Assembly (NCBI GenBank): GCA_945915475.1
Contig: CAMEFI010000032.1
Location: 1 to 35,937, forward strand
Reading direction: 5' to 3'
From: an uncultured Clostridium sp.
Lineage (GTDB): Bacteria; Bacillota; Clostridia; Lachnospirales; Lachnospiraceae
Length of the DNA stretch: 35,937 bases
Shown: piece by piece, positions 1-35,937 of the stretch
Numbering within the stretch: the stretch's first letter is position 1
Layout: every line of letters begins with the position of its first letter
The notes under the pieces: generated by a model
Databases searched by the model: none
The model's input: the letters and a program-made list of their open reading frames with translations, nothing else
Told to the model about the DNA's origin: nothing
Translations under genes and position numbers: made by a program

Positions 1-52
1 CGGACAAACGGTTTTCAAGACCGCCTCGTTATGACCACTTCGATACCTCTCC
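1..52 (-). tRNA. tRNA-Ser (anticodon TGA), 3' part beyond window edge
   Basis: Read on the minus strand, the 5' end is GGAGAGGTATCGAAGTGG, followed by a D arm and an anticodon arm CGGTCTTGAAAACCG whose loop gives anticodon TGA (serine). The long variable arm, T arm and acceptor 3' half lie outside the window. The 5' sequence and D arm are typical of a clostridial tRNA-Ser. It sits about 65 bp downstream of ispD on the same strand. The precise 5' end (about 52) is inferred from acceptor-stem convention. Confidence 0.9.
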
Positions 53-117
53 GTGCCCGCCGATGTATTTCTTTTCGTCAGCGACATTGACTATATTAAC
101 ACCCAAATTGTTTCATG

Positions 118-828
118 TCAACAACTTTTTTTATTTTTTTCAAAAAAATTTTCAACTATGCTTATATCGTCTGGTGTTGTGATTTTCAGATTACTATAAT
201 CACCTTGAATTATCTTTGTTTTCCGGTGTAAATACCGTTCTACAATCATGGTATCATCCGTTATATCTGTTGCATCATCCTGTGACATTCTGTGATAAGC
301 CTCTAAAAGATCTGCATATAAAAAAGCTTGTGGCGTCTGTATCTGCCACAAATATTGGCGCGGCGGTGTATCTATTCCATAATTATCTTCGTCAACCAGT
401 TTGATGGTATCCTTTACCGGCACCCCTAGTGTACAGGCTTTCACCTTCTGTACTTCTTCCACCATTTCTTCTATTCGCTGTACACGAATACATGGTCTTG
501 CTGAATCATGAATCAATACGTAATCCGTATCTTCGCAGGCCTGTAATCCATTATAGACAGACCAATACCTTTCTGATCCCCCCGCTACTATCTTTTGAAC
601 CTTTTGCAAATGATACTTCTCAACAATTTCTTTTTTGCAATATGCAAGATCCTCCTGTCCAGCCACAAGAACAATCCTGTCCACGGAGCTCTGTTCAAAG
701 GCATGCAGTGCATAATATAAAATTGGTTTTCCGCACACGGATAAATATTGTTTGGGAATCTCCGTCTGCATACGGCTACCTTTCCCTGCCGCTAAAACGA
801 TTGCTGTTATTTTTCCCGATAATTTCAT
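118..828 (-). CDS. ispD: 2-C-methyl-D-erythritol 4-phosphate cytidylyltransferase
   Basis: IspD transfers CMP from CTP to 2-C-methyl-D-erythritol 4-phosphate, the third step of the MEP pathway to isoprenoids, in the cytosol. The 236-residue length is normal for the family. The N-terminus carries the nucleotide-binding signature LAAGKGSRM (residues 12-20), then IPKQYL, HDSARP (107-112) and TPQAF near residue 165. The start ATG is preceded by AAAGGA, and the gene begins 5 bp after tsaD, so it is probably the last protein gene of the long tsa/rnz run. No other MEP gene is in the window. The C-terminus is slightly lysine-rich (FFEKNKKSC) but otherwise unremarkable. Confidence 0.95.
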   Translation of the reverse strand: MKLSGKITAIVLAAGKGSRMQTEIPKQYLSVCGKPILYYALHAFEQSSVDRIVLVAGQEDLAYCKKEIVEKYHLQKVQKIVAGGSERYWSVYNGLQACEDTDYVLIHDSARPCIRVQRIEEMVEEVQKVKACTLGVPVKDTIKLVDEDNYGIDTPPRQYLWQIQTPQAFLYADLLEAYHRMSQDDATDITDDTMIVERYLHRKTKIIQGDYSNLKITTPDDISIVENFFEKNKKSC

Positions 829-833
829 TTCTA

Positions 834-1859
834 TTAAATCCTTTGTCCTATTTTTAAATTCGGAACAGCATTTAAATCTAACCCATGCCGCACTCCGTTC
901 CGATATGCATAGTATCCTGCTACACCAATCATTGCCGCATTATCTGTGCAAAAAATCGGAGACGGGTGATAGAATTGTATTTCTTCCTCATCGCATGCCT
1001 TTTGCAAATTCTCACGAAGCGATGAATTGGAAGCCACTCCTCCTGCAATCGCAAGCTTATTCATTCCCTGTTCCTTCACTGCATGAATCGCATGTGTTGT
1101 TAAGACATCAATGACAGCATACTGAAAAGAAGCAGCCACGTCTGCCCTGTTTACCTCTATCTGTTTCATCTCACATTGGTTCAGATAGTTGAGAACTGCC
1201 GATTTTAATCCACTAAAGCTAAAATCATACTCGTTTCCCTCTACTTTTGCCCGGGGAAATGCAATTGCATTGCGGTTTCCCTCTTTTGCAAGGGCATCAA
1301 TTTTCGGTCCACCCGGATATCCAAGTCCAATTGCTCTTGCCACTTTATCAAATGCTTCTCCTGCCGCGTCATCACAAGTCTTGCCTAAAATTTCAAATTT
1401 ATCATAATCTGTCACTTTGACCAGATGGGTATGTCCGCCAGAAACAACAAGACACATAAATGGTGGTTCAAGATCTAAATGTTCAATATAATTCGCCGCA
1501 ATATGTCCCTCAATATGATGCACTCCCACTAGCGGTTTATTCGCTGCATATGCAATTGCTTTTGCTTCCGCTACGCCAACCAACAAAGCACCCACTAATC
1601 CCGGTCCATATGTCACTGCAATAGCATCTACATCCTGTAAAGTCATAGAAGCTTGCTCTAACGCTTCTTTTATTACCTGATTAATCTTTTCGATATGTTT
1701 CCGGGAAGCTATCTCAGGTACAACGCCCCCATATAACTTATGTAATTCAATCTGGGAAAAAATAACATTCGAACAAACTTCTCTTCCATTCTTAATGACC
1801 GCTGCTGCCGTCTCGTCACAAGACGATTCAATTGCCAATATATAGACATCTTTATCCAT
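834..1859 (-). CDS. tsaD: tRNA N6-adenosine threonylcarbamoyltransferase TsaD
   Basis: TsaD (Gcp/Kae1/YgjD family) transfers the threonylcarbamoyl group from threonylcarbamoyl-AMP to A37 of ANN-decoding tRNAs, working with TsaB and TsaE. The 341-residue product shows the ASKHA start [10 protein letters not shown], the metal-binding HxxxH at H115/H119 (HIEGH), the glycine-rich VVSGGHTHL loop and [10 protein letters not shown]. tsaB and tsaE lie 2.3-3.5 kb upstream on the same strand, so three of the four t6A genes are in one run; tsaC is not in the window. The start ATG overlaps the stop of the preceding gene by 1 nt (TAATG) and has GGAG about 10 nt upstream. Confidence 0.97.
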
Positions 1860-2455
1860 TACTTCGTATCTCCTTCGCTACTTGTCTTGGCACTTTCTAC
1901 TGCCTGCCAGCCCAAAATTTTCCACTCATCCTTATCATTCTTGCGTAAAATATATTCTTCCTCTCCATTTCCCGGAGTAGAATCTACCCGCAATAATATG
2001 GATACTTTAATCTTTGCATACTCTATACCATGTTGTGTATTATATTCTATTTGGCTATCCTCACCAAAAGAATAGCTGACAATCTTTTCCTTGTTATCTT
2101 CATAATATTGAATGTCTTTTTTGAGGTTATTCAACTGTTCTTCTTCCTCATTATAATCCAATAGTTCCGTATCATACAAATTTCGCACCTGTTTATTAGC
2201 CAGTTCCAATTCATCTTCTTTAAACTCATTATTATATGCACATTTCATATAACGGCAATGCAGGCGCACTGTCTCCTTAACCGTTTTCGGATAAGCCTCC
2301 ACAAAATCATAACTCAAAAGCTTGTCTACTTCCGATTCGTCCGTTGCATCCGGCCCTTTTCCCGTCCGGTTTCCAATTACAAAATACACTGCCAACCCCA
2401 CTATCACAATCAGGAAAACAACAATTGTAAACATATTTGTACTCTTTTTTTTCAT
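1859..2455 (-). CDS. single-pass membrane protein of unknown function (DUF6715-like?)
   Basis: The 198-residue product begins with MKKKSTN and then one hydrophobic segment of about 20 residues ([20 protein letters not shown]), followed by a highly acidic, polar domain with no cysteine pair or lipobox. This suggests an N-terminal anchor with an extracytoplasmic globular domain ending in [12 protein letters not shown] recall similar proteins as a Lachnospiraceae-restricted domain of unknown function (DUF6715), but I cannot confirm that here. Start: an in-frame ATG two codons earlier (2461) sits immediately against the SD. The ATG at 2455 is 7 nt from AGGAGG and is preferred. It lies between rnz and tsaD with almost no spacing, so it is co-transcribed with them. 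Confidence 0.8.
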
Positions 2456-2457
2456 GT

Positions 2458-3369
2458 TCATTCCTCCTCGAACATCAATGTGGTCGTCCTCCGATCTTTC
2501 GGAATCACCGTGTTAGGAAATATCTCCTTTACCTGTTTCTCATAGTCTTGCGGTCTCACCAACGAAGGAGAATAGTGTGTCAACCATAATTCTTTTACCT
2601 GCGCCTCTTTTGCCATGTTTGCCGCCTCATAAAATGTCATATGTTTATACTCTTTTGCCTTTTTCTCCTTATCCGGTTCTCCATACATTCCTTCACATAT
2701 GAATAAATCTGATCCTTTGGCATTCTCCACAATCTCTTTTGTCGGTCTGGAATCCGTACAATAAGTTAATTTTATTCCCTTTCTATCTGCTCCTAACACC
2801 ATATCCGGTGTAAAGATACCATGGTCATCCCTCACCGTCTCTCCTTTTTGCAAGCGGCTCCAATATGGCATCGGTACATTATGTTCCTTTGCTTTCGCAA
2901 CATCAAATCTGCCTGCACGATCCACTTCCAAGCTGTATCCGTAACAGGTTATATTATGATTTACTTTATATGCGTGGATACGCATTCCCTTAAATTCAAA
3001 ACTCTCTTGTGAATTCTCCAACTCAATAAATTCAATAGGAAATGGTAATTCCGGCGCAATCATCCGTAATGCATTTACAATTTTTTCCAGGCGTTTAGGA
3101 CCAATCATCGTAATTGGTTCTGTTCGTTCCGCATTGCCTAATGTGAGCAATAATCCAGGCAATCCGCTTATATGATCTGCATGAAAATGAGTAAAACAAA
3201 TGACGTCGATTGGTTTAACACTCCATCCCTGTTGTTTAATAGAAACCTGTGTTCCTTCTCCACAATCTATCAATACATTCATACCGTTATAACGCACCAT
3301 CAACGATGTCAGTGCCCGATGTGGCAATGGCATCATTCCGCCAGTTCCCAAAAGACATACATCTATCAT
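2458..3369 (-). CDS. rnz: ribonuclease Z
   Basis: RNase Z is a metallo-beta-lactamase-fold endonuclease that cuts tRNA precursors 3' of the discriminator base. It matters for tRNAs without an encoded CCA, such as the tRNA-Gln in this window. The 303-residue length matches the short bacterial form. The zinc-binding motif HFHADH is at residues 61-66, preceded by the LLGTGG start and DCGEGTQ. The C-terminal histidine motif WLTHYSPSL is present, as is an LTYCTDSRPT segment. RBS AGAGGG precedes ATG. The gene is in the packed run with the t6A genes, consistent with a tRNA-maturation operon. Confidence 0.95.
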   Translation of the reverse strand: MIDVCLLGTGGMMPLPHRALTSLMVRYNGMNVLIDCGEGTQVSIKQQGWSVKPIDVICFTHFHADHISGLPGLLLTLGNAERTEPITMIGPKRLEKIVNALRMIAPELPFPIEFIELENSQESFEFKGMRIHAYKVNHNITCYGYSLEVDRAGRFDVAKAKEHNVPMPYWSRLQKGETVRDDHGIFTPDMVLGADRKGIKLTYCTDSRPTKEIVENAKGSDLFICEGMYGEPDKEKKAKEYKHMTFYEAANMAKEAQVKELWLTHYSPSLVRPQDYEKQVKEIFPNTVIPKDRRTTTLMFEEE

Positions 3370-3457
3370 TCTATCCCTCTTTCCATGCTCATTCTTAAAT
3401 TCGATTCCATATCATGTTTCAATCAGACTCCTGTCAATACCATGTTCATCTACATAA

Positions 3458-3685
3458 TTATAACAGTTCCAACGTCTCATATACCTTAGATGGTTTAATA
3501 AACTCCCGCTCTAACCATTCTACACAGTCTTCACATAAAACAAATTCCTGCGTTCTTCCATCTTTTCTCGAAAAATATCCCCAGGACTTACATACCCTCA
3601 CAAAATCCTCCAGCGGAATATCATTTTTCATCTTAATTGTCCTGCCACATTTATTACAATAAATCAACTCTATTATATCCTCCAT
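3458..3685 (-). CDS. small zinc-ribbon-like protein of unknown function
   Basis: This is a 75-residue protein (82 if started at the upstream ATG at 3706) with two CxxC pairs: CNKCG near the N-terminus and CEDC about 40 residues later. That pattern fits a treble-clef or zinc-ribbon fold. The rest is mixed charged sequence with SWGYFSRKDG between the pairs. I do not recognise a named family. Neither start has a strong ribosome binding site; the MEDIIELIYC start is chosen because it leaves no unexplained N-terminal extension before the first CxxC. It lies between rimI and rnz on the same strand. Binding of RNA or ribosome is a context guess only. Confidence 0.7.
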   Translation of the reverse strand: MEDIIELIYCNKCGRTIKMKNDIPLEDFVRVCKSWGYFSRKDGRTQEFVLCEDCVEWLEREFIKPSKVYETLELL

Positions 3686-3754
3686 GTAAATTGCTAATCC
3701 TAACATTATGGTAGCTTACTTTTAGCGGAAAATCCAGTGGAAATAATTGTTTGC

Positions 3755-4201
3755 TCATTGTTTCATACAACTCATAATTATGGCATCTTCCGTCGGATTA
3801 CTATAATAATTCTTTCTAGTCCCTATCACTTCAAAGCCTTTTTTCTCATATAACGCCTGTGCTTGTCTATTGCCGCTCCGTACTTCTAATAATATACGTT
3901 CTGCCTGCTGCTGCCATGCCTGTTGTATTATGGTATTCATGAGCATTTCGCCAATCCCCTGGCTCTGGCAATCCGGATGTACTGCAATATTGAGTAATTC
4001 TGCATCTTCTGCAATCACCATAATCCCGGCAAAACCAATGATGCGATCTTCTTCCGTCCTGATAGCAACATAATACATATTATAATCATATTGCAAAACT
4101 TTCTGAAGCTCTTCCAATGACCAGTATTCCGGTAATGTCTGCCTGGCAATCTCAAATACAGCCTCACAGTCTCCATACTCCATTCTTCTAACTGTTATCA
4201 C
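3755..4201 (-). CDS. rimI: ribosomal-protein-alanine N-acetyltransferase (GNAT)
   Basis: RimI is a GNAT-fold enzyme that acetylates the N-terminal alanine of ribosomal protein S18 using acetyl-CoA. The 148-residue product has the acetyl-CoA pyrophosphate loop QSQGIGEML, the preceding beta-strand AELLNIAVHPDC, and the C-terminal RSGNRQAQALYEKKGFEVIGTRKNYY typical of RimI (split here only for description). It starts at GTG and overlaps the tsaB stop by 4 nt (GTGA), a classic translational-coupling arrangement. The tsaE-tsaB-rimI-tsaD grouping is a known bacterial gene cluster and supports RimI over a generic GNAT. Confidence 0.92.
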   Translation of the reverse strand: MITVRRMEYGDCEAVFEIARQTLPEYWSLEELQKVLQYDYNMYYVAIRTEEDRIIGFAGIMVIAEDAELLNIAVHPDCQSQGIGEMLMNTIIQQAWQQQAERILLEVRSGNRQAQALYEKKGFEVIGTRKNYYSNPTEDAIIMSCMKQ

Positions 4202-4908
4202 TGCTGTACCATATTCCTTTCTAAACGTTCCCTCTCAGCCTGTGACAATCGCAGATAATCCGGTGTAAAGGAATCTGAATCCGTATAAATCCCCTTATTC
4301 CAATAATCAAATGCCCGGACTCCCACAGACGCTGCTCGTTGTTTGTTCATATTTGCCGGAGCATATTCATGTGACACAGAAATCTGTTTCTCAATAATGT
4401 CATGATATACCGGGACACCATCCCCAAGGAAAATAACCTTTTGACCAATCTGATTCAGTGCATCTACAATCTCTTCAATGCCAACCGGAACCTGATCCTT
4501 TATAACCTGAAGCTTCCCTGTCTGAAAACGATATATGCCTGTATATACCTGATTTCTTCTCGCATCCATCAACGGACAAATCAGGGCATCCGTTCCATAC
4601 AGGTTCATGGCAAGTCCCTCAATCGTTGGAACTCCTATAATGGGTTTGTCAAGAGCCAGACCTAGTCCCTTCACGGTTGCCGAACCAATTCGTAAACCGG
4701 TAAATGAACCCGGTCCTTTTGCAATAGCGATTGCATCAATGGAATGTAGATCTGTCTCCGTCATCCGGACAATCTCATCCAACATCGGCAATAATGTCTG
4801 TGAATGTGTCTTTTTATAGTTTACTGTATATTCTGCTATCAGATTCTCATCCTCTAATAATGCAACCGATGCAACCAGCCCTGAACTATCTAATGCTAAT
4901 ATTTTCAT
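4198..4908 (-). CDS. tsaB: tRNA threonylcarbamoyladenosine biosynthesis protein TsaB
   Basis: TsaB is the inactive ASKHA paralogue of TsaD that dimerises with it to form the t6A-transferring core complex. The 236-residue length is typical. Sequence marks are the start MKILALDSSG and the conserved KGPGSFTGLRIG at residues 64-75. It lacks the TsaD HxxxH metal motif, as expected. RBS AAGGGA precedes ATG. The gene follows tsaE by 23 bp and overlaps rimI by 4 nt. Confidence 0.95.
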   Translation of the reverse strand: MKILALDSSGLVASVALLEDENLIAEYTVNYKKTHSQTLLPMLDEIVRMTETDLHSIDAIAIAKGPGSFTGLRIGSATVKGLGLALDKPIIGVPTIEGLAMNLYGTDALICPLMDARRNQVYTGIYRFQTGKLQVIKDQVPVGIEEIVDALNQIGQKVIFLGDGVPVYHDIIEKQISVSHEYAPANMNKQRAASVGVRAFDYWNKGIYTDSDSFTPDYLRLSQAERERLERNMVQQ

Positions 4909-4931
4909 TACGCTTTCCCTTCATTTCTATA

Positions 4932-5357
4932 TTATATCTGCTCCACCTGAATCATCCGATAATCAAATCCTTTATCCAGATCCTTACTTATTATCACTTT
5001 CGTATAATGTTCCGGCAATATGTCCTCAATCAGATTCGCCCATTCAATCAGACAGACGCCCTCACCATAAATCATATCCGTAAAACCCACTTCTTCCATC
5101 TCTTCACTATCTTCAATCCGATATACATCAAAATGATAGAACGGCAGTCTTCCCTCCTCGTACTCCTGCACAATGGTAAATGTAGGACTGTTAACACTTT
5201 CCTTTATATCAAGTCCTGCCGCAAAACCTTGGGAAAATAGGGTTTTCCCTACTCCTAATTCTCCAATCAGGCAAAATACATCTCCCACCTTTGCCTGTTC
5301 TCCTAATTGTCTTGCAATCTCATACGTATCCTCTGGTTTCCAACTATTATATTCCAT
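4932..5357 (-). CDS. tsaE: tRNA threonylcarbamoyladenosine biosynthesis ATPase TsaE
   Basis: TsaE is the small P-loop ATPase that resets the TsaB-TsaD complex during t6A synthesis. The 141-residue protein has a Walker A GELGVGKT (residues 32-39), the family stretch SPTFTIVQEY, and FYHFDVYRIE with the usual acidic residues; LIEWANLI follows. An ATG two codons upstream (5363) abuts the SD; the ATG at 5357 is 6 nt from AGGAG and is preferred. It lies 9 bp after the YcxB-like gene and directly before tsaB. Confidence 0.95.
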   Translation of the reverse strand: MEYNSWKPEDTYEIARQLGEQAKVGDVFCLIGELGVGKTLFSQGFAAGLDIKESVNSPTFTIVQEYEEGRLPFYHFDVYRIEDSEEMEEVGFTDMIYGEGVCLIEWANLIEDILPEHYTKVIISKDLDKGFDYRMIQVEQI

Positions 5358-5366
5358 ATCCATCTC

Positions 5367-5894
5367 CTACACATTCTTCTTCAGACGTCCATTCATTGGA
5401 ATTTTTTGTTTTGTTCCATATTCTTTCAAAACACTTCCTAATTCATTTGACTTTTCTCTCAAATCATGTTTAGGAAATATAAATGCATGTACACTACTAC
5501 TATATACAATATATTGGGAACCCGTCTCAATCATCTTCCGAATATGATTCCACTCCATTGTCTGTGTCTCTTCATCCTGTGACACGGTAATCCCTTGTGC
5601 ATTTACATCATACTGTAATGGTTTCTGATAAGATTTACTTCGTTTTACCTGCTTCTTCGATCTACTATACATCATAATCGGTTCCAATACAGTAAACCAT
5701 AATGCAACAATCGTCATAATAGTCTTTCCCTGATCCGATAATGTATCAAAGGAAACAACTAAATTTGTTAATGCAAGTGCTGACAACAGTAATCCAATCA
5801 AGCCCGATGCATGATGATAGACATGATACATCGTAAACTGATACATCTCCTTCACTGTCATCTGTACTGAAAAAGCAACTGATCTTTCTTCCAT
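5367..5894 (-). CDS. YcxB-like membrane protein
   Basis: This 175-residue protein has two hydrophobic segments at about residues 32-52 (GLIGLLLSALALTNLVV region) and 58-78 (MTIVALWFTVLEPIMMY region), then a cytoplasmic domain with the pattern QYDVNAQGITVS...WNHIRKMIET...AFIFPKHDL. That layout, two TM helices followed by a PH-like beta domain, is typical of the YcxB-like family, whose function is unknown. Start is ATG with GAGG 9 nt upstream; an in-frame GTG five codons earlier lacks better support. It sits 23 bp after tex and just before tsaE, so it shares their transcript. Confidence 0.8.
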   Translation of the reverse strand: MEERSVAFSVQMTVKEMYQFTMYHVYHHASGLIGLLLSALALTNLVVSFDTLSDQGKTIMTIVALWFTVLEPIMMYSRSKKQVKRSKSYQKPLQYDVNAQGITVSQDEETQTMEWNHIRKMIETGSQYIVYSSSVHAFIFPKHDLREKSNELGSVLKEYGTKQKIPMNGRLKKNV

Positions 5895-5917
5895 TCTTAT
5901 CTGCCTCACTTTCTAAA

Positions 5918-8068
5918 TTAAGAATCTATTATCATAGAAAGTTGAATTCTCTTCCGCTCCAAATCCACACTTAGCACTTTCACTTCCACTACATCACCAA
6001 CGCTTACAACTTCTAGTGGATGTTTGATAAACTTCTTATTCGTAATCTGCGAAATGTGAACAAGACCATCCTGGTGCACTCCGATATCTACAAATACGCC
6101 AAAATCAATTACATTCCGCACGGTTCCTTTCAAAATCATACCTTGTTCCAGATCCTTCATATCTAATACGTCGGTACGTAGAATTGGCTTCGGCATATCT
6201 TCACGCGGATCTCGTGCAGGTTTCTCTAACTCTTTCACAATATCCGTCAATGTCACATCACCAATTCCTAATTCTGCAGCAAGCTTATTATTCTTCTTGG
6301 CAAGCATGGATAGTCCAACCAGTCCCTGACTTGTAATATCATCCAAAGAATAGCCAAGTTTCTTTAACAAATTCGTTGCCGCCTCATAGCTTTCCGGATG
6401 CACGCTTGTTGCATCTAACGGATTATCCCCACCGGTAATACGTAAAAATCCGGCACACTGCTCAAATGCTTTCGGTCCTAACTTTGCAACCTTTAATAAT
6501 TGTTTCCGGTTTGTAAACTGTCCATTCTCTTCCCGATATGCCACAATGTTCTTTGCAATTGCTTTACTGATTCCGGAAACATACTCTAACAAGGATGCCG
6601 ATGCCGTATTCAAATCCACTCCAACCTTATTCACACAGTCCTCAACAACACCGGAAAGTGCTTCTCCTAACTTTTTCTGATTCATATCATGCTGATACTG
6701 TCCAACTCCAATGGACTTTGGATCAATTTTAACAAGCTCTGCCAACGGATCCTGCAGTCTTCTGGCAATGGACGCCGCACTTCTCTGTCCTACATCAAAA
6801 TTCGGAAATTCTTCTGTTGCAAGCTTGCTGGCAGAATAGACAGATGCACCTGCTTCATTCGTAATAACATACTGAACCTTTTCCGGAATCTCTTTCAATA
6901 ATTCCACAATCACCTGCTCTGACTCCCGGGATGCCGTTCCATTCCCTACCGATATTAATGTAATTCCATACTTCTTAATGAGATTATGCACAATCTTTTT
7001 TGATTCTGCCACCTTCTTCTGTGGCTCTGTCGGATAGATTACAACTGTATCTAACACTTTTCCTGTTGCATCCACCACCGCCAATTTACAACCGGTACGA
7101 AATGCAGGATCCCAGCCAAGTACTACCTGTCCCTTAATCGGAGGCTGCATCAAAAGCTGTTTTAAGTTCTTGCCAAATACAGCAATGGCACCATCCTCCG
7201 CCTTCTCTGTCAAATCACTCCGGATCTCCCGTTCAATGGTCCCGGCAATCAAGCGCTTATAACTATCTTCTATTGCCTCTCTCAATAATGTTGTTGTATA
7301 TGGGTTATCCTTAACAATTACTTTTTTCTCTAAATATCGTAAAATGCGTTCTTCCGGCGCAGCTACTTTTACCGTCAATATCTTCTCTTTCTCTCCACGA
7401 TTAATAGCAAGAATCCGGTATCCTGCAGCTTTGGCAATGGGTTCCTCGAAATCATAATACATTTCATATACAGACTTTTGCTCTACATCTTTTGCTGTCG
7501 TAACCAGCTTGCCTTCCTTCACGGTAATATCCCTGATATATGTACGATATTCCGCATCATCCGATATATTCTCTGCAATAATATCTAATGCTCCGGCAAT
7601 TGCTTCTTCAACTGAGACAACTTCTTTCTCCTCCGAAATATAGTCTGTTGCATCTTCCTCAACAGGGTGATTGGTCATCTGCAAATAAATAATATTTGCA
7701 AGTCCTTCCAACCCTTTCTCCTTGGCAATCATCGCCCGGGTTCTTCTTTTCTGCTTATAAGGTCGATACAAATCTTCTACTGCCACTAAAGTCATTGCAT
7801 CTAAAATCTGTTTCTTCAGTTCATCTGTAAGCTTTCCCTGTTCTTCTATACTTGCAATTACAGTTTCTTTCCGTTCTTCTAAGTTACGCAAATACGTAAG
7901 TCTCTCATATAGATCACGCAATACTTCATCATTTAACGAACCGGTTACTTCCTTACGATATCGGGCAATAAAAGGAATCGTACATCCCTCATCAATCAGC
8001 TTTACTGCTGCTTCCACCTGCCCCACTCGAACTCCTAATTCCTCTGCAATCACTTTTGCTATATTCAT
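5918..8068 (-). CDS. tex: Tex family RNA-binding transcriptional accessory protein
   Basis: Tex is a cytoplasmic multi-domain nucleic-acid-binding protein linked to transcription and RNA turnover. The 716-residue protein has the order expected: N-terminal helical Tex_N domain (IAKVIAEELGV...), a YqgF-like RNase-H fold (VVLGWDPAFRTGCKLAVVD), helix-hairpin-helix segments (LNTASASLLEYVSGI and FTNRKQLLKVAKLG), and a C-terminal S1 domain (GTVRNVIDFGVFVDIG...DGLVHISQI). The start at 8068 has AAAGAGG 10 nt upstream; a longer in-frame ATG at 8104 lacks an SD. It heads, or lies early in, the long run leading into tsaE. Confidence 0.95.
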   Translation of the reverse strand: MNIAKVIAEELGVRVGQVEAAVKLIDEGCTIPFIARYRKEVTGSLNDEVLRDLYERLTYLRNLEERKETVIASIEEQGKLTDELKKQILDAMTLVAVEDLYRPYKQKRRTRAMIAKEKGLEGLANIIYLQMTNHPVEEDATDYISEEKEVVSVEEAIAGALDIIAENISDDAEYRTYIRDITVKEGKLVTTAKDVEQKSVYEMYYDFEEPIAKAAGYRILAINRGEKEKILTVKVAAPEERILRYLEKKVIVKDNPYTTTLLREAIEDSYKRLIAGTIEREIRSDLTEKAEDGAIAVFGKNLKQLLMQPPIKGQVVLGWDPAFRTGCKLAVVDATGKVLDTVVIYPTEPQKKVAESKKIVHNLIKKYGITLISVGNGTASRESEQVIVELLKEIPEKVQYVITNEAGASVYSASKLATEEFPNFDVGQRSAASIARRLQDPLAELVKIDPKSIGVGQYQHDMNQKKLGEALSGVVEDCVNKVGVDLNTASASLLEYVSGISKAIAKNIVAYREENGQFTNRKQLLKVAKLGPKAFEQCAGFLRITGGDNPLDATSVHPESYEAATNLLKKLGYSLDDITSQGLVGLSMLAKKNNKLAAELGIGDVTLTDIVKELEKPARDPREDMPKPILRTDVLDMKDLEQGMILKGTVRNVIDFGVFVDIGVHQDGLVHISQITNKKFIKHPLEVVSVGDVVEVKVLSVDLERKRIQLSMIIDS

Positions 8069-8118
8069 GTTGTAAAAACCTCTTTCTAATATTACTTTTC
8101 CCATTCCCTAAGAACCGT

Positions 8119-8598
8119 CTATAAATTCAAATGAATTTCTCTGTTTCCCGGTTGGTATGGACGGAACGTAACTCCCGCCATATTAAACATCATCTTAGAT
8201 GCAATTGTCGCCTCTGTATCAGAATACTTATCCGATAAATACACAATCTGTTTAATCCCACTTTGTATGATGGCTTTTGCACACTCATTACATGGGAATA
8301 ATGTGGAATAACAGGTTGCTCCCGCAAGAGAACCTCCACTATAATTCAGAATCGCATTCAACTCGGCATGGCATACAAAAAAATATTTGTTCTCTAATGG
8401 TTTCCCCACACGTCCCCAGGGCATTTCATCATCCTTACAGCCAGAGGGCATTCCATTATATCCAACAGACAGAATCTTATTATCTGCATCTACTATACAT
8501 GCACCAACCTGCGTATTGGGATCTTTACTCCTCTCCGCAGAAAGAAGTGCAATTCCCATAAAATACTGATCCCAACTCAAATAATCTTCTCGTTTCAT
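8119..8598 (-). CDS. dCMP deaminase (cytidine/deoxycytidylate deaminase family)
   Basis: This enzyme hydrolytically deaminates dCMP to dUMP, feeding thymidylate synthesis. The 159-residue product has the zinc and catalytic motif CHAEL (H77, E79) and PCNEC (C103, C106), plus the substrate-loop NGMPSG that marks dCMP deaminases of the ComEB type. Start is ATG at 8598 with GGGAGG 8 nt upstream; an in-frame extension to 8700 runs through a terminator hairpin and is rejected. About 50 bp separate it from tex downstream. The alternative of a competence-linked ComEB role cannot be judged: no com genes are nearby. Confidence 0.93.
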   Translation of the reverse strand: MKREDYLSWDQYFMGIALLSAERSKDPNTQVGACIVDADNKILSVGYNGMPSGCKDDEMPWGRVGKPLENKYFFVCHAELNAILNYSGGSLAGATCYSTLFPCNECAKAIIQSGIKQIVYLSDKYSDTEATIASKMMFNMAGVTFRPYQPGNREIHLNL

Positions 8599-8664
8599 CT
8601 TTGGCACCTCCCGAATTGACATATAGTTAATCATACCACAAAACACACGATTGCGTAAACCATA

Positions 8665-8710
8665 AAGAGCTACCACACCAGAATATTCATCATTTGGCAC
8701 AGTAGCTCTT
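8665..8710 (-). terminator. hairpin terminator downstream of aspartate kinase
   Basis: The arms 8665-8679 and 8696-8710 pair over 15 bp in the minus-strand RNA (nine Watson-Crick pairs, four G-U pairs, two G-C pairs at the loop). The loop is 16 nt. The T tract after it is weak (CTCTTTATGG), so termination may be partial. It lies between ask and the dCMP deaminase gene. Confidence 0.6.
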
Positions 8711-8737
8711 ATTCTCTCTTAATCAATCACATTTATT

Positions 8738-9943
8738 CTAGTGCTCACCCAATCCAAACTTATCATGGACAGCATTCATCGCTTTTTCTGTATACTTCTC
8801 ATCAATCAATACAGATACACGAATCTCAGATGTAGAAATCATCTTGATATTAATTCCCTCATCATATAATGCTTCAAACATCTTCGCTGCAACGCCGGCG
8901 TTACTCATCATACCAGCACCTACGATAGAAACCTTTGCTACATTCTTCTCTACATCAATCTTCTCATATTCATGGAAATGTCTTTCAATGATCTCCACAG
9001 CCTCATCTGCATTATCTACTGCAACAGTGAATGAAATATCCTTGGTTCCTTCACGTCCTACTGACTGTAAAATCATATCTACGTTAATATTATGTCTGGC
9101 TAAATGATTGAACAAACGAAATGCTACTCCCGGCTCATCTTTCAATCCAATCAAAGCAATTCTAGCTGCATCCTTATCTGCTGCCACTCCACTTACAAGC
9201 ATCTTTTCCATCTTTGTATCCTCCTTAACAACGGTACCCTCTGAAGTATTCAAACTTGAACGAACAACCAACTGTACGCCCTGTTTCTTGGCTAATTCCA
9301 CTGATCGATTATGCAATACACCTGCACCCAATGTAGCCAACTCCAACATCTCGTCATAGGTAATCTGATCGAGTTTTCTTGCAGTCGGAACTTTACGCGG
9401 ATCTGCCGTATATACACCATCTACATCTGTATAAATCTCGCAAGCATCTGCATTCAATGCAGCAGCAAGTGCAACTGCTGTTGTATCAGAACCGCCACGT
9501 CCTAACGTTGTGTAATCATCATACTTATTGATTCCCTGGAATCCCGTTACAATCACAATCTTACGCTGGTCAAGTTCATGACGAATTCTCTCGCTGTCTA
9601 TTCTTTTCAATCTGGCATTACCATATACAGATGTGGTATGCATGGCAACCTGAAATGCATTTAAGGAAATAGCCGGCACACCTAAATTATTCATGACCAT
9701 ACCCATTAATGCAACAGACATCTGCTCACCAATTGTATATAGCATATCCATCTCACGCTTTGGCGGATTGGGATTCATATCTTTTGCCATATCAATCAAC
9801 TCATCTGTGTATTTACCCATTGCAGATAATACAACTACTACATCATTTCCTTTTTTGTAGTCCTCGATACATCTGTTTGCAACATTATACATTCTCTCTT
9901 TATTTGCAACAGAAGTACCTCCAAACTTCTTTACGATTAACAT
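8738..9943 (-). CDS. aspartate kinase
   Basis: Aspartokinase phosphorylates L-aspartate to aspartyl-4-phosphate, the entry to lysine, threonine and methionine synthesis. The 401-residue protein has the KFGGTSVA start, the kinase-domain LGRGGSDTTAVALAAAL motif and EIYTDVDGVYTADPR, followed by two C-terminal ACT domains (about 260-400) that usually bind the feedback amino acid. The 401-residue length fits single-polypeptide aspartokinases. RBS AGGAGG precedes ATG. It follows homoserine dehydrogenase by 105 bp on the same strand. Which end product controls it cannot be read from the sequence; no lysine riboswitch is visible upstream. Confidence 0.95.
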   Translation of the reverse strand: MLIVKKFGGTSVANKERMYNVANRCIEDYKKGNDVVVVLSAMGKYTDELIDMAKDMNPNPPKREMDMLYTIGEQMSVALMGMVMNNLGVPAISLNAFQVAMHTTSVYGNARLKRIDSERIRHELDQRKIVIVTGFQGINKYDDYTTLGRGGSDTTAVALAAALNADACEIYTDVDGVYTADPRKVPTARKLDQITYDEMLELATLGAGVLHNRSVELAKKQGVQLVVRSSLNTSEGTVVKEDTKMEKMLVSGVAADKDAARIALIGLKDEPGVAFRLFNHLARHNINVDMILQSVGREGTKDISFTVAVDNADEAVEIIERHFHEYEKIDVEKNVAKVSIVGAGMMSNAGVAAKMFEALYDEGINIKMISTSEIRVSVLIDEKYTEKAMNAVHDKFGLGEH

Positions 9944-10048
9944 TTGATTTGTTTCCTCCTCATGTTTAAGTTACCTAGCCTAATGTACTACTTTTGAAGC
10001 AAACGGTCAATCATTTTACTATGATTTGTTAAATAATTAACCATTTTT

Positions 10049-11272
10049 CTAGAAATCTACACGAATTACGCTATATACATCTTCAAATTTTGCAATATGC
10101 TCTGCAAAATCTCCCTCGCGTATTTTATTCGTAACAAACGCAAGTTCATCTGTAACGCCAGGTGCTTTCACATATAAGACATCACCAAATGCACTCTTAA
10201 TTCCAAACATCTGATCATCATCTAATCCCTTGTCTTTCATGCGGACAAAGAACTTATTCTCACAATCCTCAAACTTGCCAAGATTGCTCTTACGCTCTTC
10301 CCAAATAGTCATAATGTTAGTATGCATATGCTTTACCGCATCCACCACATCGGATACTACTGCACTGGCTGTTGGAAGCTTACCAGCTCCTCTTCCATAA
10401 AACATAACATCATCTAATACATTACCATGCACAAAAATACCATTAAATACACCATTCACTCCAATTAATGGATGCTGCTGTCCAATCATAAAAGGTGCAA
10501 CCATAGAATAGAATGTACCGTCTACCTTCTTACTCATTCCCAGTAACTTAATCGATGCCTTCATTGCTTTGGCATACTGAAAATCTGTCTCTGTAATCTT
10601 TGTAATTCCCTCTGTATGGATATCCTCGTAATCCACCTGCTCCCCTGCTACTAAGGAAGTAAGAATGGCTATCTTGCGACACGCATCATATCCTTCTACA
10701 TCCGCTTCCGGATTCCGTTCTGCATAACCTTTCTCCTGGGCAATCTTTAAGACATCCTCAAAAGCGGAACCTTTTTCTGCCATCTCTGTTAAAATATAAT
10801 TCGTTGTTCCATTTAAAATACCGGTAATCTCCGTAATCTCATCTGCAGTTAAAGAACTATTCAGTGGACGAATAATCGGAATACCACCGCCAACAGATGC
10901 CTCAAACAAATAATTCAATTTGTGTTCTTTGGCAATTGCAAGAAGTTCTGCACCATGTTTTGCAACCAACTCCTTGTTGGATGTACATACACTCTTGCCA
11001 TTCAAAAGTGCCTGTTTGGTAAATGTATAGGCCGGTTCTACCCCACCCATTACCTCGACTATAATATCCACTTCCGGATCATTTAAAATAACATTGTAAT
11101 CGTGTACCAAAATCTTCTGAATCGGATCTCCTTCAAAATCACGAAGATCTAACACGTATTTGATGTTAATATCCTTTCCAGCTCTCTTGTTGATACTGTC
11201 ATGATTGGTGTTAATTACTTCCACCACACCAGAACCTACTGTGCCATAGCCTAAAACTGCAATATTAACCAT
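10049..11272 (-). CDS. hom: homoserine dehydrogenase
   Basis: This enzyme reduces aspartate semialdehyde to homoserine with NAD(P)H, the branch to threonine and methionine. The 407-residue protein has the Rossmann motif GYGTVGSGV near the N-terminus, then the catalytic-domain features ASVGGGIPIIRPL, ILNGTTNYIL and AEADVEGYDA-type sequence (ERNPEADVEGYDACRK). The C-terminal about 80 residues (FFVRMKDKG...) resemble a compact ACT regulatory domain. RBS GGAGGTAATT abuts the start. Upstream cheW ends 32 bp away, leaving no room for a leader riboswitch. It is followed by aspartate kinase, a functional pairing. Confidence 0.96.
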   Translation of the reverse strand: MVNIAVLGYGTVGSGVVEVINTNHDSINKRAGKDINIKYVLDLRDFEGDPIQKILVHDYNVILNDPEVDIIVEVMGGVEPAYTFTKQALLNGKSVCTSNKELVAKHGAELLAIAKEHKLNYLFEASVGGGIPIIRPLNSSLTADEITEITGILNGTTNYILTEMAEKGSAFEDVLKIAQEKGYAERNPEADVEGYDACRKIAILTSLVAGEQVDYEDIHTEGITKITETDFQYAKAMKASIKLLGMSKKVDGTFYSMVAPFMIGQQHPLIGVNGVFNGIFVHGNVLDDVMFYGRGAGKLPTASAVVSDVVDAVKHMHTNIMTIWEERKSNLGKFEDCENKFFVRMKDKGLDDDQMFGIKSAFGDVLYVKAPGVTDELAFVTNKIREGDFAEHIAKFEDVYSVIRVDF

Positions 11273-11304
11273 AATTACCTCCTTATCACCTTGTACTTCA
11301 TGGT

Positions 11305-11769
11305 TTATTTATTCTCCTCGATTAGCTGGTCTACCATTTCCCTGGTGTCCTCAGATAATACTTTATCAACGTTAATGGCAATAATAATATCATTCCCAAT
11401 ATGTAACACCTGTTCCATAAATGCCGTATCTTCATTGGAAGCTACAGACGGCATCTCATTAATTCGGTCTTTTGATACTTCTTCAATCTCTTCTACACAG
11501 TCCACTTCATAAGCCAAGAACTTGCCATAGTAATTTGTGACAAGCAAACTCTTGCCGGGATTGTCAATCCGCGGGTTCATCCCGAAGCGTTCTCTCAAAC
11601 TATATACCGGAATGACGACCCCTCTCATATTGACAAGACCCACAATTCCCTCCGGAGCATTCGGCACAGGAATGATGTGATAATCCTGCTCAATTCCATT
11701 CACATGCGCCAAGCTCATGCCATATTTTTGATCCCCTAATTGAAACACAACATACTTTTGTTCCTCCAT
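11305..11769 (-). CDS. cheW: chemotaxis coupling protein CheW
   Basis: CheW links chemoreceptors to the CheA kinase in the signalling array. The 154-residue protein is a single CheW domain: YVVFQLGDQKYGMSLAHVNGIE, then the conserved IPVPNAPEGIVGLVNMRG segment and VIPVYSLRERFG. It is located alone, between prfB (5 bp gap, with its SD AAGGAG formed from the prfB stop region) and hom, without other che genes. It may be an auxiliary CheW rather than the copy in the main chemotaxis operon; that is inference. Confidence 0.93.
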   Translation of the reverse strand: MEEQKYVVFQLGDQKYGMSLAHVNGIEQDYHIIPVPNAPEGIVGLVNMRGVVIPVYSLRERFGMNPRIDNPGKSLLVTNYYGKFLAYEVDCVEEIEEVSKDRINEMPSVASNEDTAFMEQVLHIGNDIIIAINVDKVLSEDTREMVDQLIEENK

Positions 11770-11774
11770 AGACC

Positions 11775-12888
11775 TTACTCCTTATTCAGACTTATCCATT
11801 TCAAATATGCATTCATAAATGGCTCAATATTGCCATCCAACACTCCATTTACATTACTCACTTCCATGCCAGTCCGGTGATCCTTCACCATTGTATATGG
11901 TTGCATGACATAGGATCGAATCTGAGAACCAAATCCATTCTCGGAAACATCCCCACGAATATCATCCAGTCGTTCCTGATTCTCCTGTTGCTTTAATACA
12001 TACAACTTAGAGGCCAGCATCTTCATAGCCTTATCCTTATTCTGATGCTGGGAACGCTGGTTCTGACACTGTACCACAATTCCTGTCGGCAAATGCGTAA
12101 TTCGAATTGCCGAAGATGTCTTATTGATGTGCTGTCCACCTGCTCCACTGGAACGATAGGTATCAATTCTCAAATCTTCATCCCTGATGTCAACGGATAC
12201 ATCTTCTTCAATATCCGGCATCACATCACAGGAAGAAAATGAAGTCTGCCGTTTACCTGCTGCATTAAATGGTGAAATCCTGACCAGACGATGTACCCCT
12301 TTTTCTGACTTCAGATAACCATATGCATTCTCTCCATTAATCTGAATCGTCACCGACTTGACACCTGCTTCTTCTCCTTCCAGATAATCCAAAATCTCCG
12401 TAGAGAAGCCTTTCTTCTCTGCCCATCTTGTATACATCCGCATAAGCATTCCTGTCCAGTCACAGCTTTCTGTTCCACCTGCTCCAGCATGAAGAGTGAC
12501 TATTGCATTGTCTTTATCAAACTCTCCAGACAATAATGTCTGAATTCGTAAAATCTCAAAATCTTCTTTGAATTGATTCATAATCTCTTCAATCTCAGGC
12601 AAAAGAGAATCATCATTCTCTTCATCGGCCATTTCGATCAATGTATCAATCTCTTCATACTCATTAGACACCTTATCAAATGCAGCTAAAATGTCTTTGA
12701 GACTCTTGACTGTCTTCATCACCTCATTCGAGTGCTCCACATCATTCCAGAAATCCGGAGCTTCCATATCCGCTTCTAACTCTGCCACCTTATCCTGTTT
12801 GATAGGGATGTCAAAGTGAATCCCTCACTTCCTGTAATGGACTCTCGTACTGAGCGAGTTCAAACTTATAGTTATCCGTCTCTATCAC
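11775..12888 (-). CDS. prfB: peptide chain release factor 2, with programmed +1 frameshift
   Basis: RF2 recognises UGA and UAA stop codons and triggers peptide release. The coding sequence is split: frame one runs from GTG at 12888 for 25 codons to an in-frame TGA at 12811-12813, in the context CTT TGA C. A +1 slip at CTT continues with GAC and reads 345 further codons to 11775, giving a 370-residue RF2, the usual length. The start GTG has AGAGGTGATT just upstream. An SD-like GAGGGAT precedes the slip site. The main body contains SGAGGQHINKTSSAIRITH (the GGQ motif region) and the codon-recognition domain. It lies between secA and cheW. Autoregulation through the UGA is the known mechanism. 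Confidence 0.96.
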
Positions 12889-12953
12889 AGAATCACCTCT
12901 TTCTATATTCAAAACTCTTAGACAATTGTGAAACTCCACATAATTGCCTATTA

Positions 12954-15527
12954 TTATGCATTCTTACCACAACATTGTTTATATTTCAAACCTGATCCAC
13001 ACGGGCATGGATCATTACGTCCAATCTTAGCACTCTTACGCTTTATCGGTTCCTTTACAGAAGAATCGTCTTTGTTGGTTCCTGTTACCTTAGCAACCTC
13101 TTCACGTTCTACCTTCTGTTCTACCCGTAAATGCAACAATGCCTTAACCGTCTCCTGACGAATACCTGCTGTCATCTCATTAAACATATCAAAACCGATA
13201 AATTTATATTCTACTAACGGATCTCTCTGTCCTAATGCACGAAGTCCGATTCCCTGACGCATCTGTTCCATATCATCAATATGATCCATCCACTTACGGT
13301 CAATAACTTTCAGTAAGATTACACGTTCTGCCTCACGAATCATCTCTGGTTCCGGGAACTCTGTCTCCTTCTCTTCATAAAGCTTATTCACAATCTCTTT
13401 CACTTTCTGAACAAGATCCTTCTTAGACATATGCTTCAGCTCATCTTCCGAAAGAACAATCTTCTCCATTGGGAAGATATCCTCTAATTCCTGATTAAGA
13501 GACTTCATATCCCATTCGGATGGATAAGCATCCTCATTGATATTGCGGTTAATAATCTCTTCTGCATCCTCGTTAATCATATTATAGATAACATCTCTCA
13601 TGTTCTCTCCATCTAACACACGACGACGCTCTTTATAGATTACTTCTCTTTGCTCGTTCATTACCTGATCATAATCTAATAAATTCTTACGAATACCAAA
13701 GTTATTATTCTCTATCTTCTTCTGTGCTTTTTCAATAAACTTCGTGATTGTCTTATGACGAATCTCTTCTCCTTCCGGAATGTTCAGGGTCTCGTACATG
13801 GATATCACTCTCTCTGATCCAAATAAACGAAGCAAATCATCTTCCAGCGAAAGATAGAACTTAGAAGATCCCGGATCGCCCTGACGTCCGGCACGACCAC
13901 GCAACTGGTTATCAATACGTCTGGACTCATGTCGTTCTGTACCAATAATGCGGAGACCACCTAATTCCTTCACACCTTCGCCAAGTTTAATATCCGTACC
14001 ACGTCCAGCCATGTTTGTTGCAATTGTAACAGCATTCATCTGTCCTGCCTGTGCAATAATCTCAGCCTCTAATTCATGGAACTTCGCATTTAACACCTTA
14101 TGCGGAATGTGTTTTTTGGTAAGTAAACGGCTTACTTCCTCAGAAGAATCAATGGTAATCGTACCAACCAAAACCGGCTGCCCCTTGCGATAACATTCAT
14201 TGATATCCTCAATGATGGCATTTAATTTTTCTTTCTTTGTACAATAGATGGAATCATCCTCATCAATTCTGGCAATTGGCAGATTTGTTGGCACCTCCAC
14301 AACATCCATACCATAAATCTCACGGAATTCTTCTTCCTCTGTCAAAGCAGTACCAGTCATACCAGCTTTCTTATGATATTTGTTAAAGAAGTTCTGGAAC
14401 GTAATCGTAGCAAGCGTCTTACTCTCTCTTCTTACTTTCACGTTCTCTTTTGCCTCAATTGCCTGATGCAGACCATCGGAGAAACGTCTGCCCGGCATAA
14501 CACGTCCGGTAAATTCATCTACAATCAATACTTCATTGTCTTTGACAATGTAGTCTTTATCTTTAAACATTAAATTGTGTGCTCGAAGTGCCAAAATGAT
14601 ATTATGCTGAATCTCTAAGTTATCAGAATCTGCCAAGTTATCAATATGGAAGAAATTCTCTACTTCCTTTACACCCTGTGCAGTAAGCATAACCTGCTTA
14701 TCCTTCTCATTTACAAGGAAATCACCATCTTCTTCTATATCAACACCCATGATGGCGTCCATCTTAGAAAGCTCGCCATCTCCCTGACCACGTTTCATAC
14801 GACGTGCCAACAGATCACACATTCTATAAAGCTCAGTGGATTTACCACTCTGTCCGGAAATAATAAGCGGAGTTCTTGCTTCATCAATCAATACCGAGTC
14901 AACCTCGTCCACAATTGCATAATGCAACTCTCTCTGAACAAGCTGCTCCTTATAGATTACCATATTATCTCTTAAGTAATCAAAGCCTAACTCATTATTC
15001 GTAACATAAGTAATATCGCAATTATAAGCATCTCTACGCTCATCATTGGTACTGCTGTTAAGAATAACACCAACCTTCAAACCTAAGAACTCATGAATCT
15101 GGCCCATCCACTCAGCATCACGCTTTGCCAAATAATCATTTACGGTTACAATATGAACACCTTTCCCCTCTAAAGCATTCAAATATGCAGGAAGCGTTGA
15201 AACTAATGTCTTACCTTCACCAGTACGCATCTCCGGAATTCTACCTTGATGAAGTAAAATACCACCCATGATCTGTACCGGATAATGTTTCATGCCAAGT
15301 GTCCGGACTGCAGCCTCCCTCACAACTGCAAATGCTTCCACCAAAAGGTCATCTAACGTCTCACCTTCTGACAAACGTTTCTTAAACTCATCCGTCTTGG
15401 CACGAAGATCAGCATCACTTAATGCCTGCATTGATTCATCTAACGCTAAAACCTTATCAACCAATGGCTGGATTCGTTTAATTTCTTTCTCACTATGTGT
15501 TCCAAACACTTTTTCGAAAATACCCAT
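12954..15527 (-). CDS. secA: preprotein translocase ATPase SecA
   Basis: SecA is the motor ATPase that drives Sec-dependent export. The 857-residue protein has Walker A MRTGEGKT (100-107), the DEVD box in [15 protein letters not shown], the second nucleotide-binding fold with [10 protein letters not shown], the helical wing/scaffold domains, and a C-terminal zinc-binding tail with C841, C843, C852, C853 (CPCGSG...CC). The tail binds SecB or ribosomes in other bacteria. RBS AGGAG precedes ATG. It stands upstream of prfB with about 65 bp between them, and has its own likely promoter at 15572-15600. Confidence 0.98.
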
Positions 15528-15571
15528 TTTTCCACTCCTATTTATATTTCAAATATAATCATACGGATATC

Positions 15572-15600
15572 ATTCTATCATTATTCCTTTGAAAAGTAAA
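15572..15600 (-). promoter_or_regulatory. possible sigma-A promoter for secA
   Basis: On the minus strand TTTACT (15595-15600) and TAGAAT (15572-15577) are separated by 17 bp, about 45 bp before the secA start. The -35 matches 4 of 6 and the -10 5 of 6 consensus bases, so this is only a candidate. Confidence 0.45.
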
Positions 15601-15630
15601 GGATATCTGACCTTTTACATGTTCACGTGT

Positions 15631-16482
15631 TTACGCAGGAGACTTCACCAACTGCTTCAATACTGCATAGGCTCTTTTGCCCAATTCCTCTTTTAAAGGT
15701 GCATTCTTAATTTCCTGCTCCAGCGACTCCGGCAAATTATAAAGATCCACCACTTGTAGTCCCTTATTCTCATAATAGCAATGCAAATATTGCTTACTTG
15801 CATGATTACTGCTGGAAAGAAAATAATTCTTATGCATTTGTTCTTTCACATTCATTTCCCTGGCAATATAATCGATCCAACTTGTAAATGTATTCAGATT
15901 ATAATCATTTAGGGAATATCCAACAAACACAAATACATGGTCAATCAATAACGATTTTAAAAATGTTTCCGTTAATCTGTGTGTTTCTGAATACTGTAAA
16001 TAATCATCTTCTTTGAATACAATGTTCTCCACATTATTCACATCCCCATGCATCTTAATCAAATAATGATTGCTATTAGCCTGCAAAAAATCGCGTTCTT
16101 CCCGTATAATCTCATATCTTTCCGCCACCTGATCCATCAGTTTATCATAATTGGTGGTCACAATATGTTTGGGACGAATCTGTGCAATCAGTTCATTTAA
16201 CGGATTAGGGCATACATCCGGGGAAATCACTTCCCGCAAAATACGATAGTATTCTGTATGCCCCTCACTTGTATCCATTCCATAGAAATACTGTGGAATC
16301 CGGATGTATTCAGTTGTCGAAAGCCGTTCTACCGGATACCCTATCCGCTCAGCAAACTGCCGTACCATCTGTCCCCAAGTTGGTATGCCGGAATTCTTTG
16401 AAACACCTGCTCCTACAAAAATAACAAGTTTATCTCTTTCTAATGCCTTCTTCATATTGCTGATCATCTGCTCAAATTTCAT
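15631..16482 (-). CDS. stand-alone SIR2-like NAD-dependent protein
   Basis: The 283-residue protein is essentially one SIR2-type Rossmann domain. It shows the NAD motif VIFVGAGVSKNSGIP (G24-A25-G26), TTNYD (109-113), a MHGD stretch with the likely catalytic His at 145, and VFVGYSLNDYN (GYS at 188-190). There is no zinc-binding cysteine set, which separates it from protein deacetylase sirtuins and places it with the SIR2_2/SIR2-like group, several of which are NADases in phage defence. No SLOG, nuclease, TPR or TM domain follows; it ends at TAA with no continuing frame. Start: ATG with GAGGTGAC 4-5 nt upstream; a longer frame to 16581 is unlikely. It has its own promoter inside a sequence shared with the neighbouring Rrf2 gene. 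Role is not established. Confidence 0.85.
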   Translation of the reverse strand: MKFEQMISNMKKALERDKLVIFVGAGVSKNSGIPTWGQMVRQFAERIGYPVERLSTTEYIRIPQYFYGMDTSEGHTEYYRILREVISPDVCPNPLNELIAQIRPKHIVTTNYDKLMDQVAERYEIIREERDFLQANSNHYLIKMHGDVNNVENIVFKEDDYLQYSETHRLTETFLKSLLIDHVFVFVGYSLNDYNLNTFTSWIDYIAREMNVKEQMHKNYFLSSSNHASKQYLHCYYENKGLQVVDLYNLPESLEQEIKNAPLKEELGKRAYAVLKQLVKSPA

Positions 16483-16603
16483 TTTGTCACCTCGCATCAT
16501 AATATATGTATAATAACATACTCCCTGCAAAAGAGCTGTGTTAAATCCGCAATCTGTCACGCATCTATTCTCCTTTACCAAACTTTTCCTTGAACTGTTT
16601 CCT

Positions 16604-16632
16604 ATAATAAACCCATTTACCTACTTTGTCAA
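16604..16632 (-). promoter_or_regulatory. sigma-A promoter of the SIR2 gene
   Basis: On the minus strand TTGACA (16627-16632, 6/6) and TATTAT (16604-16609, 5/6) have a 17-bp spacer. Expected transcription start is about 16597, giving a leader of about 115 nt before the ATG at 16482. The -35 and spacer lie inside the putative operator at 16613-16640. Confidence 0.8.
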
Positions 16633-16640
16633 TAGGTTAT
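16613..16640 (-). promoter_or_regulatory. putative Rrf2-type operator at the SIR2 promoter
   Basis: Minus strand: ATAACCT, 11 nt, AGGTAAAT, then GG. This 28-nt block matches the block upstream of the Rrf2 gene (17179-17206) at 23 of 28 positions and covers the -35 and spacer of the SIR2 promoter. Imperfect dyad AACCT...AGGT. Binding by the Rrf2 protein is inference. Confidence 0.55.
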
Positions 16641-16735
16641 TAGGAAATTATTAAATAAAAAACGTTGTTTCTTTCCTGTTTCAGAAAAAACGCCTTTCAC
16701 AATCAATATACACACTATATCAGAACGAAACTGTG

Positions 16736-17167
16736 TCAAATCACATAATCGTCTCCACCAGGTGCCTGCTCTAACAGATCCTGGATTGTAATACCCTCAA
16801 AATAGTCTTCCACAACTTTCTGGAAACCTTCCCACATCTGTAACGTCTTACAATATGGCGCACGCTCGCAACGATTCGGCTGCTTTTCCAAACAGCTTAC
16901 AGGTGCGAAGCTTCCCTCTGTAATCCTCAATATGCTTCCAACTGTATATTCTGAGGGATCCTTAATGAGCCTGTATCCACCGCCCTTGCCTCGCAAGGAT
17001 TGAACAAAATCATTGCGGCTTAACACAACTACAATGGATTCCAAATATTTTTCTGATATTTCCTGTCGCCTGGCAATATCCATAAGTGGAATATACTCCC
17101 CCGTATTATGCTCTGCCAAATCAATCATAACCCGAATTGCATAGCGCCCCTTCGTAGATATCTTCAT
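16736..17167 (-). CDS. Rrf2 family transcriptional regulator, probable Fe-S type
   Basis: Rrf2 proteins are winged-helix repressors, several of which sense iron, NO, redox or cysteine through an Fe-S cluster. The 143-residue product has the N-terminal MKISTKGRYAIRVMIDLA helix, a recognition-helix region EISEKYLESIVVVLSRNDFV, the wing SLRGKGGGYRL, and three cysteines C92-x7-C100-x5-C106 that match the cluster-binding loop of Fe-S members such as NsrR and RirA. Start ATG at 17167 has GGAGGTG upstream. It lies between cysK (separated by a strong terminator) and the SIR2 gene. A CymR-type (cysteine-metabolism) role is possible from the cysK neighbour, but CymR does not use this three-Cys loop. 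Confidence 0.92.
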   Translation of the reverse strand: MKISTKGRYAIRVMIDLAEHNTGEYIPLMDIARRQEISEKYLESIVVVLSRNDFVQSLRGKGGGYRLIKDPSEYTVGSILRITEGSFAPVSCLEKQPNRCERAPYCKTLQMWEGFQKVVEDYFEGITIQDLLEQAPGGDDYVI

Positions 17168-17178
17168 ACAACGCACCT

Positions 17179-17206
17179 CCATTAACCTACTTTACCACAA
17201 GGTTAT
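17179..17206 (-). promoter_or_regulatory. putative operator upstream of the Rrf2 gene
   Basis: Minus strand: ATAACCT, 11 nt, AGGTTAAT, then GG. It is a dyad (AACCT...AGGTT) ending at the ribosome binding site and overlapping a plausible promoter: TTGAAA, 17 bp, TAAAGT with an extended TG. The position suggests autorepression. The same block occurs at 16613-16640 in front of the SIR2 gene. Confidence 0.6.
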
Positions 17207-17232
17207 ATCAATTTCAATCCCCTACAACACAA

Positions 17233-17295
17233 AAGGGCTGCTATACTAAGATTTCAAAATGATTCTCTTTCTATCATCTTAGTACAACAGCCCTT
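17233..17295 (-). terminator. strong terminator downstream of cysK
   Basis: Arms 17233-17252 and 17276-17295 form a 20-bp stem with two mismatches and a 23-nt loop. On the minus strand the second arm is followed by CCCTTTTGTGTT. It ends the cysK transcript before the separate Rrf2 promoter. Confidence 0.85.
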
Positions 17296-17318
17296 ATGGG
17301 ATTTCAAAATAGCTTGTT

Positions 17319-18254
17319 TTAGTTGTTAAAAAGTGCTGTAGATAAATATCTGTCACCTGAATCCGGAAGCAACGCTACGATTGTCTTTCCTTTGTTCTCC
17401 GGTCTTGCTGCAAGAATAGTAGCTGCTTTCAATGCAGCACCCGAAGAAATTCCGACCAGAATTCCCTCACTTACTGCAAACTTTCTTCCTTCTTCAAATG
17501 CATCCTCATTATCAATTGCAATTATTTCGTCATATACCTTTGTATTCAATACTTCCGGCACAAACCCTGCACCAATTCCCTGAATCTTATGAGGACCGGC
17601 TGTTCCCTTTGATAATACCGGGCTGCTCGCCGGTTCTACTGCAACTACCTTCACATCCGGATTCTGAGACTTCAAATACTCTCCCACTCCGGTCACTGTT
17701 CCGCCGGTACCAACGCCAGCAACAAAAATGTCTACCTGACCATCTGTCTGTTCCCAAATCTCCGGTCCTGTTGTCTCTTTATGCGCTTTTGGATTTGCCG
17801 GATTCACAAACTGACCAAGAATGATGGAACCTGGTATGGTTTCCTTTAATTCATCTGCCTTTGCAATAGCTCCTTTCATTCCCTTAGCACCCTCTGTTAA
17901 TACGAGTTCCGCACCATATGCCTTAAGCAGGTTCCTTCTTTCAACACTCATGGTATCCGGTAATGTAAGAACTGCTTTGTACCCCTTTGCTGCTGCAACT
18001 GCTGCAAGACCAATTCCGGTATTGCCGGAAGTTGGCTCAATAATCGTTGCACCCGGTTTCAAAAGACCTTTCTCCTCTGCATCCTCAATCATTGCCAGCG
18101 CAATACGATCTTTCACAGATCCTGCCGGATTCAGATACTCCAACTTGGCAAGAATTGTTGCGTCTGTCAACCCCGCTTTCTTCGAATAGTTGTTCAACTT
18201 TAAGATTGGTGTTCCTCCAATTAATTCTGCTGCACTTTCCTTAATCTGACTCAT
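17319..18254 (-). CDS. cysK: cysteine synthase A (O-acetylserine sulfhydrylase)
   Basis: CysK condenses O-acetylserine with sulfide to cysteine, using PLP. The 311-residue protein carries the PLP-lysine motif NPAGSVKDR with K48, the substrate loop [12 protein letters not shown] (SGNTG at 76-80), the phosphate-binding [13 protein letters not shown], and the C-terminal [10 protein letters not shown] that characterises the CysK subgroup rather than cystathionine beta-synthase. It is monocistronic: a perfect sigma-A promoter upstream and a strong hairpin downstream. No cysE is present in the window. Regulation by the neighbouring Rrf2 protein is possible, but the shared operator found before SIR2 and rrf2 is absent from this promoter. 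Confidence 0.97.
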
Positions 18255-18322
18255 AATATGTTCCTCCTATACATTTTATTTTCCCTTAATTCATATCTTC
18301 TTACTAGGAATTGTATGATTAA

Positions 18323-18351
18323 ATTATAGTCACTCATTTTCTATTTGTCAA
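18323..18351 (-). promoter_or_regulatory. sigma-A promoter of cysK
   Basis: Minus strand: TTGACA (18346-18351) and TATAAT (18323-18328), both perfect, with a 17-bp spacer. The predicted leader is about 60 nt and ends in AGGAGG before the cysK ATG. Confidence 0.9.
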
Positions 18352-18390
18352 CACTTAATTTCAAAAATATATGAAAACGATTACAAACAC

Positions 18391-18442
18391 AAAAAACTTC
18401 CACGATAGCCACTGGTTATTACTCCGTCTATCGCAGAAGTTT
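18391..18442 (-). terminator. Rho-independent terminator downstream of degV
   Basis: Arms 18394-18408 and 18428-18442 pair over 15 bp (two mismatches), and on the minus strand the second arm runs into GTTTTTTGTG. The loop contains a smaller inverted segment. Confidence 0.85.
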
Positions 18443-18466
18443 CCTTCCATAAATCTTCTATCTTAA

Positions 18467-19321
18467 TTATACACTGATTCCGATTCCATAAGCTCCCGGA
18501 CCAGTATGTGCACATACACTCAGGGACAACGGACAATAAAATACCTCTGCCCCAGGAAAAGCTTCTCTAATCTCTTCCATCCACTTTTCCTGCTCTTCTT
18601 CCGTAAGGCCTGCTCCCGCTGCTCCGATTATCTTCTTATTCTCAAAATCCGGAAATCGTTCGTCTACATCTTTGGCAATTGCATTCAGCATCATCTTCTT
18701 TGCTTTCTTCATTCCCTTTGCCTTGGCAAATGCATCTAACTTCTCACCTTGAATTGTAAGAACCGGCTTAATATTAAGCACTGCTGCCACCGCTGCACCA
18801 GCTGCCGTTACACGTCCGCTTTTCTTTAGATACTCAAGGGTATTCACCGCAAGATATATACTGGAATCAAATGCCTGCTTTTCCAGAATCTCCTTAATCT
18901 CCAAGCCTGCCTTCCCCTCTTCTTTCAATCGAAGAGCCATCTTAACTGCAAGAACCATTGTTACGGAGATTCTGTGATTATCCACCACATATACCCTATC
19001 TTCATAATCCAATGCAAGTCCCTTTGCAGATTCGCAGGAACTACTCAATCCACTTGACATTGGAATATATACAATCTCATCATAGCCATCCGCAAGAATC
19101 TGATCCCACATGTCCATCACGTCTCCAGGCGATGGCTGAGAAGTTGTAACATCCTTCCCCTCTTCTAAACTTTGAAAAAATTCCTCTGCTGTCAGATTCT
19201 GGCCCTCAAAGCGAACGTTACCATCTATAATAACCGGCATAGGAAGCAGATACACGCCCAACTCCTGTGCTTCCGCATTCGATAACCCCGTATTACTATC
19301 TGTCATAATTGCTATCTTCAT
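18467..19321 (-). CDS. DegV family fatty-acid-binding protein
   Basis: DegV/FakB proteins bind a single fatty acid and can present it to the FakA kinase for phospholipid synthesis. The 284-residue product has the start IAIMTDSNTGL, TTSQPSPGDV, a YIPMSSGLSSSCESA motif (the Ser/Thr lid region), and the C-terminal VCAHTGPGAYGIG, all family hallmarks. Start ATG at 19321 with AAGGAAA upstream; a longer frame to 19405 crosses the promoter and is rejected. It has its own promoter and terminator and is therefore probably monocistronic. No fakA lies in the window; which lipid it binds is unknown. Confidence 0.93.
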   Translation of the reverse strand: MKIAIMTDSNTGLSNAEAQELGVYLLPMPVIIDGNVRFEGQNLTAEEFFQSLEEGKDVTTSQPSPGDVMDMWDQILADGYDEIVYIPMSSGLSSSCESAKGLALDYEDRVYVVDNHRISVTMVLAVKMALRLKEEGKAGLEIKEILEKQAFDSSIYLAVNTLEYLKKSGRVTAAGAAVAAVLNIKPVLTIQGEKLDAFAKAKGMKKAKKMMLNAIAKDVDERFPDFENKKIIGAAGAGLTEEEQEKWMEEIREAFPGAEVFYCPLSLSVCAHTGPGAYGIGISV

Positions 19322-19376
19322 ATACCATTTCCTTTTCTTATCAAAATAATATGATTCACAAGTATTACAAAACAAT

Positions 19377-19405
19377 ATTATAACATACCCATTTTCAACA
19401 TTCAA
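19377..19405 (-). promoter_or_regulatory. sigma-A promoter of degV
   Basis: Minus strand: TTGAAT (19400-19405) and extended TGTTATAAT (-10 at 19377-19382), spacer 17 bp, about 56 bp before the degV ATG. Confidence 0.75.
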
Positions 19406-19433
19406 TCACTCAAATTTTAAAATATCTGTCCTC

Positions 19434-20345
19434 TTATTCCAAAGCCTTATCTCTATACTTAGACAATTCTTCGATGTACTTTTTTCCCAACGGACTGATC
19501 ACCGCACCTTTTCTAACAAGATATCCAATGGTCATAACCTCATCCGAATCAAGCTTTACCGCACAGTAATCAGACCCATTCAAGTCCTCACAAATGATAC
19601 CGGAACACAGCGTATATCCATTCAGTCCCACCATAAGATTTAAGAGTGTTGCCCGGTCATTTCCCCGGATCAGTCTCTTATAGTCATAGGTACTTAACAC
19701 TTCCTCCGCAAAATAAAAAGAATTATTATTCCCCTGATCAAATGCCAGACAAGGATATTCTTCCAGCTCCTCTAACGATATCAGCTGCTTACCCGCTAAC
19801 GGGTGTCCTTTCCACAAATACACATAAATATGGCAGTCCATAAGTGAATGGAACTCCAAGCCATTCTCATGAAACAATTTCTCAAGGACCTTCTGATTGA
19901 ATGTATTAATGTATAAAATGCCAATTTCACTCTTCACATTCTTAACATCCTCAATCACATCATAGGTTCTCTCTTCCCGGACTGCAAATTCATACTCGTC
20001 CATGCCAAACTGTTTCACCATCTCGACAAATGCATTAACTGCAAAGGCATAATGCTGCATGGAAACACTGAATTTCTTCTTCGTCTGTTGCTTAGATATA
20101 TACTTATTCTCCATTAATTCATATTGCTCTACCACCTGCCTGGCATATCCAATAAATTCTTCTCCTTCGGGTGTCAAAGATATCCCGCGATTCGTTCTCC
20201 GAAACAGTTCCACTCCGGTCTCTTCCTCTAATTCCTTGACTGCCGCTGACAGACTCGGCTGGGAAATAAACAGATTTCTAGCCGCCTCACTCATGGAATT
20301 CGCATTTGCCACGGTAATGGCATATCTCAACTGTGTTATTGTCAT
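19434..20345 (-). CDS. LysR family transcriptional regulator
   Basis: The 303-residue protein has the LysR layout: an N-terminal winged helix-turn-helix (ITQLRYAITVANANSMSEAARNLFISQPSLS, residues 3-33), a linker helix, and a two-lobe periplasmic-binding-like effector domain ending near YIEELSKYRDK. The length is typical. The effector cannot be told from the sequence. It lies between the SGNH hydrolase (upstream) and degV (downstream), all on the same strand; LysR regulators often act on neighbours, but here none is divergent. ATG has TAGGAGAG upstream. The CysB/CysL-type link to cysK, 1.2 kb away, is speculation. Confidence 0.92.
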   Translation of the reverse strand: MTITQLRYAITVANANSMSEAARNLFISQPSLSAAVKELEEETGVELFRRTNRGISLTPEGEEFIGYARQVVEQYELMENKYISKQQTKKKFSVSMQHYAFAVNAFVEMVKQFGMDEYEFAVREERTYDVIEDVKNVKSEIGILYINTFNQKVLEKLFHENGLEFHSLMDCHIYVYLWKGHPLAGKQLISLEELEEYPCLAFDQGNNNSFYFAEEVLSTYDYKRLIRGNDRATLLNLMVGLNGYTLCSGIICEDLNGSDYCAVKLDSDEVMTIGYLVRKGAVISPLGKKYIEELSKYRDKALE

Positions 20346-20428
20346 ACATTCTCTCCTAAATTACAAAAGACCTACGGTACACTTCTATCAGTGTATCATA
20401 GGGCTTACAAAATGACAAATGAAAGCCA

Positions 20429-21100
20429 TCAGGAAACGCTCAACAGATTCTTTGCAAATGTATTCTTCTCCCTCTGCCAGATAATCTGTTCAATCTTATT
20501 CCCAATCCCACCTGCAAAATCCCAATGTCCATCTGCATCCATATGCTCTCTGTCTGTTTCACTTGGTCCCGCATAATCAGACGCTGCCAAAAAATGCGCA
20601 TTCCACTTGGAAGCAACCTCTCTGTAAACTTCCGGCAGCTCTTTTGATACCTCAACCGATCTCTCATCAAATTCCGGATCAAAGCCTTCTTCCCACACCC
20701 CTTCTCCCAAGGCAATCGGAGAAACAACAACAACTTCTATCTGTGGATCAAATTCTTTCACAATCCGCACTAAAGTTTCCACGCCACTGGCAATCGCAGC
20801 TGCATCTGCATGGAAATAAGTCTTACAATCATTGGTACCAAGCATAATGACCACAACATCAACAGGACTATGTGCCTCTAGCAATACCGGAAGCCATTCG
20901 ATTCCCTTCCTACCTTTCCTTGTGGCATCCTCAAAAGCAGAAGTTCTGCCGCAAAGTCCTTCTTCCACAACCCGGTATCCCAGTTTCCTCACCCTTTTGT
21001 CCAGCAAACTCGTCCAACGCACTCCCCATTCATACCTATCCTTCAGACCGGGAACTAATCCATATGTATTGGAATCCCCAAAGCATAATATATTTTTCAT
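20429..21100 (-). CDS. SGNH/GDSL hydrolase (arylesterase-like)
   Basis: The 223-residue cytosolic hydrolase has the block-I motif FGDSNTYG (catalytic Ser10), GRTSAF with the block-II glycine, block-III GTND (88-91), and a C-terminal DADGHW with the likely catalytic His192. This matches the SGNH arylesterase/acyl-esterase group; the natural substrate is unknown. There is no signal peptide. A sigma-A promoter just upstream (21137-21165) suggests independent expression. ATG follows GAGGGA. Its preference for short-chain esters is expected from the family and not shown here. Confidence 0.9.
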   Translation of the reverse strand: MKNILCFGDSNTYGLVPGLKDRYEWGVRWTSLLDKRVRKLGYRVVEEGLCGRTSAFEDATRKGRKGIEWLPVLLEAHSPVDVVVIMLGTNDCKTYFHADAAAIASGVETLVRIVKEFDPQIEVVVVSPIALGEGVWEEGFDPEFDERSVEVSKELPEVYREVASKWNAHFLAASDYAGPSETDREHMDADGHWDFAGGIGNKIEQIIWQREKNTFAKNLLSVS

Positions 21101-21136
21101 ATCATTTCCCTCATTTCATACTAATCTAGTATGATT

Positions 21137-21165
21137 ACTATACAATATATCATTTTATCTGTCAA
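21137..21165 (-). promoter_or_regulatory. sigma-A promoter of the SGNH hydrolase gene
   Basis: Minus strand: TTGACA (21160-21165) and TATAGT (21137-21142), 17-bp spacer, located in the gap after the dNTPase gene. Confidence 0.8.
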
Positions 21166-21173
21166 CCTTTAAT

Positions 21174-22388
21174 TTACAAGTCAAAGTAGGAAATGTAGTC
21201 GATATGATAATTGCTATGTGGGAACAGATAATCAAACAGATCCACAAAGTAATCGTCCGTCATACTAGCCATGAAATCCACCACCATCTGCTCATCTGAC
21301 GTTCCTTCCAGATACACATCATATCCATAAGCTGCAGTATTTTCCTTCACAAAATCAATATGATGCCGGTATATGACAGAATTGGTATTGCCAACTTTCA
21401 TGTCCTTTAATAATCTCTCATACATCATATGAAACATTGGACGAATATCCTCTTCGTATATATGATCCACCGATTCATTGAAATATATTTTCTGATAATT
21501 TTCCTTCTTTGTTGCCTTGATTGCATTGTAATACTCGTCGTCCATTACAATGCAGTCTTTACCATAACTATTCTCTACAATATTGACAATGAGATTATTG
21601 ATAATCTCCGGATTACTCTTGCCAAAGGCTCTCTCTTCAAATATATCGTCATTTAAAATGAGTTTTGCACGGACAGCATCCTGCCTGTCCTTTCCCAGAT
21701 ATGCAATCATATCACAAATCCGAACTACACAGGCTTCTAAAGTATAAGGTACCAGACAACCGATTGCAGATTCCTCTTCATAACATTTCTCATATTTCCG
21801 GTCAAAATGTTCAAAATCCTCCATAGGAACCGGTCGATATTCCTTCATGGCAAACTCTCCGTTATGGCACAGGATTCCATCTAACGTCTGCAGACTGATG
21901 TTACGGTTCAGAATGGAATCCAACACCCGTACACTATGTACATTGTGATTGAAATACATGCCTGCATATTCTTGAAAACACTCACTTAAATATCGTTCTC
22001 CGGCATGTCCGAAAGGCGTATGTCCAATATCATGTCCTAACGCAATTGCCTCAATCAGATCCACATTTAAACCGAGAAGCCCGCCTATATTTCTCGATAT
22101 TCTTGAAACAAGCTGTACATGCAATGCACGTCTGGAAATGTCATCATTTTTGTAGAAAGAAAACACCTGCGTCTTATCTGCATACCGGTTATAATACGGT
22201 GCATGCATAATCTTCTCACAATCCCTGACATAGGCCGGTCGAAGCAGCTTGTTACGATCCCAATCCTGCTTTCTCCGGATTGCAGACTCATCCCTTGTAC
22301 GATACGGATTCACCCAGCCATTCTTCCGGTCTTCCAGTATTCTTTGCTGCAATTCCTCTGATAGATCATAGTATTTTTTCTGTTCCAT
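21174..22388 (-). CDS. HD-domain dNTP triphosphohydrolase (dGTPase-like)
   Basis: These HD proteins hydrolyse dNTPs to nucleoside and triphosphate. The 404-residue protein has the metal-binding set H90 (RRALH), H119-D120 in ALGHDIGHTPFGHAGE, and a later RICDMIAYLGKD with the conserved Asp. The N-terminal NPYRTRDESAIRRK is also family-like. It is shorter than E. coli Dgt (505) and fits the Firmicute dNTPase group. dNTPases can limit phage by draining dNTP pools, but this looks like the ordinary housekeeping form. It starts 2 bp after the stop of the alpha/beta-hydrolase gene; SD GGAGG lies inside that gene's 3' end. Confidence 0.92.
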   Translation of the reverse strand: MEQKKYYDLSEELQQRILEDRKNGWVNPYRTRDESAIRRKQDWDRNKLLRPAYVRDCEKIMHAPYYNRYADKTQVFSFYKNDDISRRALHVQLVSRISRNIGGLLGLNVDLIEAIALGHDIGHTPFGHAGERYLSECFQEYAGMYFNHNVHSVRVLDSILNRNISLQTLDGILCHNGEFAMKEYRPVPMEDFEHFDRKYEKCYEEESAIGCLVPYTLEACVVRICDMIAYLGKDRQDAVRAKLILNDDIFEERAFGKSNPEIINNLIVNIVENSYGKDCIVMDDEYYNAIKATKKENYQKIYFNESVDHIYEEDIRPMFHMMYERLLKDMKVGNTNSVIYRHHIDFVKENTAAYGYDVYLEGTSDEQMVVDFMASMTDDYFVDLFDYLFPHSNYHIDYISYFDL

Positions 22389-22390
22389 AC

Positions 22391-23941
22391 TTAGTTTGCA
22401 TATCCTCCAATAAATTCAAAGGTCTTGTTATAATAGGTATCCGGATCCGCATACCGGCAATCTCCGTGTACGCCATCAGGAACGGTCAGAACTTCATGGG
22501 AAGAAGCAATTGCTGCATCCAGTTGTTCCGTCATATCCTCTGTTACATAGGAATCCCTGCCTCCCTGTATCAAAAGAATCGGAACGGATGTCTTCTTAAC
22601 CTGTTTCACCGCATCCGCTTCTTTCAAGCTATATCCGGCCCATACTTTCAATACCGGATTCATCATATTAAGCACAGGAAAAGTCGGCCATTCTTCATGC
22701 CTTGCCTTGTATTCTTTCTTCACCACATCCCAGGCATTGTCATAAGCACCCTCTGCCACAATTGCCTTCAATGAACTCTTTAATGGTTCCCCGGAAAGCA
22801 TAAGTGCCGTATCTGCGCCAATATCCACTCCATGAATCACAATGGAAGCTGCCGGATCCTCCTTTATCAAAACATCCATCCAATTAATCACGTCTAATCG
22901 ATCCAGCCAGCCCATTCCGATTATAGAACCTTCACTTTCCCCATTCGCCCGCAGATCCGGAAGCAGGATATTGTATCCTTCTTCTGTATAATGCATGGCA
23001 ACATCATACATATCCTCCATGCTTCCGTTAAAACCATGCAGTAACACTACCCACTTATGAGAATTCTCATTTGTGTCAATCTTTCTGGCTACCAGAATCT
23101 TCCCATCATCGGATTCCATATGAAGCTTTTCACTCTTAACACCCTTCAGCCATTCCTTAACCTTGTCCTTCTCCTTCATGCGATTGTCTATGGAAGTTCC
23201 TGATTCTGCCATCTGAGAAAGGCACTGTCGATCGCCACATCTGCCTCTTACTACATATCCTCTAGTCATAAAAAAACCAACGACACCAACTACTAAGGAT
23301 ACCACTACCACCAATTTGAACAGTGTCCATATAGTTTCCAAAAATGTTCCAATCACAGTTCCTACTGTAATACGATCTTCCTTCACGTTCTGTATCCGAA
23401 CAGGTGCAACATAAGGTTCTTCTATCTCCACTACCGCAGCTGCACTTTCCTGCCGGGCTTTCTCTTTCTCAATCTCCTGCTGCTGCCGTTCCTCCTTCTC
23501 TTTCTCCATTCTCGCAGCACGCGTTTCTCTTTCTCTCGCTTCCTGTTCCGCTTTTTTCTTCGTTTCCTGCTCCGCTTTTCTCTTCGCTTCCTGCTCCGCT
23601 TTCTCTTTCGCTTCCTGCTCCGCTTTTCTCTTTGCTTCCTGCTCCGCTTTTCTCTTTGCTTCCTGCTCCGCTTTTCTCTTTGCTTCCTGCTCCGCTTTCT
23701 CTCTCGCTTCCTGCTCTGCTTTCTCTTTCGCTTCCTGCTCCGCTTTCTCTTTCGCTTCCTGCTCTGCTTTCTCTTTTTGCATCTTTGCAGCCTTCGCTTC
23801 CCGTTCCCCATTTGTAAGTTCTACCTTAATCTCCTTATTCAGCTGCTCTTGTGCACTTTTCAAAATCTTATTAACTTCTTCATCCGTAACCCTCTTCTTT
23901 GCCTCATTCACATTCCTGCCTGTAAGAATCTCATTTTCCAT
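22391..23941 (-). CDS. coiled-coil / TM / alpha-beta hydrolase-fold protein with atypical nucleophile
   Basis: The 516-residue protein has three parts. Residues 1-185 are a charged helix built on ten octads KAEQEAKE or variants (58-137). One TM helix is at about 205-226. The C-terminal half (290-516) is an alpha/beta hydrolase: HGFNGS oxyanion region (302-307), PDLRANGESEG, GMGWLDRLD, the nucleophile elbow G371-V-D373-I-G375, acid D463 (GGRDSYV) and H492 (GVHGD). In related hydrolases the elbow is GxSxG; here Asp replaces Ser. The positive N-terminus implies that the helix is cytoplasmic and the hydrolase outside. SD GGAGG is 10 nt before ATG. Substrate is unknown; a pseudoenzyme is possible. 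Confidence 0.85.
   Translation of the reverse strand: MENEILTGRNVNEAKKRVTDEEVNKILKSAQEQLNKEIKVELTNGEREAKAAKMQKEKAEQEAKEKAEQEAKEKAEQEAREKAEQEAKRKAEQEAKRKAEQEAKRKAEQEAKEKAEQEAKRKAEQETKKKAEQEARERETRAARMEKEKEERQQQEIEKEKARQESAAAVVEIEEPYVAPVRIQNVKEDRITVGTVIGTFLETIWTLFKLVVVVSLVVGVVGFFMTRGYVVRGRCGDRQCLSQMAESGTSIDNRMKEKDKVKEWLKGVKSEKLHMESDDGKILVARKIDTNENSHKWVVLLHGFNGSMEDMYDVAMHYTEEGYNILLPDLRANGESEGSIIGMGWLDRLDVINWMDVLIKEDPAASIVIHGVDIGADTALMLSGEPLKSSLKAIVAEGAYDNAWDVVKKEYKARHEEWPTFPVLNMMNPVLKVWAGYSLKEADAVKQVKKTSVPILLIQGGRDSYVTEDMTEQLDAAIASSHEVLTVPDGVHGDCRYADPDTYYNKTFEFIGGYAN
23531..23770 (-). repeat. 24-bp tandem repeat, about 10 copies, inside the hydrolase gene
   Basis: Ten in-frame units encode KAEQEAKE, KAEQEARE, KAEQEAKR, KAEQETKK and similar. 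DNA identity between units is high (for example GCTTCCTGCTCCGC recurs on the plus strand). The repeat is 8 residues long, not 7. Copy number is expected to vary between strains. Confidence 0.95.
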
Positions 23942-24021
23942 ACAATATAATCCTCCATCTTTTCATCCACTCCCTGCAAATAATCCATTGTCAATATACA
24001 ACAGAATCGCAATCTCTCAAT

Positions 24022-24789
24022 TCAGCAAGACTGATGCACTTGCGCAAGCAATTCTTTCATGTTCCGAATCGGTATCTGTCCGGGAGCCGAAGCCTGTCCC
24101 AAACTGGCAAATGTTACAACCGATCCATCCTTTTCTCCCATAATCCGGCTATTCCTTCCCAGTTCTCCCATGGACATCGTAATAATCGGTTTTTCATTTC
24201 CCCCTGCATAATACTCTTCAGATGCCCTAATCAATGTATCCACATCTTCTTCACACAGTGGCATCACAGCAATTTTCGCAATATCTGCATCATTTGCAAT
24301 CATATATTCTAATCTTCTCTCTATTTCCTCTTTGGGCGGTGTCTTATGAAAATCATGGTTACTGGCTATCACATATACACCGTTCCTATGTGCAGCCTCT
24401 GAAATCTGCTTTAATAATCCTTCCTGCATAAATGCTTCCACATCCAGCAGGTCAACACAGCCACTTTCGCATGCCATGCAGCACAGTTGCTTATATTCCT
24501 CTGTGGATATGGTAAGCTCTCCACCTTCTGTACTGGTGCGAATTGTAAATAATATAACCATATCCCCTGCCATTGTCCGGACATTTCTTAGCAAATCCCT
24601 CACTGCTTCTTTATCTGTCGCTTTTTCAAACCAATCCATTCGTATTTCAATCAGATCCGGTTCTTCCACCAATACTTTCTCTATTTGAGATAATATCTCT
24701 TCTTTGGTCTTTTCCACAACCGGTACACAAATCTTCGGTATTCCTTCGCCAAAATGCACATTTCTAACCTGTAATTCCTGTATATTCAT
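24022..24789 (-). CDS. aroD: type I 3-dehydroquinate dehydratase
   Basis: AroD dehydrates 3-dehydroquinate to 3-dehydroshikimate through a Schiff base, in the shikimate pathway. The 255-residue protein has the start-region KICVPVVEKTKEEIL, EIRMDWFE, the catalytic His in IASNHDFHKTP (H145), the Schiff-base Lys in ADIAKIAVMP (K172) and SMGELGRNSRI followed by TFASLGQASAPGQIP. Start is uncertain: ATG at 24789 has AAGGAG 12 nt upstream, and a TTG one codon before it has the better spacing; the longer ATG at 24810 has no SD. No other aro gene is in the window. Confidence 0.95.
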   Translation of the reverse strand: MNIQELQVRNVHFGEGIPKICVPVVEKTKEEILSQIEKVLVEEPDLIEIRMDWFEKATDKEAVRDLLRNVRTMAGDMVILFTIRTSTEGGELTISTEEYKQLCCMACESGCVDLLDVEAFMQEGLLKQISEAAHRNGVYVIASNHDFHKTPPKEEIERRLEYMIANDADIAKIAVMPLCEEDVDTLIRASEEYYAGGNEKPIITMSMGELGRNSRIMGEKDGSVVTFASLGQASAPGQIPIRNMKELLAQVHQSC

Positions 24790-24863
24790 CAAATGGTATT
24801 TCTCCTTCATTTCTTGTCATCTGATAAACAGCATATGTCATCAATATCATACCACAATTGTAT

Positions 24864-24902
24864 AAAAAAGGCTATTTCTTAATCAAATCTTAAGAAATAG
24901 CC
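24864..24902 (-). terminator. Rho-independent terminator after the 82-residue gene
   Basis: Perfect 13-bp stem (24870-24882 with 24890-24902), 7-nt loop, and a T run at 24864-24869 on the minus strand. Confidence 0.93.
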
Positions 24903-24908
24903 CGCCTT

Positions 24909-25157
24909 TTATTCTTGCCCGGATAATTTCTGCGCTTCTAAGTTCTCAACTGCAAGATCAATCTGTTCTCTCATCGACTCTGTTATATTCGTTGTCTCTC
25001 TATAATTCAGATATGCCAGTATTGTAAGCATCTCCGATTCATTGTCAACAAAATATCCGGTTCCTTCCTGCTCCATATTACCAACATTCTTCACTAATTC
25101 CAACATCTTATTGGGCATCACGCGATAATCCCACGGACCAATAGCACGTTCTAACAT
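24909..25157 (-). CDS. small acidic protein of unknown function
   Basis: An 82-residue soluble protein with no cysteine, TM or signal peptide: MLERAIGPWDYRVMPNKM at the N-terminus, then a largely helical, acidic remainder (VDNESEMLTILAYLNYRETTNITES). I do not recognise the family. The start at 25157 has GGGAG 8 nt upstream. Longer in-frame starts (ATG 25172, GTG 25193) fall in or beside the hpf terminator hairpin and lack an SD. A strong terminator directly follows, so the gene is probably a genuine short transcript, placed between hpf and aroD. Confidence 0.65.
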   Translation of the reverse strand: MLERAIGPWDYRVMPNKMLELVKNVGNMEQEGTGYFVDNESEMLTILAYLNYRETTNITESMREQIDLAVENLEAQKLSGQE

Positions 25158-25173
25158 TCTTTTATCTCCCATA

Positions 25174-25216
25174 CGTAAAAGAAGTTGCCGCACTTCCGTT
25201 ATCCGAAGCCGGCAAC
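25174..25216 (-). terminator. Rho-independent terminator downstream of hpf
   Basis: Outer stem of 7 bp (25184-25190 with 25210-25216), with an inner 4-bp stem CTTC/GAAG, followed on the minus strand by TTCTTTTACG. It precedes the start of the 82-residue gene. Confidence 0.75.
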
Positions 25217-25234
25217 CTCATCCATCTTCACTCG

Positions 25235-25771
25235 CTAGCACTGTGGCTCAATTAAACCATATGTATTCCCTTTTCTCTTGTAAACCACATTCACTTCATC
25301 TGTCTCCGCATTGCGGAACACAAAGAAATTATGTCCTAACAGATCCATCTGTACGCAAGCTTCTTCCGGATCCATGGGCTTTACTGCAAACTTCTTGCTT
25401 CTGATAATCTCAATCTCATCATCCTCCGGAATCTCTTCCTCGATAAATGATTTCTGGAAAAATGCAGCGCTCTGTGCCTGATCGATTAACTTCTTCTTGT
25501 GTCTGGAAATCTGTCTCTCAATTACCTCTGTTACAAGATCAATGGATACATACATATCATCACTAACCTGTTCTGCACGAATAATATTCCCCTTAATTGG
25601 TATTGTTACCTCAACCTTCTGTCTATCCTTCTCTACAGAAAAAGTAACCTGAACTTCGGTATCTTCATTGAAATACTTCTCCAGTCTATCTAACTTTTCA
25701 TATACTGCGGAACGTAAACCGTCTGTCACCTCAATATTCTTACCACTAATTATGTACTTCATGTCTGTCAA
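25235..25771 (-). CDS. hpf: ribosome hibernation promoting factor, long form
   Basis: Long Hpf dimerises 70S ribosomes into inactive 100S particles in stationary phase. The 178-residue protein has an N-terminal S30AE domain (KYIISGKNIEVTDGLRSAVYEKL...VEVTIPIKGNIIRAE) and a C-terminal dimerisation domain (IEIIRSKKFAVKPMDPEEACVQMDLLGHNFFVFRNAETDEVNVVYKRKGNTYGLIEP), joined by an acidic linker. It has its own extended -10 promoter at 25877-25904 and a terminator downstream. RBS AAGGAG precedes ATG. Stress or stationary regulation is expected from the family only. Confidence 0.96.
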   Translation of the reverse strand: MTDMKYIISGKNIEVTDGLRSAVYEKLDRLEKYFNEDTEVQVTFSVEKDRQKVEVTIPIKGNIIRAEQVSDDMYVSIDLVTEVIERQISRHKKKLIDQAQSAAFFQKSFIEEEIPEDDEIEIIRSKKFAVKPMDPEEACVQMDLLGHNFFVFRNAETDEVNVVYKRKGNTYGLIEPQC

Positions 25772-25876
25772 CTCCTTCTCGTCTTATTCCAGTCTGTCTT
25801 TGCCCCAATCTCCCACGAAAGGCTTGGTATCACAGTTAAAGAGTCTGTACCTTCCGTATCAACCGACTGTAAAATT

Positions 25877-25904
25877 ATTATACCATATATCGTATTTTTT
25901 TCAA
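25877..25904 (-). promoter_or_regulatory. promoter of hpf
   Basis: Minus strand: TTGAAA (25899-25904) and TGGTATAAT (TATAAT 25877-25882), 16-bp spacer with extended TG. About 105 bp before the hpf start. Confidence 0.8.
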
Positions 25905-26352
25905 TCTATAACAGGAACATTTTTTTGATTTATTCATGTTCTTTTCTTAAAATATCTGTCAATTTATATCTATTTTTTAACATTATTCGACATTTAATTT
26001 GTCAATTCTTTTGACAGAATAGTTTTTTTTCGTCATTTTGCACGGAACAGACATTCTGTTTTTTCCTATTTTTTTCTTCGTGGTTTCCATAATTTTTTGT
26101 GGAAAATGTGGATAACTTTGTGTATAAGTCCATTTTTCAAGCTTTTTGATGTCTTTTTTGTGTGTAAAACTAGGTTTCATAATCACTTTACATAATATTA
26201 TCCACCGTTATAAGTGGAAACTGTGGACATTTTTTGTGCATTTCACCCAATCCACATTTTTTGGTTCCAAAAAAATATTAAGATAATTCTCTGACAAATT
26301 ATCCATTGTAAGATTTTTCTATAATATAACAAAATATCCCTCTTTGTAACGT
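25905..26352. other. AT-rich gene-free region with DnaA-box cluster
   Basis: About 450 bp of very AT-rich DNA with long T tracts and no credible gene. It contains two exact matches to the DnaA box TTATNCACA (minus strand): TGTGGATAA at 26107-26115 and TGTGTATAA at 26119-26127. Near matches include TGTGGAAAA 26098-26106, TTATCCACC 26198-26206, and weaker ones at 26222-26230, 26249-26257 and 26299-26307. No dnaA, dnaN or gyr gene is nearby, and gene orientation does not flip here. I see no riboswitch or RNA gene. Confidence 0.6.
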
Positions 26353-26388
26353 AAAAACAGACCGAAGAATCTCCATTCTCCGATCTGT
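26353..26388 (-). terminator. Rho-independent terminator after the NlpC/P60 gene
   Basis: Arms 26357-26370 and 26375-26388 give a 14-bp stem with 1 mismatch and a 4-nt loop; minus-strand T tract at 26353-26357. Confidence 0.9.
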
Positions 26389-26418
26389 CTGATTATATTC
26401 CGTATAATAATTCCTTCA

Positions 26419-27519
26419 TCAATCCCATATGATTCTGGCCGCTGCACATGGTGTACGGTATCCGATGCTGGATACGATAATACCTGTAGTGGAGCTGCTG
26501 GCATGTACTACCTGTCCACCGCCAATATACATGGTAACATGTCCAATGGAGCCGTCTTTCCCCCGATAGAACAACAGGTCACCGGGCTGGATTGCAGATA
26601 AATCCACACTGGAAAGTCCCTGCATCTGTGCCGCTGCTGTTCTAGGCAGGCCATAACCAAAATGAGCATATACACTCATGGTAAATCCGGAACAATCTGT
26701 TCCATTGGTAAGGCTTGTACCACCATATACATAAGGATTGCCAACAAACTGTAATGCATAATTCACAATCTCCTGACGTTTGGTACTTGTCATCTCAGCC
26801 AAACGTGCCTGTTCTTCCGCTTCTTTCTGTTTGCGAATCTCTTCCTCCTCCGCTACTGAAATTGCATGGGAGAAACCATAGGAGATATCAACATATTCAG
26901 AAGATACATATCCTTCAATATCTGAGTCTACCTGGATATATGTCCATCCATCCACATCATCATCCCTTGGAATCACTTCATAAGATTCTCCTTCCGGAAT
27001 CATGGTGAGGCATTCACTGTTCTCATTCTGTTCCGCACGAACATACAACGTCGTTGTGTTAACTTTTGCCACCTTCGGGCAAGTCTCCTCTGCATATGCT
27101 CCTGCTGCGTCTCCAAAAAGAAGATAGTCATTACGGACATATCCCATTGTAATTCCGGACTCAATCTTCGTCCAGGTATCTCCCTTCTCAGCAACCAGTG
27201 CAATACCATGCACCGGAAGACTACCTACACGCTCTGAATTCTCATCCGGTTCTGCGCGGACATTCACAGCCTCTTCCACATATGCAAGACATTTACCTTC
27301 AAACTCCGGATACTTACAGGTAGGTGCTTCCTCCTCTGTTGTAACATCCTCTTCTTTGATCTCTTTCACATTAAGACTGGATACATACTGGTCTAATGCG
27401 TATGTGATACCAACATCTGAATCATCTAATACCTCTGCATGACTGACAAATGCCGGTGTTAATATTCCAATTGTGCCTACTGCTAAAAAAGCCATGCTGA
27501 TTACACTGCTCTTCTTCAC
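26419..27519 (-). CDS. secreted SH3 / NlpC-P60 peptidoglycan endopeptidase
   Basis: A secreted cell-wall hydrolase that likely cleaves peptide stems of peptidoglycan. Residues 1 to about 30 form a signal peptide (KKSSVISMAFLAVGTIGIL...SHA). Two bacterial SH3 domains follow (around 75-140 with VNVRAEPDENSERVG, and 145-215 with LYVRAEQNENSECLT), then a short E/K/Q-rich linker and an NlpC/P60 domain. Its catalytic set is C276 in TDCSGF, H327 in GSIGHVTMY and H339 in VVHAS. The start is GTG with AGGAGG 6-7 nt upstream; a longer frame overlaps the preceding gene. Co-transcribed with the YjfB-like gene (19-bp gap). Confidence 0.95.
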   Translation of the reverse strand: MKKSSVISMAFLAVGTIGILTPAFVSHAEVLDDSDVGITYALDQYVSSLNVKEIKEEDVTTEEEAPTCKYPEFEGKCLAYVEEAVNVRAEPDENSERVGSLPVHGIALVAEKGDTWTKIESGITMGYVRNDYLLFGDAAGAYAEETCPKVAKVNTTTLYVRAEQNENSECLTMIPEGESYEVIPRDDDVDGWTYIQVDSDIEGYVSSEYVDISYGFSHAISVAEEEEIRKQKEAEEQARLAEMTSTKRQEIVNYALQFVGNPYVYGGTSLTNGTDCSGFTMSVYAHFGYGLPRTAAAQMQGLSSVDLSAIQPGDLLFYRGKDGSIGHVTMYIGGGQVVHASSSTTGIIVSSIGYRTPCAAARIIWD

Positions 27520-27538
27520 AATATACCTCCTACTCTTC

Positions 27539-27724
27539 TTATAATCTAATGTCAATATTCTGACCTACCAGTGGATTCACGGAACGCTCTAACATCTGTG
27601 TCAGCATATCCCCGTTCATCTTATCCGCATCTAATGCTTTATCTAATAATTTCATACCAATCGCTGAATTCGTATTGGCATTCGACAATACGGTAGTTGA
27701 TAACCCTAACCCCTGAATATCCAT
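27539..27724 (-). CDS. YjfB family putative motility protein
   Basis: A 61-residue protein with the YjfB pattern: MDIQGLG at the N-terminus, a helical middle (AIGMKLLDKALD), and the ending VNPLVGQNIDIRL. This family is found with flagellar genes in Firmicutes; its function is unknown. ATG at 27724 has AGAGGG 9 nt upstream; a TTG three codons earlier is not needed. A promoter lies at 27784-27812. The next gene is a cell-wall hydrolase. Confidence 0.85.
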   Translation of the reverse strand: MDIQGLGLSTTVLSNANTNSAIGMKLLDKALDADKMNGDMLTQMLERSVNPLVGQNIDIRL

Positions 27725-27783
27725 ATTTGTCAACCCTCTTCCTTTTCTTTTTGATTGTTTGCAATCTTGTTACATATAGTTTT

Positions 27784-27812
27784 ATTATATTTCATTTATT
27801 TTTCTTTTGCAA
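27784..27812 (-). promoter_or_regulatory. sigma-A promoter of the yjfB-nlpC/P60 pair
   Basis: Minus strand: TTGCAA (27807-27812) and TATAAT (27784-27789), 17-bp spacer. About 60 bp before the YjfB start. Confidence 0.75.
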
Positions 27813-27869
27813 CTGGAAATTTATGAAAGTATCCAACTCCCGGAAAACCTTTTCTTTCTCCTCTTCATT

Positions 27870-28100
27870 ATGAATCTCATTGGTGATTGCGAAACTCCTA
27901 TTTAATCTATAAACGTTGTGCAGATTTAACAATATCCTCGCAGGCACGCTCTCGCTGCTCTCGCCTCGCAGCGGTACTAAACTCGTGTTTCACACTCGTT
28001 AAGTGCCGGCGGTCTCAAAGCACCTGCTTAGGATACTTGTCAAATCTGCACAACTCAATATGCATTTTCAAGAGTTTCGCAATTGCCTAATGAATCTCAT
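27870..28100. mobile_element. MITE-like element (27881-28089) with 11-bp target duplication
   Basis: A 209-bp insertion flanked by the direct repeat ATGAATCTCAT (27870-27880 and 28090-28100). Its ends are inverted: ATTGCGAAACTC (27886-27897) with GAGTTTCGCAAT (28072-28083), and GTTGTGCAGATTT (27915-27927) with AAATCTGCACAAC (28042-28054), with 17 nt between the paired blocks on both sides. The centre is GC-richer than its surroundings. No transposase is encoded; a 67-codon frame crosses it but looks like noise. An 11-bp duplication would fit an IS4/IS231-type transposase acting in trans, which is inference. Confidence 0.75.
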
Positions 28101-28158
28101 GACGCATTCCCGGTAAAAGGACACCGGACACATATAATCCAACTATACGGATCAGCAT
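28087..28158 (-). pseudogene. 5' part of a small gene split by the MITE-like element
   Basis: Directly after the tetR stop (TAAATG), ATG at 28158 opens a frame that reads MLIRIVGLYVSGVLLPGM RHEIH and then stops at TAG formed by the element end. If the element and one copy of the duplication are removed, the frame runs on for 25 more codons (27869 down to stop at 27792), ending INFQLQKKNK: 48 residues in all. The restored protein has a short hydrophobic start and a charged helix. No family is recognised. Whether it was ever expressed is unknown; the supporting evidence is the clean excision and the position behind tetR. Confidence 0.45.
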
Positions 28159-28719
28159 TTATTCTACCTGAAAACCGGTAGACAATCTTTGTGATATTTC
28201 CAGCATAGCACTTGACATCTGTGCTGTATCAAACTCCTTGAGCACTCCTAAATATCCATTAATCACAAATGTAACATATATATGATGCAGGAAATACTCT
28301 TCTGTATTGCAACCCATTCCTGCATCTACATATTTTTTCATAATCGTATCCGTGACAGCCCGTTCTAACTTCTGTACTGTTGATTCCATTCCTCTTCTCT
28401 GCATCAGGGAACCCAATCCGTTTGGTTCTGCAAAATGTGCATCTGCAATCCTCTGCCACATTTCCGGAGCCTTGCTAATGGTTTCATTATAAGGATACTC
28501 GTCAATAATGGCGCATACGCCCTGAATCAGCCGGTTCTCAATGGATTCCGCCAGATCATATATATCCCGGTAATGCAGATAAAAAGTACTCTTATTAATA
28601 TCTGCCTTTGCGCAAAGTTCCTTTATGGTTATCTCATTAAGCCTTTTCTCTTTGATTAGTTCACAAAACACATCACAGATTGCTTTTTTGGTCTTACGCA
28701 CCCTTCTGTCTTCTGCCAT
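28159..28719 (-). CDS. TetR/AcrR family transcriptional regulator
   Basis: A 186-residue regulator with an N-terminal TetR helix-turn-helix (VRKTKKAICDVFCELIKEKRLNEITIKELCAKADINKSTFYLHYRDIYDL) and a helical ligand-binding C-terminus of no obvious family. The NKSTFYLHYRD segment is typical of the YcdH/DhaS-like TetR set. The start at 28719 has AGGAGG 8 nt upstream. It has its own promoter at 28786-28814. No divergent target gene exists: the upstream neighbour hsp20 has a separate CIRCE-controlled promoter. The natural target may be the now-disrupted small gene or a distant locus. Confidence 0.9.
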   Translation of the reverse strand: MAEDRRVRKTKKAICDVFCELIKEKRLNEITIKELCAKADINKSTFYLHYRDIYDLAESIENRLIQGVCAIIDEYPYNETISKAPEMWQRIADAHFAEPNGLGSLMQRRGMESTVQKLERAVTDTIMKKYVDAGMGCNTEEYFLHHIYVTFVINGYLGVLKEFDTAQMSSAMLEISQRLSTGFQVE

Positions 28720-28785
28720 ATATGCAACTCCTCCTCGTTTTCCCATCTTTTTTCTAATTTTAGCATATTACTGGACATTCGTCTA

Positions 28786-28814
28786 TATATAATGAGTAAT
28801 CCCTTATAAATCAA
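28786..28814 (-). promoter_or_regulatory. promoter of tetR
   Basis: Minus strand: TTGATT (28809-28814) and TATATA (28786-28791), 17-bp spacer, roughly 65 bp before the tetR ATG. Confidence 0.65.
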
Positions 28815-28873
28815 GGCTTTTACACTCCTTTTATCATAACAGAACCTGATAATTTCATGAACAAAATGTGAAA

Positions 28874-28900
28874 TTAGCACTCACCTGTTGACAGTGCTAA
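28874..28900 (+). promoter_or_regulatory. CIRCE operator (HrcA site) of hsp20
   Basis: TTAGCACTC, 9 nt, CAGTGCTAA: one mismatch from the CIRCE consensus (GAGTGCTAA second arm). It overlaps the -35 of the hsp20 promoter, where HrcA would block RNA polymerase until heat shock. Confidence 0.93.
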
Positions 28901-28916
28901 CAGTTAGTGTTATAAC
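28888..28916 (+). promoter_or_regulatory. sigma-A promoter of hsp20
   Basis: TTGACA (28888-28893, 6/6) and TATAAC (28911-28916, 5/6) with a 17-bp spacer; expected start about 28923. The -35 lies inside the CIRCE element. Confidence 0.9.
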
Positions 28917-28995
28917 ATAATCACAGGTTAGAAAATGACAACAACCTGAATCAATAACGACAATTCAATTATGAACATATAAGGAGGAATGTATT

Positions 28996-29430
28996 ATGTT
29001 AGTACCAAGTATTTTTTCAAATGATTTGTTTGATGATTTTTTTAATGATGCCGCACCATCAAGACACTATGTGCAATCTGCGAATTCCAGAAACCTGATG
29101 AACACTGATATCAAAGAATTCGAGGACAGATACGAATTAGGTATTGAGCTTCCCGGCTATAAGAAGGAAGACGTAAGTGCCAGTCTGAAGGACGGTTATT
29201 TAACCATTGAAGCAGAACGTCATGCTGACGAGACATTGAAAGACCGCAACGGCCAGTATATCCGCAAGGAATGCTTTACCGGTAAATGTCAGCGTAGTTT
29301 CTATGTTGGTGAACTTGTTACACAGAACGACATTCATGCTTCCTTTGAAAACGGTATTCTGACTATCATCGTTCCAAAGATCAAGGAACAGCCAAAGGTG
29401 GAGAAGACTAATTACATTTCCATCGAGTAA
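28996..29430 (+). CDS. Hsp20/alpha-crystallin small heat shock protein
   Basis: A 144-residue holdase chaperone that binds unfolding proteins without ATP. The N-terminus has the LFDDFFNDA segment common in clostridial Hsp20. The alpha-crystallin domain runs from about 33 to 135 (TDIKEFEDRYELGIELPGYKKEDVSASLKDGYLTIEAER ... ASFENGILTIIVPK), and the C-terminus is short with an I-x-I-like end (YISIE). It is the only protein gene on the plus strand. AAGGAGG precedes ATG. CIRCE control implies HrcA regulation with the chaperonin regulon. A shared terminator hairpin separates it from the convergent ABC operon. Confidence 0.96.
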   Translation: MLVPSIFSNDLFDDFFNDAAPSRHYVQSANSRNLMNTDIKEFEDRYELGIELPGYKKEDVSASLKDGYLTIEAERHADETLKDRNGQYIRKECFTGKCQRSFYVGELVTQNDIHASFENGILTIIVPKIKEQPKVEKTNYISIE

Positions 29431-29505
29431 TCCTTATGGGATTCCCGATTATCACATTGACAATCACTTATTTTTGATATACTTTTCATCATACCCCTTT
29501 ATCAA

Positions 29506-29538
29506 AGAACCCGGACTCTTTCATGAGTCCGGGTTCTT
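29506..29538. terminator. bidirectional terminator between hsp20 and the permease gene
   Basis: Perfect 13-bp stem (29506-29518 with 29525-29537), 6-nt loop. The GC-rich palindrome serves the convergent transcripts; T runs are short on both sides. Confidence 0.85.
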
Positions 29539-29540
29539 CC

Positions 29541-31562
29541 TCATTTATCGTTGTGCCCTTCATCCCTACGATGAAGCAGCCCCACACCAACCGGTATGCA
29601 GATAACTGCCAGTATACAAAGTCCAATGACAACCGGCACACCTGTCTGTTCCTCATTCAATATGGAAAAGCGATCTCCATAGTATAATAAAAATACGGAA
29701 AAACCATTATTGAGAAAATGCATAAGAGACGATGTAAAAATACTGTCTGAACAGTACACTGCATAGGCAAGTGCTGCTCCTAGCAATGCCGTTGGCAGAA
29801 TCTTAATCAGGCTCATATGACTTATTGCAAACAAAACAGATACAAAAATGATTGCTTTTCCAATGCTCATTTTACGACGGAATGCAGTGAACATATATCC
29901 CCGGAACAACAATTCCTCACAAACTGCCGGTGTCAGGGCAATCAGGAGCAATGCTGCCCAAAAAGGTACTCCATTTAACAGCTGGAGATATTCCTCATTC
30001 AGACTCTGGCTGTTATCCGGGAAGAAATAACCAAGCACATTGCTAAGCAGAAGTGCCACAGCTGACACACCGAAGATCAGGATAACCGCTCCTGTCATTT
30101 TTCTTATTCCCGGTTTGCGGATGGAGAATACCTTACGCAGATCCCCTTTAATATAGATGCAGGCAAGCACCGGCAACACACCAATGAAAAATTGTGGTAC
30201 GATCACTCCGGCAAGGGGATGGGAAAGACTCATCACTCCTCCTGCATATACCATAAGCAGCAGTGCAACCACCAGGATCAGAAGGCTTTCCTGAATGGTG
30301 GGAAGACTGCCTTTTTCAATATTTTTCCTTCGTTCAAACAATTGGATGCCGCTAAAGGATTCCCCAAACAGAATGGATTCACTGTCATAGATCCTGCTCA
30401 AAAACCAGACGGCAACAAATGCATAGATCACATTGCTGAACAAAACCATCAAAATTAAGGTGAAATCATATTTAAATACCATCAGATTCTTCATCAGCAG
30501 ACAGATATTCGCAACCGGAATGAGAGCTGTTTTTGTGGATAATTCCACATTAGGAATGAACCCGACATACGCCGTTAACATCACCACAAGGGTAAGGGGT
30601 GTTATATAGTTATTTGCCTCCTTGAAGCTCTTGGCAAATGCACAGATGCACATGACAACCGCACTCATGAACAACGCAAATGCCACAACACATATAAATG
30701 ATATCAGAATCGCCGGTACAAAGGATGCAACGCGAAATGTACCTGTTCCTTCCGACAGACTCATAACCGTCTTATACAGATATAACACAATTCCACCAAT
30801 GGAAAGAACATTGATAAACACCGACACAATGGCCACCGTTGCAACGGATAAGAACTTGCTGATGATCAGTTCCAGGTTGCCAATGGGAAGTGTTAATAAT
30901 GTCTCCAAAGTCCCACGTTCTTTCTCACCGGCAGTAATATCAATGGCAGGATACATACATCCTGTGAGGATTCCGGTAATCAGCAGAAATGGAATAAAGC
31001 TTCCAAGAAGACTTCCCATGGAGCTTTCATTACTGGACTGATCCTTTAACTCAGAATCCACCGGATATAACACCCTCGTAACATCTAATCCTAACTTGCC
31101 GGCATTTTCTTCCGCAATCTTCTTCGAATAGGATGTTATCTCTTCTTTCAACATGTCTGACACACTAGAAGAATTCGTAACTGCCGATAGATAATGAACC
31201 TCATAAACAATCTGTGCATCTGTTACCGATGTCGTAATATAGGCGTCAATTTTCTCATTTTCCAGATCTTTTTCCGGATTCGATGACTCTTTTGTCTGAA
31301 TGACATAATCATAGCCATCCTCATCCCCACAGATCCAGTCTTCTAAGGCTTTCCAATCCGCCTCTGCCACTTTGTCATATGCAACATAATAAGTCTGTTC
31401 CTCCTGTGTGGATAAAATCATGGTCATAACCTGCATGATTACTAAAAAAAGCAAAGGATATAGTATAACCGGAAGAACAACCATTGTAAGAATCGTCTTC
31501 TTATCCCGGATGACGTCCATGATTTCTTTTTTATAAAGGGTTTTCAGTTGTCTCATATTCAT
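29541..31562 (-). CDS. ABC transporter permease fused to a CPBP intramembrane protease
   Basis: The 673-residue protein joins two modules. The first about 420 residues are a NatB/ABC-2-type permease: N-terminal TM, a 150-residue extracytoplasmic acidic loop, then five or more TM helices containing ITAGEKERGTLETLLTLPI. The C-terminal part (about 440-673) is a CPBP (CAAX-protease-like) domain with EELLFR (549-554), H582 in SHMSL and H615 in LMHFLNN. Such fusions are known. Start ATG at 31562 has GGAGG 8 nt upstream and overlaps the ATPase gene by 32 bp. Partner of the ATPase upstream; substrate (Na+, peptide or drug) is not determinable. Confidence 0.92.
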   Translation of the reverse strand: MNMRQLKTLYKKEIMDVIRDKKTILTMVVLPVILYPLLFLVIMQVMTMILSTQEEQTYYVAYDKVAEADWKALEDWICGDEDGYDYVIQTKESSNPEKDLENEKIDAYITTSVTDAQIVYEVHYLSAVTNSSSVSDMLKEEITSYSKKIAEENAGKLGLDVTRVLYPVDSELKDQSSNESSMGSLLGSFIPFLLITGILTGCMYPAIDITAGEKERGTLETLLTLPIGNLELIISKFLSVATVAIVSVFINVLSIGGIVLYLYKTVMSLSEGTGTFRVASFVPAILISFICVVAFALFMSAVVMCICAFAKSFKEANNYITPLTLVVMLTAYVGFIPNVELSTKTALIPVANICLLMKNLMVFKYDFTLILMVLFSNVIYAFVAVWFLSRIYDSESILFGESFSGIQLFERRKNIEKGSLPTIQESLLILVVALLLMVYAGGVMSLSHPLAGVIVPQFFIGVLPVLACIYIKGDLRKVFSIRKPGIRKMTGAVILIFGVSAVALLLSNVLGYFFPDNSQSLNEEYLQLLNGVPFWAALLLIALTPAVCEELLFRGYMFTAFRRKMSIGKAIIFVSVLFAISHMSLIKILPTALLGAALAYAVYCSDSIFTSSLMHFLNNGFSVFLLYYGDRFSILNEEQTGVPVVIGLCILAVICIPVGVGLLHRRDEGHNDK

Positions 31563-32319
31563 CTGCAACACCTCCCTCCATAAATGCAAAAAATGTATCC
31601 CGTAAGTTACCGGTATGTGTCTGTTCTTTCAGCTCCTGCGGTGTACCAACTGCCATAATACGCCCTTTATTGATCATCACGATCCGGTCACAGAGAAATT
31701 CTGCCTCTTCCATATAATGTGTGGAGTATAATACACTCTTACCCCGCTCTTTTTCCTGTTTCATAAAATCAATAATCGCCTTTGAACTGATAATATCCAG
31801 ACCTAACGTAGGTTCGTCAAAAATATAGATATCCGGATCATGGATCAGGCACCTGGCAATAGATGTTCTTTGTTTCTGGCCTGTGGACAGCTTCTCAATA
31901 CGATTATCGATAAATTCATGCATATCCAAAAGCTTCTCAATCCATTCGATCTGATTCCTGCATTCCGTTTCTGAAAAACCGTACAACTCCCCAAAGATGG
32001 AAAGCATTTCCCGTACAGTGAATCTCCCGTATAATTTTGTATTCTCTGACAGATATCCGATATGTCTTTTCAGATCACTCTTTGCAGTGAGTTGTACTCC
32101 GCTTTGAGCTGTAAAAATGACGGAACCATCTGTGGGTTCCATCAAAGATCCTAACATGCGAAGCAGTGTTGTCTTCCCTGCACCATTGGGACCTAAAATT
32201 CCAAGAATCTCTCCCTGATCTGCCCGAAAGCTCACATGATCTACCGCATAAAATGCCTCTTTTTTTCCTTTTTTTAAGGTTCTCACAAACTGCTTTGTCA
32301 AATTCTGTGCCTCAATCAA
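31531..32319 (-). CDS. ABC transporter ATP-binding protein (NatA type)
   Basis: The 262-residue ATPase has Walker A GILGPNGAGKTTLL, the Q-loop region, signature LSTGQKQR, Walker B IYIFDEPTLGLD and the H-loop STHYMEEAE. It pairs with the permease fused to a CPBP domain. The start is chosen at TTG (32319), giving MIEAQNLTKQF, the normal ABC start, with GGAGG 8 nt upstream; the ATG at 32334 has no SD and would overlap the previous gene. A C-terminal DTFFAFMEGG tail is short. Probably exports a substrate; nothing in the sequence names it. Confidence 0.92.
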   Translation of the reverse strand: MIEAQNLTKQFVRTLKKGKKEAFYAVDHVSFRADQGEILGILGPNGAGKTTLLRMLGSLMEPTDGSVIFTAQSGVQLTAKSDLKRHIGYLSENTKLYGRFTVREMLSIFGELYGFSETECRNQIEWIEKLLDMHEFIDNRIEKLSTGQKQRTSIARCLIHDPDIYIFDEPTLGLDIISSKAIIDFMKQEKERGKSVLYSTHYMEEAEFLCDRIVMINKGRIMAVGTPQELKEQTHTGNLRDTFFAFMEGGVADEYETTENPL

Positions 32320-32323
32320 TCCA

Positions 32324-33337
32324 TCATCCTCCATACAAATTCAAAAATGCAAAAGTCAGACAGAATATCCATCCAAAAATAATCCAGATATTCACCATTC
32401 TGATTCCAGCCTTATCTTCCTTTCTGCCCCGTATTGATTCCCATGTGAAAACTCTTCCATTCTTCTTTGCAATCACTTTTAATATAAGAACCATAAGTAC
32501 CAGACCTCCTACGGCCATAGGTGCAAATGCTTCTAACAACATCAGCAGTTGTTCCTTATCCGGTGTCCTGGCAAGCTCTGTCTCCAAATCCAGGCCGGCG
32601 TATTCGGCAGAAAACTGTCCTAAAAAATCATATACTTTCGGCAGTATATATAGATATGCCGTATTCCATGCATTAAACAACATGTGTAATATCATAGAAG
32701 ACACAAGGGAACCCGTTGCCTCCACTAATAACGCAAACACAATTCCTAAATAAATGGCATAGGGAATCTGATTAAAATTCATATGCATCAAGCCAAAGGA
32801 CAGTCCGCTTACCATCACACCGGTTAACACGGAACGTTTCCGGAATGCCGAAAACAGGATGCCCCGATAGATGGTCTCTTCCACAAAGCCCGGCAGGCAT
32901 CCAATAATCAGTACCCCAAGCCAGGCGGGAACATTCTGTGTGATATCGTAAATGGCACCGCTTGTCTCATTCTTTGCAAACAACTGGCTTAGCACATTCA
33001 GCCAGGTTGCCATGGGCGATGCCACAAGAAGTAACAAAATAGACAAAAAAAATGTGGATATTTTATATTGACGCACTTGTAAATCTCTTGCAAATTTTTT
33101 CCCGGTTATTGCTATATACATGACTGCCGCCAGCAACAGATATCCCTGTGTCATAACCACAGAGATTAAAGTCTCATACCGTGTATCAAATTGCATCTGC
33201 ACATAGTTGATGAGCAATGATACCGGCAATTCAACTACCAATAATACGAAAAAGAAGAGACCTGCCTGTCTCATGGCAGTCTCTACTTTTCCTTCTCCCT
33301 CTATATTCTGTATTGTAACTCCTTCATCCAATTCCAT
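32324..33337 (-). CDS. CPBP family intramembrane metalloprotease
   Basis: The 337-residue membrane protein has about eight TM helices and the CPBP motifs EETIYR (153-158), H185 in GLMHMN and H218 in ILHMLFN, the glutamyl/histidine set of Rce1-like proteases. Members in Gram-positives act in bacteriocin immunity or in prenyl-type processing; the role here is unknown. It lies 16 bp after ridA and 4 bp before the ABC ATPase, so it is part of a three-gene membrane module whose last member also carries a CPBP domain. SD GGAGAG precedes ATG. Confidence 0.9.
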   Translation of the reverse strand: MELDEGVTIQNIEGEGKVETAMRQAGLFFFVLLVVELPVSLLINYVQMQFDTRYETLISVVMTQGYLLLAAVMYIAITGKKFARDLQVRQYKISTFFLSILLLLVASPMATWLNVLSQLFAKNETSGAIYDITQNVPAWLGVLIIGCLPGFVEETIYRGILFSAFRKRSVLTGVMVSGLSFGLMHMNFNQIPYAIYLGIVFALLVEATGSLVSSMILHMLFNAWNTAYLYILPKVYDFLGQFSAEYAGLDLETELARTPDKEQLLMLLEAFAPMAVGGLVLMVLILKVIAKKNGRVFTWESIRGRKEDKAGIRMVNIWIIFGWIFCLTFAFLNLYGG

Positions 33338-33353
33338 AAAATCTCTCCAATAT

Positions 33354-33737
33354 CTACTTCTTCAGTGCAATGGCTTCCATCTCAATCAATACATCCTTCG
33401 GAAGTCTTGCCACTTCTACACAGGAACGGGCTGGGAATGCGCCGGTAAAATACCGGGCATAAATCTCATTCAATGCAGCAAAATCATTCATATCCTTAAT
33501 GAACACCGTTGTCTTTACCACATCTTCACAGCCAGACCCCGCTGCCTCTAACAACGCTTTCATGCTATCAAATACACGGGTTGCCTGTACCTTGATATCC
33601 CCTTCCACTACATTACCGGTTGCAGGGTCAATGGGAACAACACCTGAAGTGAATACCATGCCATTCACCTCAATCGCCTGGGAGTATGGTCCAATTGCCT
33701 GGGGTGCCTTATCTGTCTTTACAACATTTTTGTTCAT
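33354..33737 (-). CDS. ridA: RidA family reactive-intermediate deaminase
   Basis: RidA hydrolyses 2-aminoacrylate and related imines released by PLP enzymes such as cysteine or serine/threonine lyases. The 127-residue protein has the family core: AIGPYSQAIEVNGMVFTSG, VKTTVFIKDMNDFAALNEIY and the C-terminal PARSCVEVARLPKDVLIEMEAIA with the substrate-binding Arg. RBS AGGAGG precedes ATG. It is followed closely by the CPBP gene, with no obvious functional link. Confidence 0.96.
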   Translation of the reverse strand: MNKNVVKTDKAPQAIGPYSQAIEVNGMVFTSGVVPIDPATGNVVEGDIKVQATRVFDSMKALLEAAGSGCEDVVKTTVFIKDMNDFAALNEIYARYFTGAFPARSCVEVARLPKDVLIEMEAIALKK

Positions 33738-33766
33738 ATGTTTGTCCTCCTTAATTATAGAAAAAA

Positions 33767-34600
33767 TTATTTTACAACAATGGAATGTTCATGAATCTCA
33801 ATCCGATTCTCCTTGAGAAGCCTGCCCACTGCACGCTTGAATGCATTCTTACTAAGCCCCATCTCCCGTTCAATAATCTCCGGAGATGCCTTATCTGTAA
33901 ATGGAAGCACGCCGTCATAGGACAATATGGCTTCGTATACCATTTCACTGTCTTCCTCCATCTGCCTGTATGCCGGCTGTCCAAGGGAAAGATTCAGTTT
34001 GCCATCCTCCCTTACCTCACTGATGCGAAATGTCATGGTATCCCCAACATACAATCTCTTGTGGAGTTCCTGTCTGGGCACCAGACCCTGATACTTGTCA
34101 GCGACAGCAACCAGTGCTCCAATCTTGTCACTGAGCTGGTACACATATCCCTCAACCTGATCGTCTTTCTGATAAGGGGAATCCGTTGATAAATGTTCAT
34201 ACAACCGCATGGATACACAAGGCCGGTTACTCTTATCCATATACATATATACCAGATACTCCTTATCCTCCCGGACTTTTCCTACCATCTCTTTAAATGG
34301 CATCAGAATATCCTTTTCCAGTCCCCAGTCCATAAAAGCACCAATCTTACCAACGCTTGCCACACGTAATCTCTTTATCTCATGCAATGTGATAAGCGGT
34401 CTATTCACTGTTGCAATCGGCCGGTCAGAAGAATCTAAATATACAAATACTTCAATCTGTCCACCAGCCTTCAGACCATCCGGCACCTGTTTCCTCGGCA
34501 GTAATACAGCGTCCTTATCTCCCTGCTCTTTTGCCAGATATACACCAAAATCCTTACTTCGGACCACCTGTAATGTCTGCCATTTTCCAATCTCTATCAT
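33767..34600 (-). CDS. CvfB-like S1 RNA-binding protein
   Basis: A 277-residue protein with two or three S1-type OB folds (LQVVRSKDFGVYLAKEQ, LRVASVGKIGAFMDWGLEKDILMPF, EGYVYQLSDKIGALVAVADKYQGLVP) and a C-terminal winged-helix tail (SPEIIEREMGLSKNAFKRAVGRLLKENRIEI). This is the CvfB (virulence factor B, YitL) architecture, which binds RNA and affects regulation in Firmicutes. The start ATG has GGAG a few bases upstream. It stands between the thioesterase and ridA, same strand. The precise RNA targets are unknown. Confidence 0.9.
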   Translation of the reverse strand: MIEIGKWQTLQVVRSKDFGVYLAKEQGDKDAVLLPRKQVPDGLKAGGQIEVFVYLDSSDRPIATVNRPLITLHEIKRLRVASVGKIGAFMDWGLEKDILMPFKEMVGKVREDKEYLVYMYMDKSNRPCVSMRLYEHLSTDSPYQKDDQVEGYVYQLSDKIGALVAVADKYQGLVPRQELHKRLYVGDTMTFRISEVREDGKLNLSLGQPAYRQMEEDSEMVYEAILSYDGVLPFTDKASPEIIEREMGLSKNAFKRAVGRLLKENRIEIHEHSIVVK

Positions 34601-34737
34601 AACAACTCCATTTCTATTGTAACTCGCATTTCCAGTCTCTTATAAAATTATAAACAGACAGTCTCTATTTTTCAATACTATTTTTCCAACAACATCTCAA
34701 AGTCCTGATGCAAAAACCTATGCCAGGGATGATCTTT

Positions 34738-35454
34738 CTATTCCACTTCTACAATCACATAAATATTATCCTTCTCATCCATAAACACAACCTGGCTCAC
34801 ACCATCCTTGTAATAACACACCGGACGCATCCTTTCTCCAAGAACTGCCGCCTTCCGATAGTCCACTCTCATTTTACAAAAAGTATCCCATTCTTCCAGA
34901 CAATTCAGTGCCTCTTCTACATACTTTCCGTTATTCACATGATGATTGGAATCCAAAAAAGAGGGTTTTACCAAAACCGGATCCCATTCTTGAGACAGGA
35001 CACGGTTCTCTTCATCCAGTATGTTAATCTTACGAGGGGCATATTCCATCTCCAGTTCCGGTTCCAGTTCATATCCTGCCATTCCCTGCTCCGTAATCCG
35101 AGTCGGCATGTTTTTCTCTAAATCCATGAAAATCCAGATGGAATTCGCCCGTACAATCTGATTCCCCTCTGCGTCCAAAAGATCAAAATTACGATAACCG
35201 TATATTCCTTTGAATCCATAAGGCCATGTCCGGACCGTTATCTTCTCCAGATATTCCGGATACCGTGTCACTTCAATCTGCCAGCCGGATAGAAACCATG
35301 CGGTGTGTGTCTTGTCCACATCTGAGATTCCTTTCCCGATTGTTTCAGAATGCATAAGGGTGCAATCCTGAAAATAATGAACAATCCCAGCCATATTCAC
35401 TTTCAAGCTGCTGTCAACCTCTGAATAGGTTACCTGTCGCTTCATCTCAAACAT
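34738..35454 (-). CDS. acyl-ACP thioesterase
   Basis: This hotdog-fold enzyme hydrolyses acyl-ACP to free fatty acid and ACP. The 238-residue protein has an N-terminal hotdog domain (VTYSEVDSSLKVNMAGIVHYFQDC, TRYPEYLEKITVRTWP) and a second, C-terminal hotdog with the catalytic Asp-Asn-His run DSNHHVNNGKY. The length matches bacterial FatA/FatB-like enzymes. RBS AAGGAG precedes ATG. It is the first gene on the minus strand below tRNA-Gln. Chain-length preference cannot be judged. Confidence 0.93.
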   Translation of the reverse strand: MFEMKRQVTYSEVDSSLKVNMAGIVHYFQDCTLMHSETIGKGISDVDKTHTAWFLSGWQIEVTRYPEYLEKITVRTWPYGFKGIYGYRNFDLLDAEGNQIVRANSIWIFMDLEKNMPTRITEQGMAGYELEPELEMEYAPRKINILDEENRVLSQEWDPVLVKPSFLDSNHHVNNGKYVEEALNCLEEWDTFCKMRVDYRKAAVLGERMRPVCYYKDGVSQVVFMDEKDNIYVIVEVE

Positions 35455-35567
35455 ATAGACATACTCCTTATCTATTATTTCTGCACTCAGGTTTCAGTAT
35501 ACCGCAAGCTGACAGTAAGGTCAAAACTTATTGGACTTCGATTGTTAAAAAAAAATAAAATTTCCCC

Positions 35568-35595
35568 TTGATTTTTATTCTGAAATGTGTATAAT
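35568..35595 (+). promoter_or_regulatory. promoter of tRNA-Gln
   Basis: TTGATT (35568-35573) and TATAAT (35590-35595) with a 16-bp spacer, 29 bp before the tRNA. Confidence 0.75.
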
Positions 35596-35624
35596 AATGT
35601 CTTGTGAGCGACAAAAACGCTTAA

Positions 35625-35696
35625 TGGGGTATCGCCAAATGGTAAGGCAACGGACTCTGACTCCGTCATTTCCAGGTTCGAATCCTGGTACCCCAG
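35625..35696 (+). tRNA. tRNA-Gln (anticodon CTG)
   Basis: A 72-nt cloverleaf: acceptor TGGGGTA pairs with TACCCCA (35689-35695), discriminator G at 35696. The anticodon stem ACGGA/TCCGT encloses CTCTGAC, giving anticodon CTG (glutamine, CAG). The T loop GGTTCGAATCC is standard. CCA is not encoded, so 3' maturation depends on RNase Z (rnz is in this window) and a CCA-adding enzyme. Confidence 0.96.
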
Positions 35697-35718
35697 TTTA
35701 TAATGAAGATAGTAAGAG

Positions 35719-35746
35719 ACCCGGTACAGATTGTACCGGGTTTTTT
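35719..35746 (+). terminator. Rho-independent terminator of tRNA-Gln
   Basis: Stem ACCCGGTAC (35719-35727) with GTACCGGGT (35733-35741), 5-nt loop, then TTTTT to 35746. Confidence 0.92.
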
Positions 35747-35788
35747 CTACTCTTCTAAAACCTACTCTTCCTACGAACCAAAATCCCC

Positions 35789-35937
35789 TCAACCTATCAG
35801 CACTTTCTTCCCCTCAAATGCAAATCCATACTTGCGGATATGTTCTGCCGGGATTCCTCTTGCAATCAGGTCTGCCGCATAGTTCTTCTCTTCTATTTGG
35901 GCAAGGGCAGACTGCACCGTGTCCTCCAGTGTCTGTT
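35789..35937 (-). CDS. C-terminal fragment of a probable PD-(D/E)XK nuclease / AAA-ATPase family protein
   Basis: The minus strand from the window edge reads [17 protein letters not shown], then [12 protein letters not shown], and ends [17 protein letters not shown] with TGA at 35789-35791; 49 codons are visible. This ending (YAADL...G...[12 protein letters not shown]) resembles the C-terminus of PDDEXK_9-type nuclease proteins with an N-terminal AAA-like domain, which are common multi-copy genes in Clostridia and Bacteroidetes. The start and the catalytic region lie outside, so the call is based on the tail only. Confidence 0.7.

Follow-up and report, generated by a model that had tools for sequence, protein, structure and literature searches.

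The inverted ends of Correia elements flank up to 156 bp of internal sequence, and these elements duplicate TA. The Correia elements of Neisseria are named in a paper (PMC3049150) according to the accessible part of which MITEs are thought to be moved in trans by IS with like ends, as in the case of Nezha with ISNpu3. For ISCaa15, a member of the IS1182 family, the part available of another paper gives a 4-bp direct repeat (PMC3196728). Here, we describe a structured repeat from an uncultured Clostridium sp. of the Lachnospiraceae, one copy of which lies in the window, i.e., the whole stretch of 35,937 nucleotides that was analyzed. The repeat is common in Lachnospiraceae, and no earlier description of it was found: the literature searched, outside of which most subscription journals fall, held no description of this repeat or of an IS addressed by Shine-Dalgarno (SD) sequences.

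Structure and distribution of the element

The window element (27881 to 28089; minus strand, following its conserved core) is a 209-bp inverted-repeat insert inside an 11-bp duplication, ATGAATCTCAT, the two copies of which (27870 to 27880 and 28090 to 28100) are identical and have no third occurrence in the window. A terminal T is common to the duplication and the element, and a division into 210 plus 10 bp is equally valid as one into 209 plus 11 bp. By repeat search and GGYRWTTGCGAAAC motif counts, the terminal inverted repeats were placed at 27881 to 27897 on the plus strand (TGGTGATTGCGAAACTC) and, with the help of an 18-base end search, at 28072 to 28089 on the minus strand (TAGGCAATTGCGAAACTC). 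The outer inverted-repeat pair (27886 to 27897 and 28072 to 28083) comprises 12 nucleotides with 100% identity. Nested within it is an inner pair of 18 nucleotides with 94% identity, identified by repeat search and covariation; its left arm (27915 to 27932, plus strand) and right arm (28037 to 28054, minus strand) enclose the conserved structured core, which was delimited by its match to model R1 (27934 to 28034, minus strand) and has its base at the left arm. GC content was 57% in the core of the element and 36% and 41% in the 500-bp flanks, and the fold of the element was far more stable than that of shuffled sequences (z = -9.6 and -9.1 for the two strands; 0 of 200 shuffles equal). The first-pass annotation had proposed a MITE-like insertion with an 11-bp target duplication, two inverted blocks at each end, and a GC-richer core; the identical flanking copies of ATGAATCTCAT, the nested pairs, the base composition, and the many other copies described below bear this out, and its coordinates were correct.

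With the element and its duplications as the query, 35 near-full copies (91 to 100% identity, window copy included) were found in the assembly to which the window belongs (3.09 Mb in 81 contigs), in addition to pieces of the element, several of which were located at contig ends. The annotation would have counted the lack of any second copy against insertion; 34 more near-full copies were found, one of which matches the window element across all 209 bp, and this number of copies within one assembly excludes chance. The GGYRWTTGCGAAAC motif, with 1 mismatch allowed, was present at 145 places in the assembly, compared with 6 for the reversed control pattern. Short, devoid of a transposase gene, bounded by terminal inverted repeats and a target duplication, and present in multiple copies, the window element is MITE-like.

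Larger and variant forms were observed in the same genome. A 573-bp element (L099, 1789 to 2361) has the same ends, a like core motif, and far longer inverted arms; it has eight more long matches in this genome, and no transposase or open reading frame (ORF) of note was found in it in this assembly. Elements in L101 (1647 to 1902) and L108 (1290 to 1490) also have the same ends and measure about 200 to 256 bp, that in L101 having a variant core.

Relatives of the element were detected in 22 of 25 same-genus and 2 of 10 same-family genomes, and in 0 of 24 same-order genomes, among the 60 genomes searched, own genome included. In the genome collection, the 18-base end TAGGCAATTGCGAAACTC was present in at least 106 stretches. 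Titles among the 80 such loci listed included Lachnospiraceae bacterium, Roseburia, Anaerocolumna, Acetatifactor, and Lachnospira, as well as Clostridium sp., Clostridiaceae, Oscillospiraceae, and a few Bacteroides-type metagenome bins. Exact ends occurred in contigs titled Bacteroides, Muribaculum, or Bacteroidales (L182, L197, L200, and L232), and these bins may be mislabeled. Paired ends among the listed loci spanned 34 to 366 bp, with a mode of about 150 or 200 to 215 bp and with some mates being weak, and none of the listed paired elements contained an open frame of 100 codons. Partial matches in relatives were mostly complete small elements; L304, L305, and L310 are copies of the core without the ends of the element. 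No match to the window element was found in phages, and its 18-base end had no exact match in viral contigs.

The locus behind tetR

Joining the flanks with one copy of the duplication yields MLIRIVGLYVSGVLLPGMRHEIHNEEEKEKVFRELDTFINFQLQKKNK, a frame of 48 codons that begins directly behind the stop of tetR, as had been annotated. The gene of this TetR-type regulator (28159 to 28746, minus strand; PF00440, 23.7 bits versus a cutoff of 24) was used as a syntenic anchor. Thirteen orthologous tetR loci of the genus were compared; at 10 of these, the gene next after tetR encodes an alpha/beta hydrolase, and the joined 48-residue peptide aligned to the C terminus of this hydrolase in all ten (E values from 7e-10 to 3e-4 by tblastn, run on 14 loci only and without composition correction). 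The sequence GMRHEIHNE of the hydrolase in relatives is restored without a gap across the element junction. Genome collections hold one genome per species, and the intact hydrolases of other species served as a proxy for the empty site. The hydrolase of L157, the one of the ten on which Pfam was run, has 313 amino acids and matched PF12146 (6.8e-38). Approximately the last 30 to 38 residues are left in the window, about 275 residues are missing, and the full-length fold and the catalytic part of the hydrolase are not present at this locus. Judged by homology and by synteny behind tetR, the joined frame is a C-terminal hydrolase relic, which alignment to the orthologous loci divides into a part before the insert (MLIRIVGLYVSGVLLPGMRHEIH; 28090 to 28158, minus strand) and a part after it (NEEEKEKVFRELDTFINFQLQKKNK, with the stop; 27792 to 27869, minus strand). 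Given the C-terminal match and the missing residues, the insert sits in a relic, and either deletion or insertion may have come first.

The annotation had instead concluded that the insert split a functional small gene, the product of which might be the partner of the TetR regulator. The position of the 48-codon frame directly behind the tetR stop speaks for such a gene, but the later two thirds of the frame correspond to the hydrolase C terminus, nothing in the 13 loci convincingly matches its first 15 or so residues, and in none of them is tetR followed by such a 48-codon gene. A partner gene is therefore highly improbable, and the reading of the locus is corrected to that of a dead hydrolase.

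In L155, L158, and L160, there is no hydrolase behind tetR but a gene for a yjfB-like small protein, and L158 appears to have retained a scrap of the hydrolase start. Neighbors in the window are genes for an NlpC/P60 plus SH3 protein (26419 to 27555, minus strand) and for Hsp20 (28996 to 29430, plus strand).

The target site

An SD-like motif started 15 to 21 bp from one edge of the element in 35 of 35 own copies (right side in 18, left side in 17). In scoring own copies and those of other genomes alike, variants of AGGAG were accepted and the side with the motif nearer to 18 bp was chosen, which flatters the 35 of 35 and affects the following spacing less. The start of the motif minus the length of the duplication equaled 7 in 25 of the 35 copies; in these 25, the cut nearer the motif falls precisely 7 bp ahead of AGGAG or one of its variants, and the far cut varies. 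Duplications measured 9 to 14 bp in 32 of 35 copies, and three had none by the strict test. Those three and the seven copies that deviate from a spacing of exactly 7 were counted against the explanation, and three of the seven (L023, L027, and L288) have AGGAGG at a gap of 4, which places AGG at +7 again.

The same spacing was found in other genomes, where 80 distinct end sites were scored after 1 of 81 had been dropped as a duplicate. A mate was present at 58 of the 80; the SD-like motif was present in 51 and absent in 7 of these 58. Among the 51 paired sites with a motif, the duplication was at least 8 bp in 32, 7 bp in 1, and absent in 18. Spacing was exactly 7 in 24 of the 32 scorable sites (motif and duplication of at least 8 bp), and the remainder had spacings of 6 (two sites), 8 (four sites), 2 (one site), and 9 (one site). 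At unpaired ends, the motif was on the outer side in only 11 of 22, which, like the 7 paired sites without a motif and the 18 without a duplication, counts against the explanation. AGGAG started 15 to 21 bp outward in 36 of 140 flanks, versus 0 to 3 in each of 19 equal windows farther away.

Nearly all own copies are a few tens of base pairs upstream of a start codon, and intragenic insertions would be purged, so that selection could merely have retained copies just upstream of genes with no targeting of SD sequences at all. We regard this as very improbable, since selection can hardly account for a spacing held to the base pair (7 in 25 of 35 own copies and in 24 of 32 from other genomes), and no more harm should come from copies located farther upstream or in between convergent genes. 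Moreover, the window copy obeys the spacing in the absence of a following start codon: its AGGAG (27858 to 27862, minus strand) is 18 bp from the edge and follows the duplication after a 7-bp spacer (27863 to 27869, minus strand), the common spacing among the copies, and this motif lies inside the coding relic. A start codon is thus not needed.

Alternatively, the machinery might follow a promoter or transcription start (open complex), with the SD spacing as a by-product of short leaders. Of 35 targets, 14% indeed had TATAAT between -18 and -5 relative to the SD, compared with 1% of 98 background gene starts, and this zone near the target was also more AT-rich, so promoter features may add to target choice. 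As the primary address, a promoter is nevertheless improbable, given that the -10-like motif is found in a minority of targets and at variable positions, whereas the SD spacing is nearly fixed, and that the window target is within a coding relic.

Its place in front of genes and its conserved, covarying structure would also suit an element that is not a transposon but acts in cis as a leader RNA for the genes downstream. However, orientation of the core relative to the SD showed no preference, neither in own copies (17 sense, 15 antisense, and 3 both) nor in other genomes (17 sense, 24 antisense, and 6 none), and transposition is evident from the target duplications and from the autonomous element that shares the ends; a leader RNA is extremely improbable.

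Autonomous elements and transposase

In a same-genus genome (L386/L387), a 1,770-bp element with window-type ends contains an ORF of 491 amino acids and is inserted by the same rule, with an 11-bp duplication (TCATTTTAACC) followed by 7 bp and then AGGAG. The encoded transposase matched DUF772 (1.4e-12; 47.9 bits, over a cutoff of 23.1) and, weakly, DDE_Tnp_1 (21.1 bits versus a cutoff of 23). Its best NCBIfam match was IS1182 (NF033551), at 70.8 bits under a cutoff of 270, which does not make it a member of that family. Three residues are identical in seven aligned transposases, i.e., D in (D)(S/T)(S/T)G, D in FLGD, and E in VE, and these would form the DDE triad.

Of 194 related genomes, 28 contained matches to the L386-type transposase, many of them fragments; matches were also present in 5 plasmid records, two of which, from Butyrivibrio proteoclasticus and Roseburia sp. 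831b, had full-length ones. Seven autonomous-type copies were tested for the target rule. In four of them (L387, L388, L391, and L395, the last being broken), a motif in range was combined with a duplication precisely at the edges, and the spacing was 7 in all four. L389 and L393 had a motif at 18 bp and no duplication; in L390, no motif was in range, and the sole repeat, of 8 bp, was at shifted edges. As for plasmid copies, inspected by eye, a 14-bp direct repeat without a motif was seen in L417, and a motif in range without a duplication in L418. These five copies count against the explanation. In L417 (1344 to 3124; Butyrivibrio proteoclasticus pCY360), the transposase element is adjoined by a second element end, with the same 14-bp repeat between the two, as though two copies were arranged in tandem; no gene is listed there in the gene table, which is itself incomplete.

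PF01609 was found at 25 places in 12 of 26 genus genomes, and ends on both sides were present only at L386 among these 25 loci. The search of the own assembly for PF01609 gave no match, and that for the L386-type transposase, in which the smallest contig read was 2.56 kb, gave 0 matches; a collapsed repeat with the transposase could be missing from this assembly. Of the 22 same-genus genomes in which the element has copies, 14 likewise gave no match to the L386-type transposase, which was counted against the explanation. A transposase with matching terminal repeats, which the annotation had suggested looking for in this genome, was found in L386/L387, L388, and L391, in other genomes of the genus and family, but not in the own assembly.

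Two further loci with ends 1.6 to 1.8 kb apart, L292 (Anaerocolumna) and L358 (G442), were considered as autonomous elements and rejected, as ordinary genes and no transposase are enclosed. In L292 (1970 to 3560), the ends are 1.58 kb apart and flank an apparent gene for an ABC transporter sugar-binding protein.

The structured core

Alignment A1 comprised 45 of 83 elements, i.e., 4 of 36 own rows (a pool that includes one refetched copy) and those 41 of 47 others that were under 235 bp. It contained 35 predicted pairs, 28 of which had pair-keeping changes on both sides. In the 33 pairs with a Watson-Crick majority, G-U was counted 58 times versus 25 times for A-C on the minus strand of the window, counts that ignore kinship, and this excess suggests an RNA of that strand. 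Model R1 (101 positions) was built from 41 of 55 candidate cores, with three divergent and eleven redundant or shortened cores excluded. In genome searches with stricter filters, by which weak matches are lost, and with at most 27 or 16 candidates scored per genome, the R1 core was detected in 66 of 150 family genomes and in 7 of 245 class genomes, all 7 of Lachnospiraceae. In Rfam 15, no family exceeded its cutoff at the element, either in the window or in 18 element-bearing loci; the only matches over the cutoff were a tRNA in the window (35625 to 35696, plus strand) and a T-box elsewhere in L187.

Cores with different outer ends were seen in L311 to L316 (G002), L317 and L318 (G005), and L321 and L322 (G015). 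Several of these are likewise shortly upstream of a ribosome-binding site, and that of L317 precedes a gene that by eye resembles the one for the ATP synthase c subunit.

Two elements in which no core was visible by eye, one of 51 bp (L182 and L223, probably the same locus in two assemblies) and one of 131 bp (L214), fit the target rule, so the core seems dispensable in cis for targeting. Recognition of the SD motif by RNA, be it the core acting in trans or the 30S anti-SD on nascent RNA, and not by the transposase alone, appears rather unlikely; if true, it would mean a transposon addressed through base-pairing to Shine-Dalgarno sequences.

Discussion

We propose, with a probability of roughly 0.85, that the window element is a non-autonomous transposon moved in trans by a Lachnospiraceae IS with the same ends, with an SD-like motif as the address. 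Copies, duplication, target spacing, and an autonomous element that shares these ends and this spacing are observed directly, and the shared ends and shared specific target rule argue that a transposase of the L386 kind, with DUF772/DDE domains and distant kinship to IS1182, would mobilize elements of the window type. The transposition machinery, probably the transposase itself, would read the motif, cut one target strand 7 bp 5' of AGG(AG), and cut the other farther upstream, at a distance that varies, so that duplications of mostly 9 to 14 bp would arise; the element enters the target in either orientation. Real ribosome-binding sites are by far the most frequent among the surviving insertions, since the element there sits upstream of the site and leaves the protein intact, and copies in coding sequence would presumably be lost by selection. 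In the window, the motif lies within the hydrolase relic behind tetR, where insertion would be without cost.

The tolerance of a genome for dozens of gene-adjacent insertions would be explained if a ribosome-binding motif served as the address, since a landing site just upstream of the ribosome-binding site spares the protein. Such an address would constitute a natural, nearly base-exact targeting rule that is open to biochemical testing, and perhaps a tool for DNA insertion upstream of genes in gut Lachnospiraceae.

In comparison with known systems, the L386 transposase shares with the IS1182 family DUF772 and a weak match to DDE_Tnp_1 but is far under the family cutoff (70.8 versus 270 bits), and the 4-bp direct repeat given for ISCaa15 in the available part of its description differs from the duplication of mostly 9 to 14 bp found here at 7 bp from AGGAG. 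Rfam 15 structured RNAs have covarying helices in common with the element, which matched no family over the cutoff. Correia elements are alike in having inverted ends that flank an internal sequence, but they duplicate TA, whereas the window family has duplications of mostly 9 to 14 bp and an N7-AGGAG site. The pneumococcal BOX, RUP, and SPRITE repeats and Nezha-type MITEs are, like the window element, short, multi-copy, and strongly folding, with ends that match those of IS (PMC3049150); in the accessible part of these descriptions, to which rather than to sequences the comparison refers, no fixed distance to an SD sequence is given for them (PMC3049150), whereas the element described here keeps one of 7 bp at most of its target sites.
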